Positions 1-54,012 of a stretch of 54,012 nt of DNA are shown in pieces. Source of the stretch: Elusimicrobiota bacterium (GTDB lineage Bacteria; Elusimicrobiota; Elusimicrobia; UBA1565; UBA9628); NCBI GenBank assembly GCA_016218575.1, contig JACRDN010000013.1:1-54012 (forward strand), in the 5' to 3' direction. The number at the start of each line of letters is the position of its first letter. The first letter of the stretch is position 1. Below the pieces are notes generated by a model. It had not been told where the DNA came from and did no database searches. It worked only from the letters and a program-made list of their open reading frames with translations. Made by a program: the position numbers and the translations under genes.

Positions 1-80
1 GGCTCCTCGGACTTGCCCCCCACGTGGGCGGCCTTGACCATGGTCAAGGCCGCCCACGTGGGGGGCAAGTCCGAGGAGCC
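1..80. repeat. Perfect 80-bp palindrome at the contig end
   Basis: Bases 1-40 are the exact reverse complement of bases 41-80, with no loop. A perfect palindrome exactly at the edge of the sequence is typical of a fold-back assembly or amplification artefact. The right half (41-80) reads into the first gene and is probably genuine. The left half (1-40) is then probably spurious. A real hairpin cannot be excluded. Confidence 0.9.
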
Positions 81-1374
81 CTTGGGCTTGGGCGTGTGGG
101 AAAGCGAGGGGAAGCTCTTCATCGAGATCGTGAACCGGGGCGCGCCGATTTGGCTCGGCTCGCGGGAGTCGGGAGGGATGAGTGCCGCGCGCTGGGAGAA
201 GTTCCACCAGGCCCTGCGCGGTGCCGACCGGGTCTCGCTTGAGAATTTCGGGCGCAAAGGCCAAAAAGTCGTCATAGAGATCAAATTGGGCTCCCGGGCC
301 GCGGCGAAGTCCCTGGCCGCCAGCGGGGGCTTGGCCGCGGCCGTGATCCCCGAGGGGGAGAAGATCGAGATCAGGCCCTTGAAGCCCGGGGAAGAGGGGG
401 CCTTGAGCCGCCTGTTTTACCTCGTCTATGGGTACGATTACGTCAACGAGCTTGTCTACTACCCCGAGAAACTCAAGGCCCTGGCCGAATCTGGGGACCT
501 CTTGTCCACGGTGGCGGCCCGGCCCAACGGTAGGCTCGTCGGGCACGTGGGCCTGGTGCGCAAGAGCAGGAATCCCCCGGTGTACGAGGCGGCCATGGGA
601 GTGGTGGACCCGGCCGCCAAGTCCCGCGGCCTTTTCTCCCAGCTTTTCGACAGGATCATGGAGACGGTGCGCGCGACTCCTATGCAGTACTGCCTCTTCG
701 ATTTCGTCACGAACCACGAGTACAGCCAGAGGCACGTGGCCAAGTTCCAGCCCTGCGAGCTGGCTCTTTTCATCGGCTGCCAGACCCGCAAGACCCAGGC
801 CAAGCTCGAGAGGATCGGCTTGGGGCCGGACCCGGAGGGCATGGACCGCTACAGCCTGCTCGTTTCGGCGATTCCCCGGGTGGCCCAGCCTTTCGGGCCC
901 GAGGTTGTTCTTCCGGAAAGCATCGGCGCGGCCTTCGGGTTCCTGCTCAAGCCATTCAACCTGCGTTGGTCGGTGTCCTCTCGCTTCGAGGCCATGCCCG
1001 AGGGGGGGCTTTGCCGGTCCCAATACCAGCCCCTGCAGTCCGCCGTGGCCTTCGACCTCGATCGTCCCGGCCGCGGGGCCTTGGACGGCCTTCTGGGTGA
1101 GTGGCGCGAGCTCTTGAGGAAGGGCTGCCAGTACGCGGCCGTGGAATTTCCCCTGGCTAGCCCTGGTCTTGGCATGCTTTGCGACATCCTCTCCTCCAAC
1201 GGCTTCTTCGCGGCGGGGTTCGTGCCCTACCGCTGCGGCGCGGAGCTGGGCTTCCGCTTTCAAGCCCTGGGCCCCACCCGGGTGGCCTTCGACAAGATCA
1301 AGGTGGCCTCCGAGACCGGGCGCAGGCTTCTGGAAATCGTCCGAAAGGAGTACGAGGCATGCGCGGTCCTATGA
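40..1374 (+). CDS. GHKL-ATPase-like / GNAT acyltransferase protein, 5' partial
   Basis: The open frame runs through the terminal palindrome, so the real start is probably upstream and missing; codons before about position 41 are suspect. Residues 1-90 resemble the C-terminal part of an RsbW/HATPase_c_2 domain: an 'IEIVNRGAPI' strand, then 'ENFGRKGQKVVIEIK'. From about residue 105 a GNAT-like acyltransferase region follows ('GHVGLV', 'GVVDPAAKSRGLFSQLF'), then a second GNAT-like half ending 'SNGFFAAGFVPYRCG'. The same two-half layout occurs in the genes at 6342 and 7331. It overlaps the luxE-like gene by 16 bp, so it belongs to that operon. Kinase-like plus acyltransferase is a family-level inference; the substrate is unknown. 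Confidence 0.65.
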   Translation: MVKAAHVGGKSEEPLGLGVWESEGKLFIEIVNRGAPIWLGSRESGGMSAARWEKFHQALRGADRVSLENFGRKGQKVVIEIKLGSRAAAKSLAASGGLAAAVIPEGEKIEIRPLKPGEEGALSRLFYLVYGYDYVNELVYYPEKLKALAESGDLLSTVAARPNGRLVGHVGLVRKSRNPPVYEAAMGVVDPAAKSRGLFSQLFDRIMETVRATPMQYCLFDFVTNHEYSQRHVAKFQPCELALFIGCQTRKTQAKLERIGLGPDPEGMDRYSLLVSAIPRVAQPFGPEVVLPESIGAAFGFLLKPFNLRWSVSSRFEAMPEGGLCRSQYQPLQSAVAFDLDRPGRGALDGLLGEWRELLRKGCQYAAVEFPLASPGLGMLCDILSSNGFFAAGFVPYRCGAELGFRFQALGPTRVAFDKIKVASETGRRLLEIVRKEYEACAVL

Positions 1375-2507
1375 ATTCATTTCGCAAGGCCGACGAGATA
1401 TGTCGGATATCGGACCCTCAGGATTGGACCGCGGAGAAATGCCGGCTGATGGTCGAGGCTTGCCGCGAGGCGGCCCTGTTTCACTTCGAGAAATGCCCCG
1501 AGATCGCGGCCCTGTACCGGCGCCGGGGCTTTAACCCGGAAACCTTGCGCCGCGAGGAGGACTTGGAGCGCATCCCGACCCTCGGGGTGAGCGCCATGAA
1601 GCGCTATCTTCTCACATCTCTCCCTCACGAGCAGGCCGTCCTCAAGCTGACCTCCTCGGGCACCCGCGGCCAAAAGACCCAATGCTGGCTCGACCAGGGA
1701 AGTCTTGACCGGGCTCAAGCCATGCTGGAGGGATTGTGGAGGCAAGAGGGTCTCGTTTCCGACGTTCCCGCCAATTATCTGATGTTCGTCTACGACCCCG
1801 AAGAGGCCAAGGACCTCGGCATCGCCTTCTCGGACAAGAACCAGCAGCGCTTCGCTCCGGTTCAGCAGTCTTTCTACGCCATCCGGAAAAGCCCGGATGG
1901 CGGTTGGGTGTTTAGAAGGAAGGATGTTTACTCTAAACTGCAGGAGTTCTCGAGCTTGAATACTCCAACGCGGATTTTCGGCATTCCAAGCTTCATCCAC
2001 GAGCTTTTGGAGGAGACGGACGTTCGCGTGCGCCTGCCCGCGGGGTCCTGGATGGTGACGGGCGGCGGCTGGAAGGCGGCTGAGGACAAGAAGGTCTCCC
2101 GCGGGCATTTCCGGGCTTTGGCTTCGGAGAGGCTCGGGCTTCCGATTGAGAATATCCGCGACGGCTACGGCATGGCCGAGCATGCGGCTCCGTATCTGGA
2201 GTGCGCCAGGCACCGCTTCCATGTTCCGGTCTACAACCGGGTCTTTGCCCGAGATCCGGTGACCATGGAGGCCTTGCCCGCGGGGCGAACCGGCCTCTTG
2301 GAGCTTGTCACTCCGTTCAACGCCATGATGCCCAACCTCGCCATTCTTTCCACGGATTTGGGCTTCCTCAACCGCGAGCCCTGCCCTTGCGGGGCCTCCT
2401 CCCCGACCTTCACCTTGGCCGGCAGGGGCGGCCTCACCAAGCACAAGGGCTGCGCCATTCATGCCGGGGAAATCGTGGCCCGGCGGGCGGCTGGAGCGAA
2501 AACATGA
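1359..2507 (+). CDS. luxE: LuxE-type acyl-protein synthetase (fatty acid reductase complex)
   Basis: This 382-aa protein matches LuxE in length and layout. LuxE activates a fatty acid as acyl-AMP and passes it through a C-terminal cysteine to the LuxC reductase. Visible features are 'LTSSGTRGQKTQ' (adenylate-forming glycine loop), 'MVTGGGWK', 'DGYGMAEHAAPY' and the C-terminal 'HKGCAIHAGE', whose Cys fits the LuxE acyl-carrier Cys. I chose ATG 1359 because GAAAGGAG lies 8 nt upstream; ATG 1371, which overlaps the previous stop as ATGA, is the alternative. The stop overlaps the next start as ATGA, so translation is probably coupled to the LuxC partner. No luxA or luxB is present. Confidence 0.88.
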   Translation: MRGPMNSFRKADEICRISDPQDWTAEKCRLMVEACREAALFHFEKCPEIAALYRRRGFNPETLRREEDLERIPTLGVSAMKRYLLTSLPHEQAVLKLTSSGTRGQKTQCWLDQGSLDRAQAMLEGLWRQEGLVSDVPANYLMFVYDPEEAKDLGIAFSDKNQQRFAPVQQSFYAIRKSPDGGWVFRRKDVYSKLQEFSSLNTPTRIFGIPSFIHELLEETDVRVRLPAGSWMVTGGGWKAAEDKKVSRGHFRALASERLGLPIENIRDGYGMAEHAAPYLECARHRFHVPVYNRVFARDPVTMEALPAGRTGLLELVTPFNAMMPNLAILSTDLGFLNREPCPCGASSPTFTLAGRGGLTKHKGCAIHAGEIVARRAAGAKT

Positions 2508-5101
2508 GCAAGAGCTATTTCTTCGGCGAATGGCGCAAGGGCGGCGAGCCCTTGACCGCGGAGGAGGCGGCCGAGCTGTGCCGCAAGGCCGCGGACCTGC
2601 GCCAGGCCGTGGGGCGTTATCCCCTGGACAAGGTCTTGAGGCTCTTGTCCAACGTCAGGGACAGATGGCGCGATCCCTCCTATCCGCGCCGGCTCAAGAT
2701 GGAGCGGGAGCTTCCCGCCCTCACCGGGTTTTCGCCCGACATGGTGCGCCTGGGCCTTGACGAGCTCTGCTGGGCCTTCGACCCCGAGGTCCTCCGCCGC
2801 AAAATGGACGCTGAGCTCGGAGGAACGCGGGACGGGACCTTGTCCTGGCGGCCCCTCGGGGTCCTCCTGCACGTGCTGGCGGGAAACGTCTTTGTCGGCG
2901 CGGCGGGCTCTTTGGTCGAGGGGCTCATCACCCGCAACGTGAACGTGCTCAAAATGTCCTCTTCGGAGACGGCCTTTCTTCCCGAGCTCGTGGAGTCCCT
3001 TGTGGAATGCGACGAGGAAGGATTCCTTTCCAAGGCCCTGGCCGTGGTTCAGTATTCCTCGGCCCAGGCTGACGTCATCGCGGAGTTTAAAAGATCGGTG
3101 GACGGTATCGTGGTCTGGGGAGGGGAGGAGGCGGTGAGGGGCTACCGCGACGGGCTTCCGGCCCGGACCAAGCTCATCCTTTACGGCCCCAAGCTCAGCG
3201 CGGCCGTGTGCACGAGCCGCGGCCTGGAGGCGGACCTCGAAGGGGCCGCGCGCAAGCTCGCTCGGGAGATGTCCATCTGGGACCAGAACGCCTGCACCGC
3301 GCCCCAGGCCTGCTACGTCCAGGGCCTTACGGGCGCGCGTAAATTGGCCGAGGCCCTCCCGCGGGCCCTGGAGGAGGAGGCCAAAATCCTGCCCCCGGGA
3401 GGCCTCGAGCTCAACCAAGCCGCCGAGATTCGCAAGATCCGCGGAGTCGCCGAGATCGCCGAGGCGCGTGGGGAGGGCCTTTTAAAGGAATCTCCCCAGG
3501 GCCTCGACTGGACCGTGGTCTTGGACCAGGACCAAGCCTTGGACCCATCGCCCCTGCACCGCACCTTGCGCATTATCGTTTTCCGGGGCCTTCCGGAGGT
3601 GCTGGACCGGCTGGCGGAGCTGCGAGGTTATGTCCAGACCGTGGGTCTGGCCTGCGCCGAGGATGAGTCCGCTGAGCTCTGCCGCGCCTTGGAGGATGTC
3701 GGGGTCTTGAGAATGTTGCCCTTGGGAGAGATGTCCCAGGGGGAGGTCGAGGACCCGCATGACGGCAGCCGGGCCCTTCCGCAATTCATGCGCCTGGTCA
3801 TCCGCAGGCCGCGTCTCAAGGCCCCGGAGCCGTTTGAACGTCTTTCTCGGGAGGAAGGGCGAGAGCTCATCAATGAAAGGCTGCGGATACTCCTCGACCA
3901 TGCCCGGCGCTCCCCCTTCTACGCGCGCAGGCTTACGGGCCTCGAGATCGACTCGCTCGAGGATTTGCCCAAGATCCCGGTTCTTACCCGCCATGAGATG
4001 GAGGCCGGCATGCCGCCCCAAGGCGAGGCCTTGGCCACGGGCCGGTGGCGGGGGGGCTACGTCACCCGCAGCGGAGGCTCCACCGGAGTTCCGAAATTTT
4101 CCGTCTACGACGGCCCCGATTGGGAGCGCTTGGTGTCCCATGCCGCTGGAATTTTTCGGGCCTTGGGGCTCGAGCCCCGGGACCGCCTCGCCAATTTCAT
4201 GCTGGCGGGAGACCTTTACGGCAGCTTCGTCTCCTTCGACCACATCAACGCCCGCCTGGGGCTGGCCACCTTCGCCTTCGCGGGAAGCTCCGAGCCCAAG
4301 ATATTCGCGGAGGTGTGGAGGAAGTTCTCAATCAACGCCGCCCAGGGAATTCCAAGCCAGCTCATCCCCTTCCTTCGCCAGGCCAAGGCCCTGGAGCCGG
4401 CCCTCGCCTTGGAGAAGGTGGTTTACGGCGGCTCGTCCCTCGCCCCGTCCGACCGGGAGTGGCTTGAAAGAGAGCTCAAGGTCCGGCGAATCTCCTCCGT
4501 CATCGGGGCCAATGACGGCGGGCAGTTCGCTTTTCAATGCGAGTTCCAGCGCGGTGGGCTGCATCACTCCGTGGACGACTTCAACTACCTGGAGGTCGCG
4601 GACCCGGAGGGCCGCCCCGTTCCCGAGGGAGAAACCGGGCAGATACTCATCACGAGCCTCCTCAAGCACGCCTACCCCCTCATCCGCTACGCCGTGGGAG
4701 ACCAGGCCCGTATGACCATCGAGCCTTGCCCCTGCGGGCGCCGTGCCCGAGTGCTCGAATATCTGGGGCGCGCCGACGACATCGTGGTTGTCGGCATGAT
4801 GAATCTGCGCTTCAGGGACATGGCCGAGGCCTTGCGTGATTTCCCCGTCTCGGCGCTCCAGCTCTCGGCTCGGAACGACGGGGGCGGGGAATGGGTGACG
4901 ATTAGGGCGGAGTCCTCGGAAAGCGGGCCCGCCTTGGCCGGACGCATGCGCGAGGCTTTGCTCGGCCGGGTGGAGAAGCTCAAGGAACGATTGGCCGAGG
5001 GCTTCTTGAAGGATGTCCGCGTCGAGCTCCACCGCCCGGGCTCCCTTGCCCGCAATGCCCGCAGCGGAAAGATAAAAGAGATATTGGACGAGAGAGCTTA
5101 G
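2504..5101 (+). CDS. luxC: LuxC acyl-CoA reductase fused to PaaK-type adenylate-forming domain
   Basis: The 865-aa protein has two enzymes in one chain. Residues 1 to about 430 are LuxC, an NADPH-dependent acyl reductase making aldehydes: 'RPLGVLLHVLAGNVF', 'NVNVLKMSSSE' and the catalytic motif 'WDQNACTAPQ' with Cys264. Residues from about 445 to the end are phenylacetate-CoA ligase-like: 'RSPFYARRL' at the start, the AMP-binding loop 'RSGGSTGVPKF' near 517, 'YAVGDQARM', the Cys pair 'CPCGRRARV', and 'GRADDIVVVGMMN' near the end. The start at 2504 overlaps the luxE stop. Free-standing LuxC is about 450-480 aa, so the fusion is unusual. I infer that the second domain activates an acid for reduction, alongside or instead of LuxE. 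Confidence 0.88.
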   Translation: MSKSYFFGEWRKGGEPLTAEEAAELCRKAADLRQAVGRYPLDKVLRLLSNVRDRWRDPSYPRRLKMERELPALTGFSPDMVRLGLDELCWAFDPEVLRRKMDAELGGTRDGTLSWRPLGVLLHVLAGNVFVGAAGSLVEGLITRNVNVLKMSSSETAFLPELVESLVECDEEGFLSKALAVVQYSSAQADVIAEFKRSVDGIVVWGGEEAVRGYRDGLPARTKLILYGPKLSAAVCTSRGLEADLEGAARKLAREMSIWDQNACTAPQACYVQGLTGARKLAEALPRALEEEAKILPPGGLELNQAAEIRKIRGVAEIAEARGEGLLKESPQGLDWTVVLDQDQALDPSPLHRTLRIIVFRGLPEVLDRLAELRGYVQTVGLACAEDESAELCRALEDVGVLRMLPLGEMSQGEVEDPHDGSRALPQFMRLVIRRPRLKAPEPFERLSREEGRELINERLRILLDHARRSPFYARRLTGLEIDSLEDLPKIPVLTRHEMEAGMPPQGEALATGRWRGGYVTRSGGSTGVPKFSVYDGPDWERLVSHAAGIFRALGLEPRDRLANFMLAGDLYGSFVSFDHINARLGLATFAFAGSSEPKIFAEVWRKFSINAAQGIPSQLIPFLRQAKALEPALALEKVVYGGSSLAPSDREWLERELKVRRISSVIGANDGGQFAFQCEFQRGGLHHSVDDFNYLEVADPEGRPVPEGETGQILITSLLKHAYPLIRYAVGDQARMTIEPCPCGRRARVLEYLGRADDIVVVGMMNLRFRDMAEALRDFPVSALQLSARNDGGGEWVTIRAESSESGPALAGRMREALLGRVEKLKERLAEGFLKDVRVELHRPGSLARNARSGKIKEILDERA

Positions 5102-5110
5102 CGCCTTGCG

Positions 5111-6355
5111 ATGCTGATTCTCAGAAATCGCGCCGTGGCTCTCATCTGGACCGGACAGCTCCTGAGCCAGGCCGGCACGCGCCTCTATCAGCTCGCCTTG
5201 GCCTGGTGGCTCGTCTCGCGGGGGGGCCTTGACGCCGGCAAGACGATAGGCCTCTTCCTGGCGGCGGGAGCCTTGCCGCCCCTTCTCTTCGTTAAGCCCA
5301 TCGGCGCTTGGGTGGACCGCCGCGACAGCGTCAGGACCTTGATGGCGAGCGATGTGTTTTCCTTCATGGTCGTGTGCTTCGTGGCTCTCGCTATGCAATT
5401 TGATAAAACTAATCTTCTCTTCCTTTGCGTAATGGGGTTTCTGCTAGCCCTTTCCCAGGCTTTCTTCGACCCCGCCCTCAATAAGGCCGTCGCGGCCGCG
5501 GCGGCCAAGGAGGACTTGGAGGAGGCCGTGGCACTGCAGTCATCCACGCAATCCCTGGCGAGCTTCGGGGGGGCCATGGCCGGAGCCCTGCTGATAGACA
5601 GGCTGGGAATCACGGCTCTTACATGGCTCAACGCCGCGAGCTTCCTCGTCTCGGCGCTGTGCAATGGAGCGCTTTACAAGAACCGAGGAATGCAGAAAGC
5701 AAGCGCTGGTTCTATCGCCGGCCAGCGCGGGCCCGGCGCTGGCCGGGAAGGTTGGGCTATGCTGGAGGGGCATAACCTCATCAAAAAGTCCCTACTGGGC
5801 TTCGGCCTTGCCAACTTCTTCATGACCCCAATTTTGGTCATCCTTCCTTTATATGTCGGCCGGAGCCTGGGCTCGGGGGCCGGCGTCCTGGCCGGGCTCG
5901 AGGCCGGGCTTTGGCTCGGCATTCTCTGCGGAACGGCGGCTTCCAAATGGTGTCATTTCAGCGAAAATATTCCTAAACTAGGGTCAGCGTGCCTATTGCT
6001 CATGGGTTTGTGCCTGTTCGTTCCCGGGCTGATCATGGACCGCTTCCTGCACGCGGCCCTTCTTTTCATCGCGGGCGGAGCCTTGGGAATCAACAACGTG
6101 AAGTTCGTGGCCATGTTTCAGCGGCAAGTCCCCGAGGAGTTCAAGGGGCGGTTCTTCGCCCTCATGCAGGCGGTGTTGAGCTTCACCTTTCCGGCGGCGT
6201 ATTTCGCGTTCGGTTTTCTGGCCGACTGGCTGAGCCCTCCGGCCGCCTGCCTGATCCAGGGCGCCGGGGTCATGCTTCTCTCTCTGTATTTCCTGATCTT
6301 GGCCCGCAAGGAGGGGGGAGCGGCAAGCCTCGGCGCCATCTATGAACGAGCTTGA
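5111..6355 (+). CDS. MFS transporter
   Basis: This 414-aa integral membrane protein starts 9 bp after the LuxC fusion. It has about 12 hydrophobic segments and an MFS motif A-like loop after TM2 ('KPIGAWVDRRDSVRTLM'). Its layout is that of the MFS_3 / enterobactin-exporter-like class ('ALIWTGQLLSQAGTRLYQLALAWWL'). The neighbours suggest export of the product of the acyl-reductase pathway; the cargo cannot be read from sequence. It overlaps the next gene by 14 bp. Confidence 0.88.
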   Translation: MLILRNRAVALIWTGQLLSQAGTRLYQLALAWWLVSRGGLDAGKTIGLFLAAGALPPLLFVKPIGAWVDRRDSVRTLMASDVFSFMVVCFVALAMQFDKTNLLFLCVMGFLLALSQAFFDPALNKAVAAAAAKEDLEEAVALQSSTQSLASFGGAMAGALLIDRLGITALTWLNAASFLVSALCNGALYKNRGMQKASAGSIAGQRGPGAGREGWAMLEGHNLIKKSLLGFGLANFFMTPILVILPLYVGRSLGSGAGVLAGLEAGLWLGILCGTAASKWCHFSENIPKLGSACLLLMGLCLFVPGLIMDRFLHAALLFIAGGALGINNVKFVAMFQRQVPEEFKGRFFALMQAVLSFTFPAAYFAFGFLADWLSPPAACLIQGAGVMLLSLYFLILARKEGGAASLGAIYERA

Positions 6356-7334
6356 GCTTCTTTCTTCGGAGGATGAGGGAGTCCAGGCCTCCCTATCCTT
6401 GGCTTTGGAGCCCGAGCAGGGCCTGGCCAAAATACAGAAAATGCTCGCTTCTGGCCCCGAGCCCGCGCAGAAGGCCCGGCTCAAGGCCTTGATTTCCGAG
6501 GCCCTGGATAAGCTCCGCGGCCGGGGCGGGATCGACCTTGTCTATAACACGACCAGGACTTTGACCCCGGAGCAGCAGGAGCTCACCCTTGAGCTCGGCT
6601 TCAAGGTCCTGGGCATATTCCCGAGCGCCCGGGCGGCGGACTCCCGGAAAATCAATGGTCTTGCCGTCTTCTACGCGCCGGAGGCCTTGAAAAAGCGCTA
6701 CAGCCCGTTTCCCCTCCATCCCGCCATCTTCCCTTTTTTCGAGCTCGCGCGCGCTCAGTGCGGCTTGGAGCCCCTGCCCCTGGCGGCGCGCCCGGCGCTG
6801 GCGGCCGAGGCCCCGGCGCTGCCCCCTCTCGAGATGATCGAGGCTCCCCGCTTCGTGGCGGAGCGCTTCCGCCGCCTGAAGGCGCGGCGCAGCCTTTCGG
6901 TCAACTTCTACCCCTTCCAGGTTCCCAACGTCCTGTTCACGAGCCCCGACCAGTCCGTTGAGGTGTTCGCCTGGCTGCACAGGCCCATGGGATTTGCCAC
7001 GATCGTGGCCGAGCACTTGACCGTTCCCGTAAGCCCCGTGGAGCTTTACCGCCGCGTGGTGGAGGCCCTGCGATCCTCCCAGGCCGGCTACATCGAGGTC
7101 ATCAACGACGCGGCCGACGCGGCCGGCATCGAATGCATTCTCCAGGCGGGGTTCGTCCCGTGCGGCTACTTCCCGGCGCTCAAGAAGCACGTGGACCTGC
7201 GCCGGGACTACGTGGTGTTCGCCCGGACCTTTGAGCCTTTTTCCTGCGACGAGGCTTGTCTCAGCGAGCCCTACGCCCGCCTCCTGGCGGAATTCCGCCG
7301 GGCCCAGGCGAGCCCCGCCGAGGCGGGATTATGA
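6342..7334 (+). CDS. Bimodular GNAT-like protein with a reduced N-terminal half
   Basis: This 330-aa protein is a paralogue of the next gene. They share 'T.RT..P..Q.L...LGF..LGIFP', 'FYPFQVPN'/'FFPFHEPN', 'AGFVPCGYFPALK'/'ARFLPSAYYPAM' and 'RRDYVVFARTF'/'GRDYIVFSKTF'. The first ~80 residues are short and lack the acetyl-CoA pyrophosphate loop seen in the paralogue ('RPEFRGFGLTEKAM'). It may therefore be a non-catalytic or partner subunit. Start ATG 6342 lies inside the end of the MFS gene; the stop overlaps the next ATG as ATGA. Assignment to the GNAT fold is by similarity to the neighbour. Confidence 0.65.
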   Translation: MNELELLSSEDEGVQASLSLALEPEQGLAKIQKMLASGPEPAQKARLKALISEALDKLRGRGGIDLVYNTTRTLTPEQQELTLELGFKVLGIFPSARAADSRKINGLAVFYAPEALKKRYSPFPLHPAIFPFFELARAQCGLEPLPLAARPALAAEAPALPPLEMIEAPRFVAERFRRLKARRSLSVNFYPFQVPNVLFTSPDQSVEVFAWLHRPMGFATIVAEHLTVPVSPVELYRRVVEALRSSQAGYIEVINDAADAAGIECILQAGFVPCGYFPALKKHVDLRRDYVVFARTFEPFSCDEACLSEPYARLLAEFRRAQASPAEAGL

Positions 7335-8518
7335 GCACTGCGGCTCCGCCCCGGCCCGAGCTGCAGTGCTGGCAGTCCGTGAGCCGAGGCAGAAGGGCCC
7401 TGATTCGCCTGGCCACACCGGCGGACGCCTCGCGCATACGCGGCTTGTACCGCGAGATATACCACGGCCGCTATCCTCTCAGCATCATTTACGATCTTCA
7501 CGAGACGGTCGAGTCCCTCCACAAGGATAACTACTTCTGGTTCGTGAGCGAGGTCAACCGGCAGATCGTGGGCTCGGTGATTTTCTGCCTCGATCCTGAG
7601 ATACAGTTGGCGAAGGTCTTCGGCGGGGTGGTGCGCCCCGAATTCCGAGGCTTTGGCCTCACCGAGAAGGCCATGTCCCTGGGCCTCAGGCACCTGGTGG
7701 AAGAAACCCAGTGCGCCCAGAGCGTCTATGCCACCGCGCGCACGGTGTCTCCCGCTCCGCAGAAGCTTCTGCGCAAGCTCGGCTTCAGGGAGCTCGGCAT
7801 TTTCCCCAACGTGCGCAAGATAGACAACTACGAGACCCATTGCCTGACCGCCTATTTCAAGGAGGGGGCCTTGGGCCGGCGCATCGCCCGGCCCCGCCTG
7901 CCGCTTCTTCTAAAGCCCTTCTACGACATCGTGAGGCGCTCGACCGGGATCGAGGACGCGCAATGGCGCGATATCCGCATTTCTCCGCCGTCGCCGTGGG
8001 GGGAGGCCGAGCTGGGCTTCGAGCTCATCGAGGCCAAGAACTTCATTCTCTCCCGCTGGAACAAGCTCAAGGCCGAGGACAAGCTTCGCATGCAGTTCTT
8101 CCCTTTCCATGAGCCCAACCTCATGCTCGTCACCGAGGACCAAGCCGCGGAGATATACATCCATTACTCCAAGCCCGACCACCACGCCGTCATCATCGGC
8201 GGGCACGAGAGCGTGCCGGATCTTGCCCGCCTTCTCAACGCCGTCGGCCTCTTCCTCGAGGAGCACGGGGTGCGCTACTTGGAGCTCCTGGCCGATGCCT
8301 ACCATCCCGGGATCATCCAGAAGGTCATGGAGGCGCGGTTTCTGCCCAGCGCCTATTACCCGGCCATGCGCTGGAAGCACGGCAAGGGCCGCGACTACAT
8401 CGTCTTCAGCAAGACCTTCACCATCCTCGACTTCAAGCACATCGCCGCCCGCGGCCTCTTTAGCGAGTACCTGCGCGAGTACTTCCGCCTCTGGAAGTCT
8501 TTGTACATAGATTTCTAA
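7331..8518 (+). CDS. GNAT-family acyltransferase (bimodular)
   Basis: The 395-aa protein begins with a GNAT domain: 'IRLATPADASRIRGLYREIY', 'GSVIFCL', then the acyl-CoA-binding segment 'VVRPEFRGFGLTEKAMSLGL' and 'KLLRKLGFRELGIFP'. The C-terminal half (from about residue 230) is a second, diverged GNAT-like module shared with the genes at 40 and 6342. ATG 7331 overlaps the previous stop. It is the last gene of the cluster; a 45-bp palindrome follows directly. The acceptor is unknown; context suggests acylation of a product or carrier in the LuxC/LuxE pathway. Confidence 0.78.
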   Translation: MSTAAPPRPELQCWQSVSRGRRALIRLATPADASRIRGLYREIYHGRYPLSIIYDLHETVESLHKDNYFWFVSEVNRQIVGSVIFCLDPEIQLAKVFGGVVRPEFRGFGLTEKAMSLGLRHLVEETQCAQSVYATARTVSPAPQKLLRKLGFRELGIFPNVRKIDNYETHCLTAYFKEGALGRRIARPRLPLLLKPFYDIVRRSTGIEDAQWRDIRISPPSPWGEAELGFELIEAKNFILSRWNKLKAEDKLRMQFFPFHEPNLMLVTEDQAAEIYIHYSKPDHHAVIIGGHESVPDLARLLNAVGLFLEEHGVRYLELLADAYHPGIIQKVMEARFLPSAYYPAMRWKHGKGRDYIVFSKTFTILDFKHIAARGLFSEYLREYFRLWKSLYIDF

Positions 8519-8519
8519 G

Positions 8520-8564
8520 CCAGTTATCCACAAAACTTTCCTGGAAAGTTTTGTGGATAACTGG
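8520..8564. repeat. Palindromic repeat with two inverted DnaA-box sequences (copy 1)
   Basis: A perfect 22-bp inverted repeat with a 1-nt loop begins 2 bp after the GNAT stop codon. It contains TTATCCACA at 8524-8532 and its complement TGTGGATAA at 8552-8560, an exact match to the DnaA-box consensus. There is no T-run, so it is not a classical intrinsic terminator. Related copies are at 24455 and 49401. Confidence 0.9.
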
Positions 8565-8620
8565 CGATGGCAGCTCCACCCGCTTGCGGCGTCGGCTCTA
8601 GGTATTAAGTCCCGATAACG

Positions 8621-8691
8621 CCTGGGCCCAATGCCTGCCCCTTTTTGGGCCCTAAGTCTCCTCCCCGCGCCCCGCGGCGGATATACACTAT
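8621..8691 (+). promoter_or_regulatory. Possible promoter region upstream of the 8701 gene
   Basis: Two GGGCCC palindromes (8624-8629 and 8647-8652) flank a C/T-rich stretch, and a TATACACTAT sequence (8682-8691) precedes ATG 8701. The -10 would sit close to the start codon. The spacing does not fit the CCC-N22 class seen elsewhere in the window, so the call is weak. Confidence 0.3.
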
Positions 8692-8700
8692 GCGGCAAGC

Positions 8701-10278
8701 ATGGTCAACACGCGCAAGTCGCTCGCGGCCGTGACCTTCGCGGCGTTTTTCGCCGGTCCCGCCGGGGCGGTGAGAAAGGCGATGCCCGCCGTGCCGGCGG
8801 AGGTCTTGGCTCTGCGGCTGGCCCAGCCGATCTCCGCAATCGGCGCCGTCAGCCTCACGAATCCGCGGCCGCTGATTCCTGGGAGGCCGGTTTTGAGGCG
8901 CCTGAACGGGATGAGCCAATTTTCCGTCCAGCTTTCCATTTCGCGCGATCCCTCGGAGGAATCGTCCGCCGTTGGCGGAACTCTGGTGTTCGACAATTTG
9001 AGCGATATCCCTCAAGAAGATGTGGACAAGCTCCGGCTTCACCCCAGACCCGCGCCCCCCGTGGAGGCTCCGAAAGCGTGGGAAGAGGCGGACAGGGGCG
9101 ACCGCCACGCCTACGCCAGGCTTGCGGCGCCTCAGCATGATGCGCAGCAAAGGAAGGCGGTCGCAGAGAACTTGACCTTCCGCAGCTTGCTGCGGGAGCC
9201 GGCCGAAGAATTCCTGGACAGTGAGTTCCTGTTTGGCGATGTCTACTGGTCCGGCTGGGACCTGCTGGGCTTGCTGTGGACTCCCGAGGCCCATCCCTTG
9301 GATAGGACGATTTCTTCCCGCGAGCTCAAGATGCGCTACGGCATCGAGCGCTCCGCGCTTTCCAAGGTTCTGGAAGAAAACGCTATTCCGACCTATTTTT
9401 ACGATAAGTGGCTCGATAAAACCGAGTCCCTTGGCATCATCTATAGACATACGGACATGAATCGTTCGGAGGTCTTTTACGGCATCCCCCAGGCGGTTTA
9501 TGACGCGTTCGATCTAGTCCAAGAGGAGTTCTCGCATCATGAATTGCGGGCCAAGCAGGCCAAGGGATTCTTGGAGAGAAAGCAGCGCTTTAACGACATT
9601 GAATGGTCCGGTCGGGCCTTGCTCAACCTGGTGTGGACTTCCGACGCTTTAGTCGTCGAGAAGGGCGAGAAGGCTTCCGCCTCCGATGTCAAGAACTCCT
9701 ACGGGGTCGGACGCGATGTTCTGACCGGGCTATTGGAGGGACATGGAATCCCCGCTGTTTTTTATGATGATTGGCTCAATGAGGCTGAAAGATTGGGAAT
9801 AGTCTTCAGGTTGGACATTACTTCCCTGGAGCATTCGCGGCGCTATTACGGCGTACCGCAAGGAGTTCGAGAGTACCTCGCATCCTTGGACGATGCCCAA
9901 TCCGGCGCGCATGCCCTGACGCCGTTAGGGGCTTCCTTGGTGGACCTGTCGAAGGATCCCTTGGTCGAAAGCGACGCTGAGCTTGCGGAGTATGTTGCTG
10001 GAATCGCGCGAATCGCCCTGGAGCATTCCTTGGTCCCCCAAAATGCTCCCTCCAAGAAGTTGCTGGACGCGGTCAGTGGACTGGAGTACGACCATTCGTC
10101 GTTGGCTTCGAACTTGATCAATTTGATCGAATCCGTCGCCGCGGGTTACGAGGGCCGGCCGGTTCTCAAGAAAATCCTGAGGGTCGCCGAGGAGTTCTTA
10201 TCCTCCGGACTGATGTCCACCGAGGAGCAGGAGATGGTCCGCCGCGGCATCGAATCGGTCCAGTCCGTTGAGGGATAG
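8701..10278 (+). CDS. Secreted protein with two ~100-aa tandem repeats
   Basis: I do not recognise a family. The 525-aa protein has an N-terminal signal peptide (positively charged start, then 'AAVTFAAFFAGPAGA'). Two homologous modules occupy about residues 171-272 and 290-396. They share 'WSG..LL.L.WT', a stretch resembling a helix-turn-helix ('SSRELKMRYGIERSALSK' / 'ASDVKNSYGVGRDVLTG'), 'IP..FYD.WL...E.LGI..R' and 'YYGVPQ'. A helical C-terminal tail follows. A helix-turn-helix-like fold in an exported protein is odd, so the resemblance may be only structural. It is a single-gene unit that converges on the baeRF gene. Confidence 0.75.
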   Translation: MVNTRKSLAAVTFAAFFAGPAGAVRKAMPAVPAEVLALRLAQPISAIGAVSLTNPRPLIPGRPVLRRLNGMSQFSVQLSISRDPSEESSAVGGTLVFDNLSDIPQEDVDKLRLHPRPAPPVEAPKAWEEADRGDRHAYARLAAPQHDAQQRKAVAENLTFRSLLREPAEEFLDSEFLFGDVYWSGWDLLGLLWTPEAHPLDRTISSRELKMRYGIERSALSKVLEENAIPTYFYDKWLDKTESLGIIYRHTDMNRSEVFYGIPQAVYDAFDLVQEEFSHHELRAKQAKGFLERKQRFNDIEWSGRALLNLVWTSDALVVEKGEKASASDVKNSYGVGRDVLTGLLEGHGIPAVFYDDWLNEAERLGIVFRLDITSLEHSRRYYGVPQGVREYLASLDDAQSGAHALTPLGASLVDLSKDPLVESDAELAEYVAGIARIALEHSLVPQNAPSKKLLDAVSGLEYDHSSLASNLINLIESVAAGYEGRPVLKKILRVAEEFLSSGLMSTEEQEMVRRGIESVQSVEG

Positions 10279-10282
10279 CGTT

Positions 10283-10296
10283 GGCGCGGATGCGCC
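10283..10296. terminator. Small hairpin between convergent genes
   Basis: GGCGC-GGAT-GCGCC forms a 5-bp GC stem between the stop codons of the 8701 and 10297 genes. No long T-run follows, so bidirectional termination is only a possibility. Confidence 0.35.
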
Positions 10297-11421
10297 TTAA
10301 GGATTGCTGGAAGGAATCCCCACTTGAGGCCGCCCCGGCTCCGAGGCGGCCCTCGAGTCGTCCTTGAACCTCAGCTCCGCCCCGATCCCGCCGAAAGCGT
10401 CGAGCATGGTCTTGTTCAGGACCTGGAAGACCTCGCAATTGCGCTCCAGGGCGAGCTCCACCATCTCCGCCACCATGTTGAACAATGGCTCGGTGTCGGA
10501 CCAGCAGTAAGGGCATTTGCGGCCGCTCAGGACGAGGGCCCTGCAGCGTCGGCACTTGCGCCCGATCTTGGCCAGACCCTCGCGCACGATGAGAAGGCGC
10601 ACCTGGCCGTGCATGAGGGCCTTGAGCGTGGGCTCAAGGCCCGCCACCCCCATCCCGGCGGCTTTCACCACGTCGAAAAGGCGGTGGACCATTACGCTTT
10701 CGCGGACTTCCCGCGACTCCGCCTCTCGTTTGATCAGGACTTTAAGAATTTCCTGGGAAGACATTCCAGGATGCATTCGCGGCTCCTGGATCAGCTTCTC
10801 CTGGAGCTGAGAGTTCAGGTGCCCGGCCAGGGGGCCTTCCCAGTCCGGCGGAGCCGCCACGATGAGCTGGTCCCAGCCGCGCAGCCTCGATAGGGCCATG
10901 AGCTGGTCGGCCAGTATTTTCAAACGGAACTGGAAGGAGTCTCGCAGGCCGGCGGGGGGGCCGCTCGGTGTTTGCGGCGATGGTTCCGGGCACTCTTGGA
11001 TTTGGCCGAGGTAGGCCTCGCAGAATCGGTTTTTGTCCGGCCCCAATAGGGCGATGCCGTAGCGGCGGTACTGCTCCACGATGTTCGTGAATGGTGCCAG
11101 GCATGGAGAGGTTCCGATCCTAAGATCATTCTTGACCGGAAGGGGCAGGGGAACCGCCTGCCAGTAGTTGGAGCGCTGGGAGCTGAACAGGGCCAGGCCC
11201 CGGTGGTGCTCTGGCTTAAAGCCCGAGACGAAATCCTCGAAGCGTTCGAAGTCCCGCCGGAATTCGTTGAGAAGGGGGTTTCGGGCCACGGCCTGATGAG
11301 CGAGGTCCTGGCATTGGCGAAAAAGAGACTTCTCCTCGTTGAGACGGAGGTAGAGGCTCGCCACCGCGGGAAAATCGGCCTTCAAGCGGAGCAGTTGATG
11401 GATTTCCTCGTGCGATAGCAT
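10297..11421 (-). CDS. Bacterial eRF1-like (baeRF) family protein with zinc ribbon
   Basis: The 374-aa protein resembles bacterial archaeo-eukaryotic release-factor-like proteins. Visible landmarks are an N-terminal helical start ('HEEIHQLLRLK'), 'VASLYLRLN', 'RGLALFSSQ', a central nuclease-like fold, a Cys4 zinc ribbon ('CRRCRALVLSGRKCPYC') near residue 300, and the eRF1-type C-terminal 'DAFGGIGAELRF'. Related families act on ribosome-associated peptidyl-tRNA or as host nuclease factors; the exact role here is inference. ATG 11421 was chosen over the longer frame because a TTGATA-N17-TATACT promoter lies just upstream, inside that longer frame. Confidence 0.72.
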   Translation of the reverse strand: MLSHEEIHQLLRLKADFPAVASLYLRLNEEKSLFRQCQDLAHQAVARNPLLNEFRRDFERFEDFVSGFKPEHHRGLALFSSQRSNYWQAVPLPLPVKNDLRIGTSPCLAPFTNIVEQYRRYGIALLGPDKNRFCEAYLGQIQECPEPSPQTPSGPPAGLRDSFQFRLKILADQLMALSRLRGWDQLIVAAPPDWEGPLAGHLNSQLQEKLIQEPRMHPGMSSQEILKVLIKREAESREVRESVMVHRLFDVVKAAGMGVAGLEPTLKALMHGQVRLLIVREGLAKIGRKCRRCRALVLSGRKCPYCWSDTEPLFNMVAEMVELALERNCEVFQVLNKTMLDAFGGIGAELRFKDDSRAASEPGRPQVGIPSSNP

Positions 11422-11439
11422 GGACGCGGCCTTCGGCCT

Positions 11440-11468
11440 AGTATAGCCCCGGAATTTGATAATATCAA
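11440..11468 (-). promoter_or_regulatory. Sigma70-type promoter of the baeRF gene
   Basis: On the minus strand TTGATA (11463-11468) is followed after 17 bp by TATACT (11440-11445). The predicted RNA start is about 12 nt before ATG 11421. Confidence 0.7.
11458..11463 (+). promoter_or_regulatory. Candidate -10 element of the leucine-degradation operon
   Basis: GATAAT lies 8 bp before ATG 11472, which would give a nearly leaderless mRNA. No clear -35 is visible. It overlaps the divergent baeRF promoter. Confidence 0.4.
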
Positions 11469-11471
11469 GAC

Positions 11472-13094
11472 ATGTCCAGGGAAGGGGCCGTCGACACTCC
11501 CGCCATAGCAACCCGCGTAAACCGAGACAGTTCCGACTTCGCGGAAAACCTCCGCTACCACGAGACCCTGCTCGAGGACTTGAAGGCGCGGCTGGCCGAG
11601 GCTGGTCGGGGAGGCCCCGATGGCGCCGTGGCCCTGCACCGGGGGCGCGGCAAGCTTACGGCCCGGGAGCGCGTGGAGCGCCTGGTGGACCCGGGCTCGT
11701 TCCTTCTTGAGCTTTCCCCCATGGCCGCTTTCGGCATGCATAATAATGAGGTGCCGGGGGCAGGCATCATCACGGCCTTGGGGGTGGTCTCGGGCAGACT
11801 ATGCGTGATCGCGGCCAACGACGCCACGGTCAAGGGCGGCACCTATTACCCAGAGACCATCAAGAAGCACCTGCGCGCCCAGGAGATCGCCCTGCAGAAC
11901 CGCCTTCCCTGTCTCTACCTCGTGGACTCGGGCGGGGTCTTCCTGCCCAAACAGGCCGACGTTTTCCCGGACAAGGAGCATTTCGGGCGCATCTTCTACA
12001 ACCAGGCCCTCATGTCCTCTTTGGGGATACCGCAGATCTCGGTGGTCATGGGAATGTGCACGGCGGGCGGGGCCTACGTTCCCGCCATGTCGGACGAGTG
12101 CGTGATCGTGCGCGGCAACGGGACCATCTACTTGGGCGGCCCGCCTCTGGTCAAGGCGGCCACTGGCGAGGAGTCCACCCCCGAGGAGTTGGGCGGGGGG
12201 GAGATGCACTCCCGCGTGTCGGGAGTCACCGACCATCTGGCCGACAACGACGAGGAGGCCCTGCGCCTCTGCCGCTCGATCGTGGCCAACCTCAACGCCC
12301 GCCCCTTCAACCGTGGAGAGGGCGAGGAGCCCCTTTACCCTGCCTCGGACCTCTACGGCCTGGTGCATCGGGATTTGCGCCGCCCCTGCGACGTAGCGGA
12401 AATCGTGGCGCGCCTGGTCGACGGCAGCCGCTTCCACTTCTTCAAGTCCCTGTACGGCCAGACCATGACCTGCGGCTTCGGCAGGATCATGGGCCGGCCG
12501 GTGGGGATATTGGGCAACCGCGGGGTGCTTTTCTCCGAGGCGGCCTTGAAGGGCGCGCACTTTATCGAGCTCTGCTCCCAGCGCAAGATCCCCATCGTAT
12601 TCCTGCAGAACATCACGGGCTTCATGGTGGGCAAGGACTACGAGCAGGGGGGGATCATCAAGCACGGGGCCAAGCTCGTCCAGGCCGTCTCCACCGCGGC
12701 GGTTCCCAAGGTCACGGTGGTGACCGGCTCCTCCAACGGCGCTGGCAATTACGCCATGTGCGGCCGGGCCTACAACGGCCGTTTTCTCTTCACATGGCCT
12801 AACTCCCGGGTCTCGGTCATGGGTGCCGACCAGGCGGCCCAGGTCATGACCATCATCAAGCGCGAGCAATTGAAGCGTCAGGACAAGGAGCTTTCCTCCG
12901 AGGACGAGGAGAAAATCGCAGCCCCCATCCGCGCCCAATACGAGTCCGAGGGCCATCCCTACTACGGCACGGCCAGGCTTTGGGACGACGGGATCATCGA
13001 GCCGGCCCACACTCGGCAAATCCTGGCGTTTTGCCTGGAGGCCGCGTCCTACGCCCCGGAGGAGTCGCCGCGCTACCCCGTTTTCCGCATGTGA
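11472..13094 (+). CDS. liuB: Methylcrotonyl-CoA carboxylase beta subunit (carboxyltransferase)
   Basis: At 540 aa this matches MCC beta, which moves CO2 from biotin to 3-methylcrotonyl-CoA in leucine breakdown. Crotonase-fold landmarks: '[19 protein letters not shown]', '[12 protein letters not shown]', '[14 protein letters not shown]'-like '[15 protein letters not shown]', '[11 protein letters not shown]', '[17 protein letters not shown]', '[16 protein letters not shown]', and C-terminal '[11 protein letters not shown]' and '[12 protein letters not shown]'. Propionyl-CoA carboxylase beta is the main alternative, but the downstream hydratase and HMG-CoA lyase favour MCC. The biotin-carrying alpha subunit is not in the window. 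The stop overlaps the next start (TGATG). Confidence 0.9.
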
Positions 13095-13888
13095 TGGAGT
13101 ACCGCCATATCGAAGTCTCTAGCCACCCTCGACGCGTCGGCGTCTCGGTGGTCGCCCTCAAGCGCCCGGAAGTCCGCAACGCCATGGACGACAACACCTT
13201 GCGCGAGCTCTCCCGCGCCTTCGGCGAGCTGTCGAGGCGCAAGGACCTGCGCGCCGTGGTCGTGCGCGGCGAGGGGCCCGACTTTTGCGCCGGAGCCGAC
13301 ATCGCCTGGATGCGCCGGGCCGGGACCTTGAAGCCCGCGCAAAGCCGCAAGGACGCTCGGCTCCTCGTGGACATGTGCCTGGCCGTGGAAGGCTGCCCCG
13401 TTCCCGTCATCGCCGCGGTCCAGGGAGGGGTGTACGGGGGGGGGCTGGGCCTGGCCGCCTCCTGCGACATCGTGGTGGCGGCAGACAACTCTAAGATGTG
13501 CTTCTCCGAGTGCCGGTTGGGGATCATCCCGGCCGTGATCTCGTGCTTTGTCATCCCCAAGATCGGCGAGGTCGCGGCCCGGCGTTATTACCTCACGGCC
13601 GAGGCCTTCGGCGCGGAAAAAGCCCGAGAGCTTGGCATCGTCCACGAGGTCGTCCCGGAGTTCGCCTTGGAGGAGAGGGTCGAGGCCTTGCTCGACTCGA
13701 TTTTAAAGAACGGTCCGCAAGCGGTGAGACAGGCGAAAGCCATGCTCCACAAATTCCCGGCCCTCCCCTTTGAGAAGCGCGTAACTCTTGTCCTTTCCAC
13801 CTTGACGCGCCTGCGCTCCTCTCCGGAGGGCCAGGAGGGCCTTTCGGCCTTCCTCGAAAAACGTCCTCCGGCTTGGACCTTGCCCTAA
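13094..13888 (+). CDS. liuC: Enoyl-CoA hydratase family, likely methylglutaconyl-CoA hydratase
   Basis: The 264-aa crotonase-fold protein would hydrate 3-methylglutaconyl-CoA to HMG-CoA. It shows 'LKRPEVRNAMDD', the CoA-binding/oxyanion segment 'GPDFCAGADIAWMRR', 'GGVYGGGLGLAASCDIVVA' and 'FSECRLGIIPAVIS', whose Glu matches a crotonase catalytic Glu. ATG 13094 overlaps the carboxylase stop, and the next gene begins immediately after this stop. Placement between MCC beta and HMG-CoA lyase supports the specific function; sequence alone only says crotonase family. Confidence 0.85.
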   Translation: MEYRHIEVSSHPRRVGVSVVALKRPEVRNAMDDNTLRELSRAFGELSRRKDLRAVVVRGEGPDFCAGADIAWMRRAGTLKPAQSRKDARLLVDMCLAVEGCPVPVIAAVQGGVYGGGLGLAASCDIVVAADNSKMCFSECRLGIIPAVISCFVIPKIGEVAARRYYLTAEAFGAEKARELGIVHEVVPEFALEERVEALLDSILKNGPQAVRQAKAMLHKFPALPFEKRVTLVLSTLTRLRSSPEGQEGLSAFLEKRPPAWTLP

Positions 13889-14794
13889 ATGCCCGACGCC
13901 CAAACCCTGCCCCTTCCCCGCCTGGTGGAAGTCGGGCCGCGGGACGGCCTGCAGAACGAGAAGGCTTCTGTTCCCCTGGCCGCCAAGGCCGCCTTCATAG
14001 ACGCTCTTTCGGAATCGGGCCTCATGGAAATCGAGGCCGGGGCCTTCGTCTCGCCCAAGGCCGTGCCCCAGATGGCCGACTCGGAGGCGGTGTTTTCGGC
14101 CATCAAGCGCAAAAAGGGCGTCATTTACTCGGCTTTGGTGCCCAACGAGGAGGGCTTGGACCGCGCCTTGGCCGCCAAGGCCGACAAGATCGCGGTATTC
14201 ACCGCGGCCTCCGAGGCCTTCAACCGGCGCAACATCAATGCGAGCGTCGCCGAGTCCATGGAAAGATTCAAGCCCGTGGTGGAGCGCGCCAAAAAATCCG
14301 GACTTGCGGTCAGGGCCTACGTTTCGACCGCCTTCCACTGTCCCTACGAGGGTTCGATCGCGGCCGAGAAAGTCTGGCCCGTGGCCGAGACCTTGCTCGC
14401 CATGGGCGTGGACGAGCTTTCCATAGGAGACACCATCGGCAAGGCCTCGCCCTTCGAGGTGCGCGCACTCCTGAACCTTCTCCTGAAAAAAATCGCTCCG
14501 GAGCGGATTTTCCTCCATTTCCACGACACTTACGGCATGGCGGTGGCAAACGCCTTGACCGCCTGGCAGGAGTACAAGATCTCGGGTTTTGATTCCTCGG
14601 CCGGAGGCCTGGGAGGCTGTCCCTACGCCCCCGGAGCGAGCGGCAACGTCGCCACCGAGGACTTGCTTTTCGCCTTCTCCTCCTGCCGGGCCGCCATGGG
14701 TCCGGACCTAGGCAAGGTGAGGGCCGCGGCCCGGGCGCTCGAACCCCATCTGGGGCGCGGCCTCTCCTCCCATCTCGGCAAGATCAACTCCTGA
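13889..14794 (+). CDS. mvaB: Hydroxymethylglutaryl-CoA lyase
   Basis: The 301-aa TIM-barrel enzyme cleaves HMG-CoA to acetoacetate and acetyl-CoA, the last step of leucine degradation. Diagnostic motifs: 'EVGPRDGLQNEK' at the N-terminus (metal and substrate binding), 'SIGDTIGKASP', 'HFHDTYGMAVAN' (metal-binding His pair) and 'GGLGGCPYAPGASGN' with the catalytic Cys. The length is normal. It abuts the hydratase stop with no gap and ends the operon. Confidence 0.93.
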   Translation: MPDAQTLPLPRLVEVGPRDGLQNEKASVPLAAKAAFIDALSESGLMEIEAGAFVSPKAVPQMADSEAVFSAIKRKKGVIYSALVPNEEGLDRALAAKADKIAVFTAASEAFNRRNINASVAESMERFKPVVERAKKSGLAVRAYVSTAFHCPYEGSIAAEKVWPVAETLLAMGVDELSIGDTIGKASPFEVRALLNLLLKKIAPERIFLHFHDTYGMAVANALTAWQEYKISGFDSSAGGLGGCPYAPGASGNVATEDLLFAFSSCRAAMGPDLGKVRAAARALEPHLGRGLSSHLGKINS

Positions 14795-14799
14795 CGTTT

Positions 14800-14904
14800 C
14801 TTTTTCCTCGTCCAAGCCGGAGCCGGACCACGGTGCTGTCCCACGCCACCTTCGGGGTGACCGCGGCGCTGTTGTACAAGGTCTTGGAAAGCGACGAGCT
14901 ATAA
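14800..14904 (+). pseudogene. Possible 3' remnant of a membrane-protein gene
   Basis: A short open stretch ends in 'VLSHATFGVTAALLYKVLE' and stops at 14902-14904. It looks like the end of an integral membrane protein with no plausible beginning. It sits between the leucine operon and the toxin-antitoxin patch, as expected at a rearrangement boundary. This could be chance. Confidence 0.25.
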
Positions 14905-14911
14905 CTTGGCT

Positions 14912-15286
14912 TTACAGGAGAATTCTTGCTGTTCTGCGGTACCCAGTTCGTGCTTCTTCCATGTTGAGCAGGCGCATAAAAGCTCCAAGTGTCGGAAGCG
15001 AAGGTTTCCGGGAGCCAGCAATAATCCTGTGAACGAACTGGCGGGATACGTTCATGCTGGCCGCCGCTTGGGAACGGTTCACGACTCTGAGGTGAGCCCG
15101 AAGGATTTCAACGACCGCCTCATCGTCCCCAGCCTCGACAGCCTGCAACACCGCCTTCTTAACGAATTGCGGGTCGCGGAGTTCCTCCGCTGGGTTAAAG
15201 TCCCGTGCACTGGCTCCGGCCCGCAGCCTACGCGGTTTCCCGAGCCAAGATTGCCCGCGCCTTGCGGATGTCGCGATTCTGGCCAT
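14912..15286 (-). CDS. HTH antitoxin, HI1420-type addiction-module antidote
   Basis: The 124-aa protein contains 'FNPAEELRDPQFVKKAVLQA', 'GDDEAVVEILRAHLRVVNRS', a helix-turn-helix ('SQAAASMNVSRQFVHRII') and 'PSLPTLGAFMRLLNM'. This order is typical of the antidote partner of HI1419-like RelE/ParE-fold toxins. Its start overlaps the toxin 3' end by 59 bp, so the two are co-translated in toxin-first order. The family neutralises the toxin by binding and usually represses its own promoter; the palindrome at 15535-15552 is a candidate operator. Confidence 0.82.
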   Translation of the reverse strand: MARIATSARRGQSWLGKPRRLRAGASARDFNPAEELRDPQFVKKAVLQAVEAGDDEAVVEILRAHLRVVNRSQAAASMNVSRQFVHRIIAGSRKPSLPTLGAFMRLLNMEEARTGYRRTARILL

Positions 15287-15524
15287 TTTTATCTCCTCCC
15301 AAAAGCATCAAGACGGCTCGTCCATCTGCGTCGATCACATATCCGAAGTAAACCCGCAGGCCGCTTTTCCACTTGAGCTCAAATAAGCCCTGGCCAAGGC
15401 CCTTTGAAGTGCCGAAATATTCATTTTCTCGAATGCGGTCTAGGCGATCTCTTACCAAGGCCCGTAGATATTCGGACAGGCTATCCAGCCATTCGCGGAA
15501 CTCGGGAGTCGCCTTGATGTTCAC
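15228..15524 (-). CDS. RelE/ParE-fold toxin, HI1419-type addiction-module killer
   Basis: The 98-aa basic protein has the HI1419-family pattern: 'EFREWLDSL', 'ALVRDRLDRIRENEYFGTSK', 'GQGLFELKWKSGLRVYFGY' and 'LMLLGGDKNGQNRDIRKAR'. The family are RelE-superfamily toxins, thought to act on translation. The start is GTG, only 8 nt after a TACACT -10 box, so the mRNA is probably leaderless or nearly so. It is in the AT-richer patch next to tRNA-Arg. Confidence 0.85.
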   Translation of the reverse strand: MNIKATPEFREWLDSLSEYLRALVRDRLDRIRENEYFGTSKGLGQGLFELKWKSGLRVYFGYVIDADGRAVLMLLGGDKNGQNRDIRKARAILARETA

Positions 15525-15532
15525 CTGGGGAT

Positions 15533-15561
15533 AGTGTAGCCAATAGGCTACATAATGTCAA
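15533..15561 (-). promoter_or_regulatory. Sigma70 promoter of the toxin-antitoxin operon
   Basis: On the minus strand TTGACA (15556-15561) and TACACT (15533-15538) are separated by 17 bp. The -10 ends 8 nt before the GTG start. The -35 overlaps the stop codon of the upstream HEPN-like gene. Confidence 0.75.
15535..15552. promoter_or_regulatory. Inverted-repeat operator candidate (toxin-antitoxin)
   Basis: TGTAGCC-AATA-GGCTACA is a perfect 7-bp inverted repeat lying on the -10 and spacer of the toxin promoter. Its position is ideal for autorepression by the HTH antitoxin. Confidence 0.6.
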
Positions 15562-16133
15562 GGACTTCGCGGGCACGGCTTTATAGAAGCAAGAGAGTCC
15601 TGGAATAATTCCAAGAATTTAGAATCGGATAAAAGACGCTGGCGATATTGCTCAAGACCTTCCAGAAATTCTCGCACGAAAAAATTAATATTGATGGAGA
15701 TCGGAATGCCGACGTTCTTAAAGATTGTGGATACATACGTTTGATCGCCCTCATGGATACTGCAATTATCCTTCATGAAAATCTCGTGGGCTAAGCCATT
15801 CCTGTACTGGTTGGACAGAATTTCAGGGCGATTATTCCCCAAGAAGCCCATGCTTTGCCATAACTTCGGCATATATTGCTCAATGAATAGACTTACTTTA
15901 TTTTTTGTGGTAGGAGATTTCCTCATCTCAAATACCAAAGGCTTCCCAAGTGTTTCAATGTACATGAAAATCAAAGCGGCCAGTGGCAGCGGGTGTTTAT
16001 GGGTTTCATGCATAAACTCCACGGCTTCTTTAATCCAGCGGAAGCCATCTCCAATATAAACGGGGAACCCGAGCTCAGATATACATTGGCCCTGAATTGC
16101 GCTCGACCTTGCGGATAGGCTCAAATCCTTCAT
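15558..16133 (-). CDS. HEPN-like protein of unknown function
   Basis: I do not recognise the family. The 191-aa protein is mostly helical and carries 'YRNGLAHE' near residue 112, matching the RNxxxH signature of HEPN domains, which are often RNases in toxin or defence systems. It is AT-richer than the chromosome around it. Its start overlaps the stop of a 77-aa gene (ATGA), and it lies directly upstream of the toxin-antitoxin pair on the same strand. An RNase role is inference from one motif; a housekeeping HEPN-like fold is also possible. Confidence 0.6.
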   Translation of the reverse strand: MKDLSLSARSSAIQGQCISELGFPVYIGDGFRWIKEAVEFMHETHKHPLPLAALIFMYIETLGKPLVFEMRKSPTTKNKVSLFIEQYMPKLWQSMGFLGNNRPEILSNQYRNGLAHEIFMKDNCSIHEGDQTYVSTIFKNVGIPISININFFVREFLEGLEQYRQRLLSDSKFLELFQDSLASIKPCPRSP

Positions 16134-16363
16134 TTTCTCAAGGCCTCAGTAAAACCTGGGCGGATTATCTCTGCAGCTTTAATAGCCCAAGTAGCCATCT
16201 GAAGCATAGAAGCGGCTGCGTTCTCCACAATTTGCTCTTCAGATAATCCTTGTGAATTGTCATCAACAATCCGCGCATTCAAGAAAATCAAAACCGTGCG
16301 GGCTTCCGGCGCATCGCTCGACATTGCAGCTTCTCGGAAAAGTTTAACTTTATCTGCCAGCAT
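16130..16363 (-). CDS. Small protein paired with the HEPN-like gene
   Basis: This 77-aa protein has no family I recognise. It appears helical, with an acidic middle ('SEEQIVENAAASMLQMATW'). ATG 16363 was chosen because AAGGAG lies just upstream (complement of 16370-16375); a longer in-frame start would run through a terminator-like hairpin. The stop overlaps the HEPN gene start by 4 bp, implying stoichiometric expression. It could be the antidote or partner of the HEPN protein, but no known antitoxin fold is evident. Confidence 0.6.
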   Translation of the reverse strand: MLADKVKLFREAAMSSDAPEARTVLIFLNARIVDDNSQGLSEEQIVENAAASMLQMATWAIKAAEIIRPGFTEALRK

Positions 16364-16377
16364 GTATTTCTCCTTGC

Positions 16378-16408
16378 AAAAAGGCCGTCCCCCGCAAGAA
16401 GGGCGGCC
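16378..16408 (-). terminator. Terminator-like hairpin downstream of tRNA-Arg
   Basis: On the minus strand GGCCGCCC pairs imperfectly with GGGACGGCC across a short loop and is followed by TTTTT. It would end the tRNA-Arg transcript before the 77-aa gene. Confidence 0.55.
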
Positions 16409-16497
16409 CGAAAACCTTGCCGCTTTCGTGCCGATTGACTGGCACATCCTCTTGAAGCTTTCGCCTCCCACTACTCGGAGATATCGGGCACCTGAGC

Positions 16498-16572
16498 TGG
16501 TGCGCCCGAGAGGAATTGAACCTCTACTTACAGCTTCGGAGGCTGTCGTGATATCCGTTTCACTACGGGCGC
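16498..16572 (-). tRNA. tRNA-Arg (anticodon CCG)
   Basis: The minus strand folds as a full cloverleaf. The acceptor stem is GCGCCCG/CGGGCGC, the anticodon arm is ACAGC-CTCCGAA-GCTGT (anticodon CCG), and the T arm is GAGG-TTCAATT-CCTC. The 3' ACCA is encoded in the DNA. Just beyond it, a sequence complementary to the 3' acceptor strand (GGTGCCC, minus strand at 16486-16492) could form a competing hairpin. The accessory genes at 14912-16363 lie directly downstream, as is common for islands beside tRNA genes. Confidence 0.93.
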
Positions 16573-16591
16573 GTCGAGACGTGGAGTGTTT

Positions 16592-16597
16592 ATTATA
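16592..16597 (-). promoter_or_regulatory. -10 element of tRNA-Arg
   Basis: TATAAT on the minus strand lies 19 bp before the mature tRNA 5' end. No convincing -35 is seen at 17 bp. Confidence 0.5.
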
Positions 16598-16622
16598 GAT
16601 TATTGTTGGGCGGCTTCCAGCC

Positions 16623-18617
16623 TCAGGTAGATCTTTTTGGTTTCTTCAAACGAGGCATGACGGGTGGGGTGCTGCGAAAATCCTCTAAGCCCTTCTTGGC
16701 GGCCCGAATCCTCTTCAAGATCGAATCCCTTCCTGGCAGGTTCGGAAGGCCCGACCATAAGTCTTCCTCCCATCTGAGCAGGGCCTCGGGCACGAGCTTA
16801 AAAAACTCATGCTCCGCCGTGGTCGCCCCGAACTCCATGTGGTATCTGTGGCGATCAATGTCTACCCCATTTCTCCAGCGGTAGGACCGGTCGTTGAGCT
16901 GGATGAAATGCTCCAATTCATGGGCTAGTGCGGCGTAATACATGACGCCGCCTTTCCCTTCTGGGTGAACCCATATCCCAAGAATTTCTCGGGGAAATAA
17001 AAATCGAAGGGCCCAGGCGAAGAGCTTTTTCAGGCCGGATTTCTTAAGGAACGTCGTCTCTGCCGTTAATATCATTTCCGGGTCAAGCCATTCCAGCCTG
17101 CTTTCGATAAATCGTCTCGCCATTTTCCTGAATAGCCAGGAATGGCGGCGCAGGCGAGCCTCCAGGTAATACCGGAATGCGATTTCAGGGCGGCGCCTGG
17201 CCCGAAGCTCCGGATCGAGCAGTCGGGAGACGTTCTCAACGTCCGCCGCGGTAATGAACAGGCGGCGGAAGGCTTCCGGCTCTCCTTCGCGGCTTGCCGC
17301 GAGCAAAAGGGGATGGTTTTTAGATGATGCGGCCGCGCTGAGAGATACAATGCGCCGGTTGAGCGCGCGTTGAGTCGGCATTGAAGCAATGACGAGATGG
17401 CTCTTGGGCCTCCCCCGGCGCGATGTCTCGACGCGCGGGGTCGATTCGGGGCCCTGCCCGTTCGACTTGAGCGCTGCGATTTTGGCGTGGACCTCGTGCA
17501 GCGGCAGTTCGGTCCAGTTCCAGGCCTGCCGCACGGCGCGCCTGATTCCGGGGTCTTTCCGGAGATTCTTCTCCGACGGGATGACTTGGGCGTGGACCAT
17601 GCCCCGGATGATCTCCTTCTTGTCGCTCCTGGGCAGGCCTCTGTAAAAATTGCTGATCCGAGGGTCACGGACCTGGGCGGCGCTGGGGCCTGGCTTCAGG
17701 CTGAAGAGTTCCGCGGCGAATAGATGATCTCCCGCATGGTCTACCTGTTCCATGTCGAGCCGGCGCTGCAGGCTCAATTCGTAGGGGCTCACCGAATACG
17801 CGATTTCCTTTTTCAACTGGGGGAAATAATGATCCCTGAGGGCCTTTTCCTCGGGAGAACTCGCCGTGCGCAGGAGCAGGTATTTGACCAGAGGGTCCTG
17901 AGCCTCCGGCAGGAACTTGTCTATGGCCTGGAGGACGCTTCCCAGAAATGGCCGGCTTCCCGGCGGGGCAGGAAACAAGAGGATGCGGCTGTTCGGCTTC
18001 TCGCTTAGGATGGCGGCGGGCTCTCCGAGAAGCTCGGGGTCAACTTCCCCGTTCGCGGAATCGGGGTCATTTTGACGGATGTATTTGAGGTTTCCGTCGG
18101 CCTTGCGCGCCTCATGGAGGATGGTTCCACCGGCATGGCGGGCGAGCCCGGCTTTGTAGAACGCGATGATGAGGCGCTTGGCGGAAACCGGGTCGGCTTG
18201 CGAGCCCCCTGGCATGAATCTTTCCAGCCGCAGGGTTTTGAGGGCGAGCTCTAGGGAGGCCTCCGCCTCGGGGCTGGAAGCGCCCAAAGCCCGGGCCCTG
18301 AGCTCGAAGGAGGCCAGCGCGCGCTCTTCGTTGGGAGTCAACCGCAGGCCCTCCCGGCTCAGGGTTCTTTTGAGGATGTCCAGACCTCGGGGATGCGCCT
18401 CGGCCATGGATGCGGCCGCGATTTCCAGGCCGCGCGGCGCCGGGGGAGCCTTCACGGGGGAACCCAAGACGGGTTCCCCCGTGAAGGAAGGTCTCGACAG
18501 TGCGGGTGCCAAGGTCGGGACGCGGCCTTCAACCGGCGTCATCTTGTTGTTGGCCCCGGCCAAGGCCGGAACAAGACAGCAGAACGCCGCAAGCGATAAT
18601 CGCCGCTCACCGCTCAT
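16623..18617 (-). CDS. Secreted HExxH-containing putative metalloprotease
   Basis: The 664-aa protein starts with a signal peptide ('LSLAAFCCLVPALAGA'). A long, mostly helical region follows. Near the C-terminus 'AALAHELEHFIQ' contains HELEH at about residues 566-570, the zinc-metalloprotease HExxH signature; 'YHMEFGATTAEHEF' about 25 residues later offers candidate third ligands (Glu595 or Glu602). I do not recognise the rest. ATG 18617 was chosen for the signal peptide and because a -10 (TATCCT) ends 6 nt upstream. It is divergent from the 18727 gene with the same type of promoter. Confidence 0.72.
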   Translation of the reverse strand: MSGERRLSLAAFCCLVPALAGANNKMTPVEGRVPTLAPALSRPSFTGEPVLGSPVKAPPAPRGLEIAAASMAEAHPRGLDILKRTLSREGLRLTPNEERALASFELRARALGASSPEAEASLELALKTLRLERFMPGGSQADPVSAKRLIIAFYKAGLARHAGGTILHEARKADGNLKYIRQNDPDSANGEVDPELLGEPAAILSEKPNSRILLFPAPPGSRPFLGSVLQAIDKFLPEAQDPLVKYLLLRTASSPEEKALRDHYFPQLKKEIAYSVSPYELSLQRRLDMEQVDHAGDHLFAAELFSLKPGPSAAQVRDPRISNFYRGLPRSDKKEIIRGMVHAQVIPSEKNLRKDPGIRRAVRQAWNWTELPLHEVHAKIAALKSNGQGPESTPRVETSRRGRPKSHLVIASMPTQRALNRRIVSLSAAASSKNHPLLLAASREGEPEAFRRLFITAADVENVSRLLDPELRARRRPEIAFRYYLEARLRRHSWLFRKMARRFIESRLEWLDPEMILTAETTFLKKSGLKKLFAWALRFLFPREILGIWVHPEGKGGVMYYAALAHELEHFIQLNDRSYRWRNGVDIDRHRYHMEFGATTAEHEFFKLVPEALLRWEEDLWSGLPNLPGRDSILKRIRAAKKGLEDFRSTPPVMPRLKKPKRST

Positions 18618-18623
18618 GATGCA

Positions 18624-18657
18624 AGGATACAGGGACTGCGCTCCCCGGGCGAGGGTC
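18624..18657 (-). promoter_or_regulatory. CCC-N22-type promoter of the 16623 gene
   Basis: On the minus strand GACCCT (18652-18657) is 22 bp from TATCCT (18624-18629), which ends 6 nt before ATG 18617. It is one of seven promoters in the window with this layout; the transcript is probably leaderless. Confidence 0.6.
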
Positions 18658-18685
18658 TTCAGGGACCTATTAAAGTAGGCCTTTC

Positions 18686-18719
18686 GGCCCAGATAGTGAG
18701 CGGGTGGCGGTGGTATACT
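18686..18719 (+). promoter_or_regulatory. CCC-N22-type promoter of the 18727 operon
   Basis: GGCCCA (18686-18691) is 22 bp from TATACT (18714-18719). ATG 18727 lies 7 nt after the -10. The hexamer is part of the inverted sequence AGGCCTTTCGGCCC. Confidence 0.65.
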
Positions 18720-18726
18720 GTTTGTC

Positions 18727-19398
18727 ATGCGAATGTCCTGGCGGCGGCTCATCGCCTTGGCTTGGATATTGACCACGGTCGTGGCCGCGGCCTGGTCCGG
18801 AGACTTCGATGCCGAGTCTAGCAACGCTTTGACCATGCCCGACCGCCTGGGCAACGTGGTCTCGGTCTCCAACCGATTCGACGGGACCAATTACTACATC
18901 CAGATCAGCTATATCTCTCCCAATCGCGGCGTGATTTGGGACCGCTACCACAACGACGGCTACCAGGAGCGCGCCAACGCCATGATGCTTGACGGGGGCG
19001 GCCAAGTTTACGTCGTCGGGACCAGGATCTACCAGGGGCACAAGTACCTCTGGCTCATGAAGCTCGCCTCCACCGGGAACCTTCTCTGGGAAAAGGCCGA
19101 TGTCGAATATGACTGCTCTGGCCTGGGGATTTTTCCAAACGATTCAGGCGATGTCTGGGTTGCCGGCTCCTGTTCCAGCGGACGCAGCTTCCCGGCGCGG
19201 ATACTGCGCTATAATACCTGGGGAGCCCAGCTTTGGTCGCAGAATTTCGACGAGGGCGGCCGAAATTACGTTCGCGGCGTCAATTTGGATTTCGGTGACC
19301 GCCTGGCCGTGACCTTGGAGGTCCTCGCCGGCTCGTACCGCGGCAAGGTGCGCACCGTGGTTTACGATCGCAACGGCTGGAGGCTCGCGATTTATTGA
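18727..19398 (+). CDS. Secreted beta-propeller-like protein
   Basis: The 223-aa protein has a signal peptide ('LIALAWILTTVVAAAWS'). Several short repeats follow, each with a G-D-x-W/V turn and aromatic strand: 'YLWLMKLASTGNLLWEK', 'DVWVAGSCSSG', 'ARILRYNTWGAQLWSQ'. These resemble PQQ-like or SBBP-type propeller blades, but at this length it would be only a partial propeller. The next gene starts 1 bp after its stop, so it may work with the peptide-binding protein. Confidence 0.7.
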   Translation: MRMSWRRLIALAWILTTVVAAAWSGDFDAESSNALTMPDRLGNVVSVSNRFDGTNYYIQISYISPNRGVIWDRYHNDGYQERANAMMLDGGGQVYVVGTRIYQGHKYLWLMKLASTGNLLWEKADVEYDCSGLGIFPNDSGDVWVAGSCSSGRSFPARILRYNTWGAQLWSQNFDEGGRNYVRGVNLDFGDRLAVTLEVLAGSYRGKVRTVVYDRNGWRLAIY

Positions 19399-19399
19399 T

Positions 19400-21163
19400 A
19401 TGAGAACGATTCTCTTGAGCCTGGTCCTGTCTATCGGGGCTCCCCTGACGGCGCAGGAGGCCGGGCCCGCCCGTGCCGACGCCTTCGTGCACCTGACCTC
19501 GCGCTACTGGCATAGCCTGGACCCGGCCAACGCCTATGACGGGGTGAGCTTCATCCTCACGGGCAACATCTACGAGCCCCTGGTGACCTTCAAGAGCCTG
19601 GGCGAACTCGACTCCTTCGCCCCATTCCTGGCCTCGGTGGTGCCGAGCCGCGAGAACGGCCTTCTTTCCGAGGATCTCAAAACCTACTCCTTTCCTATCC
19701 GTGAGGGCGTGCGCTTCCACGACGGCTCGGCCATGTCTCCGGAGGACGTGCGCTACTCCCTCCTCCGCTTCATGCTCATGGATATGGAGGGGGGAGCCGC
19801 GGCTCTTCTATTGCGGCCCATGCTGGGCCTCTACGGCGTTCGCGACGCCAAGGGTCTGGTCCCGCCGGAGCTTGCGCGTCGCGCGTTTCAAGCCGTGGAA
19901 ATCCAAGAAGGCCGTGTTGTGATCCATTTAAACGAGCCCGACAGCACCTTCCTCAAGGTCCTGGCGTCGATGCCCTTGGTCGTCTCCAAGAAATGGGCCG
20001 TGGAGCGCGGGGACTGGGACGGGACCGTCGAGGGTTTGAAAAATTGGCCGGCAGGCCGGAAGTCCTTCCTTGAGGAAAACGCCAACGGCACCGGTCCCTT
20101 CAAGGTGGACAAATTCGAGCGCGACATCCACGCCTTGGTCCTGGCCCGGCACGACGGCTATTGGCGGGCCCCGGCGGCCTTGAAGACCGTGATCTTCAAG
20201 GTCGTCCCTAATGGAGGACTTCGCCTCTTCATGTTGGAGAGCGGCGACGCCGACGGCGGCTACCTCGAGAATACCTACCGCGGCTACGCCAAGTCCATCA
20301 AGGGACTCAAGCTCTACGAGACCTGGCCGTACTACCACACGGGCGACATCTTCTTCTTCAATTTCAAGGCCGAGCCCAAGGACAACGAGTTTCTGGGAAG
20401 CGGCGCCTTGGACGGCAAGGGCCTTCCTCCCGATTTCTTCGGCAGCCGCGAGGTTCGTCAGGGACTGGCCTACGCCTTCGACTACGAGAAGTACCTGAAA
20501 TACGGTCTCGGCCTGCAGGGGCGGCGCATGGCCGGGCCCTTCCCGCCCGACATGCTCGCAGGAGTACCCGAGTCCTCGTACCGTTACGATCCCGAGAAGG
20601 CCAAGGCCTTGCTGGAAAAAGCCTGCGGCGGAGAGGTGTGGAGGAACGGCTTCGTGCTTCCCGTGGGCTACTCCGCCGACAACGCGCCGCGCCAAGCCGC
20701 GGCGGAGGCCTTGAAGGCGGGCCTCGAGAAGCTCAATCCCAAGTTCAAGGTGCATCTCCATCCCATGCGCAACAAGGAGTTCTACCAGGGAGTGGAGAAT
20801 CGCAAGCTGCCCCTCTACATCGCAAGCTTCTATCCCGACTATCCCGATCCCCAATCTTTGGCCTTCGGCCTCCTGCACAGCCGTGGCTATTTCCCGAAGT
20901 ACCAAGGTTGGGCGAGTGCGGAGGCGGACGCCTTGGTGGAGAAGGCCAGCCGCCTTTCCGATCCGATCGGAAGGATGGCGATTTACCGCAAGCTCTCCGA
21001 GCTGGCGGCGGAAAGTGCCGCTCAAATCTACACGTTCTCGCCGCCTCTTTTCAGGGTCTGCCGCGAGGACGTGGCGGGCTGCGACGGCAAGGACAACGTC
21101 AACAATTTGAACTTCAACAGCTTTCCGTACTTCTACTCCTACTCCAGAACTACTTCTCGATAG
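19400..21163 (+). CDS. ABC-type peptide/nickel substrate-binding protein (SBP family 5)
   Basis: The 587-aa exported protein has a signal peptide ('ILLSLVLSIGAPLTAQ') and family 5 landmarks: 'LDPANAYDGVSFILTGNIYEPL', 'TYSFPIREGVRFHDGSAMSPEDVRYSL' (split here for clarity: 'FPIREGVRFHDG' and 'SPEDVRYSLLRF'), 'NGTGPFKVDKFE', 'REVRQGLAYAFDYEKYLKYG' and 'YDPEKAKALLEKA'. The family binds oligopeptides or similar solutes. There is no lipobox Cys and no permease or ATPase gene nearby, so it is an orphan. It is co-transcribed with the 18727 gene. Confidence 0.88.
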   Translation: MRTILLSLVLSIGAPLTAQEAGPARADAFVHLTSRYWHSLDPANAYDGVSFILTGNIYEPLVTFKSLGELDSFAPFLASVVPSRENGLLSEDLKTYSFPIREGVRFHDGSAMSPEDVRYSLLRFMLMDMEGGAAALLLRPMLGLYGVRDAKGLVPPELARRAFQAVEIQEGRVVIHLNEPDSTFLKVLASMPLVVSKKWAVERGDWDGTVEGLKNWPAGRKSFLEENANGTGPFKVDKFERDIHALVLARHDGYWRAPAALKTVIFKVVPNGGLRLFMLESGDADGGYLENTYRGYAKSIKGLKLYETWPYYHTGDIFFFNFKAEPKDNEFLGSGALDGKGLPPDFFGSREVRQGLAYAFDYEKYLKYGLGLQGRRMAGPFPPDMLAGVPESSYRYDPEKAKALLEKACGGEVWRNGFVLPVGYSADNAPRQAAAEALKAGLEKLNPKFKVHLHPMRNKEFYQGVENRKLPLYIASFYPDYPDPQSLAFGLLHSRGYFPKYQGWASAEADALVEKASRLSDPIGRMAIYRKLSELAAESAAQIYTFSPPLFRVCREDVAGCDGKDNVNNLNFNSFPYFYSYSRTTSR

Positions 21164-21184
21164 GTGCGTTTGCGCGCCTGACCA

Positions 21185-21733
21185 CTACTTTGGCAGCTTG
21201 AGCTTGGCCGAGCAGGAGAGCTTGCGGCGATTGGCTATGTTGTTGATGTTGATCCGCACGTCCATCAAACCCTCCACGATGGCGAGGGTCCCGTCCACGG
21301 CGATCGGCGAGTCCATTTCCGTGCCGCCGAAAAGCGAGATCTTGTCGGCCTGGAACCGGACGGAGTTCTGCCCCGTGACCGTGAGCGTGCCCCGCACCTC
21401 TCCGATATAGGTTGTTGGAATCACTATCTGGAAACGGGTCTTGTCGTCGGTGGGCTTGAAAATGGCCTTCTTATCCTCCACGGTGATGCCCTCTCCCTTC
21501 ACGGGCTTTCCGGAGATAAATCCCACCGCCCATTCCCGCTCTCCGACCGTGGTTCCCGGGCCCAGTATCGCCTTGGCCTGGTATTTGACGTCGGCCCCCT
21601 TGGGGTCCACCCGCTGGCAGACGGGCTCGCCGGCCCACTCTCCGAAGAGGAAATGTATCGGGCCTAAATCGGCGAAGGCGGGCCCGGCTCCGAGGAGCAT
21701 GATCGCGGCGAAAGTCAGAGTCAGGTCTTTCAT
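21185..21733 (-). CDS. Secreted protein of unknown function (182 aa)
   Basis: Not recognised. There is a clear signal peptide ('LTFAAIMLLGAGPAFA'), a short acidic/aromatic start ('HFLFGEWAGEPVCQR') and beta-rich strands. 'FLFGEWAGEP' recalls lipocalin-like exported proteins that begin with a G-W motif, so a small beta-barrel is possible. It is the last gene of a four-gene minus-strand unit, 15 bp after the preceding gene. Confidence 0.7.
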   Translation of the reverse strand: MKDLTLTFAAIMLLGAGPAFADLGPIHFLFGEWAGEPVCQRVDPKGADVKYQAKAILGPGTTVGEREWAVGFISGKPVKGEGITVEDKKAIFKPTDDKTRFQIVIPTTYIGEVRGTLTVTGQNSVRFQADKISLFGGTEMDSPIAVDGTLAIVEGLMDVRININNIANRRKLSCSAKLKLPK

Positions 21734-21748
21734 AATGGCTCCTTATGG

Positions 21749-22501
21749 CTATCGTATGGCGCGCATTTTAGCGGTGATTAAGTTGGCGTAATCCGCTCTG
21801 CCGCTCTGTCTGGTGATCTCGGCCAGCAGCATAGTCTTGGCGAAGGCTTTCACTTCCGGCGAGCGCGAGCCGAAGGCCAGGCGTTGGAGCGCGTCCAGGC
21901 ACAGCGTCGCCCGAGGGCTTCCCGGGGAGTCCGAGGCGCGCCGCATCAATTCACGGATCAATTCCATCAGATTTTTAGGGGACATTTTCGCTCCCAACTG
22001 GAGCACGGCCTTGAGAGTGGCTTTGCGGTCCTCGTCACTAAGCTTTTCCGCGGAATCCACCCAAACGCCCTCCGGCTTCGGGCGCTCGGAGAGGTCGTAG
22101 AAGACATTGAAAGGCCAGAGCTCTTTGGAGGCGTCATCCGCCGACCGGGCCAGCTCATGGAGCCGCACCCGGGCTATGGCGCGCACCAGGGCCGAGGACT
22201 TTTCTTGAGCCGCGAACAGCGCATTTAGCAGGGAGGCTCTTTGGATGGGATTGCCGGAGCGCAGGGCCATCGCTGCGCTCGAGTCAAAGTCGGGCGGCAG
22301 CTCGATGGCCTTGAGCGCCGCTTCGTGCAGCGGTATTGCCGAATCCATATGCAGGAAGAAATAGAGAGGCAGAGCCTTGGTCATCGGGGTCTCGCCCGGC
22401 ATCGTTCGCACCAGGCCTTGGATATGCGCGAGCCTTTTCGCTGGCTCGACTTCGACCTCGCGGGCAGCCGCCAAGGACATGCTTAGCGCCAAGGCCAGCA
22501 T
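21749..22501 (-). CDS. Exported helical protein of unknown function (250 aa)
   Basis: Not recognised. The short N-terminus 'MLALALSMSLAAAREV' looks like a signal peptide lacking the usual Lys/Arg. The rest is predicted helical, with repeats suggestive of HEAT-like pairs. The start overlaps the stop of the upstream gene by 1 bp. It is part of the 24311-21185 unit. Confidence 0.65.
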   Translation of the reverse strand: MLALALSMSLAAAREVEVEPAKRLAHIQGLVRTMPGETPMTKALPLYFFLHMDSAIPLHEAALKAIELPPDFDSSAAMALRSGNPIQRASLLNALFAAQEKSSALVRAIARVRLHELARSADDASKELWPFNVFYDLSERPKPEGVWVDSAEKLSDEDRKATLKAVLQLGAKMSPKNLMELIRELMRRASDSPGSPRATLCLDALQRLAFGSRSPEVKAFAKTMLLAEITRQSGRADYANLITAKMRAIR

Positions 22502-23151
22502 CAGGGTCTGCGCTCGGACCGCTCGACCTTGCCCTGCACGCCGCCTTTGTCCGAGAACTTCTTCTTCGGCCCTAAGGAAAAGTCTATGCGCTTGACGAAG
22601 GCCGCGTAATCCGCGATTTTATGCCCCTCCTTGTCGCGCTGCGCTAGAAGGCAGAGAAGAGTCTGCTTGTTCGAGGAATCGCCCTCGAGGTCCTTGGCCT
22701 CGCGGCATTGCGCGACGCGGCCGAAGAAATCATCGGGCTTCCTGTGAAAGGACGGATCGAAGGGCTCCGGGCCGAACACGGCGCCCTTGTCGCTGAAGGT
22801 GATGGGCAGCAAGGGCATGCCGTAGCGGACCAGGAAGTTTCCGGCAGCCTGGTAATCCCTCTGCTCCAGGGGAAGGCTTGGGTTGGTCCGAATGTGCAGG
22901 TAGCGCCTTGCGCCGTCGGGCCAGGGAAGGCCTTCCCGCCTGTAAAGGCTGCCCGGATTCGCTTCTCCGGGCGCGCTGGGATGCTCGATCCAAAGAACAA
23001 GCTCGTATATGCCCGCCAGATCGTCCCGGCGGGGCTCGAAGGTCTGGGCCATGAATATGCCGGCGATTTGCGGGTAGGTGTACACCGCGCGCCCGCGCAC
23101 CTGGGCGCGGACCTGCCCTGCCAAGAGCGCTGCGATAAGCCAGAGCTTCAT
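22501..23151 (-). CDS. Secreted protein of unknown function (216 aa)
   Basis: Not recognised. ATG 23151 gives the signal peptide 'MKLWLIAALLAGQVRAQ' and overlaps the upstream stop as ATGA; the longer in-frame start would lie inside the neighbour. 'YTYPQIAGIFMAQTFEP' and 'GIYELVLWIEHPSAPGE' suggest a beta domain. The C-terminus is very basic. Confidence 0.65.
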   Translation of the reverse strand: MKLWLIAALLAGQVRAQVRGRAVYTYPQIAGIFMAQTFEPRRDDLAGIYELVLWIEHPSAPGEANPGSLYRREGLPWPDGARRYLHIRTNPSLPLEQRDYQAAGNFLVRYGMPLLPITFSDKGAVFGPEPFDPSFHRKPDDFFGRVAQCREAKDLEGDSSNKQTLLCLLAQRDKEGHKIADYAAFVKRIDFSLGPKKKFSDKGGVQGKVERSERRP

Positions 23152-24311
23152 TGGGCCGGCTCCTTGATGTAGATGGTGTAGCCCAGAATTTGTTTTTCCC
23201 ATTTATCGGGGTCTCTGTCGTATTCCTTGCGATTGACCATTGCGCTTGTTTCACAGGCGAGGGTGTCGGATTGGACCAGGCCGCAGGCGGAGTTGATCCC
23301 TTCTCGGGAAAAACGGACCAGCTTGGGATCCACGGAGCAAACCAGGTCCTTGTTATAGCCATCCAGATTGGGCAGGCTTGCCAGGAGAGTCGGTACGCCG
23401 ACTGAGGTCGGCTCCTCGGTGAAAACAAGGTGAATGACGTCGCCGAGGTCGTCTTGAAGCCCCTCGAACCGGTCTCTCCCGTCGGGATTTTTCACGCTCG
23501 TCTCGGAGACCATCCTCCAGCTTCCGACCAGCTTCAAGTTCGTCGGGCGCACGGTCTTGCCGGCCTTGTAGTTGAAAGTCTCGGCTCCGGTGGTCATGGG
23601 GAAATGATTCGTCTTTCCCCAATGGATTCCCTCGCGGTATTTTCTGCGGAAGTCCCGGGATCCGGTGAGCTTCGCGAGCTCTGCCGCGCTGCTGCGCGAG
23701 AATCCATGATAGGTGAGCTCGTGCCATTCTTCTTTATAGTCATCGCACTTGTATTTGTAATAGAGATGCTGGAGGCAGATCAACGAGTCCGGCCCGTCCA
23801 AGCGGCAGGAGTAATCTCCCTTGTAGAAGCCGCTGGGGTATCCACTCGACTCGCCCTCGTGAACGATCGCAGAGCTGGCGTTAAATTTGACCGTTAAATC
23901 TATGCTCTTTGGCGTATTGGACCACAGATTCAACCCTCGGGCCAGGAGATTGGATCTCACTCCGGTAAAATCAAGGAAGGCTTTCTGGGAGGGAAAGGTT
24001 GCTCTCGAGCGGCGCGTGAGGCCTTGCGGTTCGAACTGGCCATGGATTTTGTCCGGCTCGGACTTTCCAGCCTGGTATTTCGTCCATTGTCCGTTAGGAT
24101 CTAGGTAAGAGTAACTATCTTCAATCATCCTGCCTGAGGCGACTTCCGCGACCAGTACCCACGGCCCCTTGAGGTTCTCCGCCGTTGGGACGATAGGCGA
24201 GGGCGCTTCGAAGCGGCGCTTGGCCTCCCCCAAAGTCCAAATTCCAGGGCGCTCGTAGTCAACGGCCCGGGCTTGGGCCGCGAGCAATACGGGCAAGATC
24301 CATGTCATCAT
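23148..24311 (-). CDS. Secreted protein of unknown function (387 aa), first of four
   Basis: Not recognised. ATG 24311 follows GGGAGG with 9-nt spacing and gives 'MMTWILPVLLAAQARA' as signal peptide; the frame could also start at 24344, but without that Shine-Dalgarno sequence. The mature part has at least six Cys residues (for example 'CRLDGPDSLICLQ', 'KYKCDDY', 'LVCSVDP'), so disulfides are likely. It leads a unit of four exported proteins. Confidence 0.68.
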   Translation of the reverse strand: MMTWILPVLLAAQARAVDYERPGIWTLGEAKRRFEAPSPIVPTAENLKGPWVLVAEVASGRMIEDSYSYLDPNGQWTKYQAGKSEPDKIHGQFEPQGLTRRSRATFPSQKAFLDFTGVRSNLLARGLNLWSNTPKSIDLTVKFNASSAIVHEGESSGYPSGFYKGDYSCRLDGPDSLICLQHLYYKYKCDDYKEEWHELTYHGFSRSSAAELAKLTGSRDFRRKYREGIHWGKTNHFPMTTGAETFNYKAGKTVRPTNLKLVGSWRMVSETSVKNPDGRDRFEGLQDDLGDVIHLVFTEEPTSVGVPTLLASLPNLDGYNKDLVCSVDPKLVRFSREGINSACGLVQSDTLACETSAMVNRKEYDRDPDKWEKQILGYTIYIKEPAQ

Positions 24312-24347
24312 CGCGCAATCCTCCCAATAAAAGATCGACTTCACTTC

Positions 24348-24381
24348 AGGTTAAGCCGGAAGGGGGCGGACGTCAGGGGCC
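24348..24381 (-). promoter_or_regulatory. CCC-N22-type promoter of the four-gene secreted unit
   Basis: On the minus strand GGCCCC (24376-24381) is 22 bp from TAACCT (24348-24353). A leader of about 30 nt with a GGGAGG ribosome-binding site precedes ATG 24311. Confidence 0.55.
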
Positions 24382-24454
24382 TTTTGGGGAAGAGGCGCTA
24401 CGGCAAAGGGCCTAGTTTAAATCGGGAGAAAAGGCCTAACCGCGGCGATGCAAA

Positions 24455-24499
24455 CGGTTATCCACAAAAACTTCCAGAGAAGTTTTGTGGATAAGTTCG
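24455..24499. repeat. Palindromic repeat with two inverted DnaA-box sequences (copy 2)
   Basis: TTATCCACA (24458-24466) and TGTGGATAA (24486-24494) are the arms of an inverted repeat with one bulged A and a 4-nt loop. It lies 5 bp downstream of the alaS stop codon, the same placement as copy 1. The region 24312-24454 otherwise holds only the promoter described above. Confidence 0.88.
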
Positions 24500-24504
24500 A
24501 CGGG

Positions 24505-27192
24505 CTAGCGGCTGCGAAGGCTCTCCAGGATGAGTGCGGCGAGAGCCGAGACCGTTTTCTCCCAATCGAGGTCGGCCATGCCGCCCTGGGCAAAGTCCGC
24601 CCGGCCTCCGGCCGAGCCCCCGCGCGCGGCGGCGAAGGCCTTGGCGATTTTCGCGGCATCGTAGCCCTTGGGGGGGAGATCCGCGGTGGCGGCGAGAACG
24701 AAGGAGAGCTTGCCGTTGCCGGGCGCTGCGATGAACACGAGTCCAGAGCCGATCTCTCCCTTGAGTTTGTCGGAAAGCGAGCGCAAAGACTTGGGGTCCG
24801 CCCCGTCGAAGCGCTGGGAGAGAAGCCTCGTGTCCTTGACTTGCGTGATTTGATGCCCGGAAAGGGCCGCGGCCGAGAGCTTCTTGGCCTTGAGCCGCGC
24901 GACGAGCTCCTTGAGCTCTTTCTCGCGGCTGCGCAGGGCGGGTTCCGCGCGCTCGTCGGGGGCAAGTTCGTCGGCCTTGCCGCCGAGCGCCGATATCTCC
25001 TCCAAAAGCTCGCGCTCGCGCTTGAGAAGTTGGGACACGCTCTCTTCTTCCTCGCGGGCCTTGGCTCGCTCATAATCTTCCACGGCTATCCCGGCCAGGG
25101 CCTCGATGCGCCGCACGCCCGCCGCGGCCGAGGACTCGCGCACGATCTTGAAGGCCCCGATCTCCGCGGTGTTGCCAACATGGGTGCCGCCGCAAAGCTC
25201 GAGGCTGAAGCGTTCCTTGGGGGTTTCCCAGCCCTTGGACCCGATGAGGACAAAGCGCGGTCGCTCACCGTAATCTTCTCCAAGGAGGGTCACCGCCCCG
25301 TACTCATGGACCTTGTCCACGGACTCCATCTTGGTCGCGACGATCTCGCCCTTGCGGATCTCCTCTACGACCATGGACTCGAGGCGTTGCAGGGTCTCGG
25401 GGTCCAGGGCCTTGGGGAAAGTGAAATCGAATCGGAGCTTGTCGGGGCCTACGTAGGAGCCGGCCTGCCTCACGTGGGAGCCCAGGACGCGGCGCAGGGC
25501 CTCGTTCAAGAGATGCGTGGCCGTGTGGTGGGGCCGGACCCGCGAACGCCTCGCGGCGTCCACTGTGGCCAGGACCTTCTCTCCGGCCGCGGGAGGCTTG
25601 GCGCCGGCCGGGCGAATGATGTGAAGGATGCCCGAGCCCTGCTTTTTCGTATCCAGGACCTCGGCCAGGAGTTGGCCCCCATCAGGGCTGAAAATGCCCC
25701 CCTCGTCGCCGACCTGTCCGCCGCCCTCCGGGTAGAAGGGAGTCTTGTCCAAGACCAGGACATGGCAGCCCGAGGGTTGGCAGGGGGCGCAGCCGACGAC
25801 TTGGGCGATTTCCTGCAAGGACTCGTAGCCCGTGAATTCAGTTTGAAGAGGGGCGGAGAATAAGTTCTCAACAATAAAATTTTCAAAGACAACGCCAACT
25901 TCTCCAGAGCCCTTCCAGGAGGCTCGCGCCACCGCGACGGCTTTTTCTTGGGCGCGCTTGAAGCCGTCCTCATCTACCGAGATGCCGCGTTTGGAGGAGA
26001 TCTCCCGGGTGAGCTCCAGGGGGAAGCCGAAAGTGTCGTAGAGCTTGAAGGCCTCCTCGCCGGACAGGAGCTTTCCGGCCCTTTCAAGCAGGCCCTCAAG
26101 CTCCTCCTCGCCGCTCCTCAAGGTCTCGAGGAATTTCTCCTCCTCGCTCTTGAGCGTCTCCTCCACCTGGGCAGCCGCGGCCGGCAGCTCGGAATACACG
26201 CCCTCGAATATCTCGAGGGCCGCGGGAACCAGGCGGTGGAGGAAGGCCTGGCCGTGGCCCAGGAGCTGGCCGTAGCGCAGCGCCCGGCGGATGAGGCGCC
26301 GGAGCACGTAGCCGCGCTCCACGTTGGAGGGGATCACGCCCTCGGCAAGGAGCATTATGGCGGCGCGGGAGTGGTCGGCGATCACCCGGTAGGCGAGCTC
26401 GTTCTCGGGGGACTTGTGGCGCTCGGCTCCGAGGATGCGGCCGGCCACCTGCACGATGGGGGCGAAAAGGTCGGTGTCGAAAGGGGACGGCCGGCCCTGC
26501 GCCACGAAGGCCAGGCGCTCCAGGCCCATCCCGGTGTCTATGTTCCTGCGGGGCAGGGCCTTGAGCGCGCCGTCTTCCTGGCGGTCGAACTGCGTGAACA
26601 CCAGGTTCCATATCTCGAGATAGCGGTCGCAGTCGCAGCCCGCAGCGCAGGAGGTTTTGCCGCAGGAGTACTGCGGGCCGCGGTCGAAATATATCTCCGA
26701 GCAGGGGCCGCAGGGGCCGGTGGGGCCCATGTTCCAGAAATTGCTGTCCTCCCCGAGCCGGACCGGGGCGTTGGGGACCCCCAGCTTCTTCCAGAGCTTG
26801 ACCGCTTCCTCGTCATCCTTGAAAACCGATGGATGGAGGCGCTTGGGGTCGAGGGCCATCTTGTCCGTGAGGAATTCCCAGGCCCATGCGATGGACTCTT
26901 CCTTGAAATAGTCGCCGAAAGAGAAATTGCCGAGCATCTCGAAGAAGGTGAGGTGGCGCAAAGTGGTTCCCACCCTGTCTATGTCCGTGGTCCGGAAGCA
27001 TTTCTGGCAGCTGGCCGCGCGGGAGAGGTCCTTTTTGACCCCGAGGAAATAGGGCTTGAAGGGCACCATGCCCGCGGAATTGAACATCAAGGTCGGGTCG
27101 CCCAGGGGCACCAGGGGGGCCGATGGGCGCACCGCATGCTGTCGCGCCGCGAAAAAATCGAGGTAGGCCCTGCGGATCTCGGAGCTTTGCAT
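24505..27192 (-). CDS. alaS: Alanyl-tRNA synthetase
   Basis: At 895 aa this is a full-length AlaRS, charging tRNA-Ala. The catalytic domain shows 'FNSAGMVPFKPYFLG', 'SCQKCFRTTDIDRVG' and 'HLTFFEMLGNFSFGDYFK'. The editing domain shows 'RPHHTATHLLNEAL' and 'LCGGTHVGNTAEIG', giving the HxxxH...CxxxH zinc site. A helical linker ('LLKRERELLEEISAL') and C-Ala domain follow, ending 'GGSAGGRADFAQGG'. An extended -10 (27207-27212) lies just upstream. It is divergent from the M23 peptidase operon. Confidence 0.97.
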   Translation of the reverse strand: MQSSEIRRAYLDFFAARQHAVRPSAPLVPLGDPTLMFNSAGMVPFKPYFLGVKKDLSRAASCQKCFRTTDIDRVGTTLRHLTFFEMLGNFSFGDYFKEESIAWAWEFLTDKMALDPKRLHPSVFKDDEEAVKLWKKLGVPNAPVRLGEDSNFWNMGPTGPCGPCSEIYFDRGPQYSCGKTSCAAGCDCDRYLEIWNLVFTQFDRQEDGALKALPRRNIDTGMGLERLAFVAQGRPSPFDTDLFAPIVQVAGRILGAERHKSPENELAYRVIADHSRAAIMLLAEGVIPSNVERGYVLRRLIRRALRYGQLLGHGQAFLHRLVPAALEIFEGVYSELPAAAAQVEETLKSEEEKFLETLRSGEEELEGLLERAGKLLSGEEAFKLYDTFGFPLELTREISSKRGISVDEDGFKRAQEKAVAVARASWKGSGEVGVVFENFIVENLFSAPLQTEFTGYESLQEIAQVVGCAPCQPSGCHVLVLDKTPFYPEGGGQVGDEGGIFSPDGGQLLAEVLDTKKQGSGILHIIRPAGAKPPAAGEKVLATVDAARRSRVRPHHTATHLLNEALRRVLGSHVRQAGSYVGPDKLRFDFTFPKALDPETLQRLESMVVEEIRKGEIVATKMESVDKVHEYGAVTLLGEDYGERPRFVLIGSKGWETPKERFSLELCGGTHVGNTAEIGAFKIVRESSAAAGVRRIEALAGIAVEDYERAKAREEEESVSQLLKRERELLEEISALGGKADELAPDERAEPALRSREKELKELVARLKAKKLSAAALSGHQITQVKDTRLLSQRFDGADPKSLRSLSDKLKGEIGSGLVFIAAPGNGKLSFVLAATADLPPKGYDAAKIAKAFAAARGGSAGGRADFAQGGMADLDWEKTVSALAALILESLRSR

Positions 27193-27206
27193 ATATTTAA
27201 GAAAAA

Positions 27207-27212
27207 ATTATA
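27207..27212 (-). promoter_or_regulatory. Extended -10 of alaS
   Basis: TGGTATAAT on the minus strand is a TGnTATAAT extended -10, with the -10 ending 14 nt before ATG 27192, so the leader is short. No good -35 is visible. Confidence 0.6.
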
Positions 27213-27252
27213 CCAAAATTGAGCGGGGCGCGGGTTCGTGAGCAATTTTCCG

Positions 27253-27280
27253 TTGACATAACCGCCGGGTCTGTTATAAT
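27253..27280 (+). promoter_or_regulatory. Sigma70 promoter of the M23/bactofilin operon
   Basis: TTGACA (27253-27258) and TATAAT (27275-27280) are separated by 16 bp, both consensus. The start codon 27300 follows after a leader of about 13 nt. Confidence 0.88.
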
Positions 27281-27299
27281 ATCCTAGCCCGAAAGCGGT

Positions 27300-28253
27300 A
27301 TGGATCGCCTCAAAAAGCTCTCCGAAGTCTTTAGCCGCAACGTCACCATCCTGATAGTCCCTCAATCCGAATGGAAGTCCCTGCGTTGGCAGGGGAGTTT
27401 GGGTTTTCTTCTTTTCTTCGCCTCGATCTGGTCGGCTTTCACCCTTTGGGCGGGCTTTGTCTCGGGGCGCCACGTGGACTATTGGATCACCAAGGCCGAC
27501 AACCTGGTGATGAAGACCAAGCTGTCCCAACTGGCCCAGGAGATGGAGCGCTCGCGCGAGGTCCTCGAGGCCGCCAGGACCACCGACGACCAGCTGCGCA
27601 TGCTCTTGAGCCTGTCGCGCCGGCGCAGCATCGTCGAGCCGGAAGCCGAGGCCGTGGGCGGCCCGACCGCGGCCGACAGGATGGGCCTGCGGCGAATGCT
27701 CGAGGGTCCCTCGGCTCGCCTCGACCAGCCGGCCTGGCGCCGCCGGATCGCGGTTTTGCGCGAGGAGTCCTACAAGCGCCTGGCCAGCTTCCAAGAGATA
27801 TCCTGGTACATCAGCAACCAAAGGAGCTTGTTCCAGGCCACCCCCAGCTTGTGGCCGACCGAGGGTCATGTCACCTCCCTATTCGGGTACCGCTTCGATC
27901 CCATGAAAAGCTACGGCGATGGGGAAAGCGGGGAGTACCACCAAGGCATAGACATCGCCAATAGTTCCGACACCTTGATTTATGCCACGGCCGATGGCAC
28001 CGTGCGCTTTTCCGGCTGGTCGCACGGCTACGGCCAGATGATCGTTCTCGACCACGGCTACGGCCTCTCCACTTTGTACGGGCACACCTCCAAGTCTCTC
28101 GTTAAGATGGGCCAAAGAATTTCGAGGGGCCAGGTGATCGCCTACATGGGCATGACGGGCCGCTCCACCGGCGCGCATCTGCACTATGAGGTCTGGCGCC
28201 AGGGCAAGCCCGTCAATCCCATGCTCTATCTCAAGGTGAGGGAAGGTCCATGA
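27300..28253 (+). CDS. Membrane-anchored M23 peptidoglycan endopeptidase
   Basis: The 317-aa protein has a TM anchor at about residues 35-57, a helical coiled-coil segment (about 65-110), and a C-terminal LytM/M23 domain. Zinc ligands are visible: His214 and Asp218 in 'YHQGIDIA', and His293/His295 in 'HLHYEVW'. The family cuts peptidoglycan cross-links in the periplasm. The gene overlaps a bactofilin gene by 4 bp, a pairing known from cell-shape systems, so a role in local wall remodelling is likely. Confidence 0.92.
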   Translation: MDRLKKLSEVFSRNVTILIVPQSEWKSLRWQGSLGFLLFFASIWSAFTLWAGFVSGRHVDYWITKADNLVMKTKLSQLAQEMERSREVLEAARTTDDQLRMLLSLSRRRSIVEPEAEAVGGPTAADRMGLRRMLEGPSARLDQPAWRRRIAVLREESYKRLASFQEISWYISNQRSLFQATPSLWPTEGHVTSLFGYRFDPMKSYGDGESGEYHQGIDIANSSDTLIYATADGTVRFSGWSHGYGQMIVLDHGYGLSTLYGHTSKSLVKMGQRISRGQVIAYMGMTGRSTGAHLHYEVWRQGKPVNPMLYLKVREGP

Positions 28254-28681
28254 CCATGCCATTCTTTGATAAAAAGGCTGAAAAATCCGACGGCCGCGAG
28301 GGAATCACCTTGATAGGCGAGGAGGCCACCTTCCACGGCGTGCTCTCGGCCAAGGGGTCGCTGCGCGTGGACGGCTACGTGGAGGGGGATATCTCGGACG
28401 CCGTATCCGTCGAGGTCGGTAAAAAGGGCCGGATCAAGGGAAACATCGCGACCGAGGTCCTTTCCATTTCTGGTCAAGTGGAGGGCGACGTCGCGGCCAG
28501 CCGATCCGTCGAGCTCCTGGCCGCCGGGCGCCTGACCGGCAACGTCAAGACGGCCCGCCTGCGCATCGAGGAGGGGGCTTTCTTCAACGGCTCCTGCAAG
28601 ATGGCTCCTCACGAGGAACGCCGCGGCCGCCACGGCGCGGATGCGGAGAAGCTGGCTCCCGTCGAAGCTTCATCGAGGTAA
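28250..28681 (+). CDS. Bactofilin
   Basis: The 143-aa protein is a typical polymer-forming bactofilin: an unstructured N-terminus, then a right-handed beta-helix core with recurrent 'G.L.VDG.VEGDI', 'VGKKGRIKGNI', 'ISGQVEGDV', 'ELLAAGRLTGNV' turns, and a charged tail. Bactofilins form membrane-associated filaments that position wall enzymes. Start overlap with the M23 gene (ATGA) implies a joint complex. Confidence 0.93.
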   Translation: MTMPFFDKKAEKSDGREGITLIGEEATFHGVLSAKGSLRVDGYVEGDISDAVSVEVGKKGRIKGNIATEVLSISGQVEGDVAASRSVELLAAGRLTGNVKTARLRIEEGAFFNGSCKMAPHEERRGRHGADAEKLAPVEASSR

Positions 28682-28745
28682 AATTCATGGTATTCGATCT
28701 AATATCTCAACCATTCCCTTGCCTCCTAATGCGGAGGCCGCGGGC

Positions 28746-29450
28746 ATGATTTCCATCCTGCGCCGCTATCAGAAGCCTTTATTTCTCGCCGTCATCGCCA
28801 TTTTCCTCATCGGGACCTTCGTGGGCTTGGGGGGGTATTTCTTCACGAGCAGGGATATGAGCGGGACCGTGGCCACCGTGGGCTCCACCAAGATCCCCTA
28901 TTCCCTCTTCGCGGCCAAGGTGAACCAATACTTGGACGCGATCCGCGGCCAAGGGGCCGAGCTCAAGGAGGACCAGATCAAGGAGATCAAGCAGCTCATC
29001 CTTCGCGACATGATTGTGGACGAGATACTGCTCTCCAAGGCCGAGGAGATGGGCCTTCAGGCGACCGATGAGGAGGTCTCCTACGAGATCCAGCACACCA
29101 AGGCTTTCCAGCACGAGGGGACCTTCAACCAGGACCTTTATTTCCAAGCCCTGCGCCGTGTTCTTCATGAGACGCCTCGGGCCTACGAGGACTCCCGCAG
29201 GAAAGCCATCAAGGTGGCCAAGCTTAAGCAGATTCTTTATCTCACGGCGAAGCTTCCTCCCGAGGAGCTGCGCGGGGCTTACGCCCAGGCCAATAAGGGC
29301 TCCCTCAAGGATTTCGAGAAGGAAAAGGAGTCCTTCGCCGCCAAGCTCCAGCAGCAAAGGGCTTTGGAGCTGATCAATTATTATCTGCGCCAAATCAGCG
29401 CCCAGGTCGAGATCCGCAGCTATCTCGAGCAGCGCGACAGCGGGGTTTAA
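28746..29450 (+). CDS. Membrane-anchored SurA/PpiD N-terminal domain protein
   Basis: The 234-aa protein starts with 'MISILRRYQKPLFLAVIAIF', an inner-membrane anchor of PpiD type, followed by a SurA-N-like helical chaperone domain ('TVGSTKIPYSLFAAKVNQYL', 'LILRDMIVDEILLSKAEEMG', 'TDEEVSYEI'). It lacks the parvulin isomerase domain present in PpiD and SurA. It probably acts as a periplasmic holdase. ATG 28746 has GGAGG upstream; longer starts fall inside the bactofilin gene. Confidence 0.8.
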   Translation: MISILRRYQKPLFLAVIAIFLIGTFVGLGGYFFTSRDMSGTVATVGSTKIPYSLFAAKVNQYLDAIRGQGAELKEDQIKEIKQLILRDMIVDEILLSKAEEMGLQATDEEVSYEIQHTKAFQHEGTFNQDLYFQALRRVLHETPRAYEDSRRKAIKVAKLKQILYLTAKLPPEELRGAYAQANKGSLKDFEKEKESFAAKLQQQRALELINYYLRQISAQVEIRSYLEQRDSGV

Positions 29451-29451
29451 T

Positions 29452-30378
29452 ATGTCCATTTTGGTGGTGGGATCGGTCGCGCTCGACTCGGTGAAAACCT
29501 TGGCGGGGGAAAGCCGGGAGGCCCTGGGCGGCTCCGCCGTCTATTTTTCCCTTTCCGCCCGGCAATTCGCCCCGGTCTCGGTCGTGGGCGTGGTGGGTCG
29601 CGATTTCCCCGTGGAGCACCGCCAGCTCCTATCCCGGCGAGGTATCGACCTCGAGGGCTTGAAGGAGATGCCTGGGGAGACTTTCCGCTGGGTGGGAAGG
29701 TTCGGCAAGGACCTCTCCAAGGCCAAGACTTTGGAAACCCATCTCAACGTCTTCAAGGATTTCCGGCCGGCTTTGAGCCCCTCCCAGAAGCGCTCGCGCG
29801 TGGTGTTCCTGGCCAACATCGACCCCGAGCTCCAGACGGAGGTCCTGGCCCAGATGGAGTCCCCGGCCATCACGGCCTGCGACACCATGGACTACTGGAT
29901 CGCCTCCAAGCCCGCGGCGTTAAAGGAGCTCTTGAGCCGCGTGAACATCTTCTTCGCCAACGAGGGCGAGGCCAAGAAACTCACCCGCCAGAGCAACATC
30001 CTGCGTGCGGCCAACGTTATTTCAGAGTGGGGCCCGTCCGTGGTCGTGATCAAGAAGGGCGAGCACGGGGCGCTTCTGAAATTCGGGTCGGAGTTCTTCG
30101 TTTTCCCGGCCTATCCTCTCGACACCGTCAAGGACCCGACCGGAGCCGGAGACACCTTCGCCGGAGGCTTCATGGGGTATCTCGCGGCCACCGGCGAGTT
30201 CGACGACGTCGAGCACTTGAAGCGCGCCATGATTTACGGCACGGTGCTCGCCTCCTTCACGGTCCAGGACTTCAGCACCGCGGCCCTCGAGTCCCTCCAA
30301 AAGGGAGCTCTCGAATCCCGCTTCAACGAGTTCCTGGATCGCCTGAGCGTGTCCCGCAACGGGGCTGTCCTGGCTTGA
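29452..30378 (+). CDS. PfkB-family carbohydrate kinase
   Basis: The 308-aa ribokinase-fold protein has 'GSVALDSVKT' and 'GGSAVYFSLSARQF' near the N-terminus and the PfkB signature 'DPTGAGDTFAGGFMGYLA', whose 'GAGD' Asp is the catalytic base. It phosphorylates a sugar or nucleoside; the lid sequence does not fix the substrate. It starts 1 bp after the SurA-like gene and overlaps the ABC ATPase start, so it is in the same unit. Confidence 0.88.
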   Translation: MSILVVGSVALDSVKTLAGESREALGGSAVYFSLSARQFAPVSVVGVVGRDFPVEHRQLLSRRGIDLEGLKEMPGETFRWVGRFGKDLSKAKTLETHLNVFKDFRPALSPSQKRSRVVFLANIDPELQTEVLAQMESPAITACDTMDYWIASKPAALKELLSRVNIFFANEGEAKKLTRQSNILRAANVISEWGPSVVVIKKGEHGALLKFGSEFFVFPAYPLDTVKDPTGAGDTFAGGFMGYLAATGEFDDVEHLKRAMIYGTVLASFTVQDFSTAALESLQKGALESRFNEFLDRLSVSRNGAVLA

Positions 30379-31127
30379 TCGAGATCTCGGGCCTGGTCAA
30401 GCGCTTCGAGACTCTCGCCGCCGTCAAGGGGCTCTCCCTCAAAGTCGAGCCGGGTGAAATCTTCGGCTTCCTCGGGCCCAATGGCGCCGGAAAGACCACC
30501 ACCGTCAAGCTCATCACCGGGCTCTTGAAGCCTACCGAGGGCAGGATTCTCGTTGGGGGCTTCGACGTGGCGGCCCAAACCCTCGAGGCCAAGAAAATCA
30601 TGGGGCTGGTCCCAGACGAGCCTTTCGTCTACCCCAAGCTCACGGGGGCGGAGTACCTGCGCTTCATAGGAGAACTCTACGGAGTGGGTCTAGAGACGCA
30701 GAGAAAACGCGTTCCGGAGCTCTTGGAGATGTTCGAGCTCTCTGGCTGGGGCGGGGAGCTCGTGGAGTCCTACTCCCATGGGATGCGCCAGAAGTTGGTC
30801 CTGGCCGGAATCCTCCTCCACGAACCCAAGGTCCTGGTCCTCGACGAGCCCTTGGTGGGGCTCGACCCCAAGAGCGCTCGCATGGCCAAGGAGATCTTCC
30901 AAACCTTGGCGCGGCGGGGAACCGCCATATTCATGTGCACCCATATCCTGGAGATCGCCGAGAAGCTGTGCAGCCGGATCGGCATCATGATCGCCGGGGA
31001 GTTGATCGCCTTGGGCACCTTGGATGAGCTCAAGGCCCGCGCCAGGAGTCCGGGCTCGGGCCTGGAGGACCTATTCCTGAGCCTCACGGGCGGCCACGAG
31101 TACGCGACGCTGCTCAAGAATTTGTAA
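30375..31127 (+). CDS. ABC transporter ATP-binding protein
   Basis: The 250-aa ATPase has Walker A 'GPNGAGKTTT', a degenerate signature region 'SYSHGMRQKL', Walker B 'KVLVLDEPLVGLD' and the switch His in 'MCTHILEIAE'. I chose TTG 30375 because it overlaps the kinase stop (TTGA) and begins the domain at 'IEISGLVKRF'. It powers the permease encoded directly downstream. Confidence 0.93.
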   Translation: MIEISGLVKRFETLAAVKGLSLKVEPGEIFGFLGPNGAGKTTTVKLITGLLKPTEGRILVGGFDVAAQTLEAKKIMGLVPDEPFVYPKLTGAEYLRFIGELYGVGLETQRKRVPELLEMFELSGWGGELVESYSHGMRQKLVLAGILLHEPKVLVLDEPLVGLDPKSARMAKEIFQTLARRGTAIFMCTHILEIAEKLCSRIGIMIAGELIALGTLDELKARARSPGSGLEDLFLSLTGGHEYATLLKNL

Positions 31128-32798
31128 ATGCTTCTCGTCCTTTTAAAACGTAAACTCCTATCGGCGAGGAACAGAATCCTTTTCCTGACGTCCTACGAAC
31201 GGATCAGGAACATGGCATTCTCCCTCGCGGCGTTCGGACTGGTCTACGGCCTCTACCGCGGCTTTTTGCGCCTTTTGGCCTACTTGAGCGCGGTGCCGCT
31301 CATCGGCCCCCTCATCATTTGGAAGCTCACGGCCATGGCTCTTCTCATGACCTTCGCCATGGTCGCGATCTCGAGCCTTCTCACGTCGCTCACGACTCTC
31401 TACTATTCCCGCGACCTCAACTTCCTGATGAACGCGCCAGTTCCCCTGCGCGCGGTGTTTTTGGACAAGTCCCTGGAGAGCATATTCTTCTCCTCCTGGA
31501 TGATAGGAGTGGTCTTGATTCCCTACGTCCTGGCCTTGGCCAAGGTAAGCGGCTATGGGGCGGGTTTCTTCGCGGGCTTTCTCGTTCTTTGCGCGCCTTT
31601 CCTGATGCTGGCCGCCTCCTTGGGGCTCGCGTTCACCCTCTTCCTTCTTTACTGCTTTCCGTCCTCGCGCACGCGAGACGTCGTTTGGGTCCTCTCGAGC
31701 CTGTCTCTTACCGTGGTCTACGGCTTGGTGCGCTTTTCCGAGCCAGAGAAGCTGGTCCGGCCGGACGCACTTCATAGAGTGGCCGAATACCTTAATTACC
31801 TGCAGGCTCCCACGGCCCCGCTTCTTCCCTCCTGGTGGATGACCCAGGGGCTTTTGGCCGCCGCCAATGGGAAGTCCGAGGCTTTCGCGCTGGAAGCCAC
31901 TTTCCTCATGGCCGCTGCCGCGACCATTTACCTGGGCCTTGTCTATTTGGCCGGCCGGATTTATTTCATCGGCTACAGCGGGGCCCAGGAAAGCGCGCGC
32001 CGGGCCATACCCTGGCCTTTCGAGGTCCTGGCCGAATCCAAGTGCTTCAGGTTCCTGGGCTTGGACGAGAGCCTGGTCCCGCTCTTCTGGCGGGAGCGCA
32101 AGGTGTTCTTTAGGGACGTCAAGCACTGGTCCCAGCTTCTCCTCATCCTGGGCCTGGTTTTCGTGTATCTCTTCAGCATCGCGCGCCTGCCCTTGGACAG
32201 CCCGGACCTGAGAAGCCTCGTGTCCTTCTTGAACGTCGGCACCGCGGGCTTCGTGATCGCGGCCTTGGGCCTGCGCTTCACATTCCCGTCGATCAGCCTC
32301 GAGGGCCGCTCCTGGTGGGTGGTAAGGTCCGCTCCCGTGGGCCTAGACGCCCTCATGCGCCAGAAGTTCCTGTTCTCCGCCGTTCCCATGACGGCCGTGG
32401 CCTTGGTCTTGGGCCTGGCCACGAACCGGCTCCTTTCGGCCGACGCCTTCACGGCCTGGCTGTCCTTGGCGAGCCTCATCGTCATCACCTGGGGGGTTTG
32501 CCTCATGGGAATTGGCTTTGGCGCGTTGTTTCCCATGTTTCATGTCGAGAATATCCACCAGGTCGAGTCCTCCCTCGGGGGCTTTCTCTACATGGCGGCG
32601 TCCCTTTTCTACATCGGGGCCATGATCCTCATCCTCTCCTGGCCCATGCAGATGCACTTCCACGCCCGCTTCGGCCGCCCCGAGGCCTGGGATTGGAATG
32701 TCGCCTTCCTGTCCGCCGCCGCGGCGGCGCTTCTGAACCTCATCGTCTTCATCGTGCCCTGGAAGCTGGGGCTTAAGTCTCTCGAAAACCACGAGTAA
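31128..32798 (+). CDS. ABC-2-type transporter permease
   Basis: The 556-aa protein has roughly 12 hydrophobic segments. It starts directly after the ATPase stop codon and forms the membrane part of that exporter. 'YYSRDLNFLMNAPVPLRAVF' near residue 90 and 'FWRERKVFFRDVKHWSQLL' near 320 are typical of large two-half ABC exporters of unknown cargo. Nothing in the sequence identifies the substrate. Confidence 0.85.
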   Translation: MLLVLLKRKLLSARNRILFLTSYERIRNMAFSLAAFGLVYGLYRGFLRLLAYLSAVPLIGPLIIWKLTAMALLMTFAMVAISSLLTSLTTLYYSRDLNFLMNAPVPLRAVFLDKSLESIFFSSWMIGVVLIPYVLALAKVSGYGAGFFAGFLVLCAPFLMLAASLGLAFTLFLLYCFPSSRTRDVVWVLSSLSLTVVYGLVRFSEPEKLVRPDALHRVAEYLNYLQAPTAPLLPSWWMTQGLLAAANGKSEAFALEATFLMAAAATIYLGLVYLAGRIYFIGYSGAQESARRAIPWPFEVLAESKCFRFLGLDESLVPLFWRERKVFFRDVKHWSQLLLILGLVFVYLFSIARLPLDSPDLRSLVSFLNVGTAGFVIAALGLRFTFPSISLEGRSWWVVRSAPVGLDALMRQKFLFSAVPMTAVALVLGLATNRLLSADAFTAWLSLASLIVITWGVCLMGIGFGALFPMFHVENIHQVESSLGGFLYMAASLFYIGAMILILSWPMQMHFHARFGRPEAWDWNVAFLSAAAAALLNLIVFIVPWKLGLKSLENHE

Positions 32799-32807
32799 GC
32801 CCTTGCT

Positions 32808-32825
32808 GTAGGTCTTTTGGCCTAC
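32808..32825 (+). terminator. Hairpin after the ABC exporter operon
   Basis: GTAGGTC-TTTT-GGCCTAC forms a 7-bp stem (one G-T pair) 9 bp after the permease stop. It has no T-run, so termination is tentative. Confidence 0.4.
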
Positions 32826-32842
32826 AAAAGTTTGGGCCTAAG

Positions 32843-32876
32843 GGCCCTTGAGACACTATTCCAATGGCATTATCCT
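32843..32876 (+). promoter_or_regulatory. CCC-N22-type promoter of the 32905 gene
   Basis: GGCCCT (32843-32848) is 22 bp from TATCCT (32871-32876). A leader of about 22 nt with GGGAGG precedes ATG 32905. Confidence 0.6.
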
Positions 32877-32904
32877 GAAGTTGTGCTACAAGTAGGGAGG
32901 AAGA

Positions 32905-33507
32905 ATGAACATTAAAGCTTTTGGGATTGCCTTGGTATTGGCTCAGTCAGCCGCAGCTCAAGGCGGTGGATTTATGCAGGTGTATCCTGGCTGGCGCTCG
33001 ACGCAGGAGGCGCTCAAGGATTTTGAGGGCATTAGAGAATCCCTAAGTTCTACTTTGGAAAGATACCGGAATTTCAGGGATAAATATGGACTTTCTTTTA
33101 CCGATGCAAAGTTCCGGGTGTATTCGGCCGGAGACGGGGTAGAAGTGCCATCTGACATACCGCAGTATGGCGCATTGTTCGAGGATCGTTGTTCCAAGCC
33201 CGAATACGGTGGTCGGCAGACTAAATACTGGGTTTCCAGCTACGGGGAAGTCGGGCTTTACGAGCTGGATGGATCTTGTATTATTGCCGAGATGAATAGA
33301 AATTTGGTTGAGGTCGAGTCTGATCTTAATTCAGGCCGAATAGAGAGCCTGAGTTTAGCCTGGAACTCTTACCGGTATCTTATCCAACGGCACGTTATTT
33401 TGACGAAGGGGTTGGATCGATTTGAGTCCATTGGAGATGCTCCCGCTTCGACTCCCAAATTGAGGATTATTCCGCCGGCAACTCGGCGCATGAGGCGGGT
33501 GCAATAG
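32905..33507 (+). CDS. Secreted protein of unknown function (200 aa)
   Basis: Not recognised. There is a signal peptide ('FGIALVLAQSAAAQ') and a good ribosome-binding site (GGGAGGA). The mature part is a helical segment ('EALKDFEGIRESLSSTLERY') followed by a Cys-containing beta region ('CSKPEYGG...DGSCIIAEM'). Base composition is clearly AT-richer than neighbours, suggesting recent acquisition or relaxed selection. Confidence 0.72.
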   Translation: MNIKAFGIALVLAQSAAAQGGGFMQVYPGWRSTQEALKDFEGIRESLSSTLERYRNFRDKYGLSFTDAKFRVYSAGDGVEVPSDIPQYGALFEDRCSKPEYGGRQTKYWVSSYGEVGLYELDGSCIIAEMNRNLVEVESDLNSGRIESLSLAWNSYRYLIQRHVILTKGLDRFESIGDAPASTPKLRIIPPATRRMRRVQ

Positions 33508-33545
33508 TCCTCGTCAAAGTTTTCGCACGCATAGGTCATTTTTGA

Positions 33546-34286
33546 TTGAATAGTTCCGTGGTTGGCCTATTGCTGAGCGTCCTCTTCGCGCTTCCCTTAT
33601 CGGCGCAGACGGCCAAGCCGCGGCTGGCCATAGTCATAGACGACTTCGGCTTGACCTACAAGAAGAACGTGCCGGACGAGGATTGGATGAGGATTTCCTG
33701 GCCGGTCACCTTCGCGGTGATGCCCGAGTCTCCCCGGACCAAGGAGGCGGCCCGGCAGGCCAAGGGAGCGGGCCATGAGCTCGTCATTCATTTTCCCTTC
33801 GACCCGTTCCTGAGCCTGGAACTTCCCAAGGATAAGGTGTCAGCCGAGGACGTGGAGAAGGTCCGCAAGCTCTTGGACAAGGCCTACAAGCAGATCCCGA
33901 GCCCCGCCGGCCTCAACAACCATAGATCCTACAAAGCCACCAAGAACCGCCCGCTCATGGCGGAATTCATGCGCCTGTTGAAGCCGCGCGGGGGTTATTT
34001 CTTGGACAGCAAGGTCTCGGAGAAATCCGCGGCTTTCGCGGAGGCGCAAGCCGCGGGCATCCCGGCCGTTCTCAATTGGATCTTCCTAGACACCGCCCAG
34101 GTCCACACCAAGGAGTTCTGCGTCAAAAATCTGCGCCAGGCCGCCGCCCGCGCGCGCAAGCGGGGAGAGGCCGTCGCCATCGGCCATCATTATTTCCACG
34201 GCACCTACGAATGCCTGACCGAAGAAGTGCCTAAGCTCCAGAAGGAAGGCTTCGAGTTCGTTTTCGCCTCGGCCTTGGCCCGCTAA
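33546..34286 (+). CDS. Divergent polysaccharide deacetylase family protein (YibQ-like)
   Basis: The 246-aa exported protein has a signal peptide followed by 'PRLAIVIDDFG', then 'WPVTFAVMPESP', 'GHELVIHFPFDP', 'GLNNHRS' and 'AIGHHYFHGTYE'. This is the layout of the divergent polysaccharide deacetylase family, with an NodB-like barrel. Activity on envelope polysaccharide is expected but unproven. The start appears to be TTG 33546 (GTG 33558 is possible), without a clear Shine-Dalgarno sequence. Confidence 0.85.
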   Translation: MNSSVVGLLLSVLFALPLSAQTAKPRLAIVIDDFGLTYKKNVPDEDWMRISWPVTFAVMPESPRTKEAARQAKGAGHELVIHFPFDPFLSLELPKDKVSAEDVEKVRKLLDKAYKQIPSPAGLNNHRSYKATKNRPLMAEFMRLLKPRGGYFLDSKVSEKSAAFAEAQAAGIPAVLNWIFLDTAQVHTKEFCVKNLRQAAARARKRGEAVAIGHHYFHGTYECLTEEVPKLQKEGFEFVFASALAR

Positions 34287-34290
34287 GCCC

Positions 34291-34920
34291 TCAGCGCTGG
34301 GAGCGGGAGAGCTCTCCCATAGCCCCGGCCGGGCCGCGCGCCGGATGCAGGAAAGTGTAGGCGTAGCGGATCTTGTCCTTGCCCTCCAGCGCGAACTTGA
34401 TGCGATGGATTCCAGGGCGGTCCCGGTAAACGATGGAGAACTCCCGGTCGTAGCCCGGCTCCGAGAGGGCGGAGACCCAAGCCTTGCCGTCGAGGCGCGC
34501 GCCCGGCAGGCTGTCGAGCTCCACGCTTGCGCCGTAGCGGCCCGGGTCGCTCCAGAAGGAGCCCGTCAATTTCCCATGCAGGACGTTCTTGGCGTGGGTA
34601 TGGTAATCCATGCTGGAGAGCGTCACACGGTAGGAGCCGCCGCTCCTTTTTATCTCGAGCAGTATCTCATAACGCCCGCCCCCGTAGTAGCTCAGGCCTT
34701 CCCAGCGCCCGGCCACGTCCTTCAAAGAGGCCTTATTCTTCCCGTCGCCCGGCGGTTCGGCGTCGGGGAGGGGGGATTCGGCTGAAGGCTCCTGGGCGCA
34801 GCTCAAGGGCTGGAAAGGGTGCCCGGTGAGCCGGGGCTTGGAGCCGTCGGAGCAACGCGGGCCTTCCTGGGCCGACAGGGCCCAAGGCGAGGCGAGAAGT
34901 CCCATCAGCAGCCATTTCAT
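34291..34920 (-). CDS. Secreted protein encoded directly behind tRNA-Leu (209 aa)
   Basis: Not recognised. ATG 34920 gives the signal peptide 'MKWLLMGLLASPWALSAQ'; Cys residues follow in 'GPRCSDGS' and 'LSCAQEPS', then a beta-rich domain ('WEGLSYYGGGRYEILLEI'). The ATG lies 6 nt after the 3' end of tRNA-Leu on the same strand, so tRNA processing would leave an almost leaderless mRNA and no separate ribosome-binding site exists. An earlier in-frame ATG lies inside the tRNA and is unlikely. Confidence 0.68.
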   Translation of the reverse strand: MKWLLMGLLASPWALSAQEGPRCSDGSKPRLTGHPFQPLSCAQEPSAESPLPDAEPPGDGKNKASLKDVAGRWEGLSYYGGGRYEILLEIKRSGGSYRVTLSSMDYHTHAKNVLHGKLTGSFWSDPGRYGASVELDSLPGARLDGKAWVSALSEPGYDREFSIVYRDRPGIHRIKFALEGKDKIRYAYTFLHPARGPAGAMGELSRSQR

Positions 34921-34926
34921 GGAAAT

Positions 34927-35011
34927 TGCCGAGGGCGGGACTCGAACCCGCACGGCCCAGAGGACCGCAGCATTTTGAGTGCTGTGCGTCTGCCAGTTCC
35001 GCCACCTCGGC
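34927..35011 (-). tRNA. tRNA-Leu (anticodon CAA)
   Basis: The minus strand folds into an 85-nt class II tRNA: acceptor GCCGAGG/CCTCGGC, anticodon arm CAGCA-CTCAAAA-TGCTG (anticodon CAA), a variable arm, and T arm GCGGG-TTCGAGT-CCCGC. CCA is not encoded, unlike tRNA-Arg in this window. A TAAAAT -10 candidate lies at 35020-35025 (minus strand). Confidence 0.93.
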
Positions 35012-35101
35012 GCCGAAAAATTTTAGCATTTTGGGCGAATGTCCGACACGTGACAGCAACACTACACTGGGTCCCGCGATTTTGGTATCTTGAAGGCTCC
35101 G

Positions 35102-36061
35102 ATGGACGAAACCGACGAACAGCTGGCGCTGGCGGCCTGCGCCGGGGACCGGGAGGCTTTCAGGCGCCTGGTCCACCGCCACCAGGCTCCGGTGGCCGGC
35201 CTCCTGTTGGGCCTGTGCCGGGAGGCCGCCGCGGCGGAAAACGCGGCCAAGGAGGCTTTTTCCAGGGCTTTGCGCGAGCTCTCCTCCTTCGAGCCCCGCT
35301 CCAGCTTCCGGACCTGGATAGCCCGCTTGGCGCTCAAGGCCGCGCGGCCCCGGCGCGGCCGGCGGGGCTGGAAGGCCTTGGAGGCGCTCTCCCCCTTTCC
35401 CATGCCCGAGGGGCTGCAAAGGAGAATCGCCCTCGAGCGGGACATGGAGGGGCTCTCTTGGAGGCAGAGGCAGATCCTGGGACTCCGGCTGGAGGGCTAC
35501 GGGCCCGGGGAAATCGCGCAGGTCTTGGTTTCAGGTGAAGCTTTGGCCGTCTCCGAGCTCGGCGCCGCCGTGCGGCGCCTGGGAGGGCTCGAGCGCCGCG
35601 GCAATACGGGCCCTGACTGCCGTATCATGGAGAGCCTCTGGGCTTGCTGGCCGGCGCTTGACGCGGCTCCTGCGGAGGCGGGCCTGCACGCGGCGGCCTG
35701 CCCTCCGTGCGCCGACGAGCTAGAGAAATTCAGGCATTTGTGCTGCCGGGCCACGGGCGCTGACCGCCGCCCTTTGGCCTTCCATGCCATGGCCGACAAG
35801 GTTTGGCTGGCTCGCCTGGCCGAGTCCAACTGCGCCGCGATTTCCGGGAGTAGGCCCCGCGTCCCATCCTGGGTGCCCGCCCTCCTCTGCGCCGCGGCGG
35901 CGTTGCTTGTTTTTGGTTTCTGGAAACGGCACGCCAAGCCCGTCCCCGCCTCCGCCAATCCGGCCCCGGTCGCGGACTCCTCCGTTGCGCGCCGCAGAGC
36001 CCGGTCCCCGGCGGCGGCGTTCAGGCTGAGGTCCGGTCTTGGACGGACCCGCCCCCGCTGA
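35102..36061 (+). CDS. ECF sigma-like protein fused to a ZAS anti-sigma domain and TM segment
   Basis: The 319-aa protein joins two normally separate parts. Residues 1-80 are sigma-2-like ('DREAFRRLVHRHQAPV', 'EAFSRALRELSSFEPRSSFR', 'TWIARLAL'), and 105-160 are sigma-4-like ('LSWRQRQILGLRLEGYGPGEIAQVL', shown here as LSWRQRQILG and GYGPGEIAQVL). Residues 178-215 carry the zinc-anti-sigma pattern HxxxCxxC (His196, Cys200, Cys203), followed by a TM helix (about 256-274) and an Arg-rich tail. Key sigma-2 promoter-melting residues look weak. It may be a self-tethered or inactive sigma factor. No recognised partner gene adjoins. Confidence 0.72.
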   Translation: MDETDEQLALAACAGDREAFRRLVHRHQAPVAGLLLGLCREAAAAENAAKEAFSRALRELSSFEPRSSFRTWIARLALKAARPRRGRRGWKALEALSPFPMPEGLQRRIALERDMEGLSWRQRQILGLRLEGYGPGEIAQVLVSGEALAVSELGAAVRRLGGLERRGNTGPDCRIMESLWACWPALDAAPAEAGLHAAACPPCADELEKFRHLCCRATGADRRPLAFHAMADKVWLARLAESNCAAISGSRPRVPSWVPALLCAAAALLVFGFWKRHAKPVPASANPAPVADSSVARRRARSPAAAFRLRSGLGRTRPR

Positions 36062-36066
36062 CGGCC

Positions 36067-36297
36067 ATGCCGCGCTGGATCCGCGTCAAGGCTCATCCGG
36101 GGTCGCGCGAGGACTCCATCGAGGCGAAAGGCCAGGATTCTTACGAGGTTCGGGTGCGGGCCAAGGCCCAGGCGGGGAAAGCCAACGAGGCGGTCCTAAG
36201 CCGTCTCTCCCGGCATTTGGGCCTTGAGCGCAAGCGCCTGCGCCTCGTCAAAGGAGGAAGTTCTCCTAATAAAATCGTCGCCGTTCTGGGGAGTTAG
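36067..36297 (+). CDS. DUF167 / YggU-family protein
   Basis: The 76-aa protein matches the small DUF167 fold: 'IRVKAHPGSREDSIE', 'YEVRVRAKAQAGKANEAVL', 'LSRHLGLERKRLRLVKGGSS..K'. The biochemical role of the family is not established. It starts 5 bp after the sigma/anti-sigma fusion, so it may be cotranscribed with it. Confidence 0.88.
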   Translation: MPRWIRVKAHPGSREDSIEAKGQDSYEVRVRAKAQAGKANEAVLSRLSRHLGLERKRLRLVKGGSSPNKIVAVLGS

Positions 36298-36585
36298 ACC
36301 CCACCAATCGCGTGACACTTGCGGAGGATTGGGACGCCTCCTCGAAGGGGCCGAGCGCTTTTGGGCTGCGACCGCGTCGCTCGTCGCTCACATACCGCTG
36401 CGGGTATGCTCGCTCCTTGCTTCTTGTCTCGCTCCAAAATCGCTCGGCCAAATTGATCATATTATTACTTGACAGGGCCTAACGTACTGCTTACGGATTT
36501 TATGCTTCTCAAACTTTATGAAACTTTTTCGAGTTTCGCGTGTTAGAGAGTTGGAGATGGCAAGCCATCAGAGCCGAGCTAGGAA
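36298..36585. other. Intergenic region with a large inverted repeat
   Basis: No coding signal is evident. Positions 36349-36449 form a long hairpin: GGCCGAGCG (36349-36357) pairs with CGCTCGGCC (36441-36449), extended by TTTTGG/CCAAAA, and an inner CATACC/GGTATG stem lies at 36391-36408. The segment between is rich in repeated CGCTC. A TTGACA at 36469-36474 may be the -35 of the sigma gene at 36586, but no good -10 is visible. Confidence 0.6.
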
Positions 36586-37104
36586 ATGACGACCGCCGCC
36601 GGCTTTGAGGACTTCATCCGGGAGCATCAAGACATGGTTTATACGACGGCGTTGAGGCTTTTGGGGCGCCGACAGGAAGCCGAGGATATGGCGCAGGAGG
36701 CGTTCCTAAAGGCCTACCATAGCTACGAAGATCTCAAACAGAGCCCGAATGTGGGCGGTTGGCTTCGCCTAGTCACGAGGAATCTTTGCCTCAACCATCT
36801 CGAGCGCCATCGAAACCGCTTCCGGCTGTTCAGTGAGATGGAGTCTGAAGATGGGGCTGTTTTCGAGGAGTCTATCGCAGAACCTGGGGGGAGCTCCATC
36901 GCCCAGGGGCTCAATGCCAAACTTGAGGAGGCCTTGATTAAGCTGCCGCAGTCCCAACGCCTGCCTTTAGTCCTTTTTCATTATGAGGGAATGAGCTATG
37001 AAGAGATTGCCCGGAAGATGGGTGTCTCGCTTGGGAAGATCAAGAGCGACATTTTCCGCGGGCGCGCGGCTTTGCGCCGGATATTGGGGGAGGAGTTGGC
37101 ATGA
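36586..37104 (+). CDS. ECF-family RNA polymerase sigma factor
   Basis: The 172-aa protein is a standard ECF sigma factor. Sigma-2 shows 'FIREHQDMVYTTALRLLG', 'AEDMAQEAFLKAY' and 'GGWLRLVTRNLCLNHL'. Sigma-4 shows 'LPQSQRLPLVLFHYEGMSYEEIARKMGVSLGKIKSDIFRGR' (noted as LPQSQRLPLVLFHYEG and SYEEIARKMGVSLGKIKS). It directs RNA polymerase to a specific regulon. The stop overlaps the next gene by 4 bp, which encodes a membrane protein in the usual anti-sigma position. Confidence 0.93.
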   Translation: MTTAAGFEDFIREHQDMVYTTALRLLGRRQEAEDMAQEAFLKAYHSYEDLKQSPNVGGWLRLVTRNLCLNHLERHRNRFRLFSEMESEDGAVFEESIAEPGGSSIAQGLNAKLEEALIKLPQSQRLPLVLFHYEGMSYEEIARKMGVSLGKIKSDIFRGRAALRRILGEELA

Positions 37105-37523
37105 GCGTCGAGGAACGTGATTTAGAGTTAGAGAGAAGAATCAGGGCTATCCCGATGAGCCGGGCGCCAAGGACTCTCTTGCCTCGAGTGATGGCGGCCA
37201 TTGGCGTGGAGGCGGCAAGGCCTTGGTGGCGGCGAATCTGGTGGGCTTGGCCAGTTCCGGCGCGTGCGGCACTGGTGCTTGCGCTGGTGGTTCTGGCAGG
37301 CCTCTCGCTTCGGATTGAGCTTAGTCTTGTCGTGGCGGGACTAAAAAGCTTTTTTGTCATGAAAATGTGCGTCGCGTGGATATGGGGGCTGGCTCCCATT
37401 TTTTGGCATGCCGCAGGCCAGCCGCTCCACGGGCTTGTCGTTGTCATGTTCCTATTCTTTGCGGCATTCGGGGTTGGATTTGCGCGCTTGGCGGCAGGAG
37501 GTCCGGGAGCCAGGCATTTATAG
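37101..37523 (+). CDS. Membrane protein in anti-sigma position
   Basis: The 140-aa protein has a short acidic cytoplasmic N-terminus ('VEERDLELERRIRAIPMSRAP') and about three TM helices. It contains no HxxxCxxC zinc motif, so it is not a classical ZAS anti-sigma factor. Its position, overlapping the ECF sigma stop as ATGA, suggests it sequesters that sigma factor. Confidence 0.65.
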   Translation: MSVEERDLELERRIRAIPMSRAPRTLLPRVMAAIGVEAARPWWRRIWWAWPVPARAALVLALVVLAGLSLRIELSLVVAGLKSFFVMKMCVAWIWGLAPIFWHAAGQPLHGLVVVMFLFFAAFGVGFARLAAGGPGARHL

Positions 37524-37544
37524 AGTCGTGGAGGAGGAAGCTCA

Positions 37545-38903
37545 ATGAAACGCGTTATAATGGGATTTTTAGCATGGACGCTCATGGCGCTGGTTGCCGG
37601 AGGCGTGGACGCTGGGGTTGCCCATGGGGAGAGGGGCTCGCGGCTTGTCATGATCGGGCATGACGCCTTGGTCGAGGAAGGCCAGACCGTTTCTGAGGTG
37701 GTCGTAATCGGCGGCTCGGCCAAGATTCGCGGGAAGGTTGCTGGGCGGGTTGTCGTCATTGGCGGAATGGCCGATATCGACGGTGCGGTCGGCGATGAGG
37801 TGGTGGTTCTTGGCTCTGCCAAGATTGGGCCCAAGGCGGTCCTGGCATCGCGACTGGTTGTTATCGGCAGCGCCTTCGAAGCCGATCCGCTCTCGAGTAT
37901 AAGGGGAGAGAAAACCATCATTTCCCTGCAGCGCATGAAGTCCCCTTTGGGTCGTTTTGGGGAGTGGGTCATGTCGGGACCTTTTAAAGGCCGACCCGTT
38001 GCCCCTGGGGTCTTATGGAGTTGGCTCTTGGTATTGTCGTTTGGGCTTCTTTACGTGCTGACTGCGGCTGGCGCGCCTGCGGCCGTTGAGGCATGCGCCA
38101 AGGCCATCCAAGAACGACCGATGAGCGTTCTGTTGGCGGGAATCCTGGGGTTTTCAGGTTTGGCTCCCTTTGCGTTTTTCCTAGTCGCGACAGTTGCCGG
38201 CATCGCGGTGATTCCCTTCCTCGCGGTGGCGGTCTTTGCGGCGGCAGTGGTCGGCAAGGCCGGAGTCTGTCGATTTATGGGCAACAAGGCTCAGGTGCAG
38301 AATCCGATCCTCGCGACAACTGCGGGCGCAGCGGCGTTGGCCGCGCTCTACGCAGTTCCTTTGATAGGTCTGGCGAGCTGGATGCTGAGCACCCTGTTTG
38401 GTTTTGGAGCAGCGCTTCTTGCTGGGGTTGAAGCCTTGAAGGGAGAGACCGCTTCCGCCGAGGAGTCTGTCGCCGCGCCTGCGCTCGCCGAGGTGGCTCC
38501 GGCGCTTGAAGCCGCGGCTTTGCCTTACGCGGGTTTTTGGCTGCGAATGGCCGCCATCGTCATCGACGCCTTCGCCTGGCTTGTGATTGGAGGGATGACG
38601 AACTTGATAGCCCTTGGCCTCGGGGGTTGGGCTCTTTATCAGATTGGGATGTGGACCTGGAAGGGAACGACCCTGGGCGGGATGATCGTGGGGATCAAGG
38701 GAGTGCGGCTCGATGGCCGTTCCATGGACTTCACAGTGGCGTTGGTGCGCCATTTGGCGAGCTATCTCTCCATCCTGCCGATGTTCTTGGGATTTTTCTG
38801 GGCGGGGTGGGATCCCGAAAAGCAGGCTTGGCACGACAAAATCGCGGGCACGATCGTCGTGCGACTGCCCAGTCAGGGCGGAGCGCCTCCCGCGAGGTCC
38901 TAA
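37545..38903 (+). CDS. Polymer-forming-repeat / RDD-domain membrane protein
   Basis: The 452-aa protein starts with a signal peptide. Residues ~35-110 hold beta-helix repeats of bactofilin type ('EVVVIGGSAKIRGKVAGRVV', 'IGGMADIDGAVGDEVV', 'LGSAKIG'). About four TM helices follow, and the C-terminus is an RDD domain ('AGFWLRMAAIVIDAFAWL', 'TWKGTTLGGMIVGIKGVRL', 'RHLASYLSILP', 'KQAWHDKIAGTIVV'). It is 21 bp after the anti-sigma-like gene with a good GGAGG site, so it is probably the output or sensor of the sigma operon. Confidence 0.8.
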   Translation: MKRVIMGFLAWTLMALVAGGVDAGVAHGERGSRLVMIGHDALVEEGQTVSEVVVIGGSAKIRGKVAGRVVVIGGMADIDGAVGDEVVVLGSAKIGPKAVLASRLVVIGSAFEADPLSSIRGEKTIISLQRMKSPLGRFGEWVMSGPFKGRPVAPGVLWSWLLVLSFGLLYVLTAAGAPAAVEACAKAIQERPMSVLLAGILGFSGLAPFAFFLVATVAGIAVIPFLAVAVFAAAVVGKAGVCRFMGNKAQVQNPILATTAGAAALAALYAVPLIGLASWMLSTLFGFGAALLAGVEALKGETASAEESVAAPALAEVAPALEAAALPYAGFWLRMAAIVIDAFAWLVIGGMTNLIALGLGGWALYQIGMWTWKGTTLGGMIVGIKGVRLDGRSMDFTVALVRHLASYLSILPMFLGFFWAGWDPEKQAWHDKIAGTIVVRLPSQGGAPPARS

Positions 38904-38931
38904 TATAGCAGGATGCGGCGGCCCAAGTCGG

Positions 38932-39828
38932 TTAGGGGTTGCGGAGAGTCTCGCAAAACTCTGAGGAAGTGGCAATGAACGACAGCTCGCCCACCATGGG
39001 TTTTGTGGCGACGACCTTGGACGCCATGAGTCCGCTTTTGTCCTTCACGAAGTCGGGTAGGATGGGCTTGCCGGCGAGCACTCCCTGTATTTGGCCCGTG
39101 CTTAAGTCAAAAACAGGGCTTCCAGAACTTGCGGCATAGGCATCGGCGTCGGCGAAAATGAAGGGCAGGTTGGGGCTCGGCCTGTCGATAATAACCTTGA
39201 AGCCGTCCACGAATTTGACCGTCAGGCCCATAGGATAGCCGATATAAAACATTTCCCGTCCCGTGAGATTCTCTCCCGAGTTGTCATGCACAGCAATAGG
39301 GGGGTGGGCTTTTGCGTTCGCCGACCTATCGAGCCTAACCAGAGCTGTCGCCGCATAGCCTTTCTTGCGAACGCGGATGACCTTCTCACAGCTGAATACT
39401 TCACCCCGCGCAACGAATGAGGGGAAGGCGCCGTCTAGCGAGGTCCTGTATCCGAAGACGAGCTTGATTGCTCCGCAGGGGAAGTCGTCCAGGCAGTGCT
39501 TGGCGGTGAGAACGAGGTCCGGCGCCACCAGTGCCCCCGAGCAGAAAGGACCCATGGGCTGACCGTAGAAGCGCTCTTTGGGACTGTATCCATTCGTGTC
39601 GTCAAAGGGGCGAGTCGCAAGCCGCGCCCAGCCCAGGCTGTCAAGGGAAACGGCGCCAGCCGCGAACAGGGCCACGGAGCTGTCCATGAGGCGCCGATGT
39701 TTCTCATTTTTCACCTCCGGGTAGTCTACGCGGTTGTCCTGATCGAAAATCACCGCGGCCGCGGGCAGTCCGTACAATCCAATAAAGACCAAGGCAGCCG
39801 CGGCCTTAAAGGCGGCGCCTTTCATCAT
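38932..39828 (-). CDS. Secreted trypsin-like serine protease (S1 family)
   Basis: The 298-aa protein has a signal peptide ('AAALVFIGLYGLPAAA') and an S1/V8-like fold. The catalytic triad is visible: His111 in 'VLTAKHC', Asp167 in 'ALVRLDR', and Ser235 in 'AASSGSPVF', which replaces the usual GDSGGP. Cys residues near His111 (Cys96, Cys112, Cys118) suggest disulfides. It is probably active outside the cytoplasm. ATG 39828 follows the -10 by 6 nt; a second ATG is directly adjacent. Confidence 0.88.
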   Translation of the reverse strand: MMKGAAFKAAAALVFIGLYGLPAAAVIFDQDNRVDYPEVKNEKHRRLMDSSVALFAAGAVSLDSLGWARLATRPFDDTNGYSPKERFYGQPMGPFCSGALVAPDLVLTAKHCLDDFPCGAIKLVFGYRTSLDGAFPSFVARGEVFSCEKVIRVRKKGYAATALVRLDRSANAKAHPPIAVHDNSGENLTGREMFYIGYPMGLTVKFVDGFKVIIDRPSPNLPFIFADADAYAASSGSPVFDLSTGQIQGVLAGKPILPDFVKDKSGLMASKVVATKPMVGELSFIATSSEFCETLRNP

Positions 39829-39834
39829 GCCAGA

Positions 39835-39868
39835 AGTGTAGGGTATTTTCGAGTCTTTGCCCAGGGTT
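39835..39868 (-). promoter_or_regulatory. CCC-N22-type promoter of the serine protease gene
   Basis: On the minus strand AACCCT (39863-39868) is 22 bp from TACACT (39835-39840), which ends 6 nt before ATG 39828. A leaderless transcript is predicted. Confidence 0.55.
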
Positions 39869-39883
39869 CCGGCGGCAAAAAGC

Positions 39884-39889
39884 TATAAT
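39884..39889 (+). promoter_or_regulatory. -10 element of the CoA-binding protein gene
   Basis: TATAAT lies 6 nt before ATG 39896, predicting a leaderless mRNA. No -35 is recognised; it is divergent from the protease promoter. Confidence 0.6.
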
Positions 39890-39895
39890 CAAAAC

Positions 39896-40264
39896 ATGGC
39901 GACCGTCGCCGTGGTGGGGGCGTCGAAGGATCGGGGCAAGTACGGCTGCAAGGCCGTGCGCGCCTATCTTCAAAAGGGCTACGAGGTGTTCCCCGTCAAC
40001 CCGCGCGAGACCGACATCGAGGGGCTCAAGGTCTACCGTTCCGTCCTTGATATCCCAACGGAGTTGGATCGTGTGACAGTGTACCTTCCCCCGGTCGCGG
40101 GGCTCAAGGTAATCGAGGAAATCGCCCGAAAGGGGACCAAGGAGCTCTATCTCAACCCCGGCTCGGAAAGCCAGGAACTCATCGATAAGGCGCGCTCTTT
40201 GGGGCTCAACCCCATCCTGGCCTGCAGCATCGTGGAGATCGGCGTCAGCCCCCAGAGCGTTTGA
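39896..40264 (+). CDS. CoA-binding Rossmann-fold protein
   Basis: The 122-aa protein matches the CoA_binding_2 family: 'MATVAVVGASKDRGKYGCKA', 'GYEVFPVNPRE', 'GLKVYRSVLDIP', 'VTVYLPPVAGLKVIEEIA' and 'ELYLNPGSESQELI'. This family binds CoA and is usually single-domain and of unclear role. It precedes the CDGSH gene by 12 bp. Confidence 0.9.
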   Translation: MATVAVVGASKDRGKYGCKAVRAYLQKGYEVFPVNPRETDIEGLKVYRSVLDIPTELDRVTVYLPPVAGLKVIEEIARKGTKELYLNPGSESQELIDKARSLGLNPILACSIVEIGVSPQSV

Positions 40265-40276
40265 AACGGAGAAATC

Positions 40277-40522
40277 ATGTCCGAACCTAAAGCGACCCAG
40301 AAATTCCCCTACGTGATCGAGGAGCCCGCGGGCAAGAAGGCCTGGTGCGCCTGCGGGGAATCCCAAAAGCAGCCCTATTGCGACGGCTCGCATGCCCGCC
40401 TTAATACCGGGATCTCACCCATCCGCGTGGAGTTGTCGGAAGGGAAAAAAGTGGCATGGTGCGGCTGCCGGCGGTCCAAGAACAAGCCTTACTGCGACGG
40501 CTCCCACCGGTCCCTGCCGTAG
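40277..40522 (+). CDS. Double CDGSH iron-sulfur protein
   Basis: The 81-aa protein has two CDGSH-type motifs, 'CACGESQKQPYCDGSH' and 'CGCRRSKNKPYCDGSH', each with the CxC...CxxxH ligand set for a [2Fe-2S] cluster. Tandem CDGSH proteins are known; their function in bacteria is not settled but usually redox-related. There is no TM anchor. It is probably cotranscribed with the CoA-binding protein. Confidence 0.93.
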   Translation: MSEPKATQKFPYVIEEPAGKKAWCACGESQKQPYCDGSHARLNTGISPIRVELSEGKKVAWCGCRRSKNKPYCDGSHRSLP

Positions 40523-40538
40523 CGGGGTCGCCAAGCAC

Positions 40539-41693
40539 GTGCTCCTGTTCATCCTAGGGGTGCTAGCCGGAGCCCTGCTGGCGGGGTTGTGGTTTTGTCT
40601 TCTGGCCAGCCTCTGGCACTTTCGCTGGCGCCGCCGGCCCGCGGCAGAGCCGCGCGCCGGTATGACCTTGATCCGGCCGGTGCGCGGCCTCGACGAGGCG
40701 TTGGAGGATGGCTTCGAGTCCATCGTGGCCTCCGACCCGGAAGGGCGCCTGCAGTTCATTATTGCCATCGAAAGCGAGGATGACCCGGCCTACCCCGTGG
40801 CCCTGGCCTTCGCCCGAAGGCATCCGGGTCGGGACATCCTGATCTTGACCACGGGCCCGAGCGGCGAGCGGATGGGCAAGATACACAACATGATCGAGGC
40901 CCTGCCCAAGGCCAAGCATCCCTTCGTGATTTTCTCGGATGCCGACTGTCGCGCCACCCCCGGGCTCCTGCGCCAAACCGCGCTGGCTTTCGAGGATGGC
41001 TGCGACATGGCTTTCGCGCTTCCCTACCATGTCCCTGCTTCCGGCGTGGGCGGCTTCTGCTTCCAGATCGCCTTCAACCATTTCTTTTGCGTGGGCGCCG
41101 TGCTCGGCTTCTACCTCGATCTCATGCCTTTTTGCGCCGGGGCCTGGATGGCGTACCGCAGGGAATGGCTGGAGCGGCTCGGAGGCCTCGAGCCTTTCGC
41201 CCATGTCATCGCCGATGACGTGGCCTTGAGTGTTATGAGCACCCGGCTGGGGGCCAAGAGATGCCTGCTTGGGGAGCTGGTTTCTGTCCAGGAAAGCGAA
41301 ACATCCATTAAGGAGGCTTTCGAGCACTTGGTCAAATGGTCTGCCATCGTGCGCTGGTGCCTGCCCCGTCCCTACCTTCTCTCGCCCTTTATCAACCCTG
41401 GCTTGGCCGCGGCCTTGTTTTGGGTCCTCTGCGAACATTCCGGGAAATGGTTTTGGCCGGGGCGGGCCATGCTCTTGTCGATGTTGGCTTCCCGCGCCTT
41501 GATCGGCTATGCCCAGGACCGCTGGGTGGCCGGGTTTCGCCAAGGCCCCGGGAAATATTTCTTTCTGGCTTTCGCCGATTTCGGGGCCCTGCTTTTCTGG
41601 ATCCTGGGCTTTCGCAGGACTATCTCGTGGCGGGGCAAGGCCTATCGTCTTTCCTCGGGAGGGCGGGCAAAAGTCATTGCGCCTATTGCATGA
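40539..41693 (+). CDS. Membrane glycosyltransferase, ceramide glucosyltransferase/HpnI-like
   Basis: The 384-aa protein has an N-terminal TM helix ('LFILGVLAGALLAGLWFCLL'), then a GT2/GT21-like catalytic domain: 'TLIRPVRGLDE', 'FIIAIESEDDPA' (D1 site), 'VIFSDADCRATPGLL' (D2 site), 'FCAGAWMAYRR' and 'IADDVALS'. C-terminal TM helices follow. Relatives add a sugar to ceramide or hopanoid lipids in the cytoplasmic membrane. I chose GTG 40539; upstream in-frame codons overlap the CDGSH gene. Confidence 0.85.
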   Translation: MLLFILGVLAGALLAGLWFCLLASLWHFRWRRRPAAEPRAGMTLIRPVRGLDEALEDGFESIVASDPEGRLQFIIAIESEDDPAYPVALAFARRHPGRDILILTTGPSGERMGKIHNMIEALPKAKHPFVIFSDADCRATPGLLRQTALAFEDGCDMAFALPYHVPASGVGGFCFQIAFNHFFCVGAVLGFYLDLMPFCAGAWMAYRREWLERLGGLEPFAHVIADDVALSVMSTRLGAKRCLLGELVSVQESETSIKEAFEHLVKWSAIVRWCLPRPYLLSPFINPGLAAALFWVLCEHSGKWFWPGRAMLLSMLASRALIGYAQDRWVAGFRQGPGKYFFLAFADFGALLFWILGFRRTISWRGKAYRLSSGGRAKVIAPIA

Positions 41694-41714
41694 TTTTGAA
41701 GGCGGGGCTATACT
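41686..41714 (+). promoter_or_regulatory. Sigma70-type promoter of the response regulator pair
   Basis: TTGCAT (41686-41691) and TATACT (41709-41714) are 17 bp apart. The -35 overlaps the end of the glycosyltransferase gene. A GGAGG site precedes ATG 41745. Confidence 0.6.
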
Positions 41715-41744
41715 GGACCGAGATTTTCGCGGGGCCGGAGGAAT

Positions 41745-42128
41745 ATGAGCGAGGCGAAAAAGCGGAAAATCCTTGTCGTGGATGACAATACCGTGTTCGT
41801 GGACATGGTCTCGATGGTTTTTGATGAGGACTACGAGGTTCTTCGGGCCGAGGACGGGGAGAAGGGTCTGACCCTGGCGCGCTCGCGGGCGCCCGACATC
41901 ATCCTGTTGGACATCATGATGCCCAAGGTGTCGGGAATGGAGATGCTTAGGGCTTTGCAGGCCGACATGGAGACGCGCAGCATCCCTATCGTGGTTTTGA
42001 GCGCCAGCTGCATCGAGGATTCCACCACCCAAATGATTAGGCAGGAAGTCAACGTGAAATCTTTCTTGAGGAAGCCCTGCGGCGTCGAGGCATTGCGCAA
42101 GGAGATACAGGCCGTTCTGCCCCCATGA
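41745..42128 (+). CDS. Single-domain response regulator
   Basis: The 127-aa protein is one receiver domain: acidic pair Asp13/Asp14 in 'LVVDDN', phospho-acceptor Asp56 in 'ILLDIMMP', Ser86 in 'VVLSAS' and Lys110 in 'FLRKP'. No output domain and no adjacent histidine kinase exist. The stop overlaps the next gene start by 4 bp, so it is co-expressed with the receiver/thioesterase fusion. Confidence 0.95.
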   Translation: MSEAKKRKILVVDDNTVFVDMVSMVFDEDYEVLRAEDGEKGLTLARSRAPDIILLDIMMPKVSGMEMLRALQADMETRSIPIVVLSASCIEDSTTQMIRQEVNVKSFLRKPCGVEALRKEIQAVLPP

Positions 42129-43000
42129 AGACAGTCTTGGTCATCGACGACGACCAGACCTTGGTCGCTCTCCTCAAGGAAGGCCTGGAATCGGCCGGCT
42201 ACGGGGTGGCCGCGGCTTTCGATGGGGTCCAGGGGGTCCTCCAGGCGCATCAGCGCAGGCCGGACATCATCATCCTGGACTTCTACATGCCGGGAGGAGG
42301 CGGCCATACGGTTTACGAGCGCCTGCGCGGGGTTCCGGATACGGCCAAGATTCCCATCATTTTCTCGACGGTGTGCGGTTTCGACGAGGTCAAGAAGCGC
42401 ATTCACCCCAGCGCCCATACCTATTTTCTCAAGAAGCCCCTGGGGCTCAATCAGGTGATTTCTGCCGTCAATAATATATTGGGGGAGAGCAAGGCCTCTC
42501 CGCAAACATTGCAGAGGCCTGAAATACCAAAAACGACTGCGAACAAACCTCAGCCTCGCGGCGCCGCGCCAGCGGCGCCGCGATTTCATGAATTCGACGT
42601 ACGCGTCACCTACGCCGACACCGACAAGCTTGGCATCATCTATTACGCCAACTATTTCAAGTACTTCGAGGAAGGCCGCACCGAGCTCCTGCGCTCTTTG
42701 GGGTTGCGCTACCGTGATCTCGAGATACAGCGCAAGCTCTTCATCCCGGCCGTGGAGGCCAACTGCCGGTATTTGGCTCCCAGCCGCTACGACGACCTCC
42801 TCGTGGTCCGCACCTGGATTTCCGACCTGGGGGCGGTCAGCATCCGCTTCGAGAACGAGATTTACGACCAGGACCTGGGCGGCAAGAAGGTGGCCAGGGG
42901 ATTTTCCCGCCACGCCGTGGTCAACGATCTTTGGCGCGCGGCGCGGATTCCCCACGACTTGCGCCAGCTCCTGGAGCCTTACGTGGGCGGCCCGTCTTAA
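42125..43000 (+). CDS. Response regulator receiver fused to a hot-dog thioesterase
   Basis: The 291-aa protein has a receiver domain (residues 1-120; Asp9/Asp10, Asp52 in 'IILDFYMP', Ser81/Thr82, Lys104 in 'FLKKP'), a Pro/Ala-rich linker (about 121-152), and a 4-hydroxybenzoyl-CoA/YbgC-like thioesterase domain from 153. The catalytic motif 'YADTDKLGIIYYANYF' has Asp167 in the expected place. A phospho-controlled acyl-CoA thioesterase is an attractive inference. The gene converges on and overlaps the permease gene by 4 bp. Confidence 0.9.
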   Translation: MKTVLVIDDDQTLVALLKEGLESAGYGVAAAFDGVQGVLQAHQRRPDIIILDFYMPGGGGHTVYERLRGVPDTAKIPIIFSTVCGFDEVKKRIHPSAHTYFLKKPLGLNQVISAVNNILGESKASPQTLQRPEIPKTTANKPQPRGAAPAAPRFHEFDVRVTYADTDKLGIIYYANYFKYFEEGRTELLRSLGLRYRDLEIQRKLFIPAVEANCRYLAPSRYDDLLVVRTWISDLGAVSIRFENEIYDQDLGGKKVARGFSRHAVVNDLWRAARIPHDLRQLLEPYVGGPS

Positions 43001-44070
43001 ACGTAGGGAACTTCCACGGCGGGGTGGGGTTCTGGCGCGGCAAGGCGCGTCTCCGTGGCGTACCAGGCCCACAAGACTTTCCCCAGTTCCTTGATCACGC
43101 ATGCGGCCGGAACCGCGAAGACCAGGCCGATGAAACCGAAGAGCTCCCCGCCGGCCATGAGGCTTAGGAGAAAAGCCAGGGGATGGAGCTTCACGGAGCG
43201 CTTGGCGATAAAGGGCTCGAGGAGCAGATCGTCGGCCAGGCGAATGCCGGCGAATAGAGCCGCCACCTTGAGGCCCGCCGCGAAGGAGTTGAATTGGAAA
43301 ATGGCGGCCAAGCCCCCGATCGCGGCACCCATTGCCGGCCCCAGATACGGCACGAAATTGCCCAAGCCCGCCAGGAGCGAGATGGCCAAGGCTTGGCTGA
43401 GTCCCATGAGGCTGAGTCCAATGAAGGACGCGATGGCCACGGCCATGGAGGCGATCAGGAGTCCCCGCAGGTAATTGCCCAGGGATGCGTCTATCTCCGA
43501 GAGGATGTGCAATATTCTCTCCACGTGCCGGGCCGGGCAGGCCTGGATCATGTGGCGGACGGCCTTGGGGCCGTCGATGAGCATAAAATAGGTGATGAGG
43601 GGAATGAGGAAAAGGAAGGATAGGAGGGGGAAAATGCCGAGGAGATAGCCGGGGATATTCTCGGCCTGGCGCATCAAGGGCTCGTAGAGCTGGATGTCCC
43701 AGCGCTCGATGATGGACGAGGCGAAGGGCACGTTTTGGGCGATGAACTGCTTGGCGGCGCTCACGATGCCCTTGATGGTCGCCAGATACGCGGGCGACTG
43801 CTCCTGCAGGAAGGAAAGCTCGGCCGAGGCCATCTGCAGGAGGTTGTTGGCCGCCACGCTCACGGCCGCTAGGGCGATCAGATAGAATAGGGTCACGCTG
43901 AAGGCGCGGCGCAGGCCTTTGACCTCGCAGTAATTGATGAAGGGATGGGTCACGTAGGCCAAGGCGGAGCTCAGGATGAATGGAATCAGGGCATGCCCGA
44001 GGCGAGAGAGCAGGTAAAAGGCGAGGCCGGCTCCTAGGATAAAAGGGATGAAAGGGAAGGGCCTTCTCAT
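42997..44070 (-). CDS. AI-2E family (PerM-like) membrane transporter
   Basis: The 357-aa protein has the AI-2E/PerM layout: N-terminal TM pairs ('FIPFILGAGLAFYLLSR', 'FILSSALAYVTHPFI'), a long central loop, then 'YLRGLLIASMAVAIASFIG', 'LAGLGNFVPYLGPAMGAAIG' and 'LEPFIAKRSVKLHPLAFLLS'. Members export diverse small molecules or ions; the name does not prove AI-2 transport. ATG 44070 overlaps the upstream cNMP-binding gene stop by 1 bp. Confidence 0.92.
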   Translation of the reverse strand: MRRPFPFIPFILGAGLAFYLLSRLGHALIPFILSSALAYVTHPFINYCEVKGLRRAFSVTLFYLIALAAVSVAANNLLQMASAELSFLQEQSPAYLATIKGIVSAAKQFIAQNVPFASSIIERWDIQLYEPLMRQAENIPGYLLGIFPLLSFLFLIPLITYFMLIDGPKAVRHMIQACPARHVERILHILSEIDASLGNYLRGLLIASMAVAIASFIGLSLMGLSQALAISLLAGLGNFVPYLGPAMGAAIGGLAAIFQFNSFAAGLKVAALFAGIRLADDLLLEPFIAKRSVKLHPLAFLLSLMAGGELFGFIGLVFAVPAACVIKELGKVLWAWYATETRLAAPEPHPAVEVPYV

Positions 44071-44567
44071 CAACTGCTGGCGTGGGAAGCCGTGGCTCCG
44101 ATCGTGGCTCGGCGCAGGCGCGCCGAGAGAAGTTGGGCCAGGTGGGTCATGACCTGGATGCCCAGGCGCGGATGCTCCTGGATCAGGGATTCGAGCTTGG
44201 AGAGGTAGAGAAGGTAAAGGCGAGAATCCTCGGCCGCCTGGGCCGTGGCCGCGCGCGGGAGCTGCTCCAAAAGGGCCATCTCTCCGAAGAACTCGCCGGG
44301 CTTGAGCTTGTAAAGCGGCTGGCCGGCGCCGTCCGGGCGCCTGCGGGAGAGTTCCACGGACCCGGACTCCAGGATGAAGAGGGCCCGGCCGATATCCCCT
44401 TCCTGGAACAGTACCTCTCCCTGCCGGTAAACGCGGCAATGGAGGGCCTGGGCGAGCTCGGCCAATTCCCGGTCCTTCAAGTCCTTGAACAGCTCCAGGC
44501 TTCTTAAGAAGTCCTTTTTGGCCTGAAGAGTCGGGTCGTAAAGGAGCTTTCTGAGGTTTTTGAGCAA
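44070..44567 (-). CDS. Cyclic nucleotide-binding domain protein
   Basis: The 165-aa protein is a CRP-type sensor domain without a DNA-binding domain: 'LFKDLKDRELAELAQAL', 'VYRQGEVLFQEGD', 'LFILESGSVELSR', and the phosphate cassette 'PGEFFGEMALLEQLPRAATAQA'. It likely binds a cyclic nucleotide and acts on a partner, perhaps the downstream permease. The start is TTG 44567 with GAGGA upstream, 1 nt after the preceding stop. Confidence 0.9.
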   Translation of the reverse strand: MLKNLRKLLYDPTLQAKKDFLRSLELFKDLKDRELAELAQALHCRVYRQGEVLFQEGDIGRALFILESGSVELSRRRPDGAGQPLYKLKPGEFFGEMALLEQLPRAATAQAAEDSRLYLLYLSKLESLIQEHPRLGIQVMTHLAQLLSARLRRATIGATASHASS

Positions 44568-44568
44568 A

Positions 44569-44832
44569 TTATTCCTCTTTTTTCTTGCTCGGCCAGAACG
44601 CGCTCATCAGTATCCGGGCCGTTCCTTCCAGGGCCTTGAACCAGCCCGACCGCATCCGGGAGGTGAAAGCCTCCACCTCCTCCTCGACGCGGTAGGCCAG
44701 GACCTCGACGGCTTGGGCGCCCTGTTTGATCTTGCGCAAGGTGATGATCAAGAACGCCAGCAGAAACGAGAGCTCCACGGTCATGATGGCGACGCAAACG
44801 GCGATGAAAACAATCAAAGCGTTGGATGTCAT
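44569..44832 (-). CDS. Small single-TM protein
   Basis: The 87-aa protein has one N-terminal TM helix ('LIVFIAVCVAIMTVELSFLLAF') and an amphipathic cytoplasmic helix ('KIKQGAQAVEVLAYRVEEEVE'). The pattern recalls DUF948-like small membrane proteins. It is first in a three-gene unit with the cNMP-binding protein and the permease. Confidence 0.75.
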   Translation of the reverse strand: MTSNALIVFIAVCVAIMTVELSFLLAFLIITLRKIKQGAQAVEVLAYRVEEEVEAFTSRMRSGWFKALEGTARILMSAFWPSKKKEE

Positions 44833-44883
44833 CTTTGTTCCTTATGAAAACATGAATTGCAACGGCGGGCGGAGCCCGCCACG

Positions 44884-44938
44884 CTTATGCCCATAAGGAT
44901 ATGCGTTGGACATAATGTGCTTGCGGTTGCAGTATAAC
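44884..44938. promoter_or_regulatory. Promoter region between divergent units
   Basis: CTTATG-CC-CATAAG (44884-44897) is a perfect 6-bp inverted repeat. CATAAT (44911-44916) and TATAAC (44933-44938) are candidate -10 boxes for the acyl-CoA dehydrogenase. No clear -35 is present. Confidence 0.35.
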
Positions 44939-44989
44939 TTAGAAGTCCGGCCAATGCAAGACCTCGGACAAAATGATAGTATGGACTCC

Positions 44990-46168
44990 ATGGATTTCGA
45001 TCTGGAACCCCGCCATCTTGAGATTCAGCGCAAGGTCCGGGAGTTTTGCGAGCAAGAGGTCATCCCGAGGGCCCAGGAGAACGACCGCAAGGAGGCTTTC
45101 CCGTGGGATCTCATGCCCGGGCTGCGCCGCCTGGGGCTTTTAGGCATCGTTTTCCCCAAGGAGTACGGGGGGCAGGCCTTGGACGCGATCTCCCTCTGCC
45201 TCATCCTGGAGGAGTTGGGGCGTGCCGACGCGGCCCTGGCCCTTACCGTTGAGTCCCACAATGGGCTTTGCACCAACCATCTCTTTCTGCACGCGAGCGC
45301 GGAGCAAAAGCGCAAATACCTGCCGCGCCTGGCCACCGGCGAGGTGTTGGGCGCCTGGGCTTTGACCGAGCCCCAGGCGGGCTCCGACGCCGCCTCCATC
45401 CGCACCAAGGCCGTGCTCGAGGGCTCCCGCTGGGTGATCAACGGCTCCAAGACCTTCACGACCCAGGGGTCGGTGGCCGGCGTGTACGTGGTTTTCGCCC
45501 AAACCGGGGAGCATCCCTCTGGGGGGAGGGGGCTGACCGCCTTTGTCATGGAGAAGGGCACCCCGGGCCTCAACGTCGGAAAAATCGAGAAGAAGATGGG
45601 AATCCGCTCCTCCGACACCGCCCAGCTTCACCTGCAGAACGTGCGCCTGTCCCAGGACCATGTGGTGGGAAAACCTGGCCGTGCCTTCCGCGACGCCATG
45701 ACGGTGCTCGACGGCGGCCGGGTGGCCATCTCGGGAATTTCCGTGGGCATCGCCCGCGCGGCCCTCGAGGAGGGGATCAAGTGGGTCAAACCCCGCCAGA
45801 AGGAGTACGGCATCCGCCCGAACTCTGCGGGGCTCACCGCGGCCCAGCGCACCTTGGCCCAGATCGCGGCCGAGGTGGACGCGGCTAGGCTTCTGGCCCT
45901 GCGCGCAGCCTTCCTCCTTGACGCGGGCCGGCCCTATTCCCGGGAGGCTTCCATTGCCAAGCTCGTGAGCGGGGATTTGGCCATGCGCGCTCCCACGGAG
46001 ATATTGGACGTGATCGGGCCCCACGGGGCCTCCTTCGATTGCCCGGTCCAGCGCTTTTTCCGCGACGCCAAGCTCTACCAGATCGGGGAGGGCTCGAGCC
46101 AAATTCAGCAATTGGTGATCAGCCGGCTCCTCTTGAGCGAGGCGGCGGCCGAGCGGGTCTATGCCTGA
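44990..46168 (+). CDS. Acyl-CoA dehydrogenase
   Basis: The 392-aa FAD enzyme oxidises an acyl-CoA to the enoyl-CoA. Visible motifs: '[16 protein letters not shown]', '[21 protein letters not shown]', '[10 protein letters not shown]', '[12 protein letters not shown]', '[20 protein letters not shown]' and '[18 protein letters not shown]' with the catalytic Glu. ATG 44990 ('MDFDLEP') fits the family start; 44981 and 44954 are possible. It could be the isovaleryl- or a short-chain enzyme; if isovaleryl, it would feed the leucine operon at 11472. It overlaps ileS by 8 bp. Confidence 0.92.
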
Positions 46169-48968
46169 GGCCAAGGCCGACTATTCCCAGACTTTGAACC
46201 TTCCCAAGACGGATTTCCCCATGAGGGGGGATCTGCCCAAGAGGGAGCCCGGGATACTGGAACTCTGGTCCAAGATCGGGCTTTACGAGGCCCTGCGAAA
46301 GAAACAGCAGGGCCGGCCCCTGTTCGCGCTTCACGACGGCCCGCCCTATGCCAACGGCGGCATCCACATCGGCCACGCCTTGAACAAGGTCTTGAAGGAC
46401 ATGGTGGTCAAATCCCGCGCCGTCATGGGCTGCCGCACCCCTTATGTGCCGGGCTGGGACTGCCACGGCCTTCCCATCGAGGCGGCGCTCTTGAAGGAGC
46501 TCAAGATGGGGAAAAGGGGCGTCAAAGACATCCCCGCCTTTCGCGCCCAGGCCGAGGCATTCGCCGAGCGCTTCATCTCTCTCCAGCGCGAGGAGTTCCG
46601 TCGCTTGGGGGTTCTGGGCGACTGGGAAAGACCATACAAAACGATGTCCAGGGAGTACGAGTCGCGCGTCCTGCGCGCATTCCGGCTGCTTTTGAAGGGG
46701 GGCTACGTCTACCGGGGACTCAAACCCGTGTATTGGTGCGTCTCCTGCGAGACCGCTTTGGCCGAGGCCGAGATCGAGTACAAGGACAAGGCCTCTCCCT
46801 CGGTTTTCGCGGCCTTCCCGATCGAATACCCTAAGGAGCTGTCGGGCGCCGAGGTCCTGGTGTGGACCACGACCCCGTGGACCTTGCCCGCCAATATGGC
46901 CGCGGCCTTCCATCCGGAGCTTGAGTACGTGGCGGTCGAGGCAGAGCGGTCCGACTGGGCAAAGCCCAGGATACTGCTCCTGGCCAAGACCAGGCTCGAG
47001 GCCGCGATGAAGGCCTTGGGGGCCAGTCCCAAGGATATTCTCTACACCTACCGCGGCAAGGACTTGGCCCCCAGCCACCCGCCGGACAGGCGGGCCAACT
47101 TCGTCTACCGCAAGCCCTTCGGCGGCGGGGAGGGGATTGGGGTTCTGGCCGAGTACGTGAGCGCCGATGAGGGCACCGGGATCGTGCACACGGCCCCCGG
47201 CCACGGGGCCGACGATTTTCATACCGGCCAGCATTACGGCCTCGACATTTTCTGCCCGGTGGACGCGTCGGGGCGCTTTACCGAGGACGTTCCTGAGCGC
47301 CAGCTCCTGGAGGGCAAGGCGATTTTCTCCGAGGGAAACCCGATCGTCGCCTCGGCCTTGAAGGAGAGGGGCCTTCTCCTTGCCGAGGCGCAGATTCAGC
47401 ACAGCTACCCGCATTGCTGGCGCTGCAAGAATCCCATCGTGTTCCGGGCCACCGAGCAGTGGTTTTTGAGCGTAAATTTCAATAATCTGCGCGACCGGCT
47501 CCTCAAGGCCGTCGGGGAGGCGCGCTGGATTCCCGAGGCGGGGCGGGACCGCATCTCCAGCATGGTTGAGCTCCGGCCGGACTGGTGCCTGTCCCGACAG
47601 CGGGTTTGGGGGACCCCCATCCCGGTGCTTTTCTGCGCGCGGTGCCATCATCCCCTGAAAGACGACGCGGTCCTCGAGGCAATCGAGAATAAGGTGGCGG
47701 CCGAAGGGGACTCCTTCTGGTTCGAGAATTGGGGGGTGCATGTCACCGAGAAGATTTGGGACTTCCTTCCTCACGGCTTGACTTGCCGCTGCGGGTCTTC
47801 GGAGTTTCGCCGCGAGACCGACATCCTGGACGTCTGGATCGACTCCGGAGCCTCGTGGCTGGCCGTCCTCGAGCCGGAGGGCCAAGCCCCCTGCGACCTC
47901 TACCTCGAGGGCTCCGACCAGCACCGCGGCTGGTTCCAGAGCTCCTTGGTCCTCTCGGTCGCGATCGCGGGTAAGGCTCCCTACAAGTCCGTGCTCACCC
48001 ATGGCTTTGTCTTGGACCAGCAGGGCCGGGCCATGCACAAGTCCGCCGGCAACGTCGTGGCACCCCAGGAAGTGATCCAGAAGATGGGGGCCGACGTCTT
48101 GAGGCTTTGGGTGGCCCTTTCCGACTACAGCGACGACGTGCGGATTTCAGATAAGCTCCTGGAAGGTCCTGCAGACTCCTACCGCAGATTTAGAAACACC
48201 GTGCGCTACCTCTTGGGCAATCTCTCGGACTTCGACGCGGCCAAGCACGCCGTTGCCTTCGGAAAGCTCCCGGAGCTCGAGCGCTACATACTGCACCGCC
48301 TGGGGCTGCTCCAGAAAGGGATGCTTGAGGACTACCGCGAGTACCGCTTCCGCCATGCCGCGCGCGCGCTGGTGGATTTCTGCTCTTTTGATCTTTCCGC
48401 GTTCTACCTCGACATTTTGAAGGATAGGCTCTACACCTTCGCGCCCGACGATCCCTCGCGCCGCGCGGCCCAAACCGCGATGGCGGAGTGCCTAAAAAGG
48501 CTTCTCATCCTGGCTTCGCCCATTCTGTCTTTTACTTCCGAGGAGGCGTGGCAGTATTGGGCCCTGGGAGGGGAGGCGAGCGTGTTTTTGGCCGACCTCT
48601 CCGAGATCGCTCCGGAATGGGAGAACCTCGCCCTTTCGGAGCGCTGGGAGGCGGTGCGCCGGGTGCGCGAAAGGGCACAGAAGGCCCTCGAGGAGGCCCG
48701 GGGGGCCCGGAAAATCGGTTCCTCGCTTCAAGCCAAGGTGGTTTTCAAGGGATCCGCTCCAGGGGATGATGCCCTTCCCATCAATTGGCCTGAAATACTG
48801 CTAGTCTCCCAAGTGGAGCATCTCAAGGGGCAGGGAGAGCTCGAGATCGAGGTTCAAGCCGCCGAGGGCGCCAAATGCCCGCGCTGCTGGAGATACCAAA
48901 CCGACATCGGGGTCTCGGCCTCCCATCCCGAGCTCTGCGGCCGCTGTGCTACGCATCTGTCCCGGTGA
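46161..48968 (+). CDS. ileS: Isoleucyl-tRNA synthetase
   Basis: The 935-aa class I synthetase charges tRNA-Ile. It has '[20 protein letters not shown]' (HIGH motif), '[11 protein letters not shown]', the CP1 editing region '[13 protein letters not shown]' and '[16 protein letters not shown]', a KMSKS-like loop '[10 protein letters not shown]', and a C-terminal zinc site '[10 protein letters not shown]...CGRCATH'. The start lies inside the dehydrogenase gene end and the stop overlaps lspA (TGATG), a common ileS-lspA coupling. Confidence 0.97.
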
Positions 48969-49399
48969 TGTTCCGGGCGCTGGCGGTGGTACTTCTGTTT
49001 CTGGCCGACCGCTTGACCAAGTATTGGGCTCTTCACGTCCTCAAGGCTCAATACTCACTTCCGGTGCTTCCCTTCTTCCACCTGACCTACATCGAGAACA
49101 CCGGCGCCGCCTTCGGGGTCGGAAACGGCAAAAACTTAAACTTCTTTTTCATCGTCCTCACTTCCATCTTGACCGGATTTCTCTTCTACATGCACAAGGC
49201 CTGGGCTCGGAAGAACGCCTGGGTCGCCGTGGGCCTGGTCTTGGTCACGGCCGGGGCTTTGGGGAATTTGTACGACCGAGTATTCTACGGCTACGTGGTG
49301 GACTTCCTCGACTTCCGGGTCTGGCCCGTGTTCAACCTCGCGGACTCCTGCGTCACGGTGGGGGCGGCCTGCCTGGCTTGGGGGTTGAGAGGAGAGTAG
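48968..49399 (+). CDS. lspA: Prolipoprotein signal peptidase
   Basis: The 143-aa, four-TM aspartic peptidase removes signal peptides from lipoproteins in the inner membrane. Signature motifs: 'ADRLTKYWA', 'YIENTGAAFGV', 'GALGNLYDRV' (Asp103) and 'VFNLADSCVTVG' (Asp126). ATG 48968 shares bases with the ileS stop. Confidence 0.96.
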   Translation: MFRALAVVLLFLADRLTKYWALHVLKAQYSLPVLPFFHLTYIENTGAAFGVGNGKNLNFFFIVLTSILTGFLFYMHKAWARKNAWVAVGLVLVTAGALGNLYDRVFYGYVVDFLDFRVWPVFNLADSCVTVGAACLAWGLRGE

Positions 49400-49400
49400 A

Positions 49401-49440
49401 CTTATCCACCCCACTTCGCGGCGAAGTTCGGTGGATAACC
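49401..49440. repeat. Palindromic repeat with inverted TTATCCACC sequences (copy 3)
   Basis: TTATCCACC (49402-49410) and GGTGGATAA (49430-49438) flank an ACTTCGC/GCGAAGT inner stem. Relative to copies 1 and 2, the changed A-to-C is matched by a T-to-G in the other arm, so pairing is conserved. It lies 1 bp after the lspA stop and 1 bp before the stop of the convergent gene. Confidence 0.85.
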
Positions 49441-49441
49441 G

Positions 49442-51157
49442 CTATTTGTTGCTATCCAAGGCCATGGCGTAGCCCCCTATCGTGCCCAGCGTTCCGACGA
49501 GCGCCATCCCGGCGGGACCCCCGAAGAACAACCCCAGTATCCCCGCGTAGGTCGCCATCTTGGCCGTGTATATCGGAATGACCCAAGCGTTCTTGTCCTT
49601 GGCGGGCGGGTCTTTGTGGTTGGGATTCTTTGGGCCGCCGATAGTTGGAGGCCCCGACGGCTTTCCCGGGCCGGTCGGCGGCTTGACGTCGGGAGGGTTC
49701 TTCGCCTCGTAATCGCGGCATAGGAGCTCGGCCTTTTCTACCTTGGGCTGGTCAACGTCCGCCTTCACGGCCGCTCCCTCGGGGGAAGTTGCGTTCACCG
49801 CCTGTTTGCCGCGCTCGTTTTCTCCTTGAAGCTGGGGCAAGGCCTTTGGCCCTGTGGGCTGCGCCGGCGCGCCCTTTTTCTCGCGTAGAGGGCAGTAGTA
49901 GCCTAAAATGTTGTTCTGCGTGATCCCGCGGCGCTTGAGAGAAGCGGGATAGTCCTTCTCCGGGATTGCCTTGTCCAAGATGTCCTTGATTTTTGGGAAG
50001 ACCTCTTTTTGCAAGGCTCCGACGCGCGCCTTTCTCTTTTCCTTGTCCGCCTTGGAAAGCTCTATGATCTCTTTTTTCGCCTTCTCCAAATCCGCGTCAT
50101 TCTTCGCTTTCTCGATGATATTCTGCTCCACGAAGGCCTCGACCACGGGATTGGCGAAAAGGTCGCTCAAGGCCACGGCGAAGGGGTCCTTGTTGAGGTC
50201 CTCGGTGCGCTTCAAGAGGCTGCTTAGCTCGGTCGGGGCGTATTTGGAATCCTTGTAGCCGTCGAATTCCACCTTGATGGCGGCCCGCCACTGAGCGATG
50301 AAAGGGGGAAGTTTTTGCTTGTCCTTGGCGGCCTCGTCCAGGAGCTTCTGGAAGCGCGGGTAATCGGAGGCCAGGCGTTTCTGGATGTAGGCCGCTTCCA
50401 TGGCCGCGAGCTTATCGTCCGCCTTTGACGACTGCTTGTAAGTATTCAGGATGTCGGCGATCTTGCCGCGCCAGCACCCGGACTGGACGGGAGAGGCATT
50501 GAGCGCCTTGCACCCCGCGGCATAGCTGTCGTAGGAGGTCTTAAAGAGAGGCTCCTGGGCGAAGCTTTCTATGAGAGCCGACTCGAAGGCGCTCAAAGGC
50601 TCCTTGTCCTCCTTGCCTTGAGGTTCCTTGGGCGGCTCTCCGATGGAGTCGAGCCCGCCTTCGACCTTCTTGGGGTCGAAGGAAGCCTTGCTCGACTTCA
50701 TGTAGGCGTCGAGCTCCCTCTTTATGGCGTTGCGGTAGAGATGGGCGGGCTTTGCCGGGGCCAATAGCTTCGGCGCGCGCTTCTGCACGTACTTGGTCTC
50801 GAAGGCTTCTGATTTGTCCGCCTTCGGGCCGGAGGCTCCCATATAGCCGAGGACGAAGTTTTGGATGAAGGCGTTCCAGGCTTTGAGCTCATCATTCGGG
50901 GTCTTGCCCGGAGCCGGAACTTTCTCCAATTTCGACTCCACTATGCTTTTGGCGAGAAGTTTTTGGTAAGCCCCGAGGCTGCTTTTGTCTATGCGGGAGA
51001 TGACCGGATCAATCTTGGGCTTCGGTTGAGGTTTTGGCTTGGGCGCGGGCTTCTTTGCTTCGGCTTTAGGTCGGTCCTTGGTATTTTTTGCAGGCGCCGC
51101 AGGCCCCAGGCAGGGTAGGAGCAGTATCGCCGCGGCGGCATAAATCACTCTTTTCAT
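49442..51157 (-). CDS. Secreted Lys/Pro-rich protein with glycine-zipper C-terminus
   Basis: Not recognised. The 571-aa protein has a signal peptide ('VIYAAAAILLLPCLGPAAPA'), a Lys/Pro-rich spacer (about 24-50), a long helical, Lys-rich middle (about 55-420) with two Cys ('GCKALNASPVQSGCW'), a Pro/Gly-rich linker, and a hydrophobic C-terminus with GxxxG spacing ('ILGLFFGGPAGMALVGTLG'), like a glycine zipper. An exported, possibly envelope-inserted structural protein is a guess. Confidence 0.72.
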   Translation of the reverse strand: MKRVIYAAAAILLLPCLGPAAPAKNTKDRPKAEAKKPAPKPKPQPKPKIDPVISRIDKSSLGAYQKLLAKSIVESKLEKVPAPGKTPNDELKAWNAFIQNFVLGYMGASGPKADKSEAFETKYVQKRAPKLLAPAKPAHLYRNAIKRELDAYMKSSKASFDPKKVEGGLDSIGEPPKEPQGKEDKEPLSAFESALIESFAQEPLFKTSYDSYAAGCKALNASPVQSGCWRGKIADILNTYKQSSKADDKLAAMEAAYIQKRLASDYPRFQKLLDEAAKDKQKLPPFIAQWRAAIKVEFDGYKDSKYAPTELSSLLKRTEDLNKDPFAVALSDLFANPVVEAFVEQNIIEKAKNDADLEKAKKEIIELSKADKEKRKARVGALQKEVFPKIKDILDKAIPEKDYPASLKRRGITQNNILGYYCPLREKKGAPAQPTGPKALPQLQGENERGKQAVNATSPEGAAVKADVDQPKVEKAELLCRDYEAKNPPDVKPPTGPGKPSGPPTIGGPKNPNHKDPPAKDKNAWVIPIYTAKMATYAGILGLFFGGPAGMALVGTLGTIGGYAMALDSNK

Positions 51158-51363
51158 GGTGTTTTAGTATAGCCCAAGAAGCCGGAGCGGGACAGGGGCG
51201 AAAGGCCCATCTGGAACTGGGCCTTTAGTCCTACGGCGGCGGGGGCGCCCATCAGTCTCCGGGCTCCAGGGGCAGGTAGAAGCTCGCGTCGTAGTCCTTG
51301 CCCGGCCGGCGCGGGGGCAAAAAGAAGCATTCCCATCGCGAAAAGACAGGGGTGAAGCGTCAT
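51154..51363 (-). CDS. Possible small secreted protein (69 aa)
   Basis: ATG 51363 would give a signal peptide ('MTLHPCLFAMGMLLFAPAPA') and the stop overlaps the next gene start as ATGA. A TATGCT -10 ends 7 nt upstream. Against it, the reading frame spans the promoter of the 51157 gene and composition is ambiguous, so it could be a chance ORF. Confidence 0.38.
   Translation of the reverse strand: MTLHPCLFAMGMLLFAPAPAGQGLRRELLPAPGARRLMGAPAAVGLKAQFQMGLSPLSRSGFLGYTKTP
51166..51199 (-). promoter_or_regulatory. CCC-N22-type promoter of the 49442 gene
   Basis: On the minus strand GCCCCT (51194-51199) is 22 bp from TATACT (51166-51171), which ends 8 nt before ATG 51157. Confidence 0.55.
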
Positions 51364-51370
51364 GCTTGGA

Positions 51371-51405
51371 AGCATAGCCCATGAACGGGATTTTCGCCAT
51401 AGGCC
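51371..51405 (-). promoter_or_regulatory. Possible promoter of the 69-aa ORF
   Basis: On the minus strand GGCCTA (51400-51405) is 23 bp from TATGCT (51371-51376), 7 nt before ATG 51363. It resembles the CCC-N22 class but deviates in spacing and sequence. Confidence 0.3.
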
Positions 51406-51432
51406 CTAAGGCCCAACCCCCGTGGCCTGAAG

Positions 51433-51466
51433 GGCCCAAGGCAAGGCTCCGATCCACCTGTATAAT
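51433..51466 (+). promoter_or_regulatory. CCC-N22-type promoter of the 51473 gene
   Basis: GGCCCA (51433-51438) is 22 bp from consensus TATAAT (51461-51466). ATG 51473 follows 6 nt later, so a leaderless mRNA is predicted. Confidence 0.65.
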
Positions 51467-51472
51467 TAATCA

Positions 51473-52579
51473 ATGAGGAATATCACTGGCAGTGTGGCTT
51501 TCCTTTTGATGATAACCGGCTCGGCTTGGGCCGATGGAGGGCAGGCCCGCCGGGTCCAGATTTTGAACCGGCTTGCCTCCTACCAGCCATTGCGCCAGCC
51601 CATCGAGTTCGCCGTCTCGTCTCTGCGCGGGACATCGTTTCCCGGTGAAGCCAGGGAGGCCTTGGACGTGATGGACGCGGCCGCTCGGCTCCGGCCCGCC
51701 CCTTTGATCCCGCGCACCCGCGCCGCCGCATTTGGTTTCAGGGTGGCCCTCGCGCTATTGGCCCAGCCCGAAGAGGTTTTGCGGGAGGTCAACCATCTTC
51801 CGCCCGGATTGGGGGAATTGACGCCGGTTTTGAGGGGGCATTCCGACGCGGTGGAGCGCCTCTCTCGCATCGCCGCGTTTCATGGCTTTATCTCGGAAGA
51901 TGGAATCGAGCAAATGGAGAGGCAAGGCAGGCGATTCTTCGACGCCGCGACGGAGCTCGAGCCGCTGGCCATCGAACGAGGCGCCGGGGGCTGGCGGCGC
52001 CTATTGCCGTTTCTTGCGTTTTCTTACCATAGAGGGGTCGAGGAGGCAAAGATGGGGAGGAGCCAGGTGCTGATCGATTTCAGCCCCGTCATGGTGGATC
52101 CCGCCGACACCGGGGGCGTGGATGCTCGGCCGTATTTGGCGGCCCATGGGATATTGATCCAGGACATGACTTCCGGCACCCGCCTGGTGGTGCGGGACGC
52201 CCGGAGCTATTATGACGGGGACGCGGTCCAGGGCGTTATGGGTTCTAATGTCATGACCCAGCAGGGAAGCAATGAGCCGGTCTCGTTTGTCATGGAGTTC
52301 CTCGATGCCGGCCTTAGAGGACTCTCGGCGTCCATGCCCCTCTTTTTCGGTGACCCAGGGGGGATCACCTTGCCGAGCTTGGCGGTAAAAATTTTTGATC
52401 GGGCAGGGGATGAGATTTATTCCTTCAGCAGAAATGGGTCCGGCAGCTACGACCGCGTGATCAGGCCTGAAGGCTTTGCCCTCGCCCGGCCCGGCATTAA
52501 ATGGGCGCGGTTTTTTTCAAGCAACCTCGGGACGGCTTTCAACGCGGCCTTATTCGACCGATTTCTCCTGGACTACTGA
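51473..52579 (+). CDS. Secreted protein of unknown function (368 aa)
   Basis: Not recognised. There is a signal peptide ('GSVAFLLMITGSAWA'), a helical N-terminal half (to about 200) and a beta-rich C-terminal half that begins 'VLIDFSPVMVDPADTGGVDA' and contains 'EPVSFVMEFLDAGLRGLSAS', 'GITLPSLAVKIFDRAGDEIY'. The C-terminal half has the look of a jelly-roll binding domain, but no family is assigned. The stop overlaps the convergent methyltransferase gene. Confidence 0.75.
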   Translation: MRNITGSVAFLLMITGSAWADGGQARRVQILNRLASYQPLRQPIEFAVSSLRGTSFPGEAREALDVMDAAARLRPAPLIPRTRAAAFGFRVALALLAQPEEVLREVNHLPPGLGELTPVLRGHSDAVERLSRIAAFHGFISEDGIEQMERQGRRFFDAATELEPLAIERGAGGWRRLLPFLAFSYHRGVEEAKMGRSQVLIDFSPVMVDPADTGGVDARPYLAAHGILIQDMTSGTRLVVRDARSYYDGDAVQGVMGSNVMTQQGSNEPVSFVMEFLDAGLRGLSASMPLFFGDPGGITLPSLAVKIFDRAGDEIYSFSRNGSGSYDRVIRPEGFALARPGIKWARFFSSNLGTAFNAALFDRFLLDY

Positions 52580-53961
52580 CTTCTGTCCAACAGCCCCACG
52601 AGCTCCACGTGGGAGGTCTGGGGGAAGAGGTCCACGGGCTGGACCTTGAGGAGCTTGAAGCCGGAATGGCAGAGGAAGGACGCGTCCCGGGCGAAGGTGG
52701 CCGGGTTGCAGGAGACGTAGACCAGGCGTCGTATCTCGCGGGCGGTCAAGGCCTTGAGCACGGGGTGGCTGAGTCCCGCCCGGGGGGGATCGGCCAGGGC
52801 CGCCACGCGATCGGGGAACTCCTTCTTAAGCCGGGGCAGGGCCGCTTCCGCTCGACTGGCGGTAAAACGAACATTTTTGACATTATTTCTCTCGGCATTG
52901 GCCCAGGCGTCGCGGATAGCCTGCTGGTTTTCCTCTATGCCGATGATTCTGGGAAGGCCTTGCGCCGCCCAGAGGGTCAAGGTTCCGGCCCCGCAGTAGA
53001 GATCTAGTCCCATCTTAAAGTTGGGAGAACCTTCTCTAAGGAAGGAAAGGGCTGTGTCGTAGAGCTTTTCGCTGGCCCCGGTGTTGACCTGGAGAAAGGC
53101 CCCCGGCGAGACCAGGAAGGAGAATTTTCCGATTTTTTCCTCGATTTGCTTGGCGCCCCACAAGTGCTTCCACTGCTGTCCCAGAATGACGGACGTTTTA
53201 AGGGGTTGAATGTTTTGGTGCAGGCTTATGATTTCCGGGAACGCGCCCCTGAGCTCCTGGATGAATTCGTCCCTCTGGCGGAACTCCAAACCCTTGGTGA
53301 CCAAAGCGGCCAAGGCCTTGCCTTGGCCGTTGGTCCTGACCAAAAGGTGGCGCAGCCAGCCATGGGCCGAGTCCTCGTCATAGACCGGCCAATCCCAGCG
53401 CTGCGCCAATTGCTTGATCTTGAGCGCGATTTTGACGGCAAGCTCGGGCTGGACCGGGCATGCCGAGAAGTCCACGATGCGGTGCGAGCCGGGGGCGTAG
53501 AAGCCTGCCAGCACTTTGGAACCAGGGCCTTTGCCAAGTCTCCCGAAGGGAATCTGGACCTTGTTGCGGTAGGCCCAGTCCTGAGGCGAAGGGATGGTTT
53601 CGAGCACCGGAACGTCGGGAAGCTTGCCGATGCGCCTCAAGGCGTCCAGGATGACCTCGCGCTTGTGCTTGAGCTGGGCCGGGTAGCCGAATTGCTGCCA
53701 GTCGCAGCCTCCGCAGGCCGGGACCGGGCGGGAGGGGTCGAAATGGAGCGGGCAGGGTGGAAGGATTCTCTCGGGGCCGGGCTCTAGTATTTTGACTATC
53801 CTGGCCTTGGCATAGCTCGATTTGGCCTCGATGAGCTCCACCTCCAGGCGGTCTCCGGGAACGCCGTGGGAGACGAAGATGACGCGGGAGGCTCCCTCGG
53901 CCCGGGCGATGGCCTCCCCTTCCGGGGCCATGCGCTCGACGCGGACGATCAATTTTTCCAT
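52573..53961 (-). CDS. RNA m5U methyltransferase (TrmA/RlmD family)
   Basis: The 462-aa protein has an N-terminal TRAM domain (about 1-60), four Cys for a [4Fe-4S] cluster (the CPLHF Cys, 'CGGCDWQ' and a later 'ACPV'), SAM-binding 'LDLYCGAGTLTLWAA', 'ALADPPRAGL' and the catalytic 'YVSCNPATFARD'. The family methylates U in 23S rRNA or tRNA; which site cannot be told from sequence. A TATACT -10 lies at 53975-53980. Confidence 0.93.
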   Translation of the reverse strand: MEKLIVRVERMAPEGEAIARAEGASRVIFVSHGVPGDRLEVELIEAKSSYAKARIVKILEPGPERILPPCPLHFDPSRPVPACGGCDWQQFGYPAQLKHKREVILDALRRIGKLPDVPVLETIPSPQDWAYRNKVQIPFGRLGKGPGSKVLAGFYAPGSHRIVDFSACPVQPELAVKIALKIKQLAQRWDWPVYDEDSAHGWLRHLLVRTNGQGKALAALVTKGLEFRQRDEFIQELRGAFPEIISLHQNIQPLKTSVILGQQWKHLWGAKQIEEKIGKFSFLVSPGAFLQVNTGASEKLYDTALSFLREGSPNFKMGLDLYCGAGTLTLWAAQGLPRIIGIEENQQAIRDAWANAERNNVKNVRFTASRAEAALPRLKKEFPDRVAALADPPRAGLSHPVLKALTAREIRRLVYVSCNPATFARDASFLCHSGFKLLKVQPVDLFPQTSHVELVGLLDRSQ

Positions 53962-53974
53962 GTAAATCGGTGAC

Positions 53975-53980
53975 AGTATA
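53975..53980 (-). promoter_or_regulatory. -10 element of the RNA methyltransferase gene
   Basis: TATACT on the minus strand ends 13 nt before ATG 53961. No convincing -35 is seen before the window ends. Confidence 0.5.
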
Positions 53981-54012
53981 TCAATTACGGCCGGCCCGAG
54001 TTGACCACCGAA

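Follow-up and report, generated by a model that had tools for sequence, protein, structure and literature searches.

What would a bacterium make with LuxE and LuxC, the partners of the fatty acid reductase of luminous bacteria, when it carries no luciferase? The question is raised by an operon at the start of a contig (JACRDN010000013.1, here C13) of an Elusimicrobiota bacterium. The window analysed here is the entire contig, 54,012 nucleotides long, and the operon occupies positions 1-8518 of its plus strand. LuxE forms a protein-bound acyl thioester, which LuxC reduces to an aldehyde. The operon also encodes PaaK ligases, which make acyl-CoA, GNATs, which acylate amines with the acyl part of acyl-CoA, and an MFS protein; those of the TIGR00900/Mef/EntS kind export small molecules. 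To our knowledge, the secondary metabolism of Elusimicrobiota, Bdellovibrionota and Riflebacteria is little characterised.

We hypothesise that the operon makes an aldehyde-type small molecule, independently of NRPS and PKS enzymes, and that this product is exported. The reactions, substrates and product are read from the protein families, and we give this reading a probability of roughly 0.45.

An operon that very probably runs across two contigs

The original prediction was of a co-directional operon of six genes. Their positions and tight spacing stand (Table 1), with ATGA overlaps at the junctions, except that one pair of neighbours overlaps by 14 bp and another is 9 bp apart, and with a third-position GC that is coding-like; however, the first gene is cut by the contig end and two more genes lie upstream. 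Since the same gene order is kept in dozens of genomes, a chance arrangement is excluded.

The contig begins with a perfect palindrome, and its natural 20-nt core is also the end of a second contig, C18 (46,705 b), the last 23 bases of which are repeated at positions 28-50 of the window. Since C18 ends in this core, C18 and C13 very probably adjoin within the first gene (w1), the join having been deduced rather than sequenced. When C18 and C13 are joined at the 20-nt palindrome, w1 becomes a single open frame of 497 aa which, by eye, matches the intact gene of relatives along its length, and as the join gives this full-length frame, what flanks the natural core within the 80-nt palindrome most likely arose during assembly. 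Upstream of w1 are genes for a PaaK-like ligase and for X, a protein-glutaminase-like protein, and intact relatives (loci L026/L042 and L030/L062) carry the equivalents of both. These two genes, the RsbW-like domain of w1 and the wide distribution of the gene set had been overlooked in the earlier gene list.

Table 1. Features of the operon; positions refer to the window unless a C18 locus is named.
Feature	Position	Strand	Remark
Perfect 80-nt palindrome	1..80	n/a	probable assembly artefact around natural 20-nt palindrome (31-50)
X, protein-glutaminase-like, 326 aa	6254-7234 of C18 locus L022		signal-peptide-like start; same operon
PaaK-like ligase, 439 aa	7231-8550 of C18 locus L022		same operon
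w1, 3' part	51..1374	+	C13 part of gene; end of RsbW-like domain, then two GNAT domains
LuxE, acyl-protein synthetase family	1371..2507	+	C-terminal acyl-Cys conserved
LuxC (acyl reductase)-PaaK (acyl ligase) fusion	2504..5101	+	catalytic residues conserved
MFS exporter	5111..6355	+	TIGR00900 / MFS_3 type
G2, relative of G3	6342..7334	+	GNAT1 lacks its first half; may be non-catalytic
G3, predicted tandem GNAT acyltransferase	7331..8518	+

The stop codon of G3 is followed, at 8519-8565, by a near-perfect palindrome, each arm of which contains the DnaA-box consensus TTATCCACA. One arm has 35 matches in the genome at no more than 2 mismatches, several of them as inverted pairs (0 for a reversed-pattern control), and the element is a dispersed palindromic repeat. 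Downstream of the operon are a 525-aa open reading frame with no Pfam match (8701-10278) and then, by eye, acyl-CoA carboxylase-, enoyl-CoA hydratase- and HMG-CoA lyase-like genes (11472-14794).

No luciferase-family gene found in the genome

Across the whole genome, which is 97% complete, there was no match to PF00296, the luciferase family. C18 upstream of the join has no luxAB; the genes there encode the PaaK ligase and X and, farther upstream, one protein with a FecR domain and another that is TPR/porin-like. No LuxD-like match was found among the operon genes. The predicted absence of luxA and luxB is thus borne out both genome-wide and in the upstream genes, and a luciferase just beyond the contig start is ruled out by the C18 join together with the genome-wide search. 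The PF00296 result and the non-lux upstream genes also support the view that acid activation and reduction are here dedicated to a purpose without luciferase. No ACP, NRPS, PKS or glycosyltransferase was seen in the operon. A reading as anti-phage defence was considered and dropped, since none of 10 proteins matched a PADLOC model.

Distribution of the gene set

Scanning genome contigs yielded 122 relatives, the best 80 of which were kept; their titles name Elusimicrobiota, Bdellovibrionota, Riflebacteria, Wallbacteria, Armatimonadota, Chloroflexota, UBP9 and others. Within these 80, LuxC-PaaK is preceded by LuxE in 71 of the 73 loci with room for it, a positive outcome for a test named beforehand, the search for LuxE beside LuxC-PaaK fusions across genomes. 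A GNAT of the G3, G2 or w1 families is nearby in 59 of 63 loci. Across phyla, the pair is found again and again in linkage with GNAT and MFS genes, so the objection that they might never be linked fails. Among 97 relatives, the G3 family and LuxC-PaaK were both present in 23, G3 alone in 3, LuxC-PaaK alone in 0 and neither in 71 (Fisher p 2e-19, a value that ignores relatedness and uses a LuxC-PaaK column hand-assigned from matches).

Two arrangements stand out among the best 80 of the 122 relatives. Type A, that of the window, runs X-PaaK-w1-LuxE-LuxC/PaaK-MFS-G2(-G3) and forms one 23-row group (SH-aLRT 100) in which Elusimicrobiota, Bdellovibrionota and Riflebacteria are mixed; this mixing suggests spread by transfer, on a quick tree and with bins that can be contaminated. 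Type B, the trio G3-LuxE-LuxC/PaaK, makes up most other Elusimicrobiota loci. No linked MFS exporter was seen at the type B trios, and export is therefore not universal. The chromosomal surroundings of the trio are conserved, and its conserved neighbours, considered as pathway genes, were set aside because they look like stable chromosomal context instead. Some related loci have other genes inserted within the cluster (DUF362, NicO, DNA methylase, peptidase S9, AMP-ligase); these share no theme, gave no hint of the pathway and were also set aside.

Streptomyces plasmids carry PaaK-MFS-G3-LuxE-LuxC/PaaK as one cluster, and X and the RsbW-like domain are absent both from these clusters and from the type B trios. 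A variant cluster, LuxE-LuxC/PaaK-PaaK-GNAT, is found beside recombinase and toxin-antitoxin genes on the Salmonella enterica plasmid CP054717.1 (L125:3927-9685), which is typed as conjugative; a search of E. coli genomes brought up no close DNA match to this cluster. LuxC/LuxE pairs on Pantoea and Azospirillum plasmids are without linked GNATs of the G3, G2 or w1 families. As the gene set recurs in distant phyla, Streptomyces included, an exported small molecule is the most likely product.

Apart from these clusters, a Burkholderia stagnalis plasmid (L128:3056-10539) has a PaaK-like gene beside genes for 5-aminolevulinate synthase, a TauD-type dioxygenase, ketoacyl synthase III, a weakly ATP-grasp-like protein and an MFS protein, possibly another small-molecule cluster.

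LuxE and the LuxC-PaaK fusion

Pfam, NCBIfam and PDB sequence matches agree on the LuxE, LuxC, PaaK, MFS and GNAT identities that had been proposed from the letters alone. LuxE scores 106 bits in Pfam (cut-off 24.9) and is also matched by PDB 7xc6_E; all of 20 sequences keep its C-terminal Cys (C360 in alignment numbering; KGCA in the window), and the motif is present in 76 of 77 loci, the exception (L068) having AGCA. LuxC scores 260 bits (cut-off 21). The AMP-binding score of the PaaK part, 29.6 bits, is slightly below the cut-off of 29.9, and its assignment is clear from the NCBIfam and PDB matches. All of 21 LuxC-PaaK sequences keep Cys264 (alignment numbering), PHDG and the C-terminal GK unchanged, and their SGGS.G.PK loop is nearly invariant. 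The equivalog models are not reached (80.2 bits against a cut-off of 550 for the NCBI LuxE model, 108.4 against 750 for NCBI LuxC and 91 against 646 for PaaK).

Known LuxCE reduces fatty acids, and the pair here could belong to a lipid or envelope pathway that reduces long-chain fatty acids to the fatty aldehyde or alcohol from which ether lipids, wax esters or lipid-modified glycans are built, with the GNATs acylating that lipid. LuxC/LuxE genes do occur in flagellin-glycan islands, for which a liposugar has been proposed (PMC7874193, PMC4875605), and the conserved chromosomal setting of the type B trio, without exporter, would be consistent with such a role. However, glycosyltransferase, flagellin or lipid-synthesis genes are not linked, the MFS of type A and Streptomyces is of the drug/siderophore-export type and two extra PaaK-type ligases would be superfluous; we regard this explanation as unlikely.

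GNAT proteins, the RsbW-like domain and the MFS protein

The Acetyltransf_1 score in the operon is 29.9 bits. G3 (predicted structure with pLDDT 86 and pTM 0.87) is predicted, from the order of its secondary structure, to consist of two consecutive GNAT domains. Among the 50 matches listed, the first domain (GNAT1) is most like ArsN/phosphinothricin and N-alpha acetyltransferases, enzymes that modify the amino groups of amino acids or peptides, and no tandem-GNAT structure appears. Of the three related acyltransferases originally described, w1 and G3 share GNAT1 (hhalign 96.3%) and are both predicted tandem GNATs, but G2 is missing the first half of GNAT1, has no Pfam match and is possibly non-catalytic. 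The operon MFS scores 95 bits for MFS_1, with further matches to three exporter models, TIGR00900, Mef and EntS.

The N-terminal domain of w1 matches RsbW both by profile (E 1.3e-7) and by Foldseek (target TM 0.88), w1 relatives at L068 and L108 match HATPase_c_2, and the fold is of the RsbW/SpoIIAB anti-sigma kinase type. In the predicted structure two GNAT-like domains follow, with a packing that is unsure because the overall pTM is only 0.63. The gene first placed at position 40 does have GNAT content, but it had been truncated by the contig end, and the full w1 reads RsbW-like, GNAT, GNAT. By eye (alignment A4), the ATP-binding N-box Glu/Asn is seen in L108 and mostly lost in type A.

Such a fusion, next to a LuxE that is by name an acyl-protein synthetase, might indicate a regulatory or protein-acylation system in which RsbW-GNAT and LuxE modify proteins and no metabolite is made. 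We think this very improbable, given the apparent loss of the ATP-binding residues from most type A members, the absence of the RsbW-like domain from type B trios and Streptomyces clusters, and the lack, among the linked genes, of any recognisable sigma factor or anti-anti-sigma gene.

The secreted glutaminase-like protein

By inspection, the N-terminus of X is a signal-peptide-like stretch. X matches the protein glutaminase 8z3i (profile E 2e-5) and, weakly but repeatedly, PF18626, and one Cys, one His and one Asp in it are invariant. A papain-like secreted protein that retains this set could be the target, decoy or processing enzyme of a leupeptin-like inhibitor, an N-acylated short peptide or amino-acid aldehyde acting against Cys/Ser proteases; the leup cluster yields a peptide aldehyde and adjoins a transporter (PMC11480411, PMC8283571). 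A peptide ligase is, however, missing from the operon and X is absent from the type B and Streptomyces clusters, and we consider an inhibitor of this kind improbable.

A proposed pathway

Gene content, catalytic residues, linkage and conservation across phyla are observed; the order of the steps and their substrates we infer. For an exported aldehyde-type product, the pathway might proceed as follows: 1) PaaK-type ligases would adenylate carboxylic acids and convert them to CoA thioesters; 2) the tandem GNATs would use these thioesters to acylate an amine, perhaps an amino acid; 3) LuxE would adenylate the resulting carboxylate and hold the thioester on its C-terminal Cys; 4) LuxC, with NAD(P)H, would reduce the LuxE-bound thioester to an aldehyde, giving an N-acyl-amino-aldehyde-type product; and, 5) the MFS protein would export this product. 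X and the RsbW-like domain may be accessory, in processing, protection or complex assembly.

Counting for an exported metabolite are the conserved LuxE acyl-Cys, LuxC Cys and PaaK motifs, the co-occurrence of the GNAT with LuxC-PaaK in the 97 relatives, the single conserved cluster on Streptomyces plasmids, an operon with no visible ACP, NRPS, PKS or glycosyltransferase, the likely exporter type of the MFS as judged from the models it matches, and the resemblance of GNAT1 to acetyltransferases of amino acid or peptide amino groups. Against it count the type B trios without a linked MFS, the absence of an amino-acid ligase and the marginal Pfam score of PaaK, as well as the possibility that LuxE and LuxC act on nothing more unusual than a fatty acid.

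More tentatively, the gene set may represent an undescribed class of natural-product pathway, in at least 8 bacterial phyla, in which a tandem GNAT/LuxE/LuxC/PaaK core makes acylated amino-aldehydes without NRPS or PKS, with the RsbW-GNAT fusion and a secreted glutaminase-like enzyme recruited in Elusimicrobiota and Bdellovibrionota. We found no description of the LuxE-LuxC/PaaK-GNAT combination in the open-access literature, the scope of our search, which yielded flagellin islands, biofuel reviews and papers on luminescence instead. A compact operon with conserved catalytic residues, common to Streptomyces plasmids and in variant form to a Salmonella plasmid, offers a testable route to a new metabolite class, and would extend LuxC/LuxE acid-reduction chemistry past light production and flagellar glycans.

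Comparison with known systems

The leupABCD genes and their transporter in Klebsiella and Photorhabdus form a small non-NRPS aldehyde pathway (PMC11480411, PMC8283571), and the operon may work like it, a likeness drawn from the descriptions in those papers and not from protein homology. Outside luminescence, luxC and luxE have been described near an AMP-dependent synthetase in flagellin glycosylation islands of Aeromonas and Enterobacteriaceae (PMC7874193, PMC4875605). These islands are alike in having the pair without luminescence; unlike them, the operon and its immediate upstream genes include no glycosyltransferase, pseudaminic-acid or flagellar genes. The PaaK-type phenylacetate-CoA ligases (PDB 4r1l, 2y4o) share domain architecture and motifs with the operon PaaK, which falls far under their equivalog cut-off and has one copy fused to LuxC. 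The LuxC-LuxE fatty acid reductase of luminous bacteria (PDB 7xc6) has in common with the operon both enzyme families, their adjacent genes and both catalytic Cys residues, although the operon proteins fall far under the LuxE and LuxC equivalog cut-offs and luciferase is lacking. It is the fusion of LuxC to PaaK, the linked tandem GNATs, the second PaaK and the MFS exporter that distinguish this operon family from the known LuxC/LuxE pairs.
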